In this document: piece after piece, positions 1 through 64,000 of the stretch
Layout of the letters: every line of letters starts with the position of its first letter
Position numbering within the stretch: the stretch's first letter is position 1
Origin: Thermodesulfovibrio sp. 3907-1M
Lineage (GTDB): Bacteria; Nitrospirota; Thermodesulfovibrionia; Thermodesulfovibrionales; Thermodesulfovibrionaceae
Assembly: GCF_040450955.1 (NCBI RefSeq)
Contig: NZ_CP144373.1
Coordinates: 1,034,486-1,098,485, forward strand
Reading direction: 5' to 3'
DNA length: 64,000 bases
Position numbers and translations under genes: made by a program
The notes under the pieces: model-generated
Told to the model about the DNA's origin: nothing
Databases searched by the model: none
What the model saw: only the letters and a program-made list of their open reading frames with translations

Positions 1-1122
1 GGAAATTGAATCAATAAGTCCTGCAAGTTCTGGAAGAATTCTTCTTTCGTGAATTAAATTACCCTGTCCATTTGTATTTATTCTTACTCTGCCACCATGC
101 TCTTTTATCCATTTTGCAACTTCTTTAATAAGAGAGAGTCTCAAAAATGGCTCACCGTATCCACAAAAAACGATTTCTTTATAATCCTTCGGGTCTCCTA
201 TCGCTTCAATTAGTTCATTTGCTGAAGGCTCTTTTTCAAGCCTTAGATTGTGTCCTTTTACATAGTCAGTATGAAATCTTACGCAAAATCTGCATACATT
301 TGTGCACCTGTTTGTTATGTTTAGATAAAGAGTATCTCTGATTTTGTATGCGATTTCGCCTCTTGGAAGCTCTCCAATGTGAAAAAGTTTGTTCACATTT
401 ACAGTTGTTATTCTGTCAATGTCTTCAATAGTTACTCCTCTTAATTCTGACAGAGCCTTTGCTGTGTAAAATAAAAAAGCAGGTTCATTTCTTTTTCCAC
501 GCATTGGTTCAGGAGCAAGATAGGGTGCATCTGTCTCAATCATTAAGTAATCATCAGGAACAAACTGAGCAACCTCTTTAATCTTTTTTGCATTTTTAAA
601 TGTAACAACTCCAGAGATTGATATGTAAAATCCCATTTCAATGGTTTTTTTTGCCTGAGAAAGACTGCCACTGAAACAATGCATAACTGCTTTGCTAATG
701 CCTACCTCTTTCAAAATTTTTACAGTATCATCAAAGGCTTCTCTTGAATGGATGATTACAGGTAGTCCAACATCCTTTGCAACTTCAAGCTGACGAGCAA
801 ATGCAGACATTTGAATCTCTTTTGGGGAATGCTCATAGTGATAATCAAGACCTATCTCTCCTATGGCAATAACCTTAGGATGTCTGCTCAGTTCAAAGAT
901 ATTTTTTAAAATTTTGTCATCAAGCTCCTTTGCATCATGGGGATGAATTCCCACTGCTGCATAAACCATAGGATACTGCTCTGAAATTTTTACAGCCTCA
1001 TTAAGGCTTTCCACATCAGAGGCAACAGTGATAATTGTATGAACACCTGCATCATAGGCACGACGGATTATATCCGGCAGTTGTTCTTTGAACATCTCAA
1101 GATGGCAGTGGCTGTCAATCAT
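1..1122 (-). CDS. TatD-family hydrolase fused to a radical SAM domain (C-terminus cut by window edge)
   Basis: One uninterrupted frame of 374 visible codons starts at ATG 1122 and runs off the left edge. Residues 1 to about 256 are a TatD-type metal-dependent DNase/hydrolase: HxH in SHCHL (residues 5 and 7), IGEIGLDYHY, an IIHS histidine, MHCFSG and ETDAPYLAP. After a short linker a radical SAM domain begins, with the 4Fe-4S motif CxxxCxxC at Cys273, Cys277 and Cys280, followed by CGYGEP and a RINTNGQ strand typical of the family. The family is known as a TatD-associated radical SAM protein, usually a separate gene; here both are one polypeptide. The start overlaps the apgM stop by 4 bp (ATGA), so translation is probably coupled. 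Nuclease activity is family knowledge; the radical SAM substrate is unknown. Confidence 0.88.
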   Translation of the reverse strand, partial: MIDSHCHLEMFKEQLPDIIRRAYDAGVHTIITVASDVESLNEAVKISEQYPMVYAAVGIHPHDAKELDDKILKNIFELSRHPKVIAIGEIGLDYHYEHSPKEIQMSAFARQLEVAKDVGLPVIIHSREAFDDTVKILKEVGISKAVMHCFSGSLSQAKKTIEMGFYISISGVVTFKNAKKIKEVAQFVPDDYLMIETDAPYLAPEPMRGKRNEPAFLFYTAKALSELRGVTIEDIDRITTVNVNKLFHIGELPRGEIAYKIRDTLYLNITNRCTNVCRFCVRFHTDYVKGHNLRLEKEPSANELIEAIGDPKDYKEIVFCGYGEPFLRLSLIKEVAKWIKEHGGRVRINTNGQGNLIHERRILPELAGLIDSIS

Positions 1123-2321
1123 GCTCCGAACTTCTTCAACCTCAAAGTATTTGCAAGAACCAGAGGCATAATTGCCGTAGCTGGAATTATTCCAAGCTCA
1201 CCTTTAAGACATTCTCTTTCTGTAAATGCGTTCACCAATCCTCCAAAAACATAGGGAGAGTTTATCAACAAAGGAACAGGATGCCAGCTATGAGCTTTAA
1301 GCAGACTTGGGGTGCTGTGATCCCCTGTAATAACCAGTGTATCAGGATTTAGTGAGATGATCTCAGGCAGAAAACTATCAAACTCTTCAATTTTCTTTAC
1401 TTTACCCTCAAAGTTTCCGTCTTCACCGAAGGAATCAACTTTTTTAATGTGAACAAAAAGAAAGTCGTAATCTTTATAAACTTTTTTTAATAATTCCACC
1501 TCTTCCTTAATGTCACCTTCTACAGGGATTGTTTCCATTCCGAGAAGTCTTGTAATTCCGCGATACATGGGATATACTGCTATGGAGCATGCTTTAAGTC
1601 CGTATTTTTCTTCAAAAGTAGGAATATGAGGCAGAGCAGAAAAACCTCTCAACAAAACATAGTTTGCCCTTTCTTCATTTTTTAGGAATTCTTCTGCCTT
1701 TTCAATAAATTTCTTCGCAACCTCTGCCACTTTTCTTGATTCTTCATTTAAAGGCACTGGTTCTGCCGGTGGTTTTCCCTCCTTCTGTGGATCCGTATCC
1801 GTAACCACTGCTTCTTTTTCAGTTATATTTTCTGGAAAACGCAATACAAGACAAAATCTGTGTTCCTTGCCTGGTTTTAAAATAATCTTTACTCCATCAA
1901 TTTCTTTTATCTGATTTGATAGTCTCTCAGTGAGTTCTACATTTTTCTCTGTGGGAATTCTCCCTGCTCTTCTATCGATAATTATGCCATTTTTAATAGT
2001 AGCGTAATTACATCTTAAGGCAACATCAGTTTTTTTAAGCTCTATACCAACTCCCAGTGCTTCAAGAACACCTCTTCCAATCTCATACTTAATGGGATCA
2101 TATCCAAAAACTCCAAAATGCCCGGGTCCGCTTCCAGGCGTTATTCCATGAGCTACAGGAATGTGAAGCCCGCAGGCTGAGATTCTTGAAAGAGCATCAA
2201 GATTTGGTTTATTTGCTGCCTCAAGCTCTGTTTTTCCATTTACAGGAAGACCCCCAACTCCGTCAAGGATTATAAAAACTATTTTTGTGTTATTCCTTTG
2301 CACTAAAGATGATATATCCAT
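1119..2321 (-). CDS. apgM: 2,3-bisphosphoglycerate-independent phosphoglycerate mutase, archaeal type
   Basis: A 400-residue protein of the ApgM branch of the alkaline-phosphatase superfamily, interconverting 3- and 2-phosphoglycerate in glycolysis/gluconeogenesis in the cytoplasm. Metal-binding Asp20 lies in ILDGVGGLP near the N-terminus, the presumed catalytic Ser64 in TPGSGPGH, and the C-terminal metal site in GDHSTPS (Asp334, His335) followed by HSWHPVPLL. Length is normal for ApgM (about 400) and shorter than bacterial GpmI (about 510). ATG 2321 is preceded by AAGAGGTG, a good ribosome binding site. It is the first gene of a minus-strand unit that continues into the TatD/radical SAM gene with a 4-bp overlap. 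Confidence 0.93.
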   Translation of the reverse strand: MDISSLVQRNNTKIVFIILDGVGGLPVNGKTELEAANKPNLDALSRISACGLHIPVAHGITPGSGPGHFGVFGYDPIKYEIGRGVLEALGVGIELKKTDVALRCNYATIKNGIIIDRRAGRIPTEKNVELTERLSNQIKEIDGVKIILKPGKEHRFCLVLRFPENITEKEAVVTDTDPQKEGKPPAEPVPLNEESRKVAEVAKKFIEKAEEFLKNEERANYVLLRGFSALPHIPTFEEKYGLKACSIAVYPMYRGITRLLGMETIPVEGDIKEEVELLKKVYKDYDFLFVHIKKVDSFGEDGNFEGKVKKIEEFDSFLPEIISLNPDTLVITGDHSTPSLLKAHSWHPVPLLINSPYVFGGLVNAFTERECLKGELGIIPATAIMPLVLANTLRLKKFGA

Positions 2322-2384
2322 AAAGCACCTCTTAAAATCAGGATAATTAATAATAACAAAAAAGAGTTTAAAAGGAAAACCTGA

Positions 2385-2415
2385 TTGACAAGTTAAGCTT
2401 TTTTAAGGATAAAAT
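2385..2415 (+). promoter_or_regulatory. Putative sigma70 promoter for the amidohydrolase operon
   Basis: TTGACA at 2385-2390 and TAAAAT at 2410-2415 are separated by 19 bp, slightly long. The -10 ends 7 nt before ATG 2423, so the transcript may begin at or next to the start codon (leaderless). A weak AAGGA at 2405-2409 is too far upstream to be a convincing ribosome binding site. Confidence 0.4.
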
Positions 2416-2422
2416 AAAGCTT

Positions 2423-3211
2423 ATGCAAATTATTGATTTTCATACTCATGCATTTCCCGATGAAATTGCAGAAAGAGCAATAAAAAAACTGGAAGAAAAA
2501 AGTCAGGTCAAAGCCTGTCTTAATGGAACTCTGGATGGGCTCCTTCGTTCAATGGATAAAAATGGGGTGACAAAATCTGTGCTATGTAACATTGCTACAA
2601 GACCAGAACAGTTTAACTCAATTTTCAAATGGAGTGATAAAATTCGCTCTGAAAGAATTATTCCTCTGCCCTCTGTTCATCCTGAAGATAAAGAGATTAA
2701 AGAGCATATTAAACTAATTAAAAAAGAGGGCTTTTATGGAATAAAAATGCATCCCTTTTATCAGGATTTTGCCATTGATGATGAAAGAGTTTATCCCATT
2801 TACGAAGCATTAATTGAAAACGATTTATTGATTGTAATGCACTGCGGTTATGACATAGCATTTCCTGAGTGGGATATTGCTTCTGCAGAAAGAATAATGA
2901 ATGTGATAAACAGGTTTCCTGAACTGAAGTTTATTGCCACGCATCTTGGAGCATGGAAACAGTGGGACGACGTTGAAAGGTTAATGATTGGAAAGCCAGT
3001 CTACTTGGAGATATCCTTTGCCTTTGGATGGATGCCTGATGAAAAGATCAAGGAACTCATTATTAAGCATCCTTCAGATTATATTCTTTTTGGAACAGAT
3101 TCTCCATGGGCAGATCAGGGCAAAGAAATAGAAAATCTTAAAAAACTTGGTCTTGCTCAGGAAATTTTAGAAAAAATCTTCCATCTTAATGCGGAAAATC
3201 TGCTCAGATGA
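2423..3211 (+). CDS. Amidohydrolase family protein (amidohydrolase_2 type TIM barrel)
   Basis: A 262-residue TIM-barrel metal hydrolase/decarboxylase-like protein. It opens with IDFHTHAF (His7, His9, the metal-binding HxH), has IKMHPFYQDF and IVMHCGYD metal/active-site histidines in mid-barrel, TLATH-type strand FIATHLGAW, and ends with LFGTDSPWADQG, the conserved Asp. The substrate cannot be read from sequence; relatives include aminocarboxymuconate decarboxylase-like enzymes and uncharacterised hydrolases. It heads a tight plus-strand run with yihY, thiD and purC, overlapping yihY by 4 bp. No clear Shine-Dalgarno precedes ATG 2423. Confidence 0.85.
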   Translation: MQIIDFHTHAFPDEIAERAIKKLEEKSQVKACLNGTLDGLLRSMDKNGVTKSVLCNIATRPEQFNSIFKWSDKIRSERIIPLPSVHPEDKEIKEHIKLIKKEGFYGIKMHPFYQDFAIDDERVYPIYEALIENDLLIVMHCGYDIAFPEWDIASAERIMNVINRFPELKFIATHLGAWKQWDDVERLMIGKPVYLEISFAFGWMPDEKIKELIIKHPSDYILFGTDSPWADQGKEIENLKKLGLAQEILEKIFHLNAENLLR

Positions 3212-4005
3212 TTGTAAAACTCTCTAAGGCTTTTATTTCAGCTTTAAAAGAATTTTATAAAGATGAAGGAATTTTTCTGAGTTCTTCCCTTGCATTCTTT
3301 TCAATTCTTTCAATAATTCCTCTAACTATGTTTATTGTCAATGTTCTGGTTAACATATTGCAGGAGGAAAGAGTTGTAAGATTTGTATATTCAAAGTTAA
3401 TCACATTTTTTCCTGCAATAGAATTGCACATGATTAAGGAGTTAAGAAAAATTTTAGCCTCAAAAGAAGTAAGCAGTGTTTCTCTTATTCTTTATGGTGT
3501 TTTCTCTTTACAGCTTTTCACAGCCATTGAGTTTTCTCTGAACAAAATTTTTAAAACTCCAAAGAAAAGACATTTCATAATGTCTCTTTTAATGTCTTTT
3601 TTTATAATTCTGCTTATAACAGTAACTGTGGCAGCTTCATTTGCCCTTACCTATCTTATAAAAGTTTTCCATCCTTTAGGGTTTTCTGAGTTGAACATAA
3701 TGCTTGTTTTTTTCCTGAAATACATTCTTCCTTTTGTATTAATGTTTGTTATAGCTACATTGCTTTACAAAATTTTACCGAGCAAAAAAATCAAGCTTAG
3801 TTCAATTTTTACAGGAGCTGCGATCACGACAGTATTAATAGAGATTGCCAAACATGTTTTTTCATTTTATGTGGTAAAAATAGTTAAAATAAACACTCTT
3901 TATGGCTCTGTATCAACCTTTCTCGCTTTTGTCATGTGGCTGTTTTATGGATGGGCAGTTTTTCTTTATGGAGCAGAATTAATAAAAAATTTAGAAAAAA
4001 AATGA
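3208..4005 (+). CDS. YihY/BrkB (UPF0761) family inner-membrane protein
   Basis: A 265-residue integral membrane protein with about six hydrophobic helices. The N-terminus has the family signature: an amphipathic helix FYKDEGIFLSSSLAFFSIL followed by SIIPLTMFIVNVLV, and the C-terminal helices contain YGSVSTFLAFVMWLFYGW, the most conserved part of the BrkB/YihY family. The function is not established (early claims of RNase BN are for another protein). It overlaps the amidohydrolase stop (ATGA) and its own stop overlaps the thiD start, so the three genes are translationally linked. Family assignment is strong; role unknown. Confidence 0.87.
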   Translation: MIVKLSKAFISALKEFYKDEGIFLSSSLAFFSILSIIPLTMFIVNVLVNILQEERVVRFVYSKLITFFPAIELHMIKELRKILASKEVSSVSLILYGVFSLQLFTAIEFSLNKIFKTPKKRHFIMSLLMSFFIILLITVTVAASFALTYLIKVFHPLGFSELNIMLVFFLKYILPFVLMFVIATLLYKILPSKKIKLSSIFTGAAITTVLIEIAKHVFSFYVVKIVKINTLYGSVSTFLAFVMWLFYGWAVFLYGAELIKNLEKK

Positions 4006-4766
4006 AAACAACTTTAACAATAGGAGCAACCGATCCTACATCTGGAGCAGGCATTCAGATGGATTTAAAGGTTTTTCATTCACTTGATATTTATGGATTG
4101 AGCATTATAACTGCTTTGACTGCACAGAGCACCTCAGAGTTTGTTTTAACCTACCCTGTTCCAGTAGAAGTAATAGAAGCTCAGTTTGAAACTCTTCTGA
4201 AGGACATAAAACCATATGGTGCAAAAACAGGCGTTCTTTATAGTAAAGAAACTATCCAGTGCGTTGTTGAAAAAATTAAAAAATTCAACATAAAAAATCT
4301 TGTAGTTGACCCTGTAATTGCCTCTACTCTGGGAGCTAAATTAATAGAGCCAGAGGCACTGAAGACTCTCAAAGAAGAGCTTATTCCTCTTTCAATGGCT
4401 GTTACAGCAAACATTCCAGAGGCAGAAGCACTCACAGAAATAAAGATTGAAAACATTGATGATGTTTTTAATGCTTTAAAAAAACTTTATAAAATGGGAA
4501 CAGACATTGCAATAATTAAAGGAGGACATTTCAAAGAAAAGGCAGTTGATGTGCTTTATGACGGAAAAGATTTTTATAAAATAGGAGATGAAAAATACTC
4601 TGGTGAGTTTCATGGAACAGGATGTGCTTTTTCATCAGCTTTTCTTTCATTTTTGTGTCTTGGATATGAGCCAAAGGAGGCTTTTAATGCTGCGAAAAAT
4701 TTTATTAAAAACGCAATTATAAATGCCCTGAAATTAGGCAAAAGCATGAGTTTATTAAAAATATAA
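4002..4766 (+). CDS. thiD: Hydroxymethylpyrimidine/phosphomethylpyrimidine kinase
   Basis: A 254-residue ribokinase-fold kinase of thiamin synthesis that phosphorylates HMP and HMP-phosphate to HMP-pyrophosphate. Visible motifs: [20 protein letters not shown] at the N-terminus, [33 protein letters not shown] and the ATP/anion-hole motif [11 protein letters not shown] near residue 205. The frame is open further upstream (to 3936), but ATG 4002 is chosen because it overlaps the yihY stop as ATGA and gives the usual family N-terminus. No thiamin (TPP) riboswitch is seen upstream. It lies between yihY and purC in the same orientation. Confidence 0.92.
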
Positions 4767-4777
4767 AGGAGGAAACA

Positions 4778-5656
4778 ATGGAAAATATTGTTCTTGAAAC
4801 AAATCTTGAAGGTGTAAAATTTCTTCGCAGAGGAAAAGTGAGAGACATTTATGAGATTGATGATTATTTACTTATTGTAGCAACAGATAGAGTATCTGCT
4901 TTTGATGTGGTTCTTCCAACAGGAATTCCCGGTAAGGGAAAGGTTTTAACACAGATTTCTTTATTCTGGTTCAATAAGGTAAAAGATATTGTTGAAAATC
5001 ATATTATTTCAGCTGATGTTTCCGAGTTTCCAGAGCCTCTTAAAAAATACAGAGGTGTTTTGGAGGGAAGAAGCATGCTTGTAAAAAAAGCTAAGCCTCT
5101 TGCTGTGGAATGCATTGTTCGGGGATATATAACTGGCTCAGGATGGAAGGATTACCAAAAAACAGGCATGGTTTGCGGAATTAAACTTCCTGAGGGACTT
5201 ATTGAGTCCCAAAAACTTCCAGAGCCTCTTTACACACCGAGCACAAAGGCTGAAAAGGGACATGATATAAATATAAGTTTTGATGAAACCGTCAAGATTC
5301 TTGGTGAAGAAACAGCAAGAAAAATAAAAGAACTTTCTATAGCAATCTACAAAAGAGCATCAGAGATTGCTGAAAAAAAGGGAATTATAATTGCTGACAC
5401 AAAAATGGAGTTTGGATTTTATGGTGATAGCCTTATACTTATTGATGAACTCTTAACCCCTGATTCATCAAGGTTCTGGTCAATTAAGGATTATGTTCCG
5501 GGAAAACCGCAGGACAGCTATGACAAGCAGATCGTAAGGGATTATCTTATCTCAATAAAATGGGATAAAAAACCACCGGCCCCAGAATTACCAGAGGAAA
5601 TTGTAAAGAAAACTGCTGAAAGATATGAAGAGATATTCAGGATTCTAACTTCCTGA
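4778..5656 (+). CDS. purC: SAICAR synthetase (phosphoribosylaminoimidazole-succinocarboxamide synthase)
   Basis: A 292-residue purine-biosynthesis enzyme that joins aspartate to CAIR using ATP. Motifs: [11 protein letters not shown] and [17 protein letters not shown] at the N-terminus, [17 protein letters not shown] in the middle, [10 protein letters not shown] and [13 protein letters not shown] in the C-terminal half. Length matches the longer, eukaryote-like/archaeal-length bacterial form rather than the 237-residue E. coli type. ATG 4778 follows AAAGGAGG at ideal distance. It is the last gene of the amidohydrolase-yihY-thiD-purC run, and its 3' end overlaps the convergent nfo gene by 20 bp. 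Confidence 0.94.
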
Positions 5657-6479
5657 GGATCTTTCTTACAGTAGCAAGATTTTTTAAATCATCCTCAGGT
5701 GTTTTTTTAGGTGTCTCAAGAATTAAAGGCAGATTGGAGAGTTTTTCTATTCTTAAAAAACTTTCAAAGCCTTTTATACCGATGTGGCCTTTGCCAATGT
5801 GCTCGTGTCTGTCTATTCCTGAGCCTGCTGGAGCCTTTGAATCATTGAGATGAATTAATTTAATTAAATCAAAAGCGTCATATTGAGAAATTTCTTCAAT
5901 AAATTTTGATATTCCCTCTTCTGTGGATATATCATACCCGGCAGCAAAGAGATGACAGGTATCAATACAGATGCCTCCAAGATTTTCATTTTCAATATTT
6001 TTAAATGTTTCAATTAAATCTGGAATGAGGGCTGTGATCTTACTTTTTGCAGTGTTTTCTATGAGAATTTTACATTTTTCAAGCTTTCCAATTTTGCTGA
6101 ATCCCTCAAAGGTCTTTGCAAAAATTTCATCCTTTCCCATATCATTGTTGTCCTTTAAATGAATCACATAGTAATCTGCCTCAAGAGCATCTGCCATTAA
6201 AACCTCTCTTTTTAAAAGATATCTTGATGAAGCAATGGTTTTTGGATTTGATGAGATGAGATTTATCAGATAAGAGGCATGAACAATTAAAGGATTCAAT
6301 GAATAAAGTTGTCTAAGTCTTTTAAATTCATTAATAACTTCTACGCTGAATTCTGGAATCTGCCATATTCTTGGACTGTGAAGAAATATCTGAAAAGTCG
6401 TGCATTTAAGAGCTATTGCTTCATTTATTGAATTGATTAAACTGTCTTTAATTGAAGTATGTACACCGAGTGGTCTCAA
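5637..6479 (-). CDS. nfo: Endonuclease IV (AP endonuclease)
   Basis: A 280-residue TIM-barrel, zinc-dependent apurinic/apyrimidinic endonuclease for base-excision repair. Motifs typical of Nfo: [10 protein letters not shown] at the N-terminus, [33 protein letters not shown] and [27 protein letters not shown], which carry the trinuclear zinc ligands. The start is TTG 6479, overlapping the preceding hepT stop (TTGA) and giving the canonical N-terminus. It is the last gene downstream of the mntA/hepT pair and is probably cotranscribed with it. Its 3' end overlaps purC by 20 bp tail to tail. Confidence 0.93.
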
Positions 6480-6787
6480 CTTTCCAGTATCTCTTTTGCT
6501 TTATTATAAAAAGCTTCAATTTCTGGAATTTTATTTTTTACAGTTATGATATTTTGCCAATTAATTTTTAAGTATTGATGAATGGCTTCATTTCTATGCT
6601 TAGTAAGTGGGGCAATTTTATAGACAATATCACCCATGAATTCGTGACAAGCAAAAACTGTTTCTTTGTATGTATCTGGTATCTCTGTTAGAAAAATATC
6701 TGTCTCTATCAACTCCCTGAATCCTCTTTTGAAAGTATTCAATAGTTTCTTTAAGAAAATTGATTAATGTCTCAGATTTTTTCTCAT
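6476..6787 (-). pseudogene. HepT-like HEPN ribonuclease toxin gene, disrupted by two frameshifts
   Basis: Downstream of mntA, ATG 6787 overlaps the mntA stop (ATGA) as expected for a HepT partner, but its frame stops after seven codons at an A6 run. One extra A would give a frame that reads MRKKSETLINFLKETIEYF and then GVDRDRYFSN, resembling the DUF86/HepT N-terminus. Near 6690 the similarity passes to another frame, which reads ETVFACHEFMGDIVYKI and then the HEPN active-site motif RNEAIHQY (R-x4-H-x-Y). Restored length would be about 104 residues, short for the family. A decayed toxin, a phase-variable gene or base-call errors could each explain this; frame jumps are seen directly, the HepT assignment is inference from the motif and the neighbouring mntA. 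Confidence 0.6.
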
Positions 6788-7161
6788 TCTTTATATCCTC
6801 TCCTGAATCGTATACTCTCTGAGTCGTGAAGCACGCGACTTGCAACACTATACAAAGTTTCCTTATGAGGTTCCACAAGTGGAATTCCTTTAAGCGCTTT
6901 CTGAACTATAAAGGGTGACTCTTCTTCATCATCTAATCTCAGGATTTCAACATGCCTTTCAGTGCTCATAAGTATTTCATCTATTACTTCAATTATTTGC
7001 TCTTCAGGAACATTAAAGTATATTGCAAGGTCAATGTCTGAATGGGCATGCTTCTTTCCTGTAGCAAAAGAGCCATATATATATGCCAGCAAGATTTTAT
7101 CTTCCTTTCTTAATTTTCGGAGGAGATTATAAAGATTTTCTAATTCTTTATCAATTTGCAT
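6784..7161 (-). CDS. MntA-like minimal nucleotidyltransferase antitoxin
   Basis: A 125-residue protein with the minimal nucleotidyltransferase signature GS-x10-DxD: GSFATG starting near residue 31 and SDIDLAIYF. MNT proteins paired with HepT toxins AMPylate the toxin tyrosine (known for MntA/HepT). Here the gene is intact while its presumed partner hepT directly downstream is frameshifted, so it may now be an orphan. The start at ATG 7161 lies only 17 nt after the 3' end of tRNA-Cys and has no clear Shine-Dalgarno; it is likely part of a transcript that also carries the two tRNAs. Confidence 0.85.
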   Translation of the reverse strand: MQIDKELENLYNLLRKLRKEDKILLAYIYGSFATGKKHAHSDIDLAIYFNVPEEQIIEVIDEILMSTERHVEILRLDDEEESPFIVQKALKGIPLVEPHKETLYSVASRVLHDSESIRFRRGYKE

Positions 7162-7178
7162 GATTTATTTTGTTAAAA

Positions 7179-7250
7179 GGCGACGGCCGGATTCGAACCG
7201 GCGCATGGCGGTTTTGCAGACCGCTCCCTTAGCCGCTTGGGTACGTCGCC
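7179..7250 (-). tRNA. tRNA-Cys (GCA anticodon)
   Basis: A 72-nt cloverleaf on the minus strand: acceptor stem GGCGACG/CGTCGCC, anticodon loop CTGCAAA with anticodon GCA, and T arm with GGTTCGAATCC. The 3' CCA is not encoded. It follows tRNA-Gly by 10 nt and precedes mntA by 17 nt. Confidence 0.96.
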
Positions 7251-7260
7251 AATAAAAAAA

Positions 7261-7332
7261 GCGGGTGGCGGGATTTGAACCCGTGACCCCAACCTTGGCA
7301 AGGTTGTGCTCTACCAGCTGAGCTACACCCGC
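7261..7332 (-). tRNA. tRNA-Gly (GCC anticodon)
   Basis: A 72-nt cloverleaf on the minus strand: acceptor stem GCGGGTG/CACCCGC, D arm with AGCTCAGCTGGTAGAGC, anticodon loop TTGCCAA with anticodon GCC, and T arm GGGTTCAAATCCC. CCA is not encoded. Its 5' end lies only 2 nt after the stop codon of the coiled-coil gene upstream, implying a shared transcript. Confidence 0.97.
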
Positions 7333-7334
7333 AA

Positions 7335-7568
7335 TTAATTAACTCTTTTTTTAGGATCAAGAGCATCCATGATTTTCTCAAAGATCTCTAACTGCTGTTC
7401 CATATTATCTAATTTTAATTCTAACTCTTTTATCCTTCTGTTTGCAAACTCTTCAAGTGCTTCAGCTTTTTTTAATAAATTTTCACGCATTTCTTCAAAA
7501 TCTCTTATAAGTTTGTTAATCTTTTTGAGCTCTCTTTTCTTTTTCCACTTTTTAAAAAAAGACAGCAT
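7335..7568 (-). CDS. Small coiled-coil protein of unknown function
   Basis: A 77-residue, highly charged protein with a short hydrophobic/basic N-terminus (MLSFFKKWKKKRELKK) followed by a continuous heptad-rich helix to about residue 70. No family was recognised. The frame is open to an ATG at 7583, but ATG 7568 is preferred because a -35/-10 pair (TTGACA-17-ATAGTT) ends 6 nt before it, which would place the transcript start at the ATG. Its stop is 2 nt from tRNA-Gly, so it leads a probable mRNA-tRNA cotranscript. The length and composition suggest a small membrane-associated or scaffold coiled coil, but that is a guess. Confidence 0.6.
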   Translation of the reverse strand: MLSFFKKWKKKRELKKINKLIRDFEEMRENLLKKAEALEEFANRRIKELELKLDNMEQQLEIFEKIMDALDPKKRVN

Positions 7569-7574
7569 ATAAAA

Positions 7575-7603
7575 AACTATCATAAAATCCGTCTTTGTGT
7601 CAA
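7575..7603 (-). promoter_or_regulatory. Putative promoter of the coiled-coil gene and tRNA unit
   Basis: On the minus strand TTGACA (7603-7598) and ATAGTT (7580-7575) are separated by 17 bp. The -10 ends 6 nt before ATG 7568. No other promoter-like pair is obvious in front of the two tRNAs. Confidence 0.45.
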
Positions 7604-7616
7604 TAATGGAAAGCCT

Positions 7617-8420
7617 CTATTTTATTCCGAGCACATCTCCCATATCATAAAGTCCAGCTGGCTTTCCATAAAGCCAGATTACTGCTCTTAATGCACCTCT
7701 TGCAAATGTATCCCTGCTTGATGCTTTATGCACTATTTCAATTCTTTCTCCCAATCCACCAAACATAACAGTATGCTCCCCAACTATGTCTCCTGCTCTT
7801 ACTGTCTGAATTCCTATTTCCTTTTTTGTTCTCTCTCCAATTATCCCTTTTCTTGCATAAACAGCAACTTCGTCAAAATCTCTTCCCAGTGCTTCAGCAA
7901 TAACCTTTGCCATTTTTATAGCTGTTCCACTGGGTGCATCCTTTTTCATTCTGTGATGAGCCTCAACAATTTCCACATCATAGTCATCTCCAAGAACTTT
8001 TGCCACATCCTTAAGAATCTTGAATAAAAGGTTCACGCCGATACTCATATTAGGTGAGAGCACTATGGGGATTTCCTTTGCTGCTTCCTGAATTATGGAG
8101 AGTTGTTCATTGCTGAATCCAGTTGTTCCAATAACCATTGATTTTTTGTGTTTTCTCACAGTTTCAAGATGCTCTAAAGTAGCTTCTGGATTTGTAAAAT
8201 GCACAACAACATCAGTATCATCAATGACTTTTTCAATATCATCAACTATTTTTACTCCAATCTCGCCTAATCCTGCAACTAATCCAGCATCAATCCCCAA
8301 TTTTGGATTATTTTTTGATTCTACAGCTCCAACAATCTTTATCTCTGGGTAATCCTTTGAAAGGGCAACAATTCTACTGCCCATTCTTCCTGCTGCGCCA
8401 CATACTGTTAATTTTATCAT
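7617..8420 (-). CDS. dapB: 4-hydroxy-tetrahydrodipicolinate reductase
   Basis: A 267-residue NAD(P)H-dependent enzyme of the diaminopimelate/lysine pathway. The Rossmann glycine motif GAAGRMGSR is at residues 8-16; VVHFTNPEATLEHL, VIGTTGFS, VLSPNMSIGVNLL and the catalytic signature VEAHHRMKKDAPSGTA (near residues 155-170) follow. Start ATG 8420 lies behind GAGGAGG located inside the 3' end of yacG, with which it overlaps by 47 bp. Product feeds peptidoglycan diaminopimelate in the cytoplasm. No lysine riboswitch seen. Confidence 0.95.
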   Translation of the reverse strand: MIKLTVCGAAGRMGSRIVALSKDYPEIKIVGAVESKNNPKLGIDAGLVAGLGEIGVKIVDDIEKVIDDTDVVVHFTNPEATLEHLETVRKHKKSMVIGTTGFSNEQLSIIQEAAKEIPIVLSPNMSIGVNLLFKILKDVAKVLGDDYDVEIVEAHHRMKKDAPSGTAIKMAKVIAEALGRDFDEVAVYARKGIIGERTKKEIGIQTVRAGDIVGEHTVMFGGLGERIEIVHKASSRDTFARGALRAVIWLYGKPAGLYDMGDVLGIK

Positions 8421-8592
8421 CTTTTTCCTCCTCTATGTTTGTGGTTTCATCTACTTCTTCAACCTTTATTGAATAGTATTCATGAAACCAGTTCCATAGG
8501 TCAATAATTTTACAATTCCTTGAGCAAAAAGGTCTCCATGGATTGTTTTTGTATTCTACAGTTTTACCACATACGGGACATTTAATTTTCAT
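8374..8592 (-). CDS. yacG: YacG-like zinc-binding protein (DNA gyrase inhibitor family)
   Basis: A 72-residue protein whose N-terminus carries the YacG zinc ribbon: CPVCGK at residues 5-10 and FCSRNCKIIDLWNWF around residues 22-36. E. coli YacG binds GyrB; that role is family knowledge only. The acidic tail (EEVDETTNIEEEKDD) is variable in the family. It overlaps dapB by 47 bp and carries the dapB ribosome binding site, an unusual coupling. ATG 8592 has no Shine-Dalgarno but lies 6 nt after a -10-like hexamer. Confidence 0.86.
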   Translation of the reverse strand: MKIKCPVCGKTVEYKNNPWRPFCSRNCKIIDLWNWFHEYYSIKVEEVDETTNIEEEKDDKINSMWRSRKNGQ

Positions 8593-8598
8593 GATTAA

Positions 8599-8628
8599 AT
8601 TTTAATTTTTCATCTTCTAAAGTTGCAA
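8599..8628 (-). promoter_or_regulatory. Putative promoter for yacG-dapB
   Basis: Minus-strand TTGCAA (8628-8623), 18-bp spacer, TAAAAT (8604-8599), then 6 nt to ATG 8592. The palindromic TTGCAA sits midway between divergent yacG and nrdJ. Confidence 0.4.
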
Positions 8629-8649
8629 CTAATGTGTTAAACTATTTCA

Positions 8650-10404
8650 ATGGTTTTTACAGATAGGGCAAAAACTGTTCTGGAAATAAGATACTTACTT
8701 AAAAATGAAAAAGGTGAAGTCATTGAAACTCCTGAGCAGATGTTTCATCGTGTTGCCAATTATGTTGCTCAGGCAGAAGAGCTTTATAAAGAAAATTCTT
8801 CTGAATGGGCAGAAAAGTTTTATGAAGTTATAAGTTCCTCAAGATTTCTTCCCAACTCTCCAGCATTGATGAATGCGGGCAAGCCAAAGGCTCAGCTTGC
8901 TGCATGTTTTGTTTTGCCTGTGGAAGACTCAATTGAGGCAATATTTAAAACACTTAAAGATGCTGCATTAATTCTTCAAAGTGGTGGTGGAACAGGATTT
9001 AACTTCTCCCGTTTAAGACCAAAGGGAGATGTTGTTCGCTCAACAGGTGGCATTGCAAGCGGTCCTGTTTCATTCATGAAGATATTTGATAAGGCTTCTG
9101 ACATAATAAAGCAGGGTGGAGCAAGAAGAGGTGCAAATATGGGCATATTGAGAGTTGATCACCCTGATATTCTTGAGTTTGTAAGAGTTAAAAGATTTGA
9201 AAGTTTAAGCAACTTCAATATCTCCGTTGCTGTTACAGATGCTTTTATGGAGGCTCTTTTTAAGGATGACTACTATCCATTGATAAATCCAAGAAGTGGT
9301 GAGGTTGTAAAAAAAGTTAAAGCAAAGGAGATCTTCAATGAAATTGTTGAGTCAGCATGGGAAACAGGAGACCCTGGAATAATTTTTATAGACACCATCA
9401 ATAAATACAATCCAACTCCTCATATAGGACAGATAGAAAGCACAAATCCCTGTGGTGAGCAACCTCTTTTACCCTATGAAGCATGCATTCTTGGCTCAAT
9501 TAATCTATCAAAGTATGTAAAAGATGGAAGCATTGATTTTCAAATGCTTGAGCATGATGTAAAGGTGGCAACAAGATTTCTTGATGATGCAATTGATGTT
9601 ACCCACTATCCTGTGCCTGAGGTTGAAAGGATGCATAAGGGAAACAGAAAAATAGGGCTTGGAGTAATGGGTTGGGCAGACTGCCTTGTGGAGCTGGGGA
9701 TTCCTTATAATCATAAAAAAGCCTTTGCGCTTGCTGAAACATTAATGAAGTTTATAAGTGAAAAATCCCATGAAGCATCTCAGGAGCTTGCACAAAAAAG
9801 AGGAGTTTTCCCAAATTTCAAAGGCTCTTTATGGGATAAAAGAGGCATCATGATTAGAAATGCCACCACAACAACCATTGCACCAACAGGAACAATATCA
9901 ATAATTGCTGACTGTTCAAGCGGAATAGAGCCTTATTTTTTGCTTGCTTACAAGCAGAGAATTCTTGATACAGAGTTTGAGATAATAAACAAGTATCTTA
10001 TAGATTTTGCTCAAAAACAGGGATTTTACAGCGAAGAATTCATAGATGAGCTTAGGAAAAAGGGAACTCTAAGAGGCATAAAAGCAGTTCCATTAAAAAT
10101 AAAGAGACTTTTTAAAACAGCCCTTGAAATCACTCCTCAGGAACACATTGAGATGCAGGCAGTATTTCAGAAATACACAGACAATGCAGTATCAAAAACC
10201 ATTAATCTTCCTCAGAGGACAAAAAAGGAAGAAATTGGAAAAATATTTATTCTTGCCTATAAAAAAGGACTCAAGGGAATAACAATTTTCAGGTATGGTT
10301 CAAAGACAGGAACGCTTCTTAGGGTAAGTGATGCCCATCTTACAGAATGCTGTGAGACAAAAGGAAGACCACCAAGAGTAACCAAACTTCACGATGCCGT
10401 ATGA
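8650..10404 (+). CDS. nrdJ: Adenosylcobalamin-dependent (class II) ribonucleoside-diphosphate reductase
   Basis: A 584-residue NrdJ that reduces ribonucleotides to deoxyribonucleotides with a B12-generated thiyl radical. Key residues are visible: Cys86 (AACFVLP) and Cys279 (YEACILGSINL) as the redox pair, and NPCGE with catalytic Cys268 flanked by Asn266 and Glu270; the 11-residue spacing of Cys268 and Cys279 matches Thermotoga-type NrdJ. GGGTGFNFS and GARRGANMG are substrate/effector-site motifs. No intein is present. The C-terminal tail ends with ECCET, a possible thiol shuttle. ATG 8650 lacks a ribosome binding site and lies 6 nt after TAAACT. The stop overlaps the next ABC gene by 4 bp. 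It complements the class III NrdD at 18922. Confidence 0.94.
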   Translation: MVFTDRAKTVLEIRYLLKNEKGEVIETPEQMFHRVANYVAQAEELYKENSSEWAEKFYEVISSSRFLPNSPALMNAGKPKAQLAACFVLPVEDSIEAIFKTLKDAALILQSGGGTGFNFSRLRPKGDVVRSTGGIASGPVSFMKIFDKASDIIKQGGARRGANMGILRVDHPDILEFVRVKRFESLSNFNISVAVTDAFMEALFKDDYYPLINPRSGEVVKKVKAKEIFNEIVESAWETGDPGIIFIDTINKYNPTPHIGQIESTNPCGEQPLLPYEACILGSINLSKYVKDGSIDFQMLEHDVKVATRFLDDAIDVTHYPVPEVERMHKGNRKIGLGVMGWADCLVELGIPYNHKKAFALAETLMKFISEKSHEASQELAQKRGVFPNFKGSLWDKRGIMIRNATTTTIAPTGTISIIADCSSGIEPYFLLAYKQRILDTEFEIINKYLIDFAQKQGFYSEEFIDELRKKGTLRGIKAVPLKIKRLFKTALEITPQEHIEMQAVFQKYTDNAVSKTINLPQRTKKEEIGKIFILAYKKGLKGITIFRYGSKTGTLLRVSDAHLTECCETKGRPPRVTKLHDAV

Positions 10405-11243
10405 TTAAACTTGAAAGCGTCTCAAAAAGTTATGGAAATTTAAAGGCGCTTCAGTCTCTTAGTTTTGAAATAAAGAAAGGTGAGATTTTCGGACTTCTTG
10501 GTCCAAATGGAGCTGGCAAGACAACCACTGTAAAAATACTCACAACCCTTACAAAGCCGGATAAAGGAGAATGTTTTATTGACGGAATTGATGTTGTAAA
10601 AAATCCATTTGAAATAAAAAAAATCATAGGAGTTGTGCCTCAGGAAAACAATCTTGAGAGGGAGCTTACTGTTTATGAAAACCTTCTTATCTATGGAATG
10701 CTACACAGGGTAAAAGAGCTTAAAACAAAGATTGATGAGATTCTTAAAGCCATGGAGCTTACAGAGAAAAAGCACTCTGTTGTATCAACCCTTTCAGGAG
10801 GGCTTCAGCGAAGAACACTTCTTGCAAGGGCATTGCTGGCTAATCCCAAGGTTTTATTTCTTGATGAGCCATCAATAGGTCTTGACCCCCACATAAGAAG
10901 ACAACTCTGGCAGATCATAAGAAAGATAAAGTCTGAAGGCAGAACAGTGCTTCTTACAACCCACTACATTGAAGAAGCTGAGGCACTCTGTGACAGGGTG
11001 GGTATTCTATCCCATGGAAAGTTGATTGCTCTTGGCAGCCCTTCAGAGCTTAAGAAAGATGTTGGTGAGTATGTGGTTGAGTTTACTGATAAGGAGGGAA
11101 GACTGATAAGCGAGATTTGCCACAGTAGAGAACAGGCATATGAGATTGCAAAACAGAGAAGTGATGGGGTAATGATAAGAAAGTCCAATCTTGAAGATGT
11201 TTTTGTAAAGCTTACAGGAGAGAGAATTAAGGAAAGGCAATGA
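10401..11243 (+). CDS. ABC transporter ATP-binding protein (DrrA-like exporter ATPase)
   Basis: A 280-residue ATPase with Walker A GPNGAGKTT (near residues 34-42), Q-loop VVPQENN, signature LSGGLQRR, Walker B VLFLDEPSIGLDP and the switch histidine TTHYIEEAEAL. The C-terminal 60 residues match the extension of DrrA/NatA-type ABC-2 exporters. It partners with the permease immediately downstream (4-bp overlap) as an ABC-2 exporter; the substrate cannot be inferred. The start overlaps the nrdJ stop (ATGA), so it is translated with nrdJ although no functional link is known. Confidence 0.92.
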   Translation: MIKLESVSKSYGNLKALQSLSFEIKKGEIFGLLGPNGAGKTTTVKILTTLTKPDKGECFIDGIDVVKNPFEIKKIIGVVPQENNLERELTVYENLLIYGMLHRVKELKTKIDEILKAMELTEKKHSVVSTLSGGLQRRTLLARALLANPKVLFLDEPSIGLDPHIRRQLWQIIRKIKSEGRTVLLTTHYIEEAEALCDRVGILSHGKLIALGSPSELKKDVGEYVVEFTDKEGRLISEICHSREQAYEIAKQRSDGVMIRKSNLEDVFVKLTGERIKERQ

Positions 11244-11983
11244 CAGGCTGGTATCCTGTTTTCATTAAAGAGATGCTTCAGTTCAAGCGAAAGCTTCTGA
11301 GACTTGGATACATTTTCTCAGCCATGATGGCACCGATTATTTATCTTATTACATTTGGGCTTGGACTTGGAAGAACAGTAAAACTCTCTGAAGGAACTGA
11401 TTATTTAACATTTTTACTGCCCGGTCTTGTAGCAATGAGTTCAATGAATAACTCTTACTCATGGGTTGCAAGCTCTCTTAACCTAAGCAGACTCTATTTC
11501 AAGACATTTCAGGTTTATATTCAGTCACCCATAAAGCCTTTTTCCATAATGATAGGAGAGGTTCTTGCTGGAATGGTAAAGGGAGTTTTTGCATCTCTTC
11601 TTATAATTGCTGTTGGCTTTGTGGTGCCTTCAAAATTTTCCATAAATCTGATTTTTGTTTTAACCCTGCTACTCAATTGCTTTATGTTTGCCTGTCTTGG
11701 TGTTATAACAGGAATGATAACAAAATCCCATGAAGACACTGCCACATACTCAAACTTTTTCATAATGCCAATGGCTTTTTTCAGTGGAACATTTTTCTCA
11801 GTTGAAAGAATCCCAATGATTTTTAAGCCAGTAATCTACATAATGCCCCTGACACATACGAATATTTTAATAAGAAAAACTTTTATTGACATGGATGGAG
11901 CAGTCTCTCTGTGTGTTATTATTTTTTACTGTGTTATTTTTTTTGTGATAGGTTCAAATTTAATGAAAAAATACAGTGAGTGA
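11240..11983 (+). CDS. ABC-2 type transporter permease
   Basis: A 247-residue integral membrane protein with six hydrophobic segments and the ABC-2 membrane-domain signature in the last third (FFIMPMAFFSGTFFSVERIP followed by a helix ending in a HTN motif). It supplies the membrane part of the exporter whose ATPase is encoded just upstream with a 4-bp overlap. GGAAAGGCA precedes ATG 11240 within the end of the ATPase gene. Substrate unknown; drugs, polysaccharides or lipids are all possible for this family. Confidence 0.9.
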   Translation: MTGWYPVFIKEMLQFKRKLLRLGYIFSAMMAPIIYLITFGLGLGRTVKLSEGTDYLTFLLPGLVAMSSMNNSYSWVASSLNLSRLYFKTFQVYIQSPIKPFSIMIGEVLAGMVKGVFASLLIIAVGFVVPSKFSINLIFVLTLLLNCFMFACLGVITGMITKSHEDTATYSNFFIMPMAFFSGTFFSVERIPMIFKPVIYIMPLTHTNILIRKTFIDMDGAVSLCVIIFYCVIFFVIGSNLMKKYSE

Positions 11984-12025
11984 AGCAGTAGCCAATATTT
12001 TTAATTTTATTTTATACTTTAAAAA

Positions 12026-13729
12026 ATGGATATTCTTGAATTAACTCTGATACTGTCTCAAAGGCTTGGTATTATAGCAACAGTAGCTTTTATCCTTTCA
12101 AGAATGCCTGCTCTGGGGAGAGTTCTTTCAAGAAAACCTTCAACTAAGGATAAATTAATTCTCACATTTGTCTCAGGAGGGCTTGGAATACTGGGGACAT
12201 TTGGAGCAGTTGAGATTCACGGAGCACTTGCTAATTCAAGAGTTGTTGGTGTTATGGTGGGAGGTCTTCTTGGTGGTCCATTAGTAGGAGCAGCAGCAGG
12301 ACTTATTGCAGGTGTTCACAGATACTTTGTTGGCGGATTTACAGCTTTTTCATGTGGATTGTCAGCAGTCGTTGAAGGGTTTCTCGGAGGTGTTGTTTAC
12401 AGGTACTGGAGGAAGGGATTAATTCCATGGCATGTGGCATGGCTGGCAGGATTTGCCGGAGAAATTATTCAGATGCTTATTATTCTTACCTTTGCAAAAC
12501 CTTTTTCAGAAGCAGTAGAACTTGTCAAAATTATTGCAATTCCAATGATTACTGTTAATTCCATAGGTGTGGCTATATTCATGCTTATAATAAAGTCTGC
12601 AGTGGAGCATCAGGAAAGAGTAGCTGCCATGCAGGCAAAAGCTACATTAAATATTACCAATCTCATACTTCCCCATCTAAGGCAGGGACTTAATGAAAAT
12701 TCAGCAGGCAAAATTGCTGAAATTATACTTGATACTCTGGGCGTAGCAGCAGTGGCGATAACTGATAGGAAAAAAATTCTTGCCCATGTTGGCACAGGAA
12801 GTGATCATCACCTTGCAGGTCATCCTTTACTTACAAAAGCAACACTGAATGCAATTAAAACAGGAGAAATTCAGATTGCCAATAAAAAAGAGGAAATTGG
12901 CTGTAGCAATCCCAAGTGCAGATTAAGCTCTGCTGTAATTGTTCCTCTGAAAAGAAGACAGGAAGTGATAGGTACTCTTAAACTTTATCATGAAAGGGAA
13001 AACAGCATTACTTCTGTTAATCTTGAGGTGGCAAGAGGACTTGCCCACATATTTTCAACGCAGCTTGAAATAGTTGAACTTGAAACGCTTGCAAGACTTA
13101 AAACAGAGGCAGAATTAAAATCTCTTCAAGCACAGATTCATCCCCATTTTATCTTCAATGCCCTGAACACGATAATTTCTCTTATAAGAATTGAACCTGC
13201 AAAGGCAAAAGATCTTCTTCTCAATTTAGCAACATTTTTAAGATACAGCTTGAAAAAAGAAAAGGAAATACCATTAAGAGAAGAGCTTTCCTATGTGGAA
13301 GCTTACCTTTCCATAGAGCAGGCTCGTTACAGAGATAAGCTCATTGTCAATTACTATATAGAGCCAACAGTAGACCTTGACATACCTGTGCCTCCATTTA
13401 CAATTCAGCCACTGGTGGAAAATGCTGTAAAACACGGATTAAAGCCAAAAATTGAAGGCGGTGAGATTTTAATAAGAATTCTTGACAATGATGATAGCGT
13501 TGTAATTTCTGTTGAAGACAATGGCGTGGGAATAAGTAATTCTCTTCAGAGATTGTCAGAAAAAGGCTCTGGACTGGGCTTATATCTTGTTAATGAAAGA
13601 TTGAAAAGATTTTATGGAGAAGAAAGCACTCTTAACATACAAAGCTTTCCAGGCATTGGCACAGAGGTTACATTTAAAATTCCTAAAAAATACGCTTTAA
13701 AAGATGTTGTTTTCAGCTATAGTAGTTGA
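12026..13729 (+). CDS. LytS-family sensor histidine kinase
   Basis: A 567-residue membrane sensor kinase. The first ~190 residues form the 5TM-5TMR_LYT membrane domain (PSTKDKLIL, then the GGLLGGPLVGAAAGLIAG repeat region). A GAF-like domain follows (about 215-345) with CSNPKCRLSSAVIVPL, and then a His_kinase/HATPase module: QIHPHFIFNALN with phospho-acceptor His374 (PHF), PPFTIQPLVENAVKHGL N-box and DNGVGI/GSGLGLYL G-boxes. Homologues BtsS and YpdA sense pyruvate and control CstA-type transporters; the cstA gene downstream makes the same role likely here. ATG 12026 lies 7 nt after TATACT and has no ribosome binding site. The 3' end overlaps the response regulator by 26 bp. Confidence 0.92.
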   Translation: MDILELTLILSQRLGIIATVAFILSRMPALGRVLSRKPSTKDKLILTFVSGGLGILGTFGAVEIHGALANSRVVGVMVGGLLGGPLVGAAAGLIAGVHRYFVGGFTAFSCGLSAVVEGFLGGVVYRYWRKGLIPWHVAWLAGFAGEIIQMLIILTFAKPFSEAVELVKIIAIPMITVNSIGVAIFMLIIKSAVEHQERVAAMQAKATLNITNLILPHLRQGLNENSAGKIAEIILDTLGVAAVAITDRKKILAHVGTGSDHHLAGHPLLTKATLNAIKTGEIQIANKKEEIGCSNPKCRLSSAVIVPLKRRQEVIGTLKLYHERENSITSVNLEVARGLAHIFSTQLEIVELETLARLKTEAELKSLQAQIHPHFIFNALNTIISLIRIEPAKAKDLLLNLATFLRYSLKKEKEIPLREELSYVEAYLSIEQARYRDKLIVNYYIEPTVDLDIPVPPFTIQPLVENAVKHGLKPKIEGGEILIRILDNDDSVVISVEDNGVGISNSLQRLSEKGSGLGLYLVNERLKRFYGEESTLNIQSFPGIGTEVTFKIPKKYALKDVVFSYSS

Positions 13730-14477
13730 TGACGAACCCTATGCAAGGGAAGAGTTGATTTACATCCTTTCCCAGTTTGATTCCTGCAGGATAATAGGAC
13801 AGGCTGGTAATGCAAAGGATTGTATCTCTCTATATTCAAAATTCAGACCTGATGTAGTCTTTCTTGATATTGAAATGCCTGATATGTCAGGAATTGAAGT
13901 GGCAACACAGCTTGCGAAGTTTAGTAATCCACCTCTTATTGTTTTTGCAACAGCCTATGATGACTATGCAGTTGAAGCTTTTGAGCTCGGAGCAGTTGAT
14001 TACATCCTTAAACCCTTTGAAGAGAAAAGAATTGCTAAAACAATCATGAGAATAGAAAATCTTAAAAGCAATCAGGCTGAATGGAATGAGGCTGTAGGAA
14101 GACTTTCTCAATTTCTTGAGAAGAAAAAGATTTTTAAAAAACTTCCTGTCCAGCAAAGAGCAGGTGTTATAAGTTTTGTTCCATTTATGGATATTTTGTA
14201 CTGCGAAGCAAGCGAAGGAGGGGTAAAAGTTATTACAGTAAAAGATGAATACTATTTTGATGGCACTCTTACAGAACTTGAAGCAAGACTTAAGGATGAA
14301 GGATTCATGCGGGTTCATAAAAGTTACATTGTAAATTTAAAGAGGATTGAGGCGGTCCTGCCATGGTTTAAAGGCACTTACTGGCTTGTTATTGAAGGTA
14401 AAAAAAATCAAATCCCTGTAAGTAAATCAATTGTTAAGGAACTTAAAGAAGTTCTCGGAATAAAGTGTAGCAGTTAA
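13704..14477 (+). CDS. LytTR-family response regulator
   Basis: A 257-residue regulator: receiver domain with acidic pocket VVDDEP, phospho-acceptor Asp55 (VVFLDIEMPDMSG), Thr in FATAYD and Lys in DYILKPFEE, then a LytTR DNA-binding domain from about residue 150 (FVPFMDILYCEASEGGVKV, then FMRVHKSYIVNLKRI and the C-terminal NQIPVSKSIVKELKE). It overlaps the sensor kinase by 26 bp and is followed by cstA after a 125-bp gap holding a candidate LytTR operator. Homologues BtsR/YpdB activate transporter genes in response to pyruvate; the target here is inferred from position. Confidence 0.93.
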   Translation: MLFSAIVVDDEPYAREELIYILSQFDSCRIIGQAGNAKDCISLYSKFRPDVVFLDIEMPDMSGIEVATQLAKFSNPPLIVFATAYDDYAVEAFELGAVDYILKPFEEKRIAKTIMRIENLKSNQAEWNEAVGRLSQFLEKKKIFKKLPVQQRAGVISFVPFMDILYCEASEGGVKVITVKDEYYFDGTLTELEARLKDEGFMRVHKSYIVNLKRIEAVLPWFKGTYWLVIEGKKNQIPVSKSIVKELKEVLGIKCSS

Positions 14478-14498
14478 TTTCCATTTAACTTCCATTTT

Positions 14499-14529
14499 TT
14501 CCATTCATATAAAGTTTTCTTCCATTCAT
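14499..14529 (+). promoter_or_regulatory. Candidate LytTR regulator operator upstream of cstA
   Basis: A perfect 10-bp direct repeat TTCCATTCAT occurs at 14499-14508 and 14520-14529 with an 11-bp spacer (period 21 bp, two helical turns). Two partial copies (TTCCATTT) precede it at 14479-14498. LytTR regulators bind two direct repeats on one DNA face; E. coli YpdB uses a 10-N11-10 layout of similar sequence. The second repeat ends 10 bp before the -35 of the cstA promoter, suited to activation. Confidence 0.7.
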
Positions 14530-14539
14530 AAATTTTTCA

Positions 14540-14568
14540 TTGTTCATAGATTCATTTCCTTATAGAAT
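14540..14568 (+). promoter_or_regulatory. Putative cstA promoter
   Basis: TTGTTC (14540-14545), 17-bp spacer, TAGAAT (14563-14568). The poor -35 suits an activator-dependent promoter. The predicted leader is about 28 nt and ends with AAGGAGGTG before ATG 14603. Confidence 0.5.
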
Positions 14569-14602
14569 GATTTCATAAAAACAAAAAAGGAGGTGTGGCT
14601 TT

Positions 14603-16426
14603 ATGCATGCGTTGGTGCTTGTAATCATAGCAGCATGCGTTTTTGTGCTTGCCTACAGGTTTTACAGTGCCTTTATTGCTGCAAAGGTTCTTGCTCTTGA
14701 TCCAAATCGTCAGACTCCTGCAGTAAGGCTTAACGATGGAAGAGACTATGTCCCGACGAATAAGTGGCTTATTTTCGGACATCATTTTGCAGCAATAGCT
14801 GGTGCTGGTCCTTTAATTGGACCTGTTCTGGCAGCACAGTTTGGCTATCTGCCAGGATTCTTATGGATTTTAATTGGAGGAGTTCTCGCAGGTGCTGTTC
14901 ATGACATGGTTGTTCTCTTTGCATCTGTAAGGCATAACGGAAAATCTCTTGCAGAGGTTGCTAAAGCTCAGATAGGACCTGTATCTTACTGGCTTGTTCT
15001 TGTGGCAACCCTGTTTTTATTAATTATCGTTCTTGCTGGTGCTTCAATTGCTGTTGTTAATGCACTTTTTAACAGTCCATGGGGTGCTTTTACTGTAGGA
15101 GTAACAATTCCAATTGCTCTTTTTATAGGAGCTTATCTTAAGTGGCTAAGACCTGGAAAGATTGTTGAAGGAAGTATTATTGGTGTTGCACTCATTATTC
15201 TTGCTGTTGTTCTTGGTCCTGTAATTAAGGAATCTGCTCTTGCACCCTATTTTACATTCAGTAAAAAAGAGCTTTCCGTATTAATCCCAGTTTATGGATT
15301 TTTTGCTGCTGTTTTGCCTGTCTGGTTACTACTTGTTCCAAGAGATTATCTAAGTTCATACATGAAATTCGGCACGATGTTTTTGCTTGCTATTGGCGTA
15401 ATTCTTGTTAATCCATTAATTCAAATGCCTGCTGCAACACAGTTTATCTCTGGTGGAGGACCTGTCATTCCAGGTAAAGTCTGGCCCTTTATGTTCATTA
15501 CAATTGCCTGCGGTGCGATTTCTGGTTTTCACTCCCTCGTATCATCTGGAACAACACCAAAGATGGTGGCAAATGAAAAGGATATAAGAGTAATTGGTTA
15601 TGGTGCAATGCTCACAGAGAGCTTTGTTGCTCTAATGGCATTAATAGCAGCAACAGTGCTTCCTACAGCAGACTACTTTGCCATAAACAGTCCACCAGCA
15701 GCATTTCAGAAACTTGGCATGCAGGTTCAGGACCTTCCATTTCTTTCTGCTTTGGTAGGTGAAGAACTTGCAGGTCGCCCTGGTGGAGCAGTATCCTTAG
15801 CAGTTGGAATGGCTGATATTTTCTCAAGAATTGGTGGATTAAGACATTTAATGAGTTACTGGTATCATTTTGCCATCATGTTTGAAGCTCTGTTTATTCT
15901 AACTCTAATTGATGCTGGTACAAGAGTTGGAAGATATCTTATGCAGGAAATTGGCGGAGCAGTTTATCCAAAACTCAGAGACTATAAATGGTGGCCCGGT
16001 GTAATTGGAACGAGTGCGATATTTACATTTTGCTGGGGATACCTTCTTTATACAGGAACAATCTCAACAATATGGCCTCTCTTTGGTGTGAATAATCAGC
16101 TTCTTGGTGGAATGGCACTGGCAATAGTGACAACTTTACTTTTGAGAATGGGTAAGGCAAAATACATATGGGTAACAATGGTTCCAATGGTATTTTTACT
16201 TGTTACCACCATTGTAGCTGGTTATCAAAATATCGTGAATAATTATCTACCAAAAAATAATTACCTGCTTGCTGTGCTCTCTGCAGTAATGATTGTAATG
16301 GTCATACTGATTGTGGCAGACTCAGTAAGAGTGTGGATAAGCATATTGAGAGGTAGAACCCCTCTTATTAAAGAAACAGAAGAAACATTTATGAAAGAAG
16401 CTCCCACAAAATATCTATCTGAATAA
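14603..16426 (+). CDS. cstA: CstA-family carbon starvation/pyruvate transporter
   Basis: A 607-residue polytopic inner-membrane protein with about 16 hydrophobic segments. Family hallmarks: FGHHFAAIAGAGPLIGPVLA near residue 55, GAVHDMVVLFASVRHNGKSL near 95, and SGFHSLVSSGTTPKM near 305. CstA proteins and the close paralogue BtsT import peptides and/or pyruvate; which one applies cannot be told from sequence. Length is nearer to the 600-residue short form than to E. coli CstA (701). An ideal ribosome binding site (AAGGAGGTG) precedes ATG 14603. Position behind a LytS/LytTR pair and operator repeat suggests induction by that system. A hairpin terminator follows. Confidence 0.93.
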   Translation: MHALVLVIIAACVFVLAYRFYSAFIAAKVLALDPNRQTPAVRLNDGRDYVPTNKWLIFGHHFAAIAGAGPLIGPVLAAQFGYLPGFLWILIGGVLAGAVHDMVVLFASVRHNGKSLAEVAKAQIGPVSYWLVLVATLFLLIIVLAGASIAVVNALFNSPWGAFTVGVTIPIALFIGAYLKWLRPGKIVEGSIIGVALIILAVVLGPVIKESALAPYFTFSKKELSVLIPVYGFFAAVLPVWLLLVPRDYLSSYMKFGTMFLLAIGVILVNPLIQMPAATQFISGGGPVIPGKVWPFMFITIACGAISGFHSLVSSGTTPKMVANEKDIRVIGYGAMLTESFVALMALIAATVLPTADYFAINSPPAAFQKLGMQVQDLPFLSALVGEELAGRPGGAVSLAVGMADIFSRIGGLRHLMSYWYHFAIMFEALFILTLIDAGTRVGRYLMQEIGGAVYPKLRDYKWWPGVIGTSAIFTFCWGYLLYTGTISTIWPLFGVNNQLLGGMALAIVTTLLLRMGKAKYIWVTMVPMVFLLVTTIVAGYQNIVNNYLPKNNYLLAVLSAVMIVMVILIVADSVRVWISILRGRTPLIKETEETFMKEAPTKYLSE

Positions 16427-16435
16427 AATCAGTAA

Positions 16436-16470
16436 ATCGGGTGGTAATCAAAAAACCACCCGATCTCTTT
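16436..16470 (+). terminator. Rho-independent terminator after cstA
   Basis: Inverted repeat ATCGGGTGGT (16436-16445) and ACCACCCGAT (16455-16464) with an A-rich loop, followed by CTCTTTT. It separates cstA from the riboswitch. Confidence 0.8.
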
Positions 16471-16493
16471 TCATTTGACAAAAAAAATCCGAT

Positions 16494-16650
16494 TAAGGTA
16501 TTTTCAAAATTGCTGGATGTAAGGGAAGAGGGGTGAGAATCCCCCGCTGCCCCGCAGCCGTGTTGGGAACGAAAGCCCATTTAAGCCACTGGAGAGAAAT
16601 CTCTGGGAAGGCGGGCAAGTAGGCATTAGCCCAAAGCCGGAAGACCTATC
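16494..16650 (+). promoter_or_regulatory. Cobalamin (B12) riboswitch aptamer
   Basis: The segment has the ordered conserved elements of a cobalamin riboswitch: a 5' arm, GGGTGAGAATCCCCCGCTGC core followed by CCCCGCAGCCGTG, GGAACGAAAGCCC, AGCCACTGG, GGGAAGGCGGG and the terminal B12-box AAGCCGGAAGACCT. It lies between the cstA terminator and metE. Binding of adenosyl- or another cobalamin is expected to switch off the downstream unit metE-nrdD. Exact 5' and 3' limits are approximate. Confidence 0.93.
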
Positions 16651-16654
16651 CAGC

Positions 16655-16691
16655 CTGAAAGCCTTTGGCTTTTAGAATACCTCGCGGGAGG
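16655..16691 (+). promoter_or_regulatory. Expression platform with ribosome-binding-site hairpin of metE
   Basis: After the aptamer there are two small stem-loops: CTGAAAGCC-TTT-GGCTTTTAG (16655-16675) and CCTC-GCGG-GAGG (16680-16691). The second pairs the metE Shine-Dalgarno (GGGAGG, 6 nt before ATG 16698). No U-tract terminator is present, so control is more likely at translation start than at transcription. Confidence 0.5.
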
Positions 16692-16697
16692 AATTAA

Positions 16698-18920
16698 ATG
16701 ACCGTTAAAACAACTGTCTTTGGCTATCCCAAGATTGGTCCTCAAAGGGAGCTTAAAAAAGCCTTAGAGCAATACTGGAGTGGAAAAATCTCTCAGAGGA
16801 AGCTCATTGATGAGGCTGAAAAATTAATCATCTACAATGCAAAGACCATTGCTCAGTATGAGGTTGATATTATTCCATCCAATGATTTTTCCCTTTATGA
16901 CTTTATCCTTGACCTTTCAGTCATGTTTAATGTTATTCCTGAAAGATTCAGAAAAATTGAAGACCCCCTGGAAAGATACTTTGCAATAGCAAGGGGCTCA
17001 GCAGATGCTCCTGCTTCAGAGATGACAAAGTGGTTTAACACAAACTATCACTACATTGTCCCTGAAATTGAATATGGCACAGAGTTTGAACTCATAGAAA
17101 ACAAAGCATTAAAAGAGTATGAACTTCTGAAGAATAATCTTAATCTTAAAACTAAGCCTGTGATAGTTGGTCCCTTTACCTATCTTTACTGTGCAAAACT
17201 AAAGGACTATGCCTATTTTCTTGACAGAATAGCTTCTGTTTACATGGGAGTTCTTAAAGAGCTTGAAGAATCTGATGTTGAGGAGGTCCAGATTGATGAG
17301 CCCGCAATGGTTATTGATTTAGACAATAATGATACTCAGGCAATCATAGATTGTTACAGAAAAATCACTTCCGGGCTTAGCAAAATAAAACTCTATGTTC
17401 AAACTTACTATGAATCTCTATCACAGTATGAAAAGATAGTTTATGAACTGCCAGTTCATGGCATTGGATTTGATTTTGTTGACGGCAAGGAGAATCTTGA
17501 GAACATCTCAAAATTCGGATTTCCGAAGGATAAAACATTAATTGCAGGAGTTGTCTCAGGAAGAGACCCTTGGAAAACAGACTTTAAAGAAGCTTTAAAA
17601 ATTATTGAGACTTTAACAAAGTTTACGGAAAATATAATTCTTTCCAACTCCTGCCCTCTCATGCATCTTCCAGTGACTGTAAAAAATGAATCCTTGCCTG
17701 AAGAAATCCTCTGCCTGTTAAGCTTTGCCAATGAAAGGCTTGATGAGCTTGCAGTGCTTAAAACAGCAATAAATGAAGGGAAGGCTCCTTCAGAGCAGAA
17801 TTTATCCATGAAATTCACTAATCCTGAAGTTAAGAAAAAGATCTCTCAGATTGATGAAAATGCTCTGTGCAGAAAACCCTCTTTCAGTGAGCGATATGAA
17901 AAACAGATGGAAATTCTCAAACTCCCTGTCTTCCCAACTACCACAATAGGAAGCTTTCCTCAAACTCCTGAGATAAGGAAAGCAAGGGCAGATTACAAAG
18001 CAGGTAGAATCTCTCTTGAGGAGTATGAATCCTTTATCAAAGATGAGATAAAAAAGGCAATTGAGATTCAGCAGGAGATCGGGCTTGATGTTTTAGTTCA
18101 TGGAGAGTTTGAAAGAACAGATATGGTTGAGTTCTTTGCAGAGCGTCTTCAGGGATTTGCCATAACAAAAAATGGATGGGTTCAGTCATATGGCTCAAGA
18201 TGTGTAAGACCACCAATAATTTATGGCGATGTATGGAGAGAATCCCCCCTGACTCTTAAAGAAACACTTTATGCCCAGTCTCTCACTGAAAAGCCGGTGA
18301 AAGGAATTCTTACTGGACCTGTTACAATACTTCAGTGGTCCTATCCGAGAAAGAATGTTTCAAAAAAAGAAGTTGCCTATCAGATTGCTCTTGCTCTCAA
18401 GGAAGAAGTAGTAGAGCTTGAAAAAGCTGGTATAAAAATCGTTCAGATTGATGAGCCTGCTTTCAGAGAGGGAATGCCTCTTAAAAAAGCAAAGGTTGAT
18501 GAATACTTTGACTGGGCTATAAAAAGCTTTAAAATTGTTACTTCTTCTGTAAAAGCTGAAACCCAGATTCACACCCATATGTGCTACTCTGAGTTTAATG
18601 ATATAATTGATAAAATCTATGCAATGGATGCTGATGTGATATCAATTGAAGCATCAAGAAGCAAAGGAGAGATTCTAAAAGCCTTTGAAAAATTTAAGTA
18701 TGACAGAGGCATTGGAGTTGGAGTGTATGATATTCACTCTCCAAGAGTTCCCTCTACTGAGGAGATGATTGAAATTGTTAAGCGGGCAGTAAAGCTTATT
18801 GATAAAAGACTTTTCTGGATAAACCCTGACTGCGGACTTAAAACAAGAGCCTGGCAAGAAACCATTCCCTCACTTAAAAACATGGTTAAAGTTGCAGAGA
18901 TAATGCGTAAGGAGGCTTAA
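16698..18920 (+). CDS. metE: Cobalamin-independent methionine synthase
   Basis: A 740-residue two-barrel MetE that transfers a methyl group from methyltetrahydropteroyl-glutamate to homocysteine. The N-terminal barrel starts with TTVFGYPKIGPQRELKKALE; the C-terminal barrel starts at TTTIGSFPQTPEIRKARAD and contains VHGEFERTDMVEFF, LTGPVTILQWSY, VQIDEPAFREG and the zinc ligands HTHMCYSEFN and NPDCGLKTR. Length is normal. A cobalamin riboswitch precedes it and nrdD starts 2 nt after its stop, so both B12-independent enzymes are expected to be made when cobalamin is scarce. Confidence 0.96.
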   Translation: MTVKTTVFGYPKIGPQRELKKALEQYWSGKISQRKLIDEAEKLIIYNAKTIAQYEVDIIPSNDFSLYDFILDLSVMFNVIPERFRKIEDPLERYFAIARGSADAPASEMTKWFNTNYHYIVPEIEYGTEFELIENKALKEYELLKNNLNLKTKPVIVGPFTYLYCAKLKDYAYFLDRIASVYMGVLKELEESDVEEVQIDEPAMVIDLDNNDTQAIIDCYRKITSGLSKIKLYVQTYYESLSQYEKIVYELPVHGIGFDFVDGKENLENISKFGFPKDKTLIAGVVSGRDPWKTDFKEALKIIETLTKFTENIILSNSCPLMHLPVTVKNESLPEEILCLLSFANERLDELAVLKTAINEGKAPSEQNLSMKFTNPEVKKKISQIDENALCRKPSFSERYEKQMEILKLPVFPTTTIGSFPQTPEIRKARADYKAGRISLEEYESFIKDEIKKAIEIQQEIGLDVLVHGEFERTDMVEFFAERLQGFAITKNGWVQSYGSRCVRPPIIYGDVWRESPLTLKETLYAQSLTEKPVKGILTGPVTILQWSYPRKNVSKKEVAYQIALALKEEVVELEKAGIKIVQIDEPAFREGMPLKKAKVDEYFDWAIKSFKIVTSSVKAETQIHTHMCYSEFNDIIDKIYAMDADVISIEASRSKGEILKAFEKFKYDRGIGVGVYDIHSPRVPSTEEMIEIVKRAVKLIDKRLFWINPDCGLKTRAWQETIPSLKNMVKVAEIMRKEA

Positions 18921-18921
18921 A

Positions 18922-21006
18922 ATGTTTAAAAACGTAATAAAGCGTGACGGTCGCGTTGTCCCCTTTGATCCTGAAAAAATCACCATAGCCATAGCTAAAG
19001 CGGGCAAGGCAACAGGAGAGTTTGACTACGAGACTGCAAGAAGGCTAACCATTAAGGTTTTACTTCTTGCAGAGGAGTTAATTCGCGGTCGTGACCCTCA
19101 CGTTGAAGAGATTCAGGACGTCGTCGAAGAGATACTCCTAAGTAGTCCATATCGTAAAACTGCAAAAGCTTACATTATTTACAGAGATCAGCATGCCAGG
19201 ATGCGTGAGATTGCCCGTCAGGGTGGGCTTGAGCTGATTGACAGCTATCTAAGCAAAGTTGACTGGCGAGTAAGAGAAAACTCAAACATGAGCTTTAGCC
19301 TTCAGGGATTAAACAACTACATATCAAGTGAGATAAGCAAAAGCTACTGGCTTCATAAGATTTATCCACCAGAGGTAAGACAAGCTCACATAAATGGAGA
19401 TTTGCATATTCATGACCTGAATGTGCTTGCACCTTATTGTGTTGGCTGGGATTTAATGGATTTGTTAATTCGTGGATTTGGTGGAGTAGCAGGAAAAGTT
19501 GAGTCAAAACCTGCAAAACATCTAAGAAGTGCACTTGGTCAGATTGTAAACTTTCTTTTTACCCTTCAAGGAGAAGCTGCAGGAGCTCAGGCATTTAGCA
19601 ATGTGGATACCCTTCTTGCACCATTCATTGCATACGACGAACTCAACTACAAACAGGTAAAGCAGGCTGTGCAAGAGTGGGTTTTTAATCTGAATGTGCC
19701 TACAAGGGTGGGGTTTCAAACGCCTTTCAGTAACATCACCCTTGATCTCAGAGTGCCTGAACATCTTAAATCTCAGGCTGTTATTATTGGAGGAAAACCT
19801 CAGCAATACACCTACGGTGAGTTTCAGAAAGAGATGGATATGTTCAACAGAGCACTTTTTGAGGTTCTCACAGAAGGAGATGCAAAGGGCAGGGTTTTTA
19901 CATTTCCCATACCCACGATCAACATAACAAAAGAGTTTGACTGGAGTAGCCCTACCCTTGAGTTAATCATGGAAGCAACGGCAAAATATGGAATTCCATA
20001 CTTTGCCAACTACGTAAACTCTGACCTGAAACCTGAAGATGCTCGCTCAATGTGTTGCAGGCTCAGGCTTGAGACAAAAGAGCTACACACACGTGGTGGT
20101 GGACTTTTTGGTTCAAATCCATTAACTGGAAGCATAGGAGTTGTTACATTGAATTTGCCAAGAATTGGATATGTAAGCAGGTCAGAGGAAGAGTTCTTTG
20201 CTTATCTGACAAGACTTATGGATATTGCAAAAACATCCCTTGAGATTAAACGTAAAGTGCTTGAAAGATTTACAGAAGCAGGGCTTTATCCCTACTCAAA
20301 ACATTATCTCAGTTCAATAAAAGAACGCACAGGTGCATACTGGAGTAATCACTTCTCAACAATAGGCATAATTGGGATGAACGAGGCAATAGCAAATGCA
20401 AGGTGGCTAAGCTCTAAAGGAATATGGACAGAGGAAGGCAAAGCCTTTGCTTTGAAGGTAATGGATTTCATGAGAGAAAAACTCATGGAATATCAAAAAG
20501 AGACAGGCAATCTTTACAATCTTGAGGCAACACCTGCGGAAGGGACAAGCTACAGGCTTGCCAGAATTGACAAACAGAAGTATCCCGATATTTTTACGCA
20601 GGGCAAAGACCATCCCTACTACACGAACTCCACGTGGCTGCCTGTTAATTTCACTGAATCAATAACCTATTTGCTTGACCATCAGGACGAACTTCAGAGT
20701 AAATACACAGGTGGGACAGTTATTCATCTGTTTCTGGGAGAGCAACCAGAACCGGGGAAAATCAAAAACTTTATAAAAGCAGTCTTTGAAAAATATAAGC
20801 TTCCATACATAAGTATTACCCCCACATTCAGTATTTGCAATGAGTGTGGATACATTGAAGGAGAACACAAAAGCTGTCCAAAGTGCGGCAAAGCTACAGA
20901 GGTTTACTCTCGTGTTGTTGGTTACCTTAGACCTGTGGATAATTGGAATGACGGGAAGAAAGAAGAATTCAGGGAAAGAAGATATTTACAGATTCATGCT
21001 TCCTGA
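18922..21006 (+). CDS. nrdD: Anaerobic (class III) ribonucleoside-triphosphate reductase
   Basis: A 694-residue glycyl-radical ribonucleotide reductase. An ATP-cone occupies residues 3 to about 95 (VIKRDGRVVPFDPEKI...). The catalytic barrel includes GDLHIHDLN and SMCCRLRL cysteines. The C-terminus has the zinc site Cys639, Cys642, Cys652 and Cys655 (CNECG, CPKCG) and the glycyl-radical loop RVVGYLRP with Gly667 and NWNDGKKEEF. The activase NrdG is not in the window. It begins 2 nt after metE behind AAGGAGG and so falls under the same cobalamin riboswitch. Repeat block 1 follows directly. It does not need B12, in contrast to NrdJ at 8650. Confidence 0.95.
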   Translation: MFKNVIKRDGRVVPFDPEKITIAIAKAGKATGEFDYETARRLTIKVLLLAEELIRGRDPHVEEIQDVVEEILLSSPYRKTAKAYIIYRDQHARMREIARQGGLELIDSYLSKVDWRVRENSNMSFSLQGLNNYISSEISKSYWLHKIYPPEVRQAHINGDLHIHDLNVLAPYCVGWDLMDLLIRGFGGVAGKVESKPAKHLRSALGQIVNFLFTLQGEAAGAQAFSNVDTLLAPFIAYDELNYKQVKQAVQEWVFNLNVPTRVGFQTPFSNITLDLRVPEHLKSQAVIIGGKPQQYTYGEFQKEMDMFNRALFEVLTEGDAKGRVFTFPIPTINITKEFDWSSPTLELIMEATAKYGIPYFANYVNSDLKPEDARSMCCRLRLETKELHTRGGGLFGSNPLTGSIGVVTLNLPRIGYVSRSEEEFFAYLTRLMDIAKTSLEIKRKVLERFTEAGLYPYSKHYLSSIKERTGAYWSNHFSTIGIIGMNEAIANARWLSSKGIWTEEGKAFALKVMDFMREKLMEYQKETGNLYNLEATPAEGTSYRLARIDKQKYPDIFTQGKDHPYYTNSTWLPVNFTESITYLLDHQDELQSKYTGGTVIHLFLGEQPEPGKIKNFIKAVFEKYKLPYISITPTFSICNECGYIEGEHKSCPKCGKATEVYSRVVGYLRPVDNWNDGKKEEFRERRYLQIHAS

Positions 21007-21022
21007 ATTTGCCAACAAAGAT

Positions 21023-21385
21023 TGTCATTCCGAACACTTTTTCCTTTGTCATTCCGAGGGGCTCAATGCCATTTTCATTGTCATTCCGAGGGTGGCATCC
21101 CACCCGAGGAATCTCTGAGTCTTTCAATACAGAAAAAAACAAAGGAGATTCCTCGCTTCGCTCGGAATGACAAAGTATGGGCAGGCTCGGAATGACAAAA
21201 AAAGAAGTGCTGGATAAAGAAAAAGATACTCGCAATGACAGACTCGGATAGCGTAGGAGATTGCCACGCCCGACTCTGTCGGGCTCGCAATGACAAAAAT
21301 GAAGTGTCATTCCGAGCCCTTCGGCTACGCTCAGGGTAAACTCCGCGAGAAATTTCCTCTTTTTGCTTCGCTCCTCTGGAATTGT
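21023..21385. repeat. Intergenic repeat block 1 (ATTCC/GGAAT palindromic family)
   Basis: The 475-bp gap between nrdD and cutA holds many copies of GTCATTCCGAG or its complement CTCGGAATGAC, including one complete 92-bp unit (21080-21171), a variant with ATTGC/GCAAT (21262-21297) around an internal GCCCGAC/GTCGGGC stem, and half copies. Apparent open frames here are low-complexity and have no coding features. Confidence 0.88.
21080..21171. repeat. 92-bp element with 11-bp perfect terminal inverted repeats (copy 1)
   Basis: Bounded by GTCATTCCGAG and CTCGGAATGAC. Inside lie an inverted pair GAGGAATCTC ... GAGATTCCTC around a shared core CTGAGTCTTTCAAT and an A-rich stretch. Near-identical copies occur at 36003-36095 (reverse orientation) and 63259-63350. 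Confidence 0.85.
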
Positions 21386-21481
21386 TACCAACCCTGCTGT
21401 TGCTCAATCCAGCTTAGTCCTAATAGCAAATTCTGGGAAAAAAGCTTTTTCTTTATCGGCATTTTCAGGTATAATTAAATT

Positions 21482-21796
21482 ATGGATTACATGGTGGTTT
21501 TCATAACCGCATCTAAGGAAGAGGAAGCAGTAAAGATAGCAAAAACTCTTGTTGAAGAAAAACTGGCAGGTTGCGTAAATATCATAAAGGATATTCGTTC
21601 CATTTATTCCTGGCAGGACAAAATTGAAGATGAGCAAGAAGTTTTAATGATAGTTAAAACACGCTCTGACCTTTTTGAAGAGCTTGAAAAAACAGTAAAA
21701 TCACTTCATTCCTATACAGTGCCTGAGATTATAGGATTAAAAATTAAAAAAGGCTCTGAAAGCTACTTAAACTGGCTTAGTGAGGTTACAAAGTGA
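21482..21796 (+). CDS. cutA: CutA1 divalent-ion tolerance protein
   Basis: A 104-residue trimeric CutA1-like protein. Typical signatures: VVFITASKEEEAVKIAKTLV at the N-terminus, LAGCVNI (Cys near 36), SIYSWQDKIEDEQEVLMIVKT and HSYTVPEIIGL with the conserved His near 81, and YLNWL at the end. It is linked to copper tolerance in E. coli but its biochemical role is unsettled. ATG 21482 lies 6 nt after TATAAT (21470-21475) with no ribosome binding site, suggesting a leaderless mRNA. Its stop overlaps the next gene (GTGA). Confidence 0.93.
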   Translation: MDYMVVFITASKEEEAVKIAKTLVEEKLAGCVNIIKDIRSIYSWQDKIEDEQEVLMIVKTRSDLFEELEKTVKSLHSYTVPEIIGLKIKKGSESYLNWLSEVTK

Positions 21797-22098
21797 AAGA
21801 AGAAGTTTATACTTCTTTGATCTGTAAGAAATTCTGCAACTACTACAAACCCGGCAAAGAGAGTGAACTATGCGGAGGATACTTTTATCTCAAGCAATAC
21901 ATTACGTCCCGTGAGTTAGATGGAATTATTGAGATATTTCATCTAAATAATGAGGCAGTGCCAGCTCAGGGTTTATCCTTCGTCTGCGATAAATGCGATT
22001 TCAGAGAAGATGGATGTGACTTCTTCGTCAACAAAAGCCAGACACCCTGTGGAGGATATCTGATAATCAGCAGACTCATTGATCATCTAAATTTCTAA
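21793..22098 (+). CDS. Hypothetical cysteine-rich protein with two CGGY half-motifs
   Basis: A 101-residue protein with GTG start 21793 overlapping the cutA stop by 4 bp. Two Cys-rich sections resemble each other: CKKFCNYYKPGKESELCGGY near the N-terminus and CDKCDFREDGCD then TPCGGYLII near the C-terminus, about nine cysteines in all. No signal peptide or membrane segment is visible. The layout suggests metal or iron-sulfur binding, possibly coupled to CutA, but no family was recognised and this is inference. GTG rather than ATG start is chosen because of the overlap and because no in-frame ATG exists nearby. Confidence 0.75.
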   Translation: MKEEVYTSLICKKFCNYYKPGKESELCGGYFYLKQYITSRELDGIIEIFHLNNEAVPAQGLSFVCDKCDFREDGCDFFVNKSQTPCGGYLIISRLIDHLNF

Positions 22099-22112
22099 AA
22101 CAGGAGTAAGTT

Positions 22113-22295
22113 ATGTCAAAAAGACTTGTTGACAGAGAACTGAAAAAAAGAAGACTTCGCAGAGAAAAATTAAGAAAACTCAGAGAAAAATTTAAAGAAG
22201 CAAAAAATGAAGAAGAAAAGAAACTGATTCTTGAAAAAGTGTCAAAAATTGCTCCATCCTTAAAAATTGAACATTTTATAGCATCTGTTAAGTAG
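22113..22295 (+). CDS. Small, highly charged helical protein, conserved-hypothetical type
   Basis: A 60-residue, strongly basic, all-helical protein: a run of Lys/Arg/Leu/Glu (DRELKKRRLRREKLRKLREK) is followed by KAPSLKIEHFIAS-like terminal residues. AGGAGTAAG precedes ATG 22113. It closes the cutA cluster (15 nt after the 101-residue gene). Small proteins of this composition occur in several Gram-negative anaerobes without known function; the possibility of nucleic-acid or ribosome binding is only a guess from charge. Its last 8 bp overlap the convergent hisD. Confidence 0.65.
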   Translation: MSKRLVDRELKKRRLRREKLRKLREKFKEAKNEEEKKLILEKVSKIAPSLKIEHFIASVK

Positions 22296-23559
22296 TTTTT
22301 CTTACTCTCACTGTATTGGCATGTGCTTGCAGTCCTTCAAGGCTTGCAAGAACATCAACATATGAAGCGAGTTTTTGGAATCCAATTTTACCAACCTTTA
22401 TAAGAGAACTTCTTTTTAAAAAATCATAAACTCCCAAAGGAGAGAAAAATCTTGCTGTTCCAGATGTGGGAAGAGTGTGATTTGGTCCTGCCACATAGTC
22501 TCCAATGGGTTCAGGAGTCCATTGCCCTAAAAATATCGCTCCAGCGTTTTTTAAAAGAGGTAGCAGTTTTTCAGGATTTTCTGTCATAACCTCAAGATGT
22601 TCCGGTGCAATTTCATTGGTAACATCACATGCTTCACTCAAAGATTTAACAACTATAATTGCTCCAAAGTTTTTAAGAGATTTTTTAGCTATTGATGCCT
22701 TTGGTAAAGATTTAAGCTGTACTGATATTTCCTTTTTTACTGCCTCTGCAAGCTTTTCCGAATTTGTAACAAGAACGCTGCATGCCATCTCATCATGTTC
22801 AGCCTGACTTAGCATATCAGCAGCTACAAAGGCTGGGATTGCTGAGCTGTCAGCAATAATGAGAATTTCACTTGGTCCTGCAATCATGTCTATGTCCACT
22901 TCACCGAAAACAAGCTTTTTAGCTGTTGCCACATATATGTTTCCTGGTCCAACAATTTTATCAACTTTTTTTACTGTCTGAGTTCCATAAGCCATTGCTC
23001 CAATTGCCTGTGCTCCTCCAATTCTGTATACTTCTTTTATTCCAAGAAGATGCAAAGCAGCACATACTGTTGGATTCAACTGTCCATGAGGTGTGGGAAC
23101 ACATACTGCAATCTCTCTTACTCCTGCAACCTGAGCAGGAATAATATTCATGAGAACCGTTGATGGATATGAAGCTTTGCCACCTGGAACATAAGCTCCT
23201 ACACGCTCAATAGGTCTTATCAGCTGTCCAAGGGTGATATCTTCCTCTTTATACTGCCATGATTTTTCAAGCTGATGTTTATGAAACTTGCGGATTCTTT
23301 CTGAAGCAAACCTTAAAGCATCAATTACTTGCTTTGAGACTTCCTTTGCCTTTTTTTTGATTTCATCAGGTTCAATTTTAAGAGGAAGGCTGTGTTTGTC
23401 AAACAACTTTGTATATTTAATTAAGGCTTTATCTCCATTTTTCTTGACTTCATTGAGGATTTTTTTTACATTTTCCTCAATTTCAGGCTCAGATGTTGAC
23501 CTTTTACGAAGCTTTTTAATGAATCTCTGAAGCTCTGTTTTATCTTTGATGGTAAGCAT
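22288..23559 (-). CDS. hisD: Histidinol dehydrogenase
   Basis: A 423-residue NAD- and zinc-dependent enzyme for the last two steps of histidine synthesis. Motifs: RPIERVGAYVPGGKASYPSTVLM, VCVPTPHG, GGAQAIGAMAYGT, KIVGPGNIYVATAKKLVFG, DMIAGPSEILIIAD, SQAEHD (zinc ligands Gln/His), APEHLE (catalytic Glu/His) and GPNHTLPTSG. ATG 23559 is preferred over the upstream in-frame TTG 23580 because the latter lies in the end of vorB; GAGG precedes the ATG at about 11 nt. It is separated from other his genes and follows vorB by 13 bp. Confidence 0.94.
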   Translation of the reverse strand: MLTIKDKTELQRFIKKLRKRSTSEPEIEENVKKILNEVKKNGDKALIKYTKLFDKHSLPLKIEPDEIKKKAKEVSKQVIDALRFASERIRKFHKHQLEKSWQYKEEDITLGQLIRPIERVGAYVPGGKASYPSTVLMNIIPAQVAGVREIAVCVPTPHGQLNPTVCAALHLLGIKEVYRIGGAQAIGAMAYGTQTVKKVDKIVGPGNIYVATAKKLVFGEVDIDMIAGPSEILIIADSSAIPAFVAADMLSQAEHDEMACSVLVTNSEKLAEAVKKEISVQLKSLPKASIAKKSLKNFGAIIVVKSLSEACDVTNEIAPEHLEVMTENPEKLLPLLKNAGAIFLGQWTPEPIGDYVAGPNHTLPTSGTARFFSPLGVYDFLKRSSLIKVGKIGFQKLASYVDVLASLEGLQAHANTVRVRKTT

Positions 23560-23572
23560 AAAACAATAACCC

Positions 23573-24646
23573 TCATCCAACAGCTATAACTCTCTCAGTA
23601 GCTAAATTTCTAACAAGAGCATCATAGACATCTTCTGCTGTTACTATACTTCCACCAGGTCTGCCATATAAATAAACTTCAGCCATGCCATTTACAGCAA
23701 GCCTTACATCTTCAACCATCTGTCCCGCATTAAACTCTACAACAATGAATCTCTCAATTTCCTGAGCAAGCTGTCTTATCGGCTCTTCAGGAAATGGAAA
23801 GAGTGTGATAGGTCTTAAAAGACCGATTTTAACTCCTTGTCCTCTTAGCTTTCTTATTGCTGAAATTGAAATTCTTGCAGCAGAACCGAATGCCACAACA
23901 ACAACCTCTGCATCGTCAATAAAGTAGGTCTCATATCTGACTTCTTTTTCTTTCCACTGATTATATTTTTCCTGTAACTTCCAGTTGTGTTTTTCAAGCT
24001 CTCCTTCTCCCATAAGCAGGGTCCTTATAAAACGAGAAGGTCTTTCTTTTGCTCCAGTTAAAGCCCATGAGGATTTATCAAAAGTTTTTAATTCTGGAAC
24101 TCTCTGAACAACAGGCTCCATCATCTGGGCAATTACTCCGTCTCCAAGAATCATTACAGGATTTCTCCATTCATCAGCTTTTTCAAAGGCAAGTATTGTA
24201 TAGTCCCACAGCTCCTGAACACTGAAGGGAGCATATACAACTAAACGATAATCTCCATGCCCACCACCTTTTACAGCCTGAAAGTAGTCAGCCTGACTTC
24301 CTGAGATATTTCCAAGCCCTGGACCCCCTCTCATCATGTTTACAATAACTGCTGGCAATTCAGCTCCTGCGAGATATGATATCGCTTCCTGCTTAAGACT
24401 TATTCCCGGGGAGCTTGATGAAGTCATTACTCTAACTCCGCAGGCACTGGCACCATAAATCATGTTTATTGCAGCAATCTCACTTTCTGCCTGAATAAAT
24501 ACCCCTCCAACCTCTGGCAGTCTTTTTGATAAATATTCAGGGATTTCATTTTGAGGGGTTATGGGGTATCCTGCATAAAATTTTAATCCTGCTCTTATTG
24601 CAGCCTCTGCAACTGCTTCATTTCCTTTCATTAAAATTTTATTCAT
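23573..24646 (-). CDS. vorB: 2-oxoacid:ferredoxin oxidoreductase, VorB/KorA-like alpha subunit, without partner genes
   Basis: A 357-residue subunit of the pyruvate/ketoisovalerate/2-oxoglutarate ferredoxin oxidoreductase superfamily, which makes acyl-CoA and reduced ferredoxin. The pyrimidine-binding domain starts with LMKGNEAVAEAAIRAG and FYAGYPITPQNEIPEYL; SSSSPGISLKQEAISYLAG and MMRGGPGLGNISGSQADYF follow; domain II starts near residue 245 (VVVAFGSAARI). Normal systems include beta (TPP-binding), gamma and ferredoxin-like subunits, but none is adjacent: sapC is divergent upstream and hisD lies downstream. A strong promoter and AGGAGG support expression. VorB versus KorA cannot be settled here. 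Confidence 0.88.
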   Translation of the reverse strand: MNKILMKGNEAVAEAAIRAGLKFYAGYPITPQNEIPEYLSKRLPEVGGVFIQAESEIAAINMIYGASACGVRVMTSSSSPGISLKQEAISYLAGAELPAVIVNMMRGGPGLGNISGSQADYFQAVKGGGHGDYRLVVYAPFSVQELWDYTILAFEKADEWRNPVMILGDGVIAQMMEPVVQRVPELKTFDKSSWALTGAKERPSRFIRTLLMGEGELEKHNWKLQEKYNQWKEKEVRYETYFIDDAEVVVVAFGSAARISISAIRKLRGQGVKIGLLRPITLFPFPEEPIRQLAQEIERFIVVEFNAGQMVEDVRLAVNGMAEVYLYGRPGGSIVTAEDVYDALVRNLATERVIAVG

Positions 24647-24693
24647 GAAAAACCTCCTAAAACTGCCTTTGCTCGGGATTTAATGAATATACT

Positions 24694-24722
24694 ACTATAT
24701 CATCTACAAAAGTTACTGTCAA
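24694..24722 (-). promoter_or_regulatory. Putative sigma70 promoter for vorB-hisD
   Basis: Minus-strand TTGACA (24722-24717), 17-bp spacer, TATAGT (24699-24694): close to consensus. The predicted leader is about 40 nt and contains AGGAGG before ATG 24646. Confidence 0.65.
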
Positions 24723-24740
24723 TATTTTTTTTGGATTGTA

Positions 24741-24749
24741 TGATATAAT
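24741..24749 (+). promoter_or_regulatory. Extended -10 promoter of the sapC gene
   Basis: TG-A-TATAAT (24741-24749) fits an extended -10 element; no good -35 is seen. It precedes AGGAGG and ATG 24778, giving a leader of about 22 nt. It is back to back with the vorB promoter. Confidence 0.5.
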
Positions 24750-24777
24750 TTATAAACTTTTCTATCAGGAGGCTAAA

Positions 24778-25473
24778 ATGAAAGCAATCATGAAGGCTTT
24801 TCAGAGGGCTGTTGCCCTTGACAGCAGTATTCATAGAAATTTAAAAGTAAAACTGCCAGAAAACTACTCATTTATGGAAAATGTTGAGATTGTGCCTCTT
24901 ACTTACTCGGAAATTTTATCTGCTACAATGTATTATCCTGTTATGTTTGGAGTTCAGGATGAAGTTGTTTTCCCTTTTGCTGTTACAGGTATTAACGGCA
25001 AAAATGTATTTTTAAAGAAGAATGGAACATGGAAGATTGACACTGTGCCAAATGTTTGCAGGCATTATCCCTTTGGGGTTTTCAAAGAAGCAGATGAATA
25101 CACAATTATATTTGATGAAACCTATGCTTCTGATGATGGAGAGAGGCTTTTTGATGATGAAGGTAATGACACGGAATTTTTTTCAAGCATAAAACAGGGA
25201 CTTACAGAGCTTGCAAGGGATTTTCATGATGCAGAAGAGTGTTCAAAGGAGCTATTTAATGGAGGATTGCTGAAAACATTGAATCTTGATGTGGATACAA
25301 AGCTTGGTAAAATGCAGTTTCGCAATATGTTAATAGCAAATATTGAATATTTATCCAGACTTCAGCCTGAAAAGCTTTACAGCCTTAATTCAAAGGGTTA
25401 TCTTTTGATTCTCCATGCCCATTATCTGAGTCTCAGAAATTTCAAGCTTTTTGATATATTTGCAGAGCTTTAA
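24778..25473 (+). CDS. SapC-family protein
   Basis: A 231-residue cytoplasmic-looking protein of the SapC family (PF07277). Typical elements are the N-terminal ALDSSIHRNLKVKLPENYSF segment, VEIVPLTYSEILSATMYYPVMFG, INGKNVFLKKNGTWKIDTVPNVCRHYPFG and the acidic EYTIIFDETYASDDGERLFDDEG segment. The family was once linked to peptide transport and S-layer export but its role is unproven. ATG 24778 follows TCAGGAGG; an in-frame ATG at 24736 lies inside the promoter and is rejected. The 3' end overlaps the convergent glycosyltransferase gene by 32 bp. Confidence 0.85.
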   Translation: MKAIMKAFQRAVALDSSIHRNLKVKLPENYSFMENVEIVPLTYSEILSATMYYPVMFGVQDEVVFPFAVTGINGKNVFLKKNGTWKIDTVPNVCRHYPFGVFKEADEYTIIFDETYASDDGERLFDDEGNDTEFFSSIKQGLTELARDFHDAEECSKELFNGGLLKTLNLDVDTKLGKMQFRNMLIANIEYLSRLQPEKLYSLNSKGYLLILHAHYLSLRNFKLFDIFAEL

Positions 25474-26281
25474 TCTTACTTAGTAAAGATTCAGAATCTA
25501 AGCATTTTCTCCCTTCGCATACATCAGGAAAGCAGGCTTTGCAGCCTTCATACCAGATTATCTGAAAATTCTCACCAATTGGATGCCAAACTGAAGGACT
25601 TGTTGGACCAAAGATAACAATAGAGGGAATTCCAAGATAACTGCTTAAGTGGCTAACTCCGCTGTCAAGACCTATGTATAAATTTGCTTTAAGAAGAGTT
25701 TTCGCAATTTCCACAGGATTTTCAAGATAAACTGAGTTTTTAATCTTTTTTACAAGCTCCATTTCAGCTGGTCCAAGAAGAAAAAAAACATCAAAACCAG
25801 AGTTTTTTAGAAATCTCTCTAACTCAAAGAAAAAGATTAAATCAGGATTTTTCTTTTTTGATCCACTCCCCGGATGTATAATACAGAGGTTGTTATCTTT
25901 TTTCTTTGAATCTTGAACTTTGAAAACTCTAAAGCTGTGGGCTATTGGAAGAGTTTTTGAAAATCCTTCATTCTGAAAGCCGAGTTTTTTTAAGTAGTAA
26001 TCAACAATCCAGATTTGCTCTTCAGGAACTGGATTAATATAGATTGAATTATCACCGCTTAAAATCTCTCTGTTTTGGGAAAAGATTATCTTCAGGCCAA
26101 ACTCTTCCTTAGGCTCGTAAAATATCGCCTTTTTACAAAAACCAGCCTTTTCAGCAAGCCTGAAATACTCAGGATTTCCCCACACAGTTACTTCATAACC
26201 TTTTTTTGTAAGAATTTCAAGAACTGGATAAATAAGGATGCTGTCTCCCAATCCTCCCATGCGACAAACAAGAGCTTTCAT
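25442..26281 (-). CDS. Glycosyltransferase family 9 (heptosyltransferase-like)
   Basis: A 279-residue GT9 protein, likely adding ADP-heptose to lipopolysaccharide core at the cytoplasmic membrane face. It starts MKALVCRMGGLGDSILIYPV (GGLGDS nucleotide-loop), has IIHPGSGSKKKNP in the C-terminal domain, SGVSHLSSYLGIPSIVIFGPTSP and a Cys-rich end (CKACFPDVCEGRKC) seen in several heptosyltransferases. It is shorter than typical WaaC/F (about 320-350). ATG 26281 has no ribosome binding site and lies 6 nt after TAAAAT; only 16 bp separate it from the divergent corrinoid activator gene. Confidence 0.87.
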   Translation of the reverse strand: MKALVCRMGGLGDSILIYPVLEILTKKGYEVTVWGNPEYFRLAEKAGFCKKAIFYEPKEEFGLKIIFSQNREILSGDNSIYINPVPEEQIWIVDYYLKKLGFQNEGFSKTLPIAHSFRVFKVQDSKKKDNNLCIIHPGSGSKKKNPDLIFFFELERFLKNSGFDVFFLLGPAEMELVKKIKNSVYLENPVEIAKTLLKANLYIGLDSGVSHLSSYLGIPSIVIFGPTSPSVWHPIGENFQIIWYEGCKACFPDVCEGRKCLDSESLLSKIKALQIYQKA

Positions 26282-26300
26282 GATATAATTTTAAATCATG
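26279..26300. promoter_or_regulatory. Shared divergent start/promoter region between GT9 and the corrinoid activator
   Basis: The two ATGs face outwards within an inverted repeat CATGAT ... ATCATG. In between, TGATATAAT (26281-26289) is an extended -10 for the plus gene and TAAAAT (26292-26287 read on the minus strand, approximate) a -10 for the minus gene. With only 16 bp between starts, both mRNAs would have almost no leader. Confidence 0.45.
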
Positions 26301-28091
26301 TTTAAAGTAAGAATAAATCGTGCGGAGTCAGAGAGCAATCAAGAAACTCTTTTACAGATTTTACAGAAACAGGGTATATATGTTCCTGCATCCTGCGGAG
26401 GTAAAGGCAGCTGCGGAAGATGTAAAATTAAAGTTTTAGAAGGCAATGTCACCTCTAACTCATCTTTTGGTATATCAGAAGCTGAGAAAGCTGAAGGATT
26501 TGTTCTTGCGTGCCAGAGCTTTCCACAGAGCGATGTTTTAATTGAATTGCCTGCTCAGTTAATCACAGTCTCTGAAAGAATAGCTCTTGCAAAAGCAGAA
26601 CTTATTGAAAATATTTTTAAGAGTCAGCCATCTCTTTTTAGTCCCCTTGTGGGAAAACTTCATTTAAAAGTAGAGCCCCAGGAGGCTCTGGCGGATTTTG
26701 AAAATTTAAAGATTGCAGCTCATAGAAGTCTATCAATATCAAGAAAGCTTGCTTCAATGCTTCCTGATTTTTTAAGACAAAATCAATGGAATATAACCTT
26801 AGCATTATCAGAGGATGAGATTATTGATTTTCCTTCAAAAAAACTCTATGGAATAGCCATTGATATAGGAACCACAACTGTGGCAATGGCGCTGATTGAT
26901 CTGGAAAAAGGTAAAATTCTGGATGTTGCAACCTGTTACAACTCTCAGATTAATTATGGAGATGATGTAATTACGAGAATTGTTTTTTCAGAGGAAAATC
27001 CTTATGGACTTAATGTTTTAAGAAAATGCATTGTTGATGATATTAATGCTCTTATAAATATAGTTTCAGTAAGACGCAGGGAAGGTAAAATTTACTGTGT
27101 TGTTGTGTCTGGCAACACTACAATGTGTCATCTTTTCTGGGGAATTAATCCAGAATATATAAGACAGGAGCCTTACGCTCCTGTTTTAAGTCACTATCCA
27201 GTATGGAGGGCTTCTGAGGCAAAGCTTTTACTGGATGACCAAATTCCTGTTTACACTGTCCCATCTGTTGCTGGTTATGTGGGAGGAGACATTGTTGCAG
27301 GAGTTCTGGCATCTGGACTTTACAAAAGTGAAGAGCTCTCATTATTCATTGACATAGGAACAAATGGTGAGATTGTTATAGGAAACAGAGATTTTCTTGT
27401 GACTGCATCAACCTCTGCAGGACCATGCTTTGAAGGAAGTGGAATAAGCTGTGGAATGAGAGCAACTGATGGAGCTGTGGAGTCTTTTAAATACCATAGA
27501 GAAACTGATAGTTTTGAGATTAAAGTTATAGGCAATGTAAAACCACAAGGAATATGCGGAAGTGGAATGATAGATATTATCTCCGAGCTTTTCAGTAATG
27601 GAGTTATTGACCAGAAAGGCAAACTTCTTCCTGATAGATCCAAACACATTGACTTCAGTCAGCTATCATCCGATGATTCAAGATTTATTATTACATCTGA
27701 CTGTTACATAACTCAATCAGACATTGACAACATTATCAGGGCAAAGGCTGCTATCTATGCGGGCATCTCAACACTTCTTGAAGAAATGGGAATAAAGGAA
27801 AAAGAATTAAAGAAGGTATACATAGCAGGAGGATTTGGAGAGTTTCTTGATGTAAAAAAAGCTATAAAAATCGGAATGCTCCCCAATCTTGCAGGGGAAA
27901 GATTTATTTTCTTAGGTAACACATCCTTAACAGGCGCTGTTTTATGTCTGTTAAGCAAAGAGTTGTGGAAGGAGACTAATGAAATTGCTCAAAAAATGAC
28001 ATACATTGATCTTTCCCGCTCTAAAAAATTCATGGATGAGTATGTTTCTGCACTCTTTTTACCCCATACTGATTGGGAAAGATTTAAATAG
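26298..28091 (+). CDS. Corrinoid activation/regeneration protein (RACo-like; 2Fe-2S ferredoxin plus ASKHA domain)
   Basis: A 597-residue protein. Residues 1-90 form a 2Fe-2S ferredoxin domain with CGGKGSCGRC (Cys-x5-Cys-x2-Cys) and a fourth Cys in VLACQSFP. A linker domain and a middle domain follow, then an ATPase of the ASKHA fold (DUF4445) with IDIGTTTVAMALIDL and a second phosphate loop LFIDIGTNGEIVIG, and CGMRATDGA near residue 395. RACo/RamA-type proteins use ATP to reduce inactive Co(II) corrinoid proteins of methyl-transfer pathways. No corrinoid protein or methyltransferase gene is adjacent, so the partner is unknown. Start context as for the divergent promoter. Confidence 0.9.
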   Translation: MFKVRINRAESESNQETLLQILQKQGIYVPASCGGKGSCGRCKIKVLEGNVTSNSSFGISEAEKAEGFVLACQSFPQSDVLIELPAQLITVSERIALAKAELIENIFKSQPSLFSPLVGKLHLKVEPQEALADFENLKIAAHRSLSISRKLASMLPDFLRQNQWNITLALSEDEIIDFPSKKLYGIAIDIGTTTVAMALIDLEKGKILDVATCYNSQINYGDDVITRIVFSEENPYGLNVLRKCIVDDINALINIVSVRRREGKIYCVVVSGNTTMCHLFWGINPEYIRQEPYAPVLSHYPVWRASEAKLLLDDQIPVYTVPSVAGYVGGDIVAGVLASGLYKSEELSLFIDIGTNGEIVIGNRDFLVTASTSAGPCFEGSGISCGMRATDGAVESFKYHRETDSFEIKVIGNVKPQGICGSGMIDIISELFSNGVIDQKGKLLPDRSKHIDFSQLSSDDSRFIITSDCYITQSDIDNIIRAKAAIYAGISTLLEEMGIKEKELKKVYIAGGFGEFLDVKKAIKIGMLPNLAGERFIFLGNTSLTGAVLCLLSKELWKETNEIAQKMTYIDLSRSKKFMDEYVSALFLPHTDWERFK

Positions 28092-28120
28092 TTAAGTTAA
28101 AATAAAGTCTGGAGGATAAA

Positions 28121-29584
28121 ATGAAAGTTTTTAACACTCTTACTGGAAGACTTGAGGAGTTTGAGCCTATTAATAACAGAAAAGTAGGCATCTATGCCTG
28201 TGGAGTTACTGTTTATGACCTCTGTCACATTGGTCATGCAAGAAGTGCTGTTGTTTTTGATGTAATTGTGAGATATCTCAGATACCTTGGGTATGATGTA
28301 AAGTTCGTGAGAAACTTTACTGACATTGATGACAAAATCATAAACAGAGCCAATAAAGAAGGTGTAAGCTGGAAAGAGATTGCAGAAAAATATACTGAAG
28401 AATACTACAAAGACATGGATCGCTTAGGAATAGCAAGGGCGGATATTGAACCAAAGGCAACAGAACATATAAAGGAGATGATAGAGATAATTCAAAAGCT
28501 AATTGAAAAGGGTTATGCCTATCAAGTAGATGAAGGTGATGCAAAGAGTGTCTATTTTTCCGTTGAGAGATTTCCTTCCTATGGAAAACTCTCAAAGAAA
28601 AAGATTGACGAGCTCATGAGCGGTGCCAGAGTGGAGGTTGATGAAAGAAAAAAGAGCCCCCTTGACTTTGCCTTATGGAAGGCATCAAAACCTGGAGAAC
28701 CCTGGTGGGACTCGCCCTGGGGTAAAGGCAGACCTGGCTGGCACATTGAGTGCTCTGCCATGTCAATAAAGTATCTCGGTGAAACCCTTGATATTCACGG
28801 TGGTGGTGTGGATTTAATATTCCCTCACCATGAAAATGAAATTGCCCAATCTGAGGCATTTACAGGAAAAACATTTGCCAAATACTGGATTCACAATGGC
28901 TTTGTAACGATGAATAAAGAAAAGATGTCAAAATCACTTGGAAATGTTCTCAATATCAGGGATTTGCTTGAAATCTATGACGCGGAAGCTTTAAGGCTTT
29001 TTCTTCTCTCAAGTCATTACCGCAGTCCCATAGAGTTTGCCCATGAATATGTAAAAGAGGCTGAAGCAACCCTTGATAGAGTTTACAGCACAATGATGAG
29101 AATTGAAGATTTGATAGCTTCGGATTCACCTAAGGACGAAAACAACCAGGATTTTAAAAGAATTCAATCAGAGTTTGAAAATCTTAAATCAGAGTTTGAA
29201 AAAGCAATGGATGAAGATTTCAATACCGCAAGGGCAGTGGCAGTAATATTTGAATTTATTAAAGAGCTGAATCGGTTCATGGATAAAAAACCATCCGGTA
29301 AAGAAGAAGTAAATCTGCTTTTTAATTCAAAAAAAATCATAAGAGAGCTCGGTAGTGTCCTAAATTTATTTCAAAGGGAGCCAATTCAGTGGTACAGGGA
29401 TCTGCTTAAAATTAAGAAAATTGAGATTACAGAAGATGAGATTAATAGACTCATAGAGGAGAGAACTCAGGCAAGAAAAAACAAAGACTGGCAGAGGGCT
29501 GACAGCATAAGGGAAGAACTTTTTTCAAAAGGAATTATTCTTGAAGACAAACCTGGCAAAACAATATGGAAAGTAAAAATTTAA
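28121..29584 (+). CDS. cysS: Cysteinyl-tRNA synthetase
   Basis: A 487-residue class I synthetase. HIGH motif appears as HIGHARSAVVFDV (residues 33-36 region), preceded by the zinc Cys in YACGVTVYD; the KMSKS motif is KMSKSLGNVL near residue 267. HIECSAM and HHENEIAQSEA contain further zinc ligands and conserved residues. The C-terminal helical DALR-like domain ends with LEDKPGKTIWKVK. TGGAGGAT precedes ATG 28121. It is followed by rlmB with a 1-bp overlap, a common gene order. Confidence 0.97.
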   Translation: MKVFNTLTGRLEEFEPINNRKVGIYACGVTVYDLCHIGHARSAVVFDVIVRYLRYLGYDVKFVRNFTDIDDKIINRANKEGVSWKEIAEKYTEEYYKDMDRLGIARADIEPKATEHIKEMIEIIQKLIEKGYAYQVDEGDAKSVYFSVERFPSYGKLSKKKIDELMSGARVEVDERKKSPLDFALWKASKPGEPWWDSPWGKGRPGWHIECSAMSIKYLGETLDIHGGGVDLIFPHHENEIAQSEAFTGKTFAKYWIHNGFVTMNKEKMSKSLGNVLNIRDLLEIYDAEALRLFLLSSHYRSPIEFAHEYVKEAEATLDRVYSTMMRIEDLIASDSPKDENNQDFKRIQSEFENLKSEFEKAMDEDFNTARAVAVIFEFIKELNRFMDKKPSGKEEVNLLFNSKKIIRELGSVLNLFQREPIQWYRDLLKIKKIEITEDEINRLIEERTQARKNKDWQRADSIREELFSKGIILEDKPGKTIWKVKI

Positions 29585-30309
29585 TGTATATCTATGGTGT
29601 AAATCCTGTCCTTGAGGCTTTAAAAGTTCCACAGGCTCTAAAAGAGATTTATATAGCAAAAAAAAGAGTTTCAAAGCTTAAAGAACTAATTGAGCTTGCT
29701 GAGAAAAATTTAATTTCTGTGAAAATAGTTGATGAAGCATTTATTGAGAGAATTTCACAGGGGGTACACCAGGGAGTAGTTGCAAAGATAAAACCAAAGA
29801 AAACAATAACGCTTGATGAGGCTTTAAATATTCCATTACATAAAAATGAGCCTGCCTTTTTCTTGATTATTGATTTAATTGAAGATCCCCAGAATTTTGG
29901 AACTATCTCAAGAGTTGCCGATGCAGCAGGCGTTCACGCAATAATTTATCAGCAAAGACGCTCTGCTGGATTGGTTCCCTCTGCATGGAAAGCCTCAGCC
30001 GGAGCTCTCTGGCATGTCAATCTTGTGGAAATCAACAACATTAAATATGCGATAAGGGCTTTAAAGGAGCATAACATTAAAATCTACGGTGCTGAGGCAA
30101 AGGCAGAAAAGCTTTATTGGAAGAGCGATTTTACTCAGCCAATGGCTTTAGTGGTGGGTTCTGAAGGAAAAGGAATAAGACAGACAGTGCTTTCTCTGTG
30201 TGACGAAGTGTTAAAAATTCCAATGAAAGGTAAGATAAATTCATTAAATGTTTCTGTTGCAGTAGGCTTATTTGCTTTTGAGGTTCTAAAACAGAGAGAA
30301 ACTTTATGA
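29584..30309 (+). CDS. rlmB: 23S rRNA 2'-O-ribose methyltransferase (RlmB/TrmH family)
   Basis: A 241-residue SPOUT-class methyltransferase. An N-terminal substrate-binding domain ([13 protein letters not shown]) precedes the trefoil-knot domain with motif 1 [20 protein letters not shown], motif 2 [12 protein letters not shown] and motif 3 [22 protein letters not shown]. RlmB methylates G2251 of 23S rRNA; a tRNA target (TrmH) is possible but less likely. ATG 29584 is chosen (TAATG overlap with cysS) over the upstream ATG 29566, which has no ribosome binding site and adds six non-conserved residues. It overlaps copA by 4 bp. Confidence 0.92.
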
Positions 30310-32675
30310 ATAAAACAGTTGAAATACCAATCAAGGGAATGACATGCGCTGCCTGTGCTCAGGCTGTAAGCAGAGCATTAAGCAAAGTAGAAGGAGTCAT
30401 CAGCGCAGAGGTAAATCTTCTTACTGAAAAAGCAAAGATTGAAGCAACTGATAGGGTTGACATTCACAGATTAATCAGCATTGTAAGAGCAACTGGATAT
30501 GATATAGGACAGAGTAGTCTTTATTTACAGATAACAGAGCTTGACAGTGACACTGCAAGACTGATTGAAGAGAAACTGTCTCAGATTGAAGGAATGGTGG
30601 ATGTAAAAACAGATGTGGTAAGTAAAAATGCTGTTTTATCATATATTCCCACAATCGTTGATGAGGAAAAGATTTTATCCATCGTAAAATCCCTTGGCAT
30701 AAAGGCAAAAAAATATGCTGATACAGTATCCGCCTTTGAAGAAAAGAAGAAAGAGTTTGAAAGACTAAAAAGAGACTTTTTGATAAGCTTTATCTTTGCA
30801 TTGCCTGTTTTTCTTGGAAGCATGTTTCATATACCCGTTTTACGGGAGGGCTTTGTTCAGCTTGTTCTAACTACTCCTGTTCAATTCATTACTGGATGGA
30901 GATTTCACAGGCTTGCATTCACTGCCCTTAGACACGGCACAGCAAACATGAATAGCCTCGTAAGTCTTGGAACAAATGCTGCCTACTTTTATAGCCTTGC
31001 AATGTTAGTTTTCGGGCATGAGGTTGCGCATCTTTACTTTGAAACCTCTGCTGTGATAATAACTCTCATACTTTTTGGAAGAACCCTTGAAGAAAGGGCA
31101 AAAACAAAAACATCTGATGCCATTCAAAAACTCATTCAGATGCAACCAAAGACTGCACTGGTATTAAGGGATGGTAAAGAGACGGAAATACCGATTGAGG
31201 AAGTAAAGATTGGTGACCTGGTAGTGGTCAGACAATCAGAAAAAATTCCTGTTGATGGAGTTATTACGGCGGGTTCATGTTCCATAGATGAATCAATGAT
31301 AACAGGAGAGCCAATCCCGGTGGATAAAAATGCTGGAGATAAAGTAATAGGTGGCACAATAGTTCTTTCCGGGGTAATAAAAGTTGAAGCAAAGGCAGTG
31401 GGGAAAGAGTCTTTGCTCAGCCAGATAATTAAACTCATACAGGAAGCACAGACAGGGAAGCCTCCTGTTCAGAGGCTTGCAGATAAAATATCAGCAATAT
31501 TTGTTCCGGCTGTTTTATCAGTGGCAATCATAACTTTTGCATTGTGGATGATTTTTGGCAAAGATACTTCAATGGCTTTAAGTAATGCCATAGCTGTGCT
31601 TATAATTGCCTGTCCCTGCGCACTTGGACTTGCAACACCAACTGCAATAATGGTTTCAACAGGTATGGCAGCATCAATGGGAATACTTATGAGAAATGTT
31701 GAAAAACTTGAAGAGGTAAACAAGATACAGATTCTATTTACCGATAAAACAGGCACACTCACTCAGGGAAAACCTGAAGTTAACAGGGTTCAATACTTTG
31801 ATATGCCTGAAAATGAAGTCTTAAGAGTTGTTGGCAGTGCTGAAAAATACTCTGAACATCCTCTTGCCAGAGCCATTTTAAGACACTGTATGAGACAAGG
31901 AGTTAATTTAGAAGAGCCAGTAGAGTTTCAGGTAGTTGCAGGTGGAGGAGTTAGTGCAAAGGTAAGGGATTCAAAGGGCATGGAAAGGAATGTTTTAATT
32001 GGAAGTGGCAAGTTAATAGAAAAGAATAAGATCCCTCTGCCAGAAACATCTCCTGATACAGCTACTACTGTTTATGCCTCAGTTGATGGTAAGGTGCAGG
32101 CAGTTTTTTATATCACTGATCCCGTAAGAGAAGAGACTCCTGAAACAATAAAGGAACTTAAAAAAATGGGCATTGAAATAGTCATTCTTACAGGAGATAA
32201 TCCACTGACAGCCCGTGCAATTTCTGAAAAGTTGGAAATAGACCATTACTTTGCAGGTTTGCTTCCAGATGAAAAGGCAAAAATCGTAAGGAAGTACAGA
32301 GTTGAAGAAAGAAAAATCGTTGGAATGATAGGAGATGGAATAAATGATGCTCCAGCTCTTGCTGAGGCAAATATAGGTATTGCAATGGGAGGCGGAACAG
32401 ATATAGCAGTACATACAGCGGATGTAACACTTATGAGAGGTGGATTAAAAGGGGTGCCATCTCTGATAAAACTGAGCAAACTCACTCTTAAAACAATCAA
32501 AGAAAACCTCTTTTGGGCATTCATTTACAATGTGATTGGCATTCCGGTAGCAGCAGGAGTCTTATATTTATTTGGCGGACCACTTCTTAATCCAATGCTT
32601 GCTTCTCTGGCAATGTCCTTAAGCTCAGTCTCGGTGGTAAGTAATTCGCTTAGATTGAGAAGGAGAAAGATTTAA
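30306..32675 (+). CDS. copA: Copper-exporting P1B-type ATPase
   Basis: A 789-residue cation pump. The first HMA metal-binding domain has GMTCAAC (Cys14, Cys17). A second HMA-like fold (about 75-140) lacks CxxC. Transmembrane CPCALG (first Cys near 436), phosphorylation [11 protein letters not shown] (Asp480), HP motif [20 protein letters not shown] and [13 protein letters not shown] are present. The YN...MxxS-like terminal helices ([24 protein letters not shown]) match Cu(+) specificity (P1B-1). It overlaps rlmB by 4 bp. No copper-sensing regulator or chaperone is adjacent. Confidence 0.95.
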
Positions 32676-32712
32676 AATATCATTGAATAAAGAATAAAGT
32701 TAGGAGGAAAAG

Positions 32713-33486
32713 GTGGAGGAAATCATTAAAGCTGTTATTCTTGGAGTTATTCAGGGAATTACAGAGTTTTTACCTGTAAGCAGCACTGCCCATCTCGTTA
32801 TTACGCCATGGATTTTTGGATGGAAGGGTGAATTGAACTCTCTAAGCTTTGACATAGCTGTTCATGTGGGTACTTTAATCTCGCTTCTTTTCTGCTTCTG
32901 GAAAGACTGGATTGATATATTTTTCAGGGATAGGAAAATGCTTTTTTATCTCATAGTGGGAACAATTCCTGCTGGGCTGGTAGGTGTTGCTTTTCATGAT
33001 TTGATAGAGAGTTCTTTGAGAAATCCTTTAATTATTGTTTTTACCCTTGTAGCCGTAGGATTTTTAATGCTTTATGCAGAAAAAGCAGGAAAAAGGAAGC
33101 GAGACTCTGTAACACTTTCCGATGCATTGTTTATTGGTGGAGCTCAGGCAATAGCTTTGATTCCCGGAGTTTCCCGCTCAGGAATTACAATTACTGCAGG
33201 TTTATTCAGAGGCTTGAAGAGAGATTATGCTGCAAAGTTTTCCTTTTTGCTGTCAACTCCTGCAATTGCAGGTGCTGCATTCCTTGATTTTCATAAATCA
33301 TTAAAAATGGGCTACTCTCATGATTATTCCATTTTCATTGTGGCAGTTTCCTCAGCAGCAATCACAGGTATTTTAGCAATAAAGTTTTTACTTGGCTTTC
33401 TGAAAAAATATCCTCTGAATCTTTTTGTCTACTACAGATGGCTTTTAGCAGGAGTCATTTTTCTGTTATATTTTCTTAGAAGCTAA
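32713..33486 (+). CDS. uppP: Undecaprenyl-diphosphate phosphatase
   Basis: A 257-residue BacA/UppP membrane enzyme that recycles the lipid carrier for peptidoglycan and O-antigen synthesis. Catalytic signatures ITEFLPVSSTAHLVI (residues 15-29) and GVSRSGITITAGLFRG (near 155-170) are clear; eight membrane segments are expected. GTG 32713 follows TTAGGAGG. Length is typical (about 265). ftsK begins with 1 bp overlap (TAATG), so the two envelope/division genes are cotranscribed. Confidence 0.95.
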   Translation: MEEIIKAVILGVIQGITEFLPVSSTAHLVITPWIFGWKGELNSLSFDIAVHVGTLISLLFCFWKDWIDIFFRDRKMLFYLIVGTIPAGLVGVAFHDLIESSLRNPLIIVFTLVAVGFLMLYAEKAGKRKRDSVTLSDALFIGGAQAIALIPGVSRSGITITAGLFRGLKRDYAAKFSFLLSTPAIAGAAFLDFHKSLKMGYSHDYSIFIVAVSSAAITGILAIKFLLGFLKKYPLNLFVYYRWLLAGVIFLLYFLRS

Positions 33487-35552
33487 TGCGGGTTAAACCA
33501 GTATATAGAAAACCAAAGAAAAATTCTTCAGTTGTGAAAACCGAAGCAAATACAACATTTTCTCACAGTTCAGGAGCTTCAGACATACTTAAAGGAGTTT
33601 TATTCATAGCTTCTGCAGTTTATATTTTTGTCAGCCTTATTAGTTATAATTTTCTTGACCCCTCTTTATTAACCTATACAAAGTCAGGTTCTACAAACTA
33701 TGGAGGAGTAGTGGGCTCTTATTTGTCTGACTTTTTACTCAGCATATTTGGAACGGGAAGTTTTTTAATTCCTCTTTTGCTTGCTTTGTTTGGAATAAGA
33801 ATGTTCATGGGAAAAACATTTTCCATGAAGAAAATGCCTTATTTTCTGATTCTTCTTTTTTCATTATCTATTATGCTTGAACCTTTAAGAAAATTCATTG
33901 AAGTTTATAAAAAACTTCCTGAAGGATTCTCATGGATAGCTTTTCAAGGAAGTGAAAAATTTTTATCAGTTACAGGAACTTATATTTTATGGATGTCTGT
34001 TTTAATAGCCTCAGTTATTTTAATTAAACCTGAGATAATAACAAGAAAAAAGACAGAAACTGATGAAGAATCTACTGTTCAGAGGGAAATAAAGGTGCTC
34101 ACTGTATCAAAACCAGAAGAACCAGTTAAAACTTCTGTTAAAGTTTCAAAAACCACACAGGGCTTTCTTATTCCACCACTTTCTTTACTTAAGATTGAAA
34201 AAACAGAGGAAACTGTTTCAAAGGATGAAATAATAGCATCTGCCCAGAGCATTGAGGCAAGATTTGCAGAATTCGGCATTCATGGCACAATAAAAGAAGT
34301 TCATCCAGGTCCTGTTGTAACAATGTATGAGTTTGAGCCAGCAAGTGGAATAAAGCTAAGCAGGATAATTACCCTTAGTGACGAACTTGCTCTTTCCCTT
34401 AAAGCTCAAAGTATAAGAATATATCCAATTCCTGGAAGGTCAGCCATAGGCATTGAAGTTCCTAATAGGAAAAGGCAGATTGTAAGATTGGGTGAGATTA
34501 TTGCTTCGGAAAAGTTTCAGCAGTCCTCATCTTATCTAACCCTTGCTCTTGGAAAAGACATATATGGAGTCCCTGTTATAACTGACCTTGCAAGGATGCC
34601 CCATCTTCTCGTTGCTGGTGCAACTGGTTCTGGTAAAAGTGTATGCCTGAATACGATGATTTTAAGCCTTCTAATGAAGGCAACACCTCAAGATGTAAGA
34701 CTTTTACTCATTGATCCAAAACTTCTTGAGCTTTCAACCTATGAAAACATTCCCCATCTGATGTCACCTGTTATAACAGACCCTAAGGAAGCATCAGAGG
34801 CATTAAAGAAGGTTATTGTTGAAATGGAGCGTAGATACAAACTCTTTGCATCAAGGGGATTCAGAAATATAGAAAGCTTTAACAACTCAGTGTCCGTTGA
34901 TGAAAAAGTTCCTTATATTGTTGTATTCATTGATGAGTTTGCAGACCTTATGTTTACAGCACCAACAGAGGTTGAACAGGCTGTGACCCGTATTGCCCAG
35001 ATGGCAAGAGCATCAGGAATTCATCTTGTTGTGGCAACCCAGAGGCCCAGCGTGGATGTAATAACTGGCATCATAAAAGCAAACTTTCCTGCAAGAATTG
35101 CTTTTCAGGTTACATCCAGGGTTGATTCCAGAACAATACTTGATACGCAGGGCGCAGAGAAGCTTCTTGGAATGGGTGACATGCTTTTTATGGTTTCAGG
35201 TGTGAAGATAATCAGGGTTCACGGTGCCTATGTAAGTGAGGAGGAAGTAAAATCAGTGACTGAATATCTTCGCAGTCAGGGTAGTCCGGATTACTCCCTT
35301 TTTGAATCAATTCAACTTCCTCAGGATAAGAAGGATAATGGTAAAACAAATGGAGCAGAAAGGGATGAACTTTATCAGGAAGTTATTGAATACGCTCGTC
35401 AGTCTGGAGAGATTTCAATCTCTCTTATTCAGCGAAAATTCAAAATAGGCTATAATCGGGCTGCAAGAATAATGGATTTACTTGAAGAAGACGGACTTGT
35501 AGGTCCACCTCAGGGTGCTGGAAAACCGAGAAAGTTTTTAGGTAAATTTTAG
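33486..35552 (+). CDS. ftsK: DNA translocase FtsK
   Basis: A 688-residue FtsK/SpoIIIE protein. Four N-terminal membrane segments lie within about residues 35-180, followed by a short linker (no long Pro/Gln-rich region), the alpha-beta motor with Walker A GATGSGKSVCLN (near residue 378), Walker B VVFIDEFADLM, and the C-terminal gamma winged-helix domain (ISISLIQRKFKIGYNRAARIMDLLEEDG) that reads KOPS-like sites. It pumps chromosome-dimer DNA at the division septum. It overlaps uppP by 1 bp and is followed by the promoter of the 5S rRNA gene. Confidence 0.95.
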   Translation: MRVKPVYRKPKKNSSVVKTEANTTFSHSSGASDILKGVLFIASAVYIFVSLISYNFLDPSLLTYTKSGSTNYGGVVGSYLSDFLLSIFGTGSFLIPLLLALFGIRMFMGKTFSMKKMPYFLILLFSLSIMLEPLRKFIEVYKKLPEGFSWIAFQGSEKFLSVTGTYILWMSVLIASVILIKPEIITRKKTETDEESTVQREIKVLTVSKPEEPVKTSVKVSKTTQGFLIPPLSLLKIEKTEETVSKDEIIASAQSIEARFAEFGIHGTIKEVHPGPVVTMYEFEPASGIKLSRIITLSDELALSLKAQSIRIYPIPGRSAIGIEVPNRKRQIVRLGEIIASEKFQQSSSYLTLALGKDIYGVPVITDLARMPHLLVAGATGSGKSVCLNTMILSLLMKATPQDVRLLLIDPKLLELSTYENIPHLMSPVITDPKEASEALKKVIVEMERRYKLFASRGFRNIESFNNSVSVDEKVPYIVVFIDEFADLMFTAPTEVEQAVTRIAQMARASGIHLVVATQRPSVDVITGIIKANFPARIAFQVTSRVDSRTILDTQGAEKLLGMGDMLFMVSGVKIIRVHGAYVSEEEVKSVTEYLRSQGSPDYSLFESIQLPQDKKDNGKTNGAERDELYQEVIEYARQSGEISISLIQRKFKIGYNRAARIMDLLEEDGLVGPPQGAGKPRKFLGKF

Positions 35553-35553
35553 C

Positions 35554-35583
35554 TTGCATTTTTTATAAACTCTGTGCTATTAT
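35554..35583 (+). promoter_or_regulatory. Putative promoter of the isolated 5S rRNA gene
   Basis: TTGCAT (35554-35559), 18-bp spacer, TATTAT (35578-35583); the 5S gene begins 8 nt later, as expected for a transcript starting at or near the mature 5' end. It indicates that this 5S gene has its own promoter. Confidence 0.55.
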
Positions 35584-35590
35584 AAAAATT

Positions 35591-35708
<118 letters not shown>

Positions 35709-35814
35709 ATTTTTTATTTATAAATGTTCTATCCATTAAATTCCCACTTTGTGCTTCCGAACTTTTTTCTCTTTTATTTTTTATTCTGAGCCATTTACCA
35801 GTATTTCCGAGCCT

Positions 35815-36165
35815 TCAATTTGTCATTCCGAGCCTTTTTCCTTTGTCATTCCGAGCCTTTTCCTTTGTCATTCCGAGGCTTTTCCTTTGTCATTCCGAGC
35901 GCAAGCGAGGAATCTCCTCCTTGTAATAGAGATTGCCACGCCCGACTCCGTCGGGCTCGCAATGACAGAAAAGAAGGGTCATTCCGAGCCTGCTCATACT
36001 TTGTCATTCCGAGCGTTAGCGAGGAATCTCCTTTGTTTTTTTCGGCATTGAAAGACTCAGAGATTCCTCGGGTGAAATGCTACCCTCGGAATGACAAAAA
36101 GAGAAGTTCTGGATGACAGGAAGAGAGACCCTCGGAATGACAATAAAAGAGCTCGGTATGACAAT
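35815..36165. repeat. Intergenic repeat block 2
   Basis: Between the 5S gene and the cold-shock gene lie a tandem array of the end sequence (GTCATTCCGAG starting at 35822, 35845, 35867 and 35889), an ATTGC/GCAAT variant (about 35928-35967) with GCCCGAC/GTCGGGC, the complete 93-bp unit (36003-36095) and further half copies to about 36165. The open frames over this block are made of repeat translations and are not genes. Confidence 0.87.
36003..36095. repeat. 93-bp element with 11-bp perfect terminal inverted repeats (copy 2, reversed)
   Basis: GTCATTCCGAG at 36003 and CTCGGAATGAC ending at 36095. The interior matches the complement of copy 1 (21080-21171), including the core that reads ATTGAAAGACTCAG here. 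One arm differs (GCGTTAGCGAGG versus GCGAAGCGAGG). Confidence 0.85.
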
Positions 36166-36312
36166 CCCTTCTGTTATTCCATTGGCAAGTTCAGATGTAA
36201 AAATTTTTCTTTACTTTTTATAATAGAGCATGTTATAAAAGATTAGCTTTGCATTTTGCAAGCCTTTAGTACCTGCCATTGGTGGGGAGATTAAAAGGAG
36301 GTTTTAAGAAGT

Positions 36313-36516
36313 ATGGCTTTTGAAGGACGTGTTAAGTGGTTTAACGAGTCAAAGGGATTCGGGTTCATTCAGCAGGATGGCGGACAGGATGTCTTTGTCC
36401 ATTACACCTCAATTAAGGGTGATGGATTTAAGACCCTGAAACAGGGTGACAGAGTGAGATTTGATGTTGTTGAAGGAGATCGTGGACCTAAAGCAGTTAA
36501 TGTAGAAAAAATCTGA
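36313..36516 (+). CDS. Cold-shock domain protein (CspA family)
   Basis: A 67-residue single cold-shock domain: [23 protein letters not shown] contains RNP1 (KGFGFI) and RNP2 (DVFVHY), the RNA/ssDNA-binding surface; the end reads [10 protein letters not shown]. It likely acts as an RNA chaperone. AAAGGAGG precedes ATG 36313. A TATAAT at 36219-36224 suggests a leader of about 80 nt, which is common for csp genes. A GC-rich hairpin follows. Confidence 0.96.
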
Positions 36517-36522
36517 CAACCC

Positions 36523-36547
36523 AAGGGACCCCCAGACAGGGTCCCTT
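36523..36547 (+). terminator. Hairpin after the cold-shock gene, just before lipA
   Basis: AAGGGACCC (36523-36531) pairs with GGGTCCCTT (36539-36547) around a 7-nt loop. No U-tract follows, so termination is uncertain; it could also act as a processing or attenuation site, as it ends 15 nt before the lipA start. Confidence 0.5.
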
Positions 36548-36562
36548 CCATACACTTTCCCT

Positions 36563-37423
36563 ATGCCTCTTCCAGAATGGGTTAAAACCCAGCTTAAAGA
36601 AATCAAAAAAACACAAAACTTTTTAAAAAATCGCAGATTAAACACTGTCTGTGAAACATTGAGATGTCCAAACAGAAGTATTTGTTATAAAGACTCAATT
36701 GTTACTTTTATGATTCTTGGTGATGTTTGCACAAGAGGATGTAAATTCTGTAATGCAGAGAAAGGAATTCCTGAAAAAATTGACCCTGAAGAACCTTTCA
36801 GGGTTTCTCAGGCAGTTAAAGAATTGGGAATAAAATATGCTGTCATAACTTCACCAACAAGAGATGATCTTAAAGATGGTGGAGCAAGTCATTTTGCAGT
36901 AACCGTGGCGGAAATTAAAAAAATCAATCCTCATGTTCTGATAGAAGTTCTTGTTCCCGACTTTCAGGGGAATATAAATTCCATAAGAAAAGTTTTAAGT
37001 TCTGATATTGTAGTTTTTGCCCATAACATTGAAACAGTGCCGTCCCTTTATGGCAAGGTAAGACAGGGTAATTACAACCGTTCATTAAAAATTCTGGAAG
37101 TGGTAAAAACGCTGAATTCAAAGATAATTACAAAATCAGGATTCATGGTTGGAGTTGGCGAAAGCATGGAAGAAATATTTCAGACAATAAAAGATTTAAA
37201 CAATGCTGGTTGTGACATTATTACAGTTGGGCAGTATCTTCAACCTTCAAAAAAAGCTTTACCTGTAGTAGAATATAAAAGAATGGAAGTATTTGATGAG
37301 ATTGCTAATTTTGCTCTAAAAGAAGGTATAAAAGTTGTTTTAAGTGCTCCATTGATAAGGAGTTCTACACGAGCTTATGAAGCCTATAAGGCAGTAAAGG
37401 AGGGTAGATATGGAAAACTTTGA
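36563..37423 (+). CDS. lipA: Lipoyl synthase
   Basis: A 286-residue radical SAM enzyme that inserts two sulfurs into octanoyl groups of lipoyl domains. The auxiliary cluster motif is Cys30, Cys35, Cys41 (C-x4-C-x5-C) and the radical SAM motif Cys56, Cys60, Cys63 (CTRGCKFC); the C-terminal RSS (Arg-Ser-Ser) that ligates the auxiliary cluster is present near residue 270. No octanoyltransferase gene is adjacent. ATG 36563 has no ribosome binding site; it is preceded by a stem-loop. Overlaps the alcohol dehydrogenase gene by 14 bp. Confidence 0.95.
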   Translation: MPLPEWVKTQLKEIKKTQNFLKNRRLNTVCETLRCPNRSICYKDSIVTFMILGDVCTRGCKFCNAEKGIPEKIDPEEPFRVSQAVKELGIKYAVITSPTRDDLKDGGASHFAVTVAEIKKINPHVLIEVLVPDFQGNINSIRKVLSSDIVVFAHNIETVPSLYGKVRQGNYNRSLKILEVVKTLNSKIITKSGFMVGVGESMEEIFQTIKDLNNAGCDIITVGQYLQPSKKALPVVEYKRMEVFDEIANFALKEGIKVVLSAPLIRSSTRAYEAYKAVKEGRYGKL

Positions 37424-38561
37424 GTTTTTTAATTCTACAAGGATACTGTTTGGCAGAGCAACGGAGAATAAAATCGGTGAAATTCTTAAGAAAGACAGAA
37501 TTAAAAAGGTCGTCTTTGTTTATGGGAAGGAATCGATTAAGAAAATTGGGCTTTATGAAAGGGTTGTCAAGGCATTGAAGGACAACGGGATTGAATTTGT
37601 TGAACACAGTGGAGTAAAGCCAAATCCTGTGCTCAGTCATACAAGAGAGGGAATTGAAAAAGCTAAAGCAGAAAAAGTAGATGCCATACTTGCAGTTGGT
37701 GGAGGTTCTGTTATTGACGAAGGTAAAACAATTGCAGTAGGAGCAAAAAGCAAAAAGGATGTGTGGAGATTTTTTAAAAGGCAGGATGAGATAAAAGGAG
37801 CACTACCTGTTTACACAATTTTGACTCTTGCTGCAACAGGAACAGAAATGAATGAAAATGCTGTAATCACCAATGAAGAAACTAAGGAGAAACTCTCAAT
37901 CTCATCAAGGTACATATATCCCAGGGTTTCAATTCTCAACCCTGAATTAACTTTCAGTGTTTCTGCCACATATCAGGCATATGCAGCAGTAGATGCTATT
38001 GCCCATGTAATAGAGTACTATTTCAGTGGTTCTTACTGTCCGATGATTCAAAATAGATTTATTGAAGGATTAATTAAAACAGTCATGGATACTACAGAGA
38101 GCATTCTTAAAGAGCCTTACAATTACAATGCCCGTGCAGAGTTTATGTGGGCTGCAACTCTTGCTTTAAATGGTCTTGCAAAATTAGGAATAAAAGGAGG
38201 AAGCTTTCCAAACCACATGATTGCCCATGCATTGGGTGGTATTTATGACCTTGCCCATGGTGCTTGCCTGAGCATTGTCATTCCAGCATGGATGAAATGG
38301 TACAAAGATAAAAATCCTGCACAGTTTGAGAGATTTGCCAGAGAGATATTTAATAAAGAAACAGCTGATGAAGGAGTTTCAGAGCTTAAGGCATGGTTTA
38401 AAAAAATCGGTGCACCTGTGAGCTTAAAGGATGCAGGGATAGAGGAGTCTCATATTTCAAAAATTGTTGAAAATGCTTATAACATTGCTGAAGTATGGCA
38501 GATGAATGATGTTTACACAAAAGAGGTATTGACAGAAATAATAAAAAATGCAAATTATTAA
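37410..38561 (+). CDS. Iron-containing alcohol dehydrogenase
   Basis: A 383-residue group III alcohol dehydrogenase resembling butanol dehydrogenase/BdhA-YqdH. An N-terminal NAD(P)-binding half has VDAILAVGGGSVIDEGKTIA (GGGS motif near residue 95) and the C-terminal helical half has metal ligands in AVDAIAHVIEYYFSG and PNHMIAHALGGIYDLAHGACLSIV. It likely reduces aldehydes or oxidises alcohols with NAD(P)H. GGAGGG precedes ATG 37410 inside the lipA end. Substrate cannot be told. Confidence 0.92.
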   Translation: MENFEFFNSTRILFGRATENKIGEILKKDRIKKVVFVYGKESIKKIGLYERVVKALKDNGIEFVEHSGVKPNPVLSHTREGIEKAKAEKVDAILAVGGGSVIDEGKTIAVGAKSKKDVWRFFKRQDEIKGALPVYTILTLAATGTEMNENAVITNEETKEKLSISSRYIYPRVSILNPELTFSVSATYQAYAAVDAIAHVIEYYFSGSYCPMIQNRFIEGLIKTVMDTTESILKEPYNYNARAEFMWAATLALNGLAKLGIKGGSFPNHMIAHALGGIYDLAHGACLSIVIPAWMKWYKDKNPAQFERFAREIFNKETADEGVSELKAWFKKIGAPVSLKDAGIEESHISKIVENAYNIAEVWQMNDVYTKEVLTEIIKNANY

Positions 38562-38582
38562 ATAAAAAACGGAGGGATAAAA

Positions 38583-39791
38583 ATGTTTGATTTTCCAAGA
38601 ATTAAAAGACTGCCTCCCTATGTATTTGCAGTTGTAAATCAGTTAAAAACCGAGTTAAGAAGAAAAGGTGAAGATATTATAGACCTTGGGATGGGAAATC
38701 CTGATTTGCCAACTCCCAGGCATATTGTTGAAAAGCTTTGTGAAGCAGCAAAACTTCCAAAAAATCATAGATATTCAGCATCAAGAGGCATTACACAGCT
38801 CAGATGTGCTATCTCAGAGTGGTATAAAAGAAGGTTTGATGTGGATATAGACCCTGAGACAGAAGCAGTTGTTACAATTGGCTCAAAAGAGGGCTTAAGC
38901 CACTTACTTTTAGCAGCAGTTCAACCGGGTGATGTGGTGCTTACTCCTTCTCCTGCCTATCCAATTCATCCATACGGTGCAATTATTGCAGGTGGAGATG
39001 TAAGAACCTTTAGCGTTTGCCCATGCATGGATTTTTTTGAAGAGCTTGAAAGAGCCTATAAAAATTCCTGGCCCAGACCGAAGATTTTGATAATTAATTT
39101 TCCCCACAACCCAACAACAGCAGTGGTGGAAAACCTCGAGTTTTTCAGAAAAGTTGTTGATTTTGCTAAAGAAAACAACATTATGGTTATACACGATTTT
39201 GCCTATGCTGACCTGGTTTTTGATGATTACAAAGCTCCAAGCTTTCTTCAAGTTCCTGGTGCAAAGGATGTGGGAGTAGAGTTTTTCTCTATGACTAAAA
39301 GTTATTCAATGGCTGGCTGGAGAGTGGGATTCTGTGTTGGTAATAAAGAGATTGTTGGAGCACTTACCAAGATAAAGAGCTATCTTGATTATGGAATGTT
39401 CCAGCCAATTCAGATTGCTTCAATTGTGGCATTAAGGGGACCTCAGGACTGTGTGGAGGAGATAAGAAAGACCTATGAGAGAAGAAGAAATGTTCTCATA
39501 AGAGGATTGAATCAAGCAGGCTGGAAAGTTGAACCTCCAAAGGCAACAATGTTCGTATGGGCTGAGATTCCAGAGCCTTTTAAGAAAATGGGTTCTTTAG
39601 AGTTTGCCAAATTTTTAATAAATGAGGCAAAGGTTGCAGTATCTCCAGGCATAGGTTTTGGTGAAGGAGGCGAAGGTTTTGTCCGATTTGCTCTTGTTGA
39701 GAATGAACACAGAATAAGGCAGGCTTGCAAGGGTATTAAAAGAGCATTAAATCTTATGCCTCAAATAAAGAAAATTAGAAAAGTTGGATAA
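38583..39791 (+). CDS. PLP-dependent aminotransferase (AlaC/aspartate-aminotransferase class I)
   Basis: A 402-residue class I/II fold aminotransferase. Visible are [27 protein letters not shown] (substrate/PLP Asn), [13 protein letters not shown] (PLP Asp/Tyr) and the catalytic lysine in [15 protein letters not shown], and the Arg in [17 protein letters not shown]. Genes of this type placed before hom occur in many bacteria and encode alanine/aspartate aminotransferases feeding aspartate-family amino acids; exact specificity is open. ACGGAGGG precedes ATG 38583; hom follows 9 bp after its stop. Confidence 0.92.
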
Positions 39792-39800
39792 GGAGGCAGA

Positions 39801-41078
39801 ATGAAACAGGTTAAAGTTGGGATTATTGGTTTTGGCACTGTTGGCACAGGAACAGTAAAAATACTTCTCAATAAAAGAGATTTAATTAAAAAAAGGACAG
39901 GTATAGATCTGGTTTTAAAAAAAGTTGCTGATAAGAATATTGAAAAACCAAGAGAGATATCTCTACCAAAGGAGCTTTTGACTACAGATGCAGGTGAAAT
40001 CATAAGGGATCCTGAAATTGATATAGTTGTTGAACTTGTAGGTGGCACTACTGTAGCAAAGGAATTTATTATGGAAGCTTTAAAAAATGGAAAACATGTG
40101 GTAACAGCAAATAAGGCTTTATTAGCAGAACATGGAAATGAGATATTCAGAGAAGCTTTTGAAAGAGGATTAAAAATTGGTTTTGAAGCCTCTGTTGGAG
40201 GAGGAATTCCAATTATAAAGGTGATGAAGGAAGGACTTGTGGCAAACAAGATGCTTGCCATTTATGGAATAATTAATGGAACTACCAATTTTATTCTTAC
40301 AAAGATGACTGATGAAGGGATTGATTTTCAGGATGCCTTAAGACAGGCACAAACTCTCGGGTTTGCTGAGGCAGACCCCACCCTTGATATTGAAGGAATT
40401 GACTCTGCCCATAAAATAACCATACTTGCTTCATTAGCCTATGGAATTCCTTTTAGCTTTGACAGGGTATATTGTGAAGGTATTACAAAGATAACTGCAC
40501 AGGATATAGCCTTTGCAAGGGAATTCGGATATAAAATCAAACTTCTTGCGATAGCGAAAATTCTTAATGGAGAAATTGAGCTAAGGGTGCATCCCACAAT
40601 GGTGCCGGAGCATTATTTGATTTCCAAGGTTGATGGTGTTTTCAATGCCATATATGTAGAAGGAGACAGTGTAGGCTCAACTCTTTATTATGGAAGAGGT
40701 GCAGGAAGCATGCCCACAGGAAGTGCTGTTGTGGCAGATATTGTGGATATAGCAAAGGGTGTTAATACAATGCCTCTTGATTTTTCAGAAAAATACAGCA
40801 TTAAGCCAATGGAAGAAATAGAAAGCATGTATTATTTCAGGTTTACTGCGCTGGATCGTCCTGGAGTTCTTTCAAAGATTTCAGGGGTTTTTGGAGAGCA
40901 CAACATAAGCATTGCCTCTGTTATTCAGAAAGGAAGAGCACAGGGTGCTGTTCCTCTTGTGATTTTGACGCATAAAGCCAGAGAAAAAGATGTTCTTCAA
41001 GCACTGGAAAAAATTGATAAATTACCAGTTGTTTCTGACAAAAGCGTATTCATAAGGGTTGAGGGAGAAGAAGCTTAG
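39801..41078 (+). CDS. hom: Homoserine dehydrogenase
   Basis: A 425-residue NAD(P)-dependent enzyme giving homoserine from aspartate semialdehyde. Rossmann motif GFGTVGTG at residues 10-17, NKALLAEHG, VGGGIPIIK and the signature AEADPTLDIEGIDSAHKI near residue 190 are present, followed by a C-terminal ACT domain (about 345-425; YYFRFTALDRPGVLSKISGVF) for feedback by threonine or similar. Start ATG 39801 after AAGGAGG. Its stop overlaps the E1-like gene by 1 bp, tying threonine/methionine synthesis to the sulfur-carrier-type genes downstream. Confidence 0.96.
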   Translation: MKQVKVGIIGFGTVGTGTVKILLNKRDLIKKRTGIDLVLKKVADKNIEKPREISLPKELLTTDAGEIIRDPEIDIVVELVGGTTVAKEFIMEALKNGKHVVTANKALLAEHGNEIFREAFERGLKIGFEASVGGGIPIIKVMKEGLVANKMLAIYGIINGTTNFILTKMTDEGIDFQDALRQAQTLGFAEADPTLDIEGIDSAHKITILASLAYGIPFSFDRVYCEGITKITAQDIAFAREFGYKIKLLAIAKILNGEIELRVHPTMVPEHYLISKVDGVFNAIYVEGDSVGSTLYYGRGAGSMPTGSAVVADIVDIAKGVNTMPLDFSEKYSIKPMEEIESMYYFRFTALDRPGVLSKISGVFGEHNISIASVIQKGRAQGAVPLVILTHKAREKDVLQALEKIDKLPVVSDKSVFIRVEGEEA

Positions 41079-41839
41079 TGGTCACTGCCAGGCTAAGCTC
41101 AGGGGAGCAAATACTCAGCAGACTAAATTTATTAAGATATGACCGCCAGATTATACTTCCTCAAATTGGAGTTGAAGGACAGAGAAAACTTAGAGAATCA
41201 AAGGTTTTAATAATCGGTGCAGGTGGACTTGGAAGTGTGGTAGCTTACTGGCTTGCATGCTCTGGCATCGGTTATATTGGAATTATTGATCCTGACACAG
41301 TGCAGCTGAGCAATCTTCAGCGTCAGATTCTTCACAATGAAGAACATATTGGCATGCCAAAGGTGATCTCAGCGATGATAACTCTTAGAAAAATTAACAG
41401 CGAGATTGAGATTCTTCCTTATCCAGATGAGATTTACAAAAAGAATGCTCTGGATTATATAAAATCTTATGATGTTGTTGTTGCTTGTCCTGATAATTTT
41501 AAGACAAGAAAAATACTTAATGATGCCTGTTTTAAAATGAGCAAACCCCTTGTAATTGGTGCAGTATCAGAGTTTGAAGGGCAGGTTTTTGATATAATTC
41601 CTCCTTATGGACCATGCTATAATTGCATATTTGAAGAGGCAGAGGATGAAAAAACCTCCAGAGGAATTTTAGCGCCAGTAGCAGGAGTAATTGGTTCAAT
41701 TCAGGCTGTAGAAGCAATAAAAATCTTGATTGGTTTTGGAGAGCTTTTGCATGGCAGGATGATTATTTATAATGCCCTGAATGGAGTCTTCAGGGATGTA
41801 AAATTTTCAAAAAATCCATCCTGCAGAATCTGTAAATGA
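41078..41839 (+). CDS. E1-like adenylyltransferase (ThiF/MoeB/HesA; possible HcyF type)
   Basis: A 253-residue adenylating enzyme for small ubiquitin-like sulfur-carrier proteins. The Rossmann ATP site is IIGAGGLGSVVAYWLA (near residue 45-60), followed by IDPDTVQLSNLQRQILH, with zinc-binding CYNC (Cys180, Cys183) and CRIC (Cys249, Cys252). GTG 41078 overlaps hom by 1 bp; the 3' end overlaps the JAMM gene by 4 bp. The hom-E1-JAMM order is like Wolinella-type homocysteine synthesis (HcyF-HcyD), where the E1 activates a carrier to carry sulfur. The carrier and sulfhydrylase are not in the window, so the specific role is inference. Confidence 0.9.
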   Translation: MVTARLSSGEQILSRLNLLRYDRQIILPQIGVEGQRKLRESKVLIIGAGGLGSVVAYWLACSGIGYIGIIDPDTVQLSNLQRQILHNEEHIGMPKVISAMITLRKINSEIEILPYPDEIYKKNALDYIKSYDVVVACPDNFKTRKILNDACFKMSKPLVIGAVSEFEGQVFDIIPPYGPCYNCIFEEAEDEKTSRGILAPVAGVIGSIQAVEAIKILIGFGELLHGRMIIYNALNGVFRDVKFSKNPSCRICK

Positions 41840-42240
41840 AAATCAAAAAACAAGTCTTTGATGAGATGATACAGCACTGTAAGTCCTGTTTTCCCTATGA
41901 AGCCTGTGGAATTATTGGAGGGAAAAATGACATGGCAACAGAAATTTATAAAATAAAAAATACAGAAGCTTCTTCTGTGAGCTACTTTATGGAGCCAGAA
42001 GAGCAGCTAAAGGCAATGAAGGATATGAAAAGTAAAGGACTTGATATGATCGCTATATTTCATAGTCATCCCTTTGGCTCTGCCTATCCGTCCAGCAAAG
42101 ATATAGAGCTGTCTTTTTATGATGTTTACCATGTGATAATTGCTCTTAATCCTTATGGGGATAATCTTATCTTTGAAGCAAAATGTTTTAAGATAAAAGA
42201 TGGAAAAGTTTATGAGGAAGAATTAATTATTGAGCAATGA
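41836..42240 (+). CDS. JAMM/MPN metalloprotease (possible HcyD/Mec type)
   Basis: A 134-residue JAMM-domain protein. The metal motif H-x-H-x7-S-xx-D is intact: His76, His78, Ser86, Asp89, with Glu22 in YEACGIIGG as general base. Bacterial single-domain JAMMs process C-terminal residues from ThiS/MoaD-like sulfur carriers (Mec, HcyD). The 4-bp overlap with the E1 gene upstream and 4-bp overlap with the PBP1A gene downstream place it in one long transcript. Activity is family knowledge; target is inferred from neighbours. Confidence 0.92.
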   Translation: MKIKKQVFDEMIQHCKSCFPYEACGIIGGKNDMATEIYKIKNTEASSVSYFMEPEEQLKAMKDMKSKGLDMIAIFHSHPFGSAYPSSKDIELSFYDVYHVIIALNPYGDNLIFEAKCFKIKDGKVYEEELIIEQ

Positions 42241-44018
42241 AAGCAAAAATATTGTATACTGCCATTTTTTTCTTTCTTTTTCTCATTGGTGCATTTGCAG
42301 GCTATATATACTGGCTTTTTTCAGATTTGCCAGATGTAAAAGCCTTAGAGGGTTATAGACCTCTGGAAGCATCTATTGTTTATTCCTCTGATGGTCAGGT
42401 TCTTACAGAGTTTTTCTATGAGAGAAGAAAGTTCGTTCCCCATTATGAAATCCCTGATCTGATAAAAAAAGCCTTTGTTGCTGCAGAGGATGTAAGATTT
42501 TATAAGCACCCTGGAGTTGATGTTATTGGGATAATGCGTGCTCTTTACAGAGATATTAAAGCTGGTGGGATTGTTGAAGGAGGAAGCACAATCACACAGC
42601 AACTTGCAAAGATGCTGTTTTTAAAACCAGAAAAAAGCATTACAAGAAAGTTAAAGGAGGCAATACTTTCAATACAGATTGAGAAAAAATACACAAAGGA
42701 TGAAATACTTGGACTCTACTTAAATCAAGCTTATTTTGGAAATAGAGCCTATGGGATAGCAGCTGCAGCAGAGGCTTATTTTGGAAAGTCATATAAAGAT
42801 TTAAATACTGCTGAGATTGCATTACTTGCTTCTTTGCCCAAGGCTCCTTCAGCCTTTAATCCTTTTAGAAAGCCTGAAGTAGCATTAAAAAGAAGAAACA
42901 TTGTTTTACAGAAAATGCTGCAAGAAGGATTTATCTCTAAAGAGCAGTACAATGAAGCATTGAAAGAACCTCTTCCAGAACATCCTCACTGGAGGCGATT
43001 TGAAGCTCCTTACTTTGTTGAAACTTTAAGGCAGGAGCTTGAGGCAAAGTATGGAGAGAGACTTTATAAAGATGGCTTAAGAATATATTCAACCATTGAT
43101 TATGCTCTACAGAAAAAGGCAGAAGAAGCTGTAAAAAAGGGATTAACGGAAATTCATAAAAGAGTTAAACCTTCTGTGCAGGCAGCATTGATTGCCCTTG
43201 ACCTTAAAACAGGTTATGTAAGAGCTCTGGTAGGAGGAAATGATTTCTGGGAGACCCAGTACAACAGAGTATTTTCTGTGCGACAGCCTGGAAGTGCTTT
43301 TAAACCCTTTGTTTATGCTACAGCTCTTATGGAAGGGTGGAGTCCTGATGACACAATTCTTGATACTCCCGTGAGCTTTCCAGGAGCAGTTCAGGGAAAA
43401 AGCTGGAGTCCAAGAAACTACAATAACGAATATTATGGTGAGGTTACACTTCGTAAAGCAATTGCTCTTTCCTTAAATTCAGCCACTGTTAGATTAGCCT
43501 CTCAGGTGGGTATTAAAAAAGTTGTTGAATTTGCCCAGGAGTGTGGTTTAACAACAAAAATTCATCCCTATCTATCTACTGCCCTTGGTGCCTCTGATGT
43601 TAAACCCATAGAACTTACAGCAGCCTATTCAGTTTTTGCCACAGGTAAAAAAATAAAGCCAATTTTTTATGAAAAAATCACTGACCATAATGGTGTCACA
43701 ATTGAAGAAAATAAACCAGAGATAGAAACAATACTGCCAGAGGAAATAGTAGAGCAGATGAGAGAGCTATTGAGAGAAGTTGTTCTTTCAGGAACTGCTC
43801 AGAGAGCAAAGGAGATTGGAAGAGAAGTTTATGGAAAAACCGGGACAACCAATGATTTTTCCGATGCATGGTTTGTTGGATTTGATGATAATTTACTGGT
43901 TGGCGTATGGGTAGGAAGGGACAATCACAAGCCAATTGGACCAAAAGAAGCAGGGGCAAAAGCAGCCCTTCCAATATGGATAGATTTTATGAAAGAAGCA
44001 GGGCAAATGTTAAAATAA
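42237..44018 (+). CDS. Penicillin-binding protein 1A (bifunctional peptidoglycan synthase)
   Basis: A 593-residue class A PBP. One N-terminal membrane anchor (about residues 5-25) is followed by the glycosyltransferase domain (EDVRFYKHPGVD with catalytic Glu, GGSTITQQLAKMLFL, RKLKEAILSIQIEK) and the transpeptidase domain with the catalytic Ser-x-x-Lys in GSAFKPFVYATAL, SxN near SLNSATVR and KTGTT near residue 538. It is shorter than E. coli PBP1A (850) and lacks the OB insertion. The start overlaps the JAMM stop (ATGA). Confidence 0.94.
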   Translation: MKAKILYTAIFFFLFLIGAFAGYIYWLFSDLPDVKALEGYRPLEASIVYSSDGQVLTEFFYERRKFVPHYEIPDLIKKAFVAAEDVRFYKHPGVDVIGIMRALYRDIKAGGIVEGGSTITQQLAKMLFLKPEKSITRKLKEAILSIQIEKKYTKDEILGLYLNQAYFGNRAYGIAAAAEAYFGKSYKDLNTAEIALLASLPKAPSAFNPFRKPEVALKRRNIVLQKMLQEGFISKEQYNEALKEPLPEHPHWRRFEAPYFVETLRQELEAKYGERLYKDGLRIYSTIDYALQKKAEEAVKKGLTEIHKRVKPSVQAALIALDLKTGYVRALVGGNDFWETQYNRVFSVRQPGSAFKPFVYATALMEGWSPDDTILDTPVSFPGAVQGKSWSPRNYNNEYYGEVTLRKAIALSLNSATVRLASQVGIKKVVEFAQECGLTTKIHPYLSTALGASDVKPIELTAAYSVFATGKKIKPIFYEKITDHNGVTIEENKPEIETILPEEIVEQMRELLREVVLSGTAQRAKEIGREVYGKTGTTNDFSDAWFVGFDDNLLVGVWVGRDNHKPIGPKEAGAKAALPIWIDFMKEAGQMLK

Positions 44019-44021
44019 AAT

Positions 44022-44792
44022 GTGGGTAAAATAATAGCAATAGCAAATCAGAAGGGTGGGGTTGGAAAGACCACTACAGCTTTAAATCTGGGTGCCTGTC
44101 TCAGTATTGAGGGCAAAAAAGTTCTTTTAGTAGATTCAGACCCTCAGGGAAATTTAACCACAGGTGCAGGAATAGACAGGCAGAAACTTAACTTTAGCCT
44201 TTATGACTTATATATTAATTCACATTCTGCTGAAACTGTAAAAATCAGTACAGCCTTTGAAAATCTCTGGATAATTCCATCAACAATAGACCTTGTGGGA
44301 GTTGAAGTAGAGCTTGTTCAGAAATCCAATAGAGAGTTTATATTAAAAAATGCCTTAGCTTCAATAACTTCAGATTTTGACTATATTTTTATTGATGCAC
44401 CTCCATCACTGGGATTATTGACGCTTAACTGCCTTGTGGCAGCTAACTCACTTTTAATTCCTGTGCAATGTGAGTATTATGCTCTTGAAGGATTAGGATT
44501 GCTTATGAGGACAGTGGAACTTGTGAAAGGCAAACTAAATCCTGAGCTTAAAATTGAAGGGATTTTGCTTACCATGTTTGATGTAAGAAATACTCTTTCA
44601 AGACAGGTGGCTGAAGAAGTAAGGCGTTTTTTTGGTAAAAAAGTTTATAATACAATGATACCAAGAAATGTTACGCTGGCAGAGGCTCCAAGTCATGGAA
44701 AGCCTGCTGTTTTTTATGATATAAAATCAAAGGGTTCACAGAGTTATATAAGTTTTGCCATGGAGTTTTTAAATGAAGAAAGCGCTCGGTAA
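44022..44792 (+). CDS. parA: Chromosome partitioning ATPase ParA/Soj
   Basis: A 256-residue Soj-type ParA without the plasmid-type N-terminal DNA-binding domain. Deviant Walker [15 protein letters not shown] (residues about 10-20), [10 protein letters not shown] (Walker A'), [15 protein letters not shown] (Walker B) and [12 protein letters not shown] are present. GTG 44022 is 4 bp after the PBP1A stop with weak ribosome binding site. It overlaps parB by 20 bp, as usual for chromosomal parAB, though the usual neighbours (rsmG, gidA) are absent. Confidence 0.95.
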
Positions 44793-45606
44793 GGGACTTG
44801 ATGCTTTAATTCCAAAAAAAGAAGAAACACTTCTTGAGATTGAAATAGAACGAATAATACCAGGTGAAGCTCAACCAAGAACAGATTTTAATGAGGAATC
44901 CTTAAAGGAACTTGCTCAATCTATCAAGGAAAAGGGAATTATTCAACCCATTGTTGTATCCCGTGTTGGTGATGGAACTTTCAGAATAATTGCTGGAGAA
45001 AGGAGATGGAGAGCAGCAAAAATTGCAGGAGTTGAAAAAATTCCAGCTGTTATAAAAGATGTTTCTCCTTCGGAAGCTGTGGAAATTGCATTAATTGAAA
45101 ATATTCAGAGAGAAGACCTTGATCCTGTTGAAACAGCTTCTGCTTTTGAAAGGCTTCTTAAAGAGTTTAACATTACGCAGGAAGAGCTTTCAAAAAGAGT
45201 TGGAAAAGACAGAGCAACAATTGCAAATTATTTGAGAATTCTAAGACTTCCTGATGAAGTAAGACAGCATCTTAAAAATGGAACAATAACAATGGGGCAT
45301 GCAAAGGCAATTCTTTCAGTTGAAGACTCTCAGAAACAGATACAAATCACAAATATGGTTATAAAAAAGTCATTGTCAGTAAGGCAGACTGAAGAGCTTG
45401 TAAAAAAAATAGATAAACAAAAGCCTCCAAGAAAGATTGTTCCAGAAATAGCAGAACTTGAGGATAAACTTACTTCAGAACTGGGCTATAAAGTTAAAAT
45501 TTTACACAAGGGCAAAAAAGGTAAACTACAAATATTTTACAACTCCCTTGATGAACTTGATGGTATTGTTCAGAGAATATTTAGAAAATCTTTCCTGGAT
45601 TTATAA
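44773..45606 (+). CDS. parB: Chromosome partitioning protein ParB/Spo0J
   Basis: A 277-residue CTP-dependent DNA clamp that loads at parS. The N-terminus [13 protein letters not shown] (ParA-stimulating), the C-motif/ParB box ([28 protein letters not shown]), the helix-turn-helix [17 protein letters not shown] and the C-terminal dimerisation domain are visible. No convincing parS site was found in the window. Followed by a T-rich inverted repeat (AAGTTTT/AAAACTT, about 45619-45636), perhaps a terminator serving both parB and the convergent kdsA. Confidence 0.95.
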
Positions 45607-45625
45607 ATCCATTGGCATCAAGTTT

Positions 45626-46438
45626 TTAAAACTTTTTTACTGTGTTATGAATTTCAATGAGGGTTTTGAGAAGCTCATTGAAATCTCTAAGAGGAAGCAT
45701 GTTCGGACCATCGCATAAAGCTCTGTCAGGCTCTGGATGGACTTCAAAGAACAATCCGTCAACTCCACAGGCAACAGCTGCCCGAGAAAGATAAGGAATA
45801 AACTCTCTCTGCCCTGATGAGCATGTTCCAGCCCCCCCTGGGAGCTGAACTGAATGCGTTGCATCAAAAACCACAGGCACACCCATTGAGCGAATTATTG
45901 GAAAACTGCGGAAATCAACGATTAGATTATTATAGCCAAAACTTGTCCCTCTTTCTGTAATGATTATTTTTTTGTTCCCCGTAGATTCAATCTTTTCAAT
46001 TATATTTTTCACATCCCATGGAGCAAGAAACTGTCCTTTTTTTACATTTATAGGTTTTCCAGTTTTTCCTGCCTGCAGAATCATGTCTGTCTGTCTGCAT
46101 AAAAAGGCAGGAATCTGAATAACGTCAAGGACATCTTTAACGATTTTTATCTCTTCCACTGAATGAGCATCGCTCAGAATTGGTAGATCAAATTCTTCTT
46201 TCACTTTCTTTAATATTTCAAGCCCCTTTCTTATACCAGGACCTCTGTAAGACTTTATTGATGACCGATTGGCTTTATCATAGGAAGATTTAAATATTAA
46301 CGGAATCTTCAAGCTTTGAGTAATTTCCTTTAGTTTCTCAGCAGTTTTAAATAATATTTCTTCAGTCTCTATAACACAGGGACCTGCTATGACAAACAGT
46401 TCGTCTCTTTTTATTTCAATGTTACCAATAGAAAACAT
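45626..46438 (-). CDS. kdsA: 3-deoxy-D-manno-octulosonate 8-phosphate synthase
   Basis: A 270-residue enzyme that makes KDO-8-phosphate from phosphoenolpyruvate and arabinose-5-phosphate for lipopolysaccharide inner core. Motifs: FVIAGPCVIETEE, FKSSYDKANRSSIKSYRGPG, LSDAHSVEE, QIPAFLCRQTDMILQAG, VKKGQFLAPWDVK, FDATHSVQLPGG and FFEVHPEPDRALCDGPNMLPL. The Cys in LCRQTD (Cys near 115) hints at the metal-dependent class II type. It overlaps the propeller lipoprotein by 1 bp (TAATG). It implies a Gram-negative outer membrane. Confidence 0.95.
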   Translation of the reverse strand: MFSIGNIEIKRDELFVIAGPCVIETEEILFKTAEKLKEITQSLKIPLIFKSSYDKANRSSIKSYRGPGIRKGLEILKKVKEEFDLPILSDAHSVEEIKIVKDVLDVIQIPAFLCRQTDMILQAGKTGKPINVKKGQFLAPWDVKNIIEKIESTGNKKIIITERGTSFGYNNLIVDFRSFPIIRSMGVPVVFDATHSVQLPGGAGTCSSGQREFIPYLSRAAVACGVDGLFFEVHPEPDRALCDGPNMLPLRDFNELLKTLIEIHNTVKKF

Positions 46439-47415
46439 TATTTTTTCTGCTGTAATTCAAAAGCCTTTTTAGCTGCCTCTGCAGCCTGTTTTGCCTCTTC
46501 TGCAGCCTTTCTTGCTTCCTGAGCAGCTTTTTTTGCCTCCTCTATCTCTTTTCCAGTTTCTTTTTTCTCCTCTTTTGTTTCAATTGTTTTCATTATAGAG
46601 GGAGTTGTTGCCAGTTTATAATTTTTTTCATCTGCTGAAGGGCTACCCCAATCACTAATTTTTACAATATAACCGGAGTTTTTATCACATATCCATAGTT
46701 TTCCATCAATCCATACCATTGCTGAAGGAGAAGAAACATAACGAGAATTTGTTATGTCTTCAATGACTCTTCCAGTTATAGTATCTAATCTTACGATTTT
46801 TACATTATCCGATGAATCAGATGGAAGAGCAGGATTTATAATTCCAGCGACTATCAAATATTTTCCATCCCATGCTAAAGCAGTAGGATAGCTAACAGGT
46901 GAGAGATATTCTTCAATTACTGAGCCATCTTCTGTAGTTATTTTAAATATCTTTCCTCTTTTAGGGTCAGCAATCCAGAGAAATTGTCCATCAAATGTCA
47001 TGTCTTCAGGATAGATTTTGTTTAATTGAATCATCTTAACTGTTTCTCCCTGGGGAGTCAGTTTAATAAGTCTTTTATTCGCTGCATCTGCTGCCCATAT
47101 GAAGCCGGTATCTGCTCTTTTCTGCCATGCAAGTCCTGTTATATATGGTGGATTTTCCTTTGATGTTATTGTTATTGGGTAGTTATTTAGAAAATAGTGA
47201 CCCTCATATCCTATGAAAGAGCCGGCAGTAGCTGTATCTATGTTTTCTAAAAAAACAATTATGCCTTCCTTTGCAATTATAATATTTTTACCATCCCATG
47301 CAATTGCTGATGGAGCCGTAGGAACAGTCTCTCCAACTCCCGCAATATCTGTTTTTACCTGCTGTGTACATCCAATAGCAAAAACTATAAGTATTGCTAA
47401 AAATAATCTTCCCAT
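46438..47415 (-). CDS. Predicted lipoprotein with beta-propeller repeats and Ala/Lys/Glu-rich tail
   Basis: A 325-residue protein that begins with a short hydrophobic signal ending in FAIGC (Cys16), a lipobox-like lipoprotein signal. Five or six propeller-like repeats follow, with recurring AWDGKNIIIA, IWAADAANKRLIKLTPQG, FLWIADPKRGKIFKIT and LWICDKNSGYIVKI motifs, as in NHL/six-bladed propellers. The last ~55 residues form a low-complexity Ala/Glu/Lys helix (EEAKKAAQEARKAAEEAKQA), perhaps cell-wall spanning. No specific family was recognised. It lies between bioA and kdsA, co-oriented, 11 bp after bioA. Confidence 0.8.
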   Translation of the reverse strand: MGRLFLAILIVFAIGCTQQVKTDIAGVGETVPTAPSAIAWDGKNIIIAKEGIIVFLENIDTATAGSFIGYEGHYFLNNYPITITSKENPPYITGLAWQKRADTGFIWAADAANKRLIKLTPQGETVKMIQLNKIYPEDMTFDGQFLWIADPKRGKIFKITTEDGSVIEEYLSPVSYPTALAWDGKYLIVAGIINPALPSDSSDNVKIVRLDTITGRVIEDITNSRYVSSPSAMVWIDGKLWICDKNSGYIVKISDWGSPSADEKNYKLATTPSIMKTIETKEEKKETGKEIEEAKKAAQEARKAAEEAKQAAEAAKKAFELQQKK

Positions 47416-47426
47416 TTTTAACCTCC

Positions 47427-48794
47427 TTAATCTGAACTAATCCTTATTATACAATCTTTGACTACCTCAAGCAACCTTTCAAGATTTTCCTCTGAAATAA
47501 CAAGTGGAGGCATGATTACTATAACATCACCAAGAGGTCTGAGCCACACTCCGTATTTTCTTGCTAATTTGACCACTTTCCAGCCAGTCTGCTCTTTCCA
47601 TGAAAAAGGCTCTCTTGTTTTTTTATCCCTTACAAGTTCTATCCCTGCAATCATTCCTTTTTGTCTTACATCTCCTACATGGGAAAGCTCTGCTATCTCT
47701 AAAAGCTTATTTTTCAGTAATTCAATTTTCGGTGGAAGATTCTCCAATGTTCTGTCTTTTTTGAATATCTCAAGACTTGCAATGGCTGCTGCACAGGCTA
47801 AGGGATTTCCTGTATAGGAATGCCCGTGATAAAATGTTTTTCTTTCTTCAATTTCACCTAAAAAAGCGTTAAAGATTTTTTCGTTTACTGCAGTAACTGC
47901 CAGAGGCATGTAACCATTTGTTATTCCTTTGCTAAGGCATACTATATCAGGAGTTACCTCTTCATGTTCACAGGCAAACATCCTGCCTGTTCTTCCAAAG
48001 CCTGTTGCTACTTCATCGGCAATTAAAAGAACTTCATATTTATTGCAGAGCTCTCTGAGCCCTTTTAAATATCCCGGGGGCCATACAATTATGCCTCCAG
48101 CACACTGAACAAGAGGTTCAACTATTACAGCCACAACTCTTTCATGATTTTGTCTTATTATTTTTTCCATTTCACTAAGACAAGCAACTCCACAGGATGG
48201 AAAGTTTAACTTTAATTCACAGCGATAGCAGTAAGGTGAAGGTGCTTGAATTGATTTGCTTAGCAAGGGTTTGTAAACCTCATGAAAAAGCTCAACTCCT
48301 CCAACGCTTACCGCTCCTATCGTATCTCCATGATAGCCTTCCTTGAGACTTACAAACGTATTTTTTTTCTTTATGCCCTGATTAATCCAGTATTGATAGG
48401 CAATTTTCAAAGCAATCTCAACGGCTGTTGAGCCATTGTCAGAGTAAAATATCTTTGTAAGAGGTTCACCCCATGGAAGGCTGTTGCTTAGCATTTCAGC
48501 AAGATTTTTTGCAAGCACTATACTTGGCTCATTACATGCACCAAGCAGTGTGGAGTGCGCGAGTTTGTCAATCTGTGCTTTGACTGCCTCGTCAATTTCA
48601 GCTCTTCTATGCCCGTGAATGTTTACCCAGAGAGATGATACTCCATCAAGATACCACTTTCCATCAATATCCTTTAAGAAGCAGTCTCTGCCTTCAATAA
48701 ATATTGCTGGCTCTTCAGTAAGCCATTGCTTCATCTGTGTAAAAGGATGCCATATGTATTTTTTATCCCACTCAATGAGAGTTTTTTTATCCAT
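47427..48794 (-). CDS. bioA: Adenosylmethionine-8-amino-7-oxononanoate aminotransferase
   Basis: A 455-residue PLP-dependent enzyme of biotin synthesis, converting KAPA to DAPA with S-adenosylmethionine as amino donor. Signatures: WHPFTQMKQWLTEEP, SSLWVNIHGHRRAEID, SDNGSTAVEIALKIAYQYW, GYHGDTIGAVSVGG, LLIADEVATGFGRTGRMFACEHE and the PLP lysine region CLSKGITNGYMPLAVT. The C-terminus VWLRPLGDVIVIMPPLVI is normal. TGGAGGGTG precedes ATG 48794. Other bio genes are not in the window. Confidence 0.95.
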   Translation of the reverse strand: MDKKTLIEWDKKYIWHPFTQMKQWLTEEPAIFIEGRDCFLKDIDGKWYLDGVSSLWVNIHGHRRAEIDEAVKAQIDKLAHSTLLGACNEPSIVLAKNLAEMLSNSLPWGEPLTKIFYSDNGSTAVEIALKIAYQYWINQGIKKKNTFVSLKEGYHGDTIGAVSVGGVELFHEVYKPLLSKSIQAPSPYCYRCELKLNFPSCGVACLSEMEKIIRQNHERVVAVIVEPLVQCAGGIIVWPPGYLKGLRELCNKYEVLLIADEVATGFGRTGRMFACEHEEVTPDIVCLSKGITNGYMPLAVTAVNEKIFNAFLGEIEERKTFYHGHSYTGNPLACAAAIASLEIFKKDRTLENLPPKIELLKNKLLEIAELSHVGDVRQKGMIAGIELVRDKKTREPFSWKEQTGWKVVKLARKYGVWLRPLGDVIVIMPPLVISEENLERLLEVVKDCIIRISSD

Positions 48795-48865
48795 ATCACC
48801 CTCCAGATTTATTATAATACAAAATAAAATTGCCCAATAGAGAGACTATTCTTGAGCCTTTTCAC

Positions 48866-51352
48866 TTATAGATTCAGATTTCTACCTGTAAAAATGTTGA
48901 CCTCAAGAGGCACTTTGAGATCAAAATTTTTCATCTCATTCTGGACAATTTCTTTAACATCTTCAATGATACTTTCTTGCACTTCAAGCACTATCTCATC
49001 GTGAATCTGAAGAATGAGCTTTGCATTCATATTCTTGGTTTTAAGATGTCTGTATATTCTTATCATTGCAATTTTTATAATGTCTGCTGCAGTTCCCTGA
49101 ATAGGAGCGTTGACTGCTATTCTTTCTGCCTGCATTCTTAAAAACTGATTTGGGCTGTTAATTTCTGGCAGGGGGCGAATTCTTCCAAAAAGAGTTCTTA
49201 CGTAGCCATTTTTTCTTGCAAAGGAAATTGTTTCTTCAATAAATCTTTTCACCATTGGATATCTTAAAAAATACAGATCAATCAGTTCCTGAGCCTTTTC
49301 ATAGGGAATTTTTATTGAGTCAGACAGTCCAAAGGGACTTATTCCATAAGAAATGCCGAAATTTACGGTCTTTGCAATTCTTCTATGATCCTCTGTAACA
49401 GCTTCTTCAGGTATTGAAAAGATCTCAGATGCTGTTGCTCTGTGAATATCCTTTCCTTCATGAAATGCTTTAACTAAAGAGGCATCTTCACTCATATGAG
49501 CCAGAAGTCTTAACTCAATCTGCGAATAATCAGCACTTAGAAACAGATATCCATCTTCAGGGATAAAGACTTCTCTTAAGAACTCTGCCCATTGTCCCTT
49601 TATAGGAATATTCTGTAAATTAGGCTCACTGCTTATGAGTCTTCCTGTTCCTGCTACGGTTTGAGACCATTTTGTATGAATTCTTTGTGTTTCAGGATTT
49701 ATACAATCTCTGAGAGGGATTAAATAAGCTGTCAAAAGCTTATTTAGCGTGCGATAATTGATTACTTCCTGAGGCAGTTCATGCTTTGTGGCAAGCTCTT
49801 CAAGAACCTCCATTTCTGTTGAACGAGCCTTTTTACCTCTCTTTCTGCTCTTAAGTCCAAGCCTGTCATATAAAATTTCTGCGAGCTGTCTTGGCGAGTT
49901 AATATTGAACTCTGTCCCTGCAATTCTGTAAATTTTTTCCTTGATTTTATCAATCTCTGTAGAGACAACTCTGGTAAGAGCTTCAAGTTTTTCAAGATCA
50001 ACCTTTATTCCTGCTTCCTCCATGTGGAAGAGCACTTCAATAAGAGGCATCTCAATATCAAAATAAAGCTTTTCAAGCTCCTTTTCTTTTAATTCCTCCT
50101 TTAACTTTTCATAAAGTTCAAGCATGTAAACAACGGATTTTTCAGAATCATCATAGAATTTGCCAAGATATTCAAGCACAAGCTCATCAAAATTATATTT
50201 ACCTCTGTTTGGATTTATAAGATATGCTGCTATCATAAGATCAAAGTAAGGAGGCTCAAGTCTGATGCATGAATTTTTCAATCTCCTAAGTGTTTCTTTT
50301 ACATTGAATAACACCTTTAATGCTGGACAGGACAAAATCAATTCTGAATCATCAAGGAATATTTCATAGACATCTCTATTAATACCAACATTAAGAGCAT
50401 TTTCATGAATTGATGCTGAAAAAATTCCTCTTTCTTTAATTTTCTCAAATAATGTTTGAACATCAGTTTTTTTGTTTTCTGACTTTTCTATCTGAGGCTT
50501 TATATAAAGTTGCATTGTCTGCTTTAGAAGGCTTGTGAATTCAAGTTCACGAAAAATCTCAGCAAGTTTTTCCCTGTTCTGTTCCTTTATTTTAAGCTCC
50601 TCAAGCTTAATTTCAATAGGAGCATCCTTTTTTAAAATTACAAGTTCTTTACTGAGCTTGACAGCTTCAATGTTTTTTCTTAAAATTTCTGCCACTTTTG
50701 AAGGTTTTATAATATCAAGATTTTTAATGATGTTTTCTACAGAGCCATATCTCTTTAAAAGCTCTAAAGCTGTTTTTTCTCCAATTCCTTTTACTCCTGG
50801 AATGTTGTCAATAGCGTCACCAACCATAGCCATAAAATCATTAAGTTTTTCAGGAGAAATTCCGTATTTATTAATGACATATTTTTCGTCAACTATAATG
50901 TTATTGAAAGGATCATAGATTTTTACATTCTGCGAGACAAGCTGTAGCATGTCTTTGTCAAGGCTAACGATATAAAAAAAGGCTGAAGGCTGAAGTTTAA
51001 AGATGACAGAGGCTATTATGTCATCGGCTTCGTATCCGGGAATTTCTATTCTTTTGACACCCAAAGCATCAACAATCTCTTTTATATATTCAATCTGGAC
51101 AGGCAAGTCCTTGGGTGTCTCAGGTCTTGTTATTTTATACTCTTCATATATCTTATGCCTTTTTGTTGGATGATGACTGTCAAATGCGCAGAGCATGTAT
51201 TCAATATTTTTTTCTTTAAGAAGCTTAAGAAGCATTCTTGTAAAACCATAAACAGCATTTGTTGGAATACCACGACTGTTACTTAATCCCTTTATGGCAT
51301 GATATGCTCTGTAAATAAAGCAGCTTCCATCAAGCAGATAAATTTCTTGCAT
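48866..51352 (-). CDS. polA: DNA polymerase I, proofreading motifs missing
   Basis: An 828-residue Pol I (counting from ATG 51352). The 5'-nuclease domain (about 1-290) has LLDGSCFIYRAYHAIKGL, IPGYEADDIIASV and GDAIDNIPGVKGIGEKTA. The middle 3'-5' exonuclease-fold domain lacks the DxE metal motif (FSASIHENALNV where FDTET would occur), as in Taq-type enzymes. The polymerase domain has motif A DYSQIELRLLAH, motif B RRIAKTVNFGISYGISPFGL and motif C LILQIHDEIVLEV. ATG 51352 is preferred: it begins the conserved N-terminus and lies 6 nt after TATTCT; an in-frame ATG at 51370 adds six extra residues. Confidence 0.93.
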   Translation of the reverse strand: MQEIYLLDGSCFIYRAYHAIKGLSNSRGIPTNAVYGFTRMLLKLLKEKNIEYMLCAFDSHHPTKRHKIYEEYKITRPETPKDLPVQIEYIKEIVDALGVKRIEIPGYEADDIIASVIFKLQPSAFFYIVSLDKDMLQLVSQNVKIYDPFNNIIVDEKYVINKYGISPEKLNDFMAMVGDAIDNIPGVKGIGEKTALELLKRYGSVENIIKNLDIIKPSKVAEILRKNIEAVKLSKELVILKKDAPIEIKLEELKIKEQNREKLAEIFRELEFTSLLKQTMQLYIKPQIEKSENKKTDVQTLFEKIKERGIFSASIHENALNVGINRDVYEIFLDDSELILSCPALKVLFNVKETLRRLKNSCIRLEPPYFDLMIAAYLINPNRGKYNFDELVLEYLGKFYDDSEKSVVYMLELYEKLKEELKEKELEKLYFDIEMPLIEVLFHMEEAGIKVDLEKLEALTRVVSTEIDKIKEKIYRIAGTEFNINSPRQLAEILYDRLGLKSRKRGKKARSTEMEVLEELATKHELPQEVINYRTLNKLLTAYLIPLRDCINPETQRIHTKWSQTVAGTGRLISSEPNLQNIPIKGQWAEFLREVFIPEDGYLFLSADYSQIELRLLAHMSEDASLVKAFHEGKDIHRATASEIFSIPEEAVTEDHRRIAKTVNFGISYGISPFGLSDSIKIPYEKAQELIDLYFLRYPMVKRFIEETISFARKNGYVRTLFGRIRPLPEINSPNQFLRMQAERIAVNAPIQGTAADIIKIAMIRIYRHLKTKNMNAKLILQIHDEIVLEVQESIIEDVKEIVQNEMKNFDLKVPLEVNIFTGRNLNL

Positions 51353-51448
51353 ATTTTTAGAATACCACATGTAGGTGTCTTTTTTTGTGATTTTGATTTA
51401 TAATTAAAAATTGATTCAGTCTTAATTAATAAAAATTGAGGTGAGGGA

Positions 51449-52273
51449 TTGGTAAACATAGAAGTCTTAAAGGAAAAGGCGAGGCAATTAAGAGTTGAGA
51501 TTGTTAAAATGCTTGCTCAGGCAGGCTCCGGGCATACAGGAGGAAGCCTTTCTGCAGCAGATATTGTAACTGCTCTTTATTTTTATAAGATGAGACATGA
51601 TCCGAAAAATCCTCAATGGCAGAATCGTGACAGATTTGTTCTTTCAAAAGGTCATGCTGCACCAGTTCTTTATGCTGCACTGGCTCTTTCAGGATATTTT
51701 GACAAATCCCTTCTTGGTACATTGAGAAGGCTTGGCTCTCCTCTTCAGGGACATCCCTGCTGCAGAGAATTGCCAGGGATTGAAGTTTCAACAGGCTCTC
51801 TCGGTCAGGGACTTTCTGTTGCCTGTGGAATGGCTCTTGGACTAAAGCTTGACAGAATTCCTGCAAGAGTTTACTGCCTTTTAGGAGATGGAGAAATACA
51901 GGAAGGTCAGGTATGGGAAGCTGCTATGACTGCTTCTCATTATAAACTGGATAATCTCTGTGCCATTATTGATCACAACAATCTTCAGATTGATGGAGCA
52001 TGCACAGAGGTAATGAACATAAAGCCTTTAGAACCCAAATTCACTGCCTTTGGCTGGAATGTATTAACAATAGACGGTCATAATATGCAGGAAATCGTAG
52101 ATGCCTTGAATGAAGCTGAAAAAATAAAGGAGAAACCAACAATGATTGTGGCGAATACTGTTAAAGGAAGAGGAGTTTCAATATTTGAAGGAAAAGTTCA
52201 GTATCATGGAGTAGCTCCCACGCCTGAGGAGCTTGAAATTGCGCTTAAGGAGTTGAAAGATGGGCAAAACTGA
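51449..52273 (+). CDS. Transketolase, N-terminal subunit
   Basis: A 274-residue half transketolase carrying the thiamin-diphosphate pyrophosphate-binding part: SGHTGGSLSAADIVTALYF, RDRFVLSKGHAAPVLYA, GSPLQGHPCCRELPGIEVSTGSLGQGLSVACGMA and LLGDGEIQEGQVWEAA with the metal-binding GDG motif. The TTG start 51449 follows GAGGTGAGG. The split form of transketolase (two genes) is common in archaea and anaerobic bacteria. Partner gene overlaps by 14 bp. Supplies pentose phosphates, including arabinose-5-phosphate precursors. Confidence 0.94.
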   Translation: MVNIEVLKEKARQLRVEIVKMLAQAGSGHTGGSLSAADIVTALYFYKMRHDPKNPQWQNRDRFVLSKGHAAPVLYAALALSGYFDKSLLGTLRRLGSPLQGHPCCRELPGIEVSTGSLGQGLSVACGMALGLKLDRIPARVYCLLGDGEIQEGQVWEAAMTASHYKLDNLCAIIDHNNLQIDGACTEVMNIKPLEPKFTAFGWNVLTIDGHNMQEIVDALNEAEKIKEKPTMIVANTVKGRGVSIFEGKVQYHGVAPTPEELEIALKELKDGQN

Positions 52274-53240
52274 ATGCAGTTGCCTATTGGATGTGTCTCA
52301 GGTTTATGGAAAAGAGATGGCAACAAGAGATGCCTATGGCATTACACTGGTTGAACTGGGGAAGAAAAATCCCAATATAGTCGTTCTTGATGCTGATTTA
52401 AGCTGTTCAACGAAGACTGCCAAGTTCGCAAAAGCCTTTCCAGAAAAATTTTTTAACATTGGAATTGCTGAACAGGATATGATTGGAGTGGCTGCTGGAC
52501 TGGCTCTTACAGGAAAAATACCTTTTGCCTCCACCTTTGCAATCTTTGCCACTGGAAGAGCATGGGAGCAGATTAGGCAGACTGTCTGTTATTCCTATGC
52601 CAATGTAAAAATTGTTGCAACCCATGGAGGAATTACAGTTGGAGAGGATGGAGCAACTCATCAGGCAGTTGAGGACATTGCACTTATGCGAGTTATTCCA
52701 AGAATGAGCGTAATTGTACCTGCTGATGCCTATGAAACTGCACAGGCTATAGCAGTAGCAGCAGAATACTCCGGACCGGTTTACATAAGACTTGGGAGAG
52801 CAAAGGTCCCTTCAGTAATGCCTGAAAGCTATAAGTTTCAGATTGGAAAATCTCATTTATTCAGAGTTGGCAAAGATGTAAATATAATAGCCAATGGAAT
52901 AATGGTCTCAGAAGCGTTAAAAGCTTCAGAAATACTGAATAAAGAAGGTATTGACACAGGTGTGGCAAACTTTTCCTCTGTAAAGCCTCTTGATACGGAA
53001 GCATTAATAAAAATTGCAAAATCGTCAAAATTAATTGTAACCGCAGAGGAACACTCAATAATAGGAGGTCTTGGTTCAGCTGTTGCTGAGTTTGTTTCTG
53101 AAAACTATCCTGTGGCTGTAAAAAGAATTGGAATAAAGGATACATTTGGTTGTTCTGGCTCGTGGAAAGAATTGCTTAAATTTTATGGGCTTACAGCAGA
53201 AAACATTGTTCAAACAGTGAAAGATTTTTTTAAGAGATGA
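52260..53240 (+). CDS. Transketolase, C-terminal subunit
   Basis: A 326-residue partner containing the pyrimidine-binding domain and C-terminal transketolase domain: TRDAYGITLVELG, VVLDADLSCSTKT, FNIGIAEQDMIGVAAGLAL (catalytic Glu), ATHGGITVGEDGATHQAVEDI and VTAEEHSIIGGLGSAVAEF. ATG 52260 overlaps the N-terminal subunit by 14 bp behind GGAGTTGAA; a later ATG at 52317 (MATRDAYG) matches many homologues, so the first 19 residues (with CSCLLDV) could be non-native. Ends with a 4-bp overlap with ftsE. Confidence 0.93.
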   Translation: MGKTECSCLLDVSQVYGKEMATRDAYGITLVELGKKNPNIVVLDADLSCSTKTAKFAKAFPEKFFNIGIAEQDMIGVAAGLALTGKIPFASTFAIFATGRAWEQIRQTVCYSYANVKIVATHGGITVGEDGATHQAVEDIALMRVIPRMSVIVPADAYETAQAIAVAAEYSGPVYIRLGRAKVPSVMPESYKFQIGKSHLFRVGKDVNIIANGIMVSEALKASEILNKEGIDTGVANFSSVKPLDTEALIKIAKSSKLIVTAEEHSIIGGLGSAVAEFVSENYPVAVKRIGIKDTFGCSGSWKELLKFYGLTAENIVQTVKDFFKR

Positions 53241-53884
53241 TAACCTTTCAAGGAGTTTATAAATATTACAGTGGTATCGCTGTTTTACAGAATGTTTCAT
53301 TTAATATAGAAAAAGGAGAGCTCGTATTCATAACAGGTGCTTCTGGAGCAGGCAAAACAACTCTTTTAAAATTAATATTTGGAAGCGAATTCCCTGATGA
53401 AGGTGAAATAAAAGTAGCAGACTTTGAACTCACAAGGATAAAACAAAAAGATATCCCAAAATTAAGAAGAGCTGTGACCTTTGTTTTTCAGGATTTCAGA
53501 TTAAGACAGGATTTAACAGTTTTTGAAAATGTGGCACTTCCTTTGAGAGTTATTGGAGAAAACCAGAGGGATATTAAAATAAAAGTTTTTGATGCCTTGA
53601 AAGATGTGGCTTCAAGACATAAAGCAGACAGTATTGTAAAAACTCTTTCTGGTGGAGAACAGCAAAAGGTTGCCATAGCAAGAGCCATTATTACAGAACC
53701 ACAGATTATTCTTGCTGACGAGCCCACAGGAAATCTTGATCCAGAGGCATCAGAGGATGTAATGAACCTTTTTAAAAGAATAAATAATAAAGGATGCACT
53801 GTTGTTATAGCTACCCATAATTCAGAACTTTTTAAAAATTCTCCTTACAGAGTTTTAACCTTAAAAGAGGGAAGAATTCAATGA
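53237..53884 (+). CDS. ftsE: Cell division ATP-binding protein FtsE
   Basis: A 215-residue ABC ATPase: Walker [13 protein letters not shown] (about 32-43), Q-loop [21 protein letters not shown], signature [14 protein letters not shown], Walker [21 protein letters not shown] and ATHNSELF. With FtsX it forms the Type VII ABC complex that activates periplasmic amidases through EnvC at the septum. It overlaps the transketolase C-subunit (ATGA) and ftsX (4 bp), so ftsE-ftsX-envC are translationally coupled. Confidence 0.94.
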
Positions 53885-54744
53885 AGATGCATGTTCAATC
53901 AGCAATTAAAGGATTGTGGTTTAACAGATGGTCAACTTTACTGGCGATAGTCAGTATCGGTATATGTTTTTTTATTTTAACTGGAGTATTTTTGCTTTTG
54001 TACAATCTTGAGATATTTACAAAAAAACTTTCTGAAAAAGCTGCTATAGTTATATATCTAAAGGACAATACAACTGAGGCTGAAACTTCTTCCATAATTT
54101 CTGAGCTTAAAAAAATGGGAGTTTTTTCCAGGATTCAGTATATCTCAAAGGATGAAGCTTTAAAAGAAATGAGAAACCTTATTGATTCTCAACTTATAGA
54201 ACTTATTGGATACAATCCTCTTTCCGACACAGTAGAGGCTTTTATAAAAGAAGAAAATCTTCAGAATATTAACGAAATAACGAAAAGGATAAAAGCATTG
54301 CAGATGGTTGACGATGTTTATTATCCAGCTAAAATCATAACGGGATTGAAAACAGTAAGAGTAACTTTGCGCAATCTTGCTGTAGTTGTTGCTTTTCTTA
54401 TTTCAATTGCAATCTTATTCATAATTTATGCCACTGTCAAGAGTTTTTACTGGAAGAAAACTGAGGAAGTAGAAATTCTGAAACTTCTTGGAGCAACTCC
54501 ATCCTATATAAGGCTTCCTTTTTTAATTGAAGGAGGAATTCTGGGGCTTGGAGGAAGTCTTTTTGCAGTTGTTTTAATGATTTTAATATACTTTTCTTTG
54601 CAATCAAAGGAGATTTCAGCGTATATGCCAGCAATTACACAGATTGCTTTTCCCTTTGAAACTTTTTATACATTGCCAGTTTTTGGTATAGTTTTTGGAA
54701 TGCTTTCTTCCTTTTTTGCACTTGGCAGAATAAAATATCAATGA
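53881..54744 (+). CDS. ftsX: Cell division protein FtsX
   Basis: A 287-residue four-helix membrane protein: a first helix (about 20-42; LLAIVSIGICFFILTGVFLLL), a large extracytoplasmic loop (about 45-165, SLKD-like FtsX ECD with AAIVIYLKDNTTEAET), then three helices with the DUF214/FtsX domain motif EEVEILKLLGATPSYIRLPFLIEGGILGLGGSL. It transmits FtsE ATP hydrolysis to EnvC. Overlaps ftsE and envC each by 4 bp. Confidence 0.93.
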   Translation: MKMHVQSAIKGLWFNRWSTLLAIVSIGICFFILTGVFLLLYNLEIFTKKLSEKAAIVIYLKDNTTEAETSSIISELKKMGVFSRIQYISKDEALKEMRNLIDSQLIELIGYNPLSDTVEAFIKEENLQNINEITKRIKALQMVDDVYYPAKIITGLKTVRVTLRNLAVVVAFLISIAILFIIYATVKSFYWKKTEEVEILKLLGATPSYIRLPFLIEGGILGLGGSLFAVVLMILIYFSLQSKEISAYMPAITQIAFPFETFYTLPVFGIVFGMLSSFFALGRIKYQ

Positions 54745-55895
54745 AGATGGTAAAAAATCTACATATTCTGCTATTAATTTTTATTGTTGTGAGTTCGCTG
54801 AGTTATGCTGCCCAGCCAAAGGAAGAATTAAGGGAGATAAAAAAAGAGATTGACATTCACAAAAGAAAGCTTAAAGAAACAAAGAAAATTGAACAGAATG
54901 TGCTTGAAGATTTAAAGAGGGTTTCAAAGGAGCTTAATGAGATAGAAGGGAAAATAAAAAATCATCGGGCAAAAATAAAAAATCTACAGATAAAAATTGC
55001 AGAAACAGAAAAGGGGATAAAAATTTACAGTGCTCAACTTGAAGAAAGAAAAAGCAATCTTATAAGCAAAATAAAGGGGATTCAGAGACTGAATAATCAA
55101 CCTCACCCAGCCTTAATAATTTTGCTGGAAGAAGACACAACAAAGGCATTCCGTCTGATAAGAAATACTCAAAAAATTATGAATATTGATAAAAACCTTA
55201 TACAACAATACAGAGCCGAGCTCAATAACTTAGTTGTTCAACAAACTGAACTGAAAAAACTTTATGCTTCATTAAAACAGGAAGAGGAAGCATTAAAAAA
55301 AGCAGAAGAGGCTCAAAGGCAAAAGAAGAAAGAAAAGGAGATTTTACTTGCCAGAGTAAGACAGAATAAAGCACTGTATGAGAAAAAAATCAAAGAACTT
55401 GAAGAAAATGCAAGGAGACTTACAAGACTCCTTCAGGAAACAGAAAAAAAAGAAAAAAGGACAGGTAAAATAGAATCTTTACCAGAAGGAGGTTTTACTA
55501 AAAAAAGGGGGACACTTTTATGGCCTGTGAGCGGTCCTGTGGTGGCTCACTATGGCAGTCAGAAGGACCCTGTTTTTAATGTTCCCATCATGAGAAGCGG
55601 AATTTATATTCAGGCACAACCCGGTACTCCAGTAAAAGCATCTGCTGAAGGAAGAGTAGTTTATGCCAGCTATTTCAAAGGATATGAAAACCTTGTTATA
55701 ATAAGTCATGGAGATGGCTACTACACAGTATATGGAAATCTTGGTTCTATGAATGTTAAAGAAGGCGTTTATGTAAAAACAGGACAGGTTATCGGAAGTG
55801 TTGGAACTGCTTCAGCCATAGATACTCCAGCAGTTTATTTTGAGATTAGATACAGAGGAAAACCACTTAATCCAGAACATTGGTTAAGAAAATAA
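54741..55895 (+). CDS. envC: EnvC-like murein hydrolase activator with degenerate LytM (M23) domain
   Basis: A 384-residue exported protein: signal peptide at residues 1 to about 23 (ILLLIFIVVSSLSYA-AQ), long coiled coil (about 25-240), then a LytM/M23 domain (about 260-380). Metal-ligand positions are lost: the usual HxGxD is MRSGIYI, and the second His of HxH is Asn (YTVYGNL). It thus resembles EnvC, which activates amidases rather than cutting murein itself. Overlaps ftsX by 4 bp; the FtsEX-EnvC order confirms its role. ctpA follows after 21 bp. Confidence 0.92.
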   Translation: MKMVKNLHILLLIFIVVSSLSYAAQPKEELREIKKEIDIHKRKLKETKKIEQNVLEDLKRVSKELNEIEGKIKNHRAKIKNLQIKIAETEKGIKIYSAQLEERKSNLISKIKGIQRLNNQPHPALIILLEEDTTKAFRLIRNTQKIMNIDKNLIQQYRAELNNLVVQQTELKKLYASLKQEEEALKKAEEAQRQKKKEKEILLARVRQNKALYEKKIKELEENARRLTRLLQETEKKEKRTGKIESLPEGGFTKKRGTLLWPVSGPVVAHYGSQKDPVFNVPIMRSGIYIQAQPGTPVKASAEGRVVYASYFKGYENLVIISHGDGYYTVYGNLGSMNVKEGVYVKTGQVIGSVGTASAIDTPAVYFEIRYRGKPLNPEHWLRK

Positions 55896-55916
55896 AAAAG
55901 GAGGAAAAAATAAAGG

Positions 55917-57188
55917 ATGAAGAGAAAAATCGTAGTTTCAGCATTAATTTTGATTATTGCCCTTACCGGAATAATGATAGGTAGATGGTCGGCAGCACAG
56001 AATACAGATAGTATTTACGAGGACTTACGCACATTTACCGAGGTTTTTACGACAATAAAGAAAAATTATGTTGAAGATGTTAATCCCCATGAACTCATAA
56101 TATCAGCAATCAAAGGAATGGTCAACTCTCTTGATCCCCACTCTGCCTATTTAACTCCAGAGGCTTATAAAGAATTTCAGACAGAAACCAAGGGCGAATT
56201 TGGAGGAATAGGAATTCAGATCGGAATAAAAGATGGCGTTTTAACAGTAATTGCTCCAATTGAAGACACGCCTGCATGGAAAGCTGGAATTAAAGCAGGA
56301 GATAAAATAATGAAAATTGACGGGCAATCAACAAAAGACATGAATATAAATGATGCTGTATCAAAGATGCGTGGACCAAAGGGAAAGCCTGTTACACTGA
56401 CAATTCAGAGAGATGAATGGAAAGAGCCAAAAGATATAACAATTGTGAGAGATATTATTAAAATTAAAAGCGTTAAATACAAAATGATTGACAAAGAGAT
56501 CGGTTACATAAAACTCATTCAATTTCAGGAAGGCACTGCACAGGATCTGGCAAATGCCTTACAAAGTCTTAAAGAGTCAGGAATGCAGAGTCTTATTCTT
56601 GACCTGAGAAACAATCCTGGAGGACTTCTGCAGAGTGCTGTAGATGTTTCCGAGCAGTTTTTACCTCCAAAGCAGCTTGTTGTATCAATTAAAGGAAGGG
56701 CAGGAGAGAAAATAGATTATTATACGGAAAACTTAAGACCTTCTTACACAGATATACCGATGATTGTTCTTGTAAATCAGGGTTCTGCCTCTGCATCAGA
56801 GATTGTAGCAGGAGCTTTACAGGACTACCGTAGAGCTCTTATTCTCGGGATTCAAACCTTCGGGAAAGGTTCTGTCCAGAGTCTTATACCTTTAAGTGAC
56901 GGCTCTGCTCTGAAACTCACCACAGCAAAATATTACACACCAAAGGGAAGAAGCATTCATGGAGTTGGTATCATGCCAGACATAGTTGTGAAGCTTGAAA
57001 GTAAGAATGGCAAAGAAGTTCCTGTAATAAGAGAAAAGGAACTTGAGCAGCACTTAAAGGGAGAGAAAGTTGAACCTCAGGAAAAAGTTCCACAAGAAGT
57101 TGATGAGAAAGATGATACCCAGCTTCAAAGAGCAATTGATATTCTGAAAAGCTGGAAAATATTGGAAAAACTGAAAAAGGCAGCATAA
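55917..57188 (+). CDS. ctpA: Carboxy-terminal processing protease (S41 family)
   Basis: A 423-residue periplasmic protease with an N-terminal signal/anchor helix (about 5-27), PDZ domain (about 95-175; GEFGGIGIQIGIKDGVLTVI, AGIKAGDKIMKIDG) and S41 catalytic core with Ser in NQGSASASEIVAGAL and Lys in QTFGKGSVQ. It is followed by an acidic/basic tail region. C-terminal proteases of this type commonly degrade or regulate septal hydrolases; placement directly after ftsEX-envC matches that. AAGGAGG precedes ATG 55917 by about 13 nt. A terminator hairpin follows. Confidence 0.95.
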   Translation: MKRKIVVSALILIIALTGIMIGRWSAAQNTDSIYEDLRTFTEVFTTIKKNYVEDVNPHELIISAIKGMVNSLDPHSAYLTPEAYKEFQTETKGEFGGIGIQIGIKDGVLTVIAPIEDTPAWKAGIKAGDKIMKIDGQSTKDMNINDAVSKMRGPKGKPVTLTIQRDEWKEPKDITIVRDIIKIKSVKYKMIDKEIGYIKLIQFQEGTAQDLANALQSLKESGMQSLILDLRNNPGGLLQSAVDVSEQFLPPKQLVVSIKGRAGEKIDYYTENLRPSYTDIPMIVLVNQGSASASEIVAGALQDYRRALILGIQTFGKGSVQSLIPLSDGSALKLTTAKYYTPKGRSIHGVGIMPDIVVKLESKNGKEVPVIREKELEQHLKGEKVEPQEKVPQEVDEKDDTQLQRAIDILKSWKILEKLKKAA

Positions 57189-57213
57189 GGCTGTAAAGAA
57201 ATCCTCACTTTTT

Positions 57214-57229
57214 GTTAAAATATTTTAAC
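57214..57229. promoter_or_regulatory. Perfect 16-bp palindrome upstream of yceD-rpmF-plsX-fabH
   Basis: GTTAAAATATTTTAAC equals its own complement and lies just before the ctpA terminator and 41 bp before yceD. It could be an operator for a fatty-acid or phospholipid regulator of the plsX-fabH operon, or part of a promoter. No known regulator was matched. Confidence 0.4.
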
Positions 57230-57257
57230 TCCCGTTTAACGGGAGAATTTTATTTTT
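57229..57257 (+). terminator. Rho-independent terminator after ctpA
   Basis: CTCCCGTT-TAACGGGAG stem-loop (57229-57245) followed by AATTTTATTTTT (to 57257). It separates the ftsEX-envC-ctpA unit from yceD and overlaps the last base of the palindrome. Confidence 0.75.
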
Positions 57258-57269
57258 GAGGTCTTTAAG

Positions 57270-57788
57270 ATGAAACTTGAGGTCTTTGATATACCTGATG
57301 AAGGAGTTGAGATTGAAATTGAAGAAACTCCGAAGATAGATGGAGTGAAGATTACTCAAGCATTTAAGGCGATTTTAAGAATAGAAAAAAAAGGCGTGGA
57401 AGTTTTTGTAAAAGGTATTGTAAGTGGAGAAGTGGAACTCCAATGCAGCAGATGTCTCAGGGAATATACAATGCCTATAAAAACTCTGGTGGAAGTTACC
57501 TATCATCCAATTGAGGAACTGAATAAGGAAGAACTTATGGAGCTAAAAAGGGACGAAATGGATATAGATTTTTACAGAGACGGATTGATTGATACAGCAG
57601 ATATAATTCGTGATCAGATTTTGCTTAATATTCCCATGAAACCTTTGTGTTCGGAAAACTGTAAAGGCTTATGTCCTGTTTGTGGAACAGATTTAAATGA
57701 ATCTGAATGCGGATGTGTTGTTAAAGAAATAGATCCAAGAATGGCAGTATTACAAACACTTTTAAGGAGGATGAAGACAAATGGCTAA
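57270..57788 (+). CDS. YceD/DUF177 protein, presumed 23S rRNA-accumulation factor
   Basis: A 172-residue DUF177 protein. The conserved CSRCLREY-type motif (Cys near 58 and 61), the acidic ELMELKRDEMDIDFY and the C-terminal Cys-rich CSENCKGLCPVCGTDLNESECGC are all present. YceD is linked to rRNA accumulation in E. coli; role is family knowledge. It overlaps rpmF by 8 bp. The order yceD-rpmF-plsX-fabH is widespread. ATG 57270 follows GAGGTCTTTAAG. Confidence 0.93.
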   Translation: MKLEVFDIPDEGVEIEIEETPKIDGVKITQAFKAILRIEKKGVEVFVKGIVSGEVELQCSRCLREYTMPIKTLVEVTYHPIEELNKEELMELKRDEMDIDFYRDGLIDTADIIRDQILLNIPMKPLCSENCKGLCPVCGTDLNESECGCVVKEIDPRMAVLQTLLRRMKTNG

Positions 57789-57963
57789 TCCAAGACATCG
57801 TCATACCCCTTCAAGAAGGGACAAAAGAAGAGCAAACTGGTTTAAAATGGCTGTACCCACACTTGTTGAATGCCCTGAATGCAAGGAGCCAAAGCTTCCT
57901 CACAGGGTATGTCCAAACTGTGGAAGTTACAAAGGTAGAAAATTCTTAGAGGTTGAAGAGTAA
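57781..57963 (+). CDS. rpmF: 50S ribosomal protein L32
   Basis: A 60-residue L32: basic N-terminal PRHRHTPSRRDKRRANWF followed by a zinc-ribbon with two Cys pairs, CPECKEPKLPHRVCPNCG. The retained cysteine pairs mark the zinc-binding (C+) form, relevant to zinc homeostasis. Starts 8 bp before the yceD stop, behind AAGGAGG inside that gene; plsX follows 8 bp downstream. Confidence 0.97.
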   Translation: MANPRHRHTPSRRDKRRANWFKMAVPTLVECPECKEPKLPHRVCPNCGSYKGRKFLEVEE

Positions 57964-57971
57964 GCTAAAAA

Positions 57972-59009
57972 ATGCTAAAAATTGCGGTTGATGCAATGGG
58001 GGGTGATTTTGCTCCTGAGGTAAATATCCTGGGCGCTATAGAAGCAGTCTCAGACAATGAGATAGAAGTAATCCTTGTTGGAGATGAAGAGAAAATTAAA
58101 GAATTTTTAAAAGAAAAGAGGAATTTAAAAGGCAAAGTTTCTGTTTTAAATACTGAAGACCATATTCTCATGGATGAAAATGTCTCATCTGCCATCAGAA
58201 GAAAAAACACATCCATGAGAAAAGCCATAGAACTTGTAAAAGAAGGCAAAGCCAATGCAGTTTTAAGTGCTGGTAATTCTGGTGCAATGATGGCTTTAAG
58301 CTTTCTTTTACTTGGTAAACTGCCAAATGTGGACAGGCCAGCTATTGCCACAGTAATGCCCTGTCTTAAAGGACATTTTATACTTCTTGATGCAGGTGCT
58401 AATGTGGACTGTAAAGCAGAACATCTGGTTCAGTTTGCCTATATGGGATATGCTTATCATAAAGCCCTTTTTAACTCTTCATCCCCCAGAGTAGCACTTC
58501 TCAGTATAGGTGAAGAAGGAACAAAGGGAAATGAAGCAACAAAAGAAGCATTCAAACTTCTAAAGGATTCAAATCTCAATTTTATTGGGAACATTGAAGG
58601 CAAAGACATATTTTTCGGTTCTGCTGATGTGGTTGTATGTGATGGCTTTGTTGGCAACATTGTTCTTAAAGTAGGAGAAGGACTTGCAGAAGCATTGATG
58701 AAGATGCTTAAAAGAGAGATTGTAGAGCTTATAACTGGAAGACTTGGCTATATAATGATAAAACCTGCGATAAAAAGTTTTCGGAAGAAAGTTGACTACT
58801 CCGAGTATGGTGGTGCTCTTTTGCTCGGTATTAATGGTACGAGCATAATATGCCATGGAAGGTCTTCAGCAAAGGCAATAAAAAATGCAATAAAGGTTGC
58901 TGCAGAAATGGCAAAAAAAGAGATTTACAGGATAATCTCAGAAAGCTTACAAAATACGGAGGAAATTGATGAAAGCCAGAATAGTATCAACAGGCTCTTA
59001 TATTCCTGA
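57972..59009 (+). CDS. plsX: Phosphate acyltransferase PlsX
   Basis: A 345-residue acyl-ACP:phosphate acyltransferase that makes acyl-phosphate for PlsY in phospholipid synthesis. Typical N-terminus IAVDAMGGDFAPEVNI; then VLSAGNSGAMMALSFLLLG, DAGANVDCKAEHLVQFAYMG, LLSIGEEGTKGNEATKEAF and VVVCDGFVGNIVLKVGEG. Overlaps fabH by 41 bp, more than usual. Start ATG 57972 lacks a strong ribosome binding site; it is 8 bp from rpmF. Confidence 0.96.
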   Translation: MLKIAVDAMGGDFAPEVNILGAIEAVSDNEIEVILVGDEEKIKEFLKEKRNLKGKVSVLNTEDHILMDENVSSAIRRKNTSMRKAIELVKEGKANAVLSAGNSGAMMALSFLLLGKLPNVDRPAIATVMPCLKGHFILLDAGANVDCKAEHLVQFAYMGYAYHKALFNSSSPRVALLSIGEEGTKGNEATKEAFKLLKDSNLNFIGNIEGKDIFFGSADVVVCDGFVGNIVLKVGEGLAEALMKMLKREIVELITGRLGYIMIKPAIKSFRKKVDYSEYGGALLLGINGTSIICHGRSSAKAIKNAIKVAAEMAKKEIYRIISESLQNTEEIDESQNSINRLLYS

Positions 59010-59946
59010 GAAAATTTTAACAAACCATGATCTTGAAAAAATGGTTGAAACATCCGATGAATGGATAACAGAAAGAACAGGAATAAAGGAAAGAAGAATA
59101 GCTTCAGCAGAACAGGCAACAAGTGACCTTGCCTACGAAGCTTCATTGAAAGCATTAAAAAATGCAAACTTAACTGCAAAAGATGTAGATTTAATCATCG
59201 TTGCCACAGTTACTCCAGACATGCTTGTTCCGTCTGCAGCCTGCATTCTTCAGATGAAACTTGGAGCAACCAATGCAGTAGCCTTTGACATAAATGGTGC
59301 TTGCACTGGCTTTATATATGCCCTTGCTGTGGCTGAAAAATTTATAAGAACAGGTGCATCAAAAAGAGCACTTGTCATAGGTGCTGAGACTCTTTCGAGA
59401 TTTACAGACTGGACTGACAGAACCACATGCGTTCTTCTGGCTGACGGAGCAGGTGCTGTTATCCTTGAGCCAACAAAGAAGGATGAAGGAATTAAGATAA
59501 TAGACATTTTTTCAGATGGCACAATGTGGGATTTTATCCACATGCCAGCAGGTGGTTCTAAAATGCCTGTTACAGAAGATGTAATTAAACAGAGGCTTAA
59601 CTTCATAAAAATGAGAGGCAATGAAACATTTAAAGTAGCGGTAAAAACACTTGAGGAAATTGTTGATACTACTTTAAAAAAAGCTGGAATTTCCTCTTCA
59701 GAACTTGCTCTTTTAGTTCCCCATCAGGCAAACATTAGAATTATTCAGGCAATGGCTAAAAGACTTAATCTTCCAATGGAAAAAGTAATGGTAAATATCA
59801 ATAAATACGGCAATACCTCAGCAGCCTCCATCCCCATTGCACTTGATGAAGCAAATGAGCAGGGTAAAATCAAAAGAGGTGATTACATTATGCTTGCGGC
59901 TTTTGGTGCAGGATTGACATGGGGTACTACTTTAATTAAGTGGTAA
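58969..59946 (+). CDS. fabH: Beta-ketoacyl-ACP synthase III
   Basis: A 325-residue condensing enzyme that starts fatty-acid synthesis from acetyl-CoA and malonyl-ACP. Catalytic triad: Cys in DINGACTGFIYAL (near 112), His in LLVPHQANIRI (near 245) and Asn in NKYGNTSAASIPIAL (near 275). TSDEWITERTGIKERRIA is the usual N-terminal signature. ATG 58969 is chosen over the adjacent TTG 58966; GGAGG precedes it at correct distance inside the plsX end. It is convergent with the TVP38-like gene (2-bp gap). Confidence 0.95.
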   Translation: MKARIVSTGSYIPEKILTNHDLEKMVETSDEWITERTGIKERRIASAEQATSDLAYEASLKALKNANLTAKDVDLIIVATVTPDMLVPSAACILQMKLGATNAVAFDINGACTGFIYALAVAEKFIRTGASKRALVIGAETLSRFTDWTDRTTCVLLADGAGAVILEPTKKDEGIKIIDIFSDGTMWDFIHMPAGGSKMPVTEDVIKQRLNFIKMRGNETFKVAVKTLEEIVDTTLKKAGISSSELALLVPHQANIRIIQAMAKRLNLPMEKVMVNINKYGNTSAASIPIALDEANEQGKIKRGDYIMLAAFGAGLTWGTTLIKW

Positions 59947-59948
59947 TT

Positions 59949-60665
59949 TTATTTTTTCCTTTTATTTTTTCTGTATCTGCTTATGTGCCAGATTCTTAAA
60001 AGGCGTTCAATTTTCTCTTTAAATAGCCATACTACTATCATTGTAACTGCTGCAACTCCTGCGAGACTGAAAAACTTTTCATACTCATGATGTCTCAGAT
60101 AATCACCGCCAAGAGAAAGAAGAACTGTTCCGAGAAGTCTTCCAACTCCTGCAATTACTGTAAATTCAAGCACACTTAGTCTGCTCAAACCGAGGAAGTA
60201 ACTCAGATAGTCCTTTGGAAATCCCGGAATAAGAAAAAGAAAAAATACTAAAAAAGCACCTTTATGATGAAGTAGATAATCAAACTTGCTGAGAACCACT
60301 GGATCAACAACTTTCTCAATAAATGGTCTTCCAAATACTCTTCCAAGAATGAATGCAACTACTGAACCAAGCGTAAGTCCAATTGTGGATAATACTATTC
60401 CACCAACTGTTCCGTATAAATATCCTCCAAGTAATCCTGTAACCTCACCGGGAATTGGTGCAGCCACTACCTGAAAAGCCTGAAGTATTACAAAACCTAC
60501 AACACCGAATGGTCCGAGAGACTGGATGAATTTTCTGAGTTTTTCCTCATTCAGAAATAACTCAATTATTCCAAATTTGTAAGCTAAAAATACTGATAAA
60601 GCAATAAGCACTGCCAGAGCAAAGACTCTTAGCAGTGCTTTAAAAGTTATCTTATTTTTTACCAC
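59949..60665 (-). CDS. TVP38/TMEM64 (DedA-superfamily) membrane protein
   Basis: A 238-residue polytopic protein with about five membrane segments. The SNARE-associated/DedA domain core [20 protein letters not shown] (about residues 72-90), [21 protein letters not shown] and [20 protein letters not shown] are characteristic. DedA/TVP38 proteins act in lipid scrambling and undecaprenyl-phosphate recycling in some bacteria; the specific role here is open. It overlaps the slipin gene by 14 bp. The 3' end is 2 bp from convergent fabH. Confidence 0.9.
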
Positions 60666-61425
60666 GAGATATGAGCTCCATAAAGGGAGTTATTAAATCT
60701 ATAGGTAGAGGGAAAAGAATTGTTGAATTTTTTTCAGATGCAATCTCTTTAAGGGTTTGCAGATATCTGAGCTGGAGTGCTGCTGGTTCTGAGGAGATTA
60801 TTCTTGCAGCTTCTGTGAGCTTTTCAGCTGCCTGGAGCTCTCCCTCAGCATGGATTATTTTTGCCCTACGCTCTCTTTCTGCCTCAGCCTGTCTTGCCAT
60901 TGCTCTGAGCATCTCCTGAGGAAGGTCAACATTTTTAACCTCCACAGCAGTAACCTTAATTCCCCATGGCTCTGTCTGAGAGTCAATTACTTTTTGAAGC
61001 TCTGCATTAATCTGTTCACGATTGGTAAGTAGGTCCTGAAGTTCACTCTGTCCGAGAATGCTCCTAAGGGTTGTCTGGGCAATCTGGCTTGTGGCATAGT
61101 AAAAATCTTCAACTGCTGTAACTGCCTTAATGGGATCAATTGGTCTGAAGTATACAACGGCATTAACCTTAACAGAGACATTGTCCTTTGTAATAACATC
61201 CTGAGCTGGAACATCCATTGTGACAATTCTTAGGCTTACTTTGACCATTTTATCAATTACTGGCCAGATGATGACGAGTCCTGGACCTTTCACTGGGATT
61301 ACTCTTCCCAGTCTGAATACTACACCTCTTTCGTATTCTTTAAGAATTTTGATTGCGCTGCTTAGAATGTAAATGGCAAGAAAAATAATTACAATCAAAG
61401 TTAAAAGTGATGTTTCAAAAAACAT
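60652..61425 (-). CDS. Slipin (stomatin/prohibitin family) membrane scaffold
   Basis: A 257-residue SPFH protein: N-terminal membrane hairpin (about 5-25), SPFH domain ([72 protein letters not shown]) and a helical C-terminal part with [21 protein letters not shown]. It probably forms membrane microdomain rings. Such slipins are often paired with NfeD membrane proteins, but here the partner is a TVP38-like protein; NfeD is not adjacent. AGGAGGG precedes ATG 61425; the chemoreceptor gene lies 10 bp upstream in the same orientation. Confidence 0.92.
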
Positions 61426-61434
61426 AAACCCTCC

Positions 61435-63054
61435 TTAAACTTTAAATCTGCCTATGGCAGTATTCAACTCTGCACCAAGCCTTGCAATATCGCTTGCTGT
61501 CTGTGCTGACTGGTCAACTGCAAGAGATATCTCCTTTGAACCCTCTGCAATACTTCCAATGTCCTGAGTAATATGGTCTGTTACTGAGCTCATCTCCTCT
61601 GTTGCAGATGCTATCTGCTGTATCATGCTCTGCAGTTCCTCTGCCTTACTAAGTATCTGTCCGAGTATATTTGCAGCTTTCTGACTCAGCTCAACTCCAC
61701 TTGCCACCTTCTTTGTAGCATCTTCCATCGAACCCTCTGCCACATCTACCTCTGTCTGTATCCCCCTTATCATCTCCGCTATCTCATCTGTTGCCTTTGC
61801 TGTCCTTTCTGCAAGTTTGCGAACTTCATCTGCTACAACCGCAAAACCCCGACCCTGTTCACCTGCCCTTGCTGCCTCTATTGCTGCATTCAATGCAAGC
61901 AGATTCGTCTGGTCAGCTATGTCTTTAATTACTGTAACAATCTCTCCAATCTGACGGGAACGGTCTCCTAAAACATTTATTACCTCTGAAAGCTTCTGTA
62001 TGGCACCTTCTATTACTTTTATCTCCTTTGCAGTATTAAGTGTCATGTCTCTTCCATCTTTTGCCACACTGGCTGTTGTAACAGAAACTTCTGCTATCTG
62101 TGATGCATTCTTTGCTATGTCAACCACTGTCTGGCTCATCTCCTCAGCAGCAGATGCAATCTGACTTGCACGCTCTGTCTGGGATTTGAGATTTCTGGAT
62201 ATCTCTTCTGTTGTTGCTGAAAGCTGTTCACTTGATGAAGCAAGGGAGCTTGAGATCGTCTTTGACTCTGCAATAAGGGCTTTAATGCTTGCTATTGCTT
62301 CATGAAGACTTTGAGAGATCATTCCAAGCTCATCTTTGCTTTCTACTTTTATATCCACCGATAAATCACCCTGTGCAACTCTCTCAAGCACTCCTTTAAG
62401 CTCTGTAACAGGTTTTTTAACTGAACGGGAGATAAACAGAGCAAAAGCAACTCCTATCAATACCGAGGCAGCTGTGAAAATAACAATGATAAGGATTTCC
62501 CTTACTATAATTGAATTTATTTCTGCAATTCCTGCATCAAGCTTTTTATTGTGAAAACTTACTTCCTCGTCAAGAGCTTTTTCAAGCCGAGCAAGCTTTG
62601 GTGAAACTTCACGATTAAATAATTCTATTGCTTCCTTATTTTTACCTGCAACTGCGAGTTCTATTACCTTATTGTTTGCCTGAGCTGCATCTTTTACTGC
62701 ATCTTCAATGTTTTTTAAATGCTGTTCACCTTCTTTTGTATGGGTTTTTTTTCTTATTGCTTCTAATTTTTCTCTGTATTTAGCTCTGTTTTCATCAATG
62801 GCTTTTTTAAGCTCCTGCTTTGCCTTTGAATCTTCAGTAAGCATCATGTCTTTTACATCATCAACCACTCCAATAATAGCTCTTCTTACACTAACGGCAT
62901 CGTTTAATTTGCCTATTCTTTCATCAATGTCTGTAATATCACTTTTAATAGAGGATAACTGTAAAAGTGTTATAAAACCTGACAAAATTAAAAAAAGGAT
63001 AACAACTCCAAATCCCACCCCAAGCTTTTTACCAATTGTAAGATTCTTAAACAC
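61435..63054 (-). CDS. Methyl-accepting chemotaxis protein
   Basis: A 539-residue chemoreceptor: first membrane helix (about 10-32), a four-helix-bundle ligand domain of the 4HB_MCP type (about 35-185), second helix (about 187-208), HAMP (about 210-262) and a cytoplasmic methyl-accepting coiled coil with the tip signature QIGEIVTVIKDIADQTNLLALNAAIEAARAGEQGRGFAVVADEVRKLAERT. The C-terminus has no CheR-binding pentapeptide. GTG 63054 follows a G-rich ribosome-binding stretch (GGGGGG). No che genes are in the window, so the ligand is unknown. Confidence 0.96.
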   Translation of the reverse strand: MFKNLTIGKKLGVGFGVVILFLILSGFITLLQLSSIKSDITDIDERIGKLNDAVSVRRAIIGVVDDVKDMMLTEDSKAKQELKKAIDENRAKYREKLEAIRKKTHTKEGEQHLKNIEDAVKDAAQANNKVIELAVAGKNKEAIELFNREVSPKLARLEKALDEEVSFHNKKLDAGIAEINSIIVREILIIVIFTAASVLIGVAFALFISRSVKKPVTELKGVLERVAQGDLSVDIKVESKDELGMISQSLHEAIASIKALIAESKTISSSLASSSEQLSATTEEISRNLKSQTERASQIASAAEEMSQTVVDIAKNASQIAEVSVTTASVAKDGRDMTLNTAKEIKVIEGAIQKLSEVINVLGDRSRQIGEIVTVIKDIADQTNLLALNAAIEAARAGEQGRGFAVVADEVRKLAERTAKATDEIAEMIRGIQTEVDVAEGSMEDATKKVASGVELSQKAANILGQILSKAEELQSMIQQIASATEEMSSVTDHITQDIGSIAEGSKEISLAVDQSAQTASDIARLGAELNTAIGRFKV

Positions 63055-63082
63055 TGCTTAATCCCCCCCTTTTTGTTTTACT

Positions 63083-63105
63083 ACTCGAGCCTGCAAGGCA
63101 GGCGA
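63083..63105. other. Hairpin in the leader of the chemoreceptor gene
   Basis: CTCG-AG-CCTGC then AAG then GCAGG-CGAG forms a bulged stem just upstream of the MCP ribosome binding site (minus strand). It could be a terminator for transcripts from the repeat block, or a leader structure; the sequence alone does not decide. Confidence 0.5.
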
Positions 63106-63169
63106 GAAATACCTATTTTTTCTACTTTTTCATTATAAAGTAATCTCATTTATTTTTCAATAAAAAAGT

Positions 63170-63506
63170 AGGAGATTCTTCGCTTCGCTCAGAATGATAA
63201 ACTGAAGACACAAAACAGAGGAGATTCCTCGCTTGCGCTCGGAATGACAAATTGAAAGGTCATTCCGAGGGGGCTCAATGCCCCGAGGAATCTCTGAGTC
63301 TTTCAATACAAAAAAAAGCGGAGGAGATTCCTCGCTTCGCTCGGAATGACAAAGGAAAAGGTCGGAATGACAAAGGAAAAAGTCGGAATGACAAAGAAAA
63401 AAGGTCGGAATGACAAAGGAAAAAGCTCGGAATGACAAAGTATGGGCAGGCTCGGAATGACAAAGGAAAAAGTCAGAATGACAGGGAAAAGGGCTCGGGA
63501 TGACAG
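63170..63506. repeat. Intergenic repeat block 3
   Basis: The 536-bp gap between the chemoreceptor and tRNA-Sec holds half copies of the GTCATTCCGAG element (63170-63258), one complete 92-bp unit (63259-63350) and an array of eight TCGGAATGAC-type ends starting at 63341, 63362, 63383, 63405, 63427, 63452, 63473 and 63495, each followed by an AAAGGAAAAAG-like spacer. Open frames over it are repeat artefacts. Confidence 0.88.
63259..63350. repeat. 92-bp element with 11-bp perfect terminal inverted repeats (copy 3)
   Basis: GTCATTCCGAG at 63259-63269 and CTCGGAATGAC at 63340-63350. The interior contains the same core (CTGAGTCTTTCAAT) and GAGGAATCTC/GAGATTCCTC pair as copies 1 and 2; the A-rich part differs slightly (AAAAAAAAGCGG). 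Confidence 0.85.
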
Positions 63507-63553
63507 AAAGTAAACGTTCATGAGAGTAATTCTAATGGTATTTTTAGAAGGTT

Positions 63554-63582
63554 TTGAAAAATTTTTTAAAATCCTGTAAAAT
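63554..63582 (+). promoter_or_regulatory. Putative promoter of tRNA-Sec
   Basis: TTGAAA (63554-63559), 17-bp spacer, TAAAAT (63577-63582), 9 nt before the tRNA 5' end. Confidence 0.55.
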
Positions 63583-63591
63583 TCTATAACT

Positions 63592-63689
63592 GGGAGTGTA
63601 TGGGGTTCTGGTGTCCCTCCTGGACTTCAAATCCAGTGTTGCCTGCGAGGAGCAGGCAGGGTGGGTTCGATTCCCACACACTCCCGCCA
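63592..63689 (+). tRNA. selC: tRNA-Sec (TCA anticodon), selenocysteine tRNA
   Basis: A 98-nt tRNA including encoded CCA. The 8-bp acceptor stem (GGGAGTGT/ACACTCCC), anticodon stem CTGGA/TCCAG with loop CTTCAAA (anticodon TCA) and a long variable arm (GCCTGCGAGGAGCAGGC) are the hallmarks of bacterial tRNA-Sec. It implies that the organism inserts selenocysteine at UGA. No selA, selB, selD or selenoprotein gene was recognised in the window. Confidence 0.96.
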
Positions 63690-63714
63690 GCTTTTATAAG
63701 GGAGGACCACAGAA

Positions 63715-64000
63715 ATGAAGATAACTCATTATTCCTTTGGAAAAATTGTGATTAATGGAAATGAATACACTCAGGACATTATTGTTTTTCATGATTCTGT
63801 TTTCCCATCATGGTGGAGAAAACAGGGACATTCACTTTGCATGGAAGACCTCGGAGAAGTATTTAAAAAAGATGTTAAAATTCTTATTGTTGGAACAGGA
63901 GCTTATGAAAGAATGCAGGTGCCCCAAAGCTTGATAGAAGAGCTCAAACAAAGAGGAATTGAAACCTTTGTTTACGGAACAGAAAAAGCTGTAGCAGTAT
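63715..64000 (+). CDS. Mth938-like (DUF498/NDUFAF3) domain protein, cut by the right edge
   Basis: Ninety-five codons are visible from ATG 63715 (MKITHYSFGKIVINGNEY...) to the window end, behind GGGAGG. The motif DVKILIVGTGAYERMQVPQ matches the Mth938 domain, a small Rossmann-like fold protein found in mitochondrial complex I assembly factor NDUFAF3 and in many bacteria and archaea of unknown role. It directly follows tRNA-Sec (25 nt), so it is probably cotranscribed with it. C-terminus is outside the window. Confidence 0.85.
   Translation, partial: MKITHYSFGKIVINGNEYTQDIIVFHDSVFPSWWRKQGHSLCMEDLGEVFKKDVKILIVGTGAYERMQVPQSLIEELKQRGIETFVYGTEKAVAV

Follow-up and report, generated by a model that had tools for sequence, protein, structure and literature searches.

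A probable pyruvate-sensing LytS/LytTR circuit with a predicted three-site operator at cstA in Thermodesulfovibrio

The analysis of the window, a 64,000-nucleotide stretch of Thermodesulfovibrio DNA to which all coordinates refer unless stated otherwise, points to a cstA promoter preceded by three phased LytTR-type sites, 20 and 21 bp apart, that lie directly downstream of a kinase-regulator gene pair. The locus is likely to encode a BtsSR-BtsT-like pyruvate-sensing system that would activate its own transporter gene through this three-site operator, a reading in which we infer the ligand, the binding and the direction of control from sequence comparison. In the mechanism proposed, the LytS-type kinase would take up extracellular pyruvate in its transmembrane pocket and phosphorylate the LytTR regulator; three regulator molecules would then occupy the three sites cooperatively, the one at the proximal site would contact RNA polymerase at a poor -35 element, and cstA would be switched on, leading to pyruvate import.

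The gene context described by an earlier, sequence-only reading of this DNA was borne out, with Pfam matches at both ends: a LytTR-type response regulator gene (13704-14477; Pfam LytTR, 102 bits), the repeats, and cstA (14603-16426, ATG at 14603; Pfam CstA, 733 bits, residues 3-539) follow one another on the plus strand. The gene of a LytS-type sensor histidine kinase (12026-13729, plus strand) overlaps the regulator gene by 26 bp. By Pfam, the kinase domains (5TM-5TMR_LYT, GAF, His_kinase and HATPase) and the receiver and LytTR domains of the regulator give the BtsS/BtsR-type architecture, and the kinase is 37% identical to BtsS and 36% to YpdA, while the regulator is 34% identical to both BtsR and YpdB and scores 181 bits against a curated BtsR cut-off of 246. 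This regulator is the only LytTR-domain gene of the genome above the family cut-off, and the only intact one. The transporter shares 46% identity with E. coli CstA and 43% with the pyruvate symporter BtsT; at 617 bits against the 1188-bit E. coli CstA equivalog cut-off, it belongs to the CstA family and is not a strict equivalog. Just upstream of lytS lies an ABC transporter pair (10401-11983), a position kept in only some congeners (L062, L065), and downstream of cstA a cobalamin riboswitch (RF00174, 82 bits; 16479-16667) stands directly upstream of a MetE-type gene (16698-18920).

Between the regulator gene and cstA, TTCCATTCAT occurs in two exact copies (14499-14508 and 14520-14529), 21 bp from start to start with an 11-bp spacer, and the proximal copy ends exactly 10 bp before a -35-like TTGTTC, all as the sequence-only reading had it. 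Allowing up to three mismatches, the spaced pair has one match in the window against 0.02 expected from shuffles. Across the 1.94-Mb genome it is unique at zero to two mismatches, the three further matches all lying at exactly three, so that the frequent random recurrence named beforehand as the outcome that would speak against an operator was not seen. The two-repeat operator proposed earlier was right as to both repeats and incomplete as to their number, since a third in-phase copy, TTTCCATTTAAC, lies directly 5' of the pair and the array comprises three phased sites. The distal site 1 (TTTCCATTTAAC, 14478-14489) adjoins the lytTR stop codon with no base between them; site 2 (TTTCCATTCATA, 14498-14509) follows after 20 bp and contains the first exact copy, and the promoter-proximal site 3 (CTTCCATTCATA, 14519-14530) follows after another 21 bp and contains the second. 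The -35 hexamer TTGTTC (14540-14545) is reached 21 bp from the start of site 3, and the -10 hexamer TAGAAT (14563-14568) stands, across a 17-bp spacer, at +44 from the same point, a register that is conserved; a cstA ribosome-binding site, AAGGAGGTG, is read from the sequence at 14587-14595. All of these elements are on the plus strand. Three copies of TTTCYRTTSA are in this way stacked on one helix face at intervals of 20 and 21 bp, and a third interval, again of 21 bp, leads to -35, with site 3 ending 9-10 bp before it. This is the arrangement that characterizes LytTR operators, in which direct repeats of 8-13 bp recur on the same face, with a period of about 20-22 bp, upstream of -35. With up to three mismatches, the full triple pattern has a single match in the whole genome and the reversed pattern none. 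An extra copy, TTCCATTTTT (14490-14499, plus strand), probably lies outside the operator; a four-copy array was considered and rejected, since this copy is out of phase and not kept in relatives.

These observations are extended by intergenic regions taken from eight Thermodesulfovibrio genomes and from Bacillota loci of the same gene order, in which three copies of the word, not two, were found. When each of 22 such regions was compared with itself at offsets 8 to 49 against dinucleotide shuffles, with no motif supplied, the only z scores above 3 were 7.6, 5.6 and 5.5, obtained at offsets 20, 21 and 41 in that order; these peaks are the distances expected for sites at 0, 20 and 41. A weight matrix of 12 columns (consensus about TTTCYRTTSA), trained leaving one clade out each time and with the spacing left free between 19 and 22, was then applied to 30 lytTR-cstA regions from Thermodesulfovibrio and Bacillota. 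The held-out regions scored 16.4 to 37.0 against a shuffle mean of about -4, none of 300 shuffles reached the observed score in any of the 30 regions, and reading the regions backwards gave far lower scores. The array was thus present in 30 of 30 regions; in the window, the single intact LytTR gene is immediately upstream of it. The spacings recovered were 20 or 21, then 21, with the single exception of 21/20 at a Sporomusaceae locus, where the T-run of a terminator resembles a site displaced upstream by one step and the fixed register gives a fit to 20/21. The promoter shares this rigidity: when the best match to TATAAT was sought with no position prior, +44 from the start of site 3 collected 13 of the 24 clade-weighted votes (next offset 1.5), about 21 of the 22 representatives have TANNNT there, and -35 starts with TT at +21 in most.

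Conservation of the individual sites bears on whether the operator consists of the two perfect copies only, as at YpdB/LytT promoters, with the distal copy fortuitous. Two repeats make up the classical LytTR operator (PMC4847170) and TTTCCATTTAAC is the less perfect copy, yet between clades site 1 does not fall behind sites 2 and 3 in conservation (67% identity vs 63% and 57%), even if this conservation is partly ambiguous in some Bacillota (Thermoanaerobacter, Sporomusa) because the site overlaps a terminator T-run. Moreover, site 1 is found in every region, and the self-similarity peak also appears at offset 41. The -10 element is 67% identical between clades and the flanks and spacers 28-49%, the top spacer value being due to TTT directly before site 3. 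We consequently regard the two-copy operator as improbable, and the operator is very likely to have three functional sites that would be occupied cooperatively.

The association of the array with cstA is further illustrated by three Veillonella loci (four records; L095, L098, L113) that were absent from training, in which cstA is inverted relative to lytSR. Were the array part of the lytTR end, it would have been left in place; instead, an array scoring 36-39 precedes cstA on the opposite strand and has thus moved with the gene. Of 16 Thermodesulfovibrio genomes, nine have orthologs of both LytTR and this CstA and the remaining seven have neither, a co-occurrence that is supportive, not a formal test, as the genomes are related and some are incomplete. 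In genome-wide triple scans of eight relatives, matches with zero or one mismatch fell at the expected cstA loci in four, and the reversed control gave three-mismatch matches at about the same frequency. No array was found, within the loci and at the threshold used, at LytTR genes lacking a downstream cstA (Pelosinus, Sporomusa and unrelated LytTR-like Thermodesulfovibrio loci). The possibility that the repeats arose by chance in AT-rich DNA, or are the binding site of an unrelated factor, draws on the base composition of the intergenic region and on the out-of-phase extra copy it carries. Against it stand the uniqueness of the array in the genome, the held-out clade tests, the way the array follows cstA when gene order changes and the perfect co-occurrence with LytTR in the genus, which together leave this explanation a negligible likelihood; a chance repeat as such was rejected on the window expectation, the genome uniqueness and the shuffles of each region. 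The earlier proposal of an operator for the adjacent LytTR regulator is strongly supported by comparative footprinting across clades, in conserved site sequence, rigid spacing and promoter register, and by the Veillonella array, and the repeats are almost certainly part of such an operator, to which the regulator is predicted to bind.

Duplicated modules were also observed among these loci. Desulfofundulus thermobenzoicus (NZ_WHYR01000053.1; L066, L067) has two lytS-lytTR-cstA modules on one contig, each with its own three-site array, and one congener carries lytTR-cstA twice, about 51 kb apart and identical over 4821 bp (L008/L019; G015:C1:1520064-1524884 and 1571267-1576087), with a roughly 230-bp repeat-like insert between promoter and cstA in each copy. 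Within the window genome, a genome-wide search for a second target with the two-site pattern at up to two mismatches returned one other place (1 mismatch), while the reversed control returned seven, and a wider regulon is therefore without evidence. As the two-site pattern yields no credible second target, the regulon is probably the cstA promoter alone; single-promoter regulons have been reported for yehT-yjiY (PMC5431176) and likewise for lytT-pftAB (PMC5626966).

The nature of the signal was approached through the kinase pocket and the transporter. Residues R72, R99, C110 and S113 of BtsS have been shown to form its pyruvate site (PMC10653868), and their counterparts in the window kinase are R, R, C and S, with the phospho-acceptor H382 also kept. 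E. coli CstA and BtsT carry pyruvate and are highly specific for it (PMC7730263), and pyruvate is an electron donor for five of the five Thermodesulfovibrio strains tabulated (PMC5165239). The pyruvate-responsive module suggested by the sequence-only reading is supported by the four conserved pocket residues together with the homology of the transporter to CstA and BtsT, the pocket match being consistent with pyruvate without singling it out, because most LytS kinases share the arginines and S113 is replaced by A in many Bacillota relatives and in one congener, several relatives with the same operator among them. The same substitution lends some weight to another inducer acting through the same operator and regulator, be it lactate, a different small hydroxy or 2-oxo acid, or a signal of membrane or energy state: according to the BtsS paper, C110/S113 variants might sense lactate (PMC10653868), and lactate is also a donor for Thermodesulfovibrio. 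Such an inducer is rather unlikely, however, given that the window kinase has all four BtsS residues and that its target belongs to the CstA family, whose E. coli members are so specific. Pyruvate is the probable main ligand.

The direction of control was judged from the position of the sites upstream of a mostly poor -35, from which activation of cstA appears highly probable. Repression would have a parallel in CoxC, which represses coxB via three LytTR direct repeats in 18-21-bp steps (PMC11347149); but the CoxC repeats overlap -35, whereas in the window 9-10 bp separate the end of site 3 from the -35 that follows, the usual activator position, and -35 elements are poor in many relatives, so that a repressing regulator seems very unlikely.

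The origin of the module was examined by comparing CstA proteins. The window CstA is 75-81% identical to the CstA of Desulfofundulus, Ammonifex and Moorella, compared with at most about 62%, over near-full length, for Nitrospirota outside the genus. A maximum-likelihood tree built from 59 CstA proteins unites the seven Thermodesulfovibrio rows in a single clade (100/100) that is sister to Ammonifex (100/99) within a clade with Moorella and Desulfofundulus (100/100), and it places the other 23 Nitrospirota rows elsewhere. Among those 23 other Nitrospirota cstA genes, one has a LytTR gene in the 1.5-kb upstream flank. That lone locus (L150, G222, about 1367-1418), with LytS/LytTR upstream, carries a weak triple, TTGCCGTTCA, TTGTCATTCG and TGACCATTCA, at 21/21 bp, which is possibly a diverged version of the operator. 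Taken together, the comparisons suggest that thermophilic Bacillota were probably the source from which the ancestor of the genus acquired the kinase, regulator, operator and transporter as a set, the direction of transfer being our reading of the tree. The earlier reading had placed the module in a lineage remote from the gamma-proteobacterial models; it is not peculiar to this lineage, being common in Bacillota, the probable source, where sampling is biased because similarity to the regulator was used to collect the rows, and having a precedent in Desulfovibrio (PMC3333781). A sensor with its regulator, operator and transporter may thus be transferable between phyla as a functional whole; in this case the donors were probably thermophilic Bacillota and the recipient a Nitrospirota genus of sulfate reducers living on pyruvate and lactate.

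Comparison with known systems begins with BtsS/BtsR-btsT (yjiY) of E. coli, which shares a LytS-type kinase with the same four pocket residues, a LytTR regulator at 34% identity and a CstA-family target. Its direct repeats also recur at 21 bp, and the motif cores align, CCRCTYA against CYRTTSA. The E. coli system differs in that the transporter is unlinked to btsSR and yjiY is under CRP too, whereas in the window the genes are neighbours and no gap separates the operator from the lytTR stop codon. In E. coli K-12, the btsT promoter carries GCCGCTCA, ACCGCTTA and ACCACTCA at 20- and 21-bp steps (NC_000913.3, L143, minus strand upstream of 2780), of which the proximal words, ACCGCTTA and ACCACTCA, presumably fit the published BtsR motif. 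The chance of meeting the distal GCCGCTCA at 20 or 21 bp is about 0.005 with the motif given and about 0.02 without it; E. coli btsT, too, appears to have a third site, placed with the same 20/21 spacing, one that may be unreported, which suggests that the two-site picture of this promoter may miss a site. That a rigid three-site operator (20 then 21 bp, with -35 in the next register) is the general rule for LytS/LytTR regulators of CstA-family transporters, E. coli btsT included, is a proposal to which we give slightly less than an even chance. If true, a regulator trimer or a stepwise cooperative array would be the basic activating unit, as against the two-site textbook model. The array of the window provides a concrete predicted operator for pyruvate-sensing circuits beyond model bacteria, and its strict geometric rule (20/21/21 bp, +44) could allow such circuits to be found from sequence.

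Further systems share single features with the window locus. In YpdA/YpdB (PyrS/PyrR)-yhjX of E. coli, GGCATTTCAT-N11-GGCATTTCAT recurs at 21 bp and the regulator is likewise 34% identical, while the target is a major-facilitator protein, the motif is different and the operator is described as two-site. LytS/LytT-pftAB of Bacillus subtilis is pyruvate-induced and has two 13-nt boxes 8 nt apart, each essential (PMC5626966); it resembles the present locus in its 21-bp period and in the pyruvate-induced transporter genes that adjoin lytST, and differs in that PftAB is no CstA protein and two boxes are described. The LytR-type regulator DVU0596 of Desulfovibrio vulgaris targets two cstA genes adjoining its kinase-regulator operon (PMC3333781), a similar pairing of a LytR-type regulator with adjacent cstA targets, although it belongs to another phylum and the Kdp operon is also targeted. 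Three direct repeats at about two helical turns are known from the CoxC/RcoM operators, whose LytTR repeats follow one another in 18-21-bp steps and, for CoxC, are all needed (PMC11347149); these regulators differ as single-component CO sensors with another motif, and CoxC represses from sites overlapping -35. In the literature consulted, no conserved three-site operator was found described for LytS/LytTR-CstA systems. Set beside these examples, the cstA locus belongs, with good support, to a known type of pyruvate-sensing circuit and represents no new kind of system.
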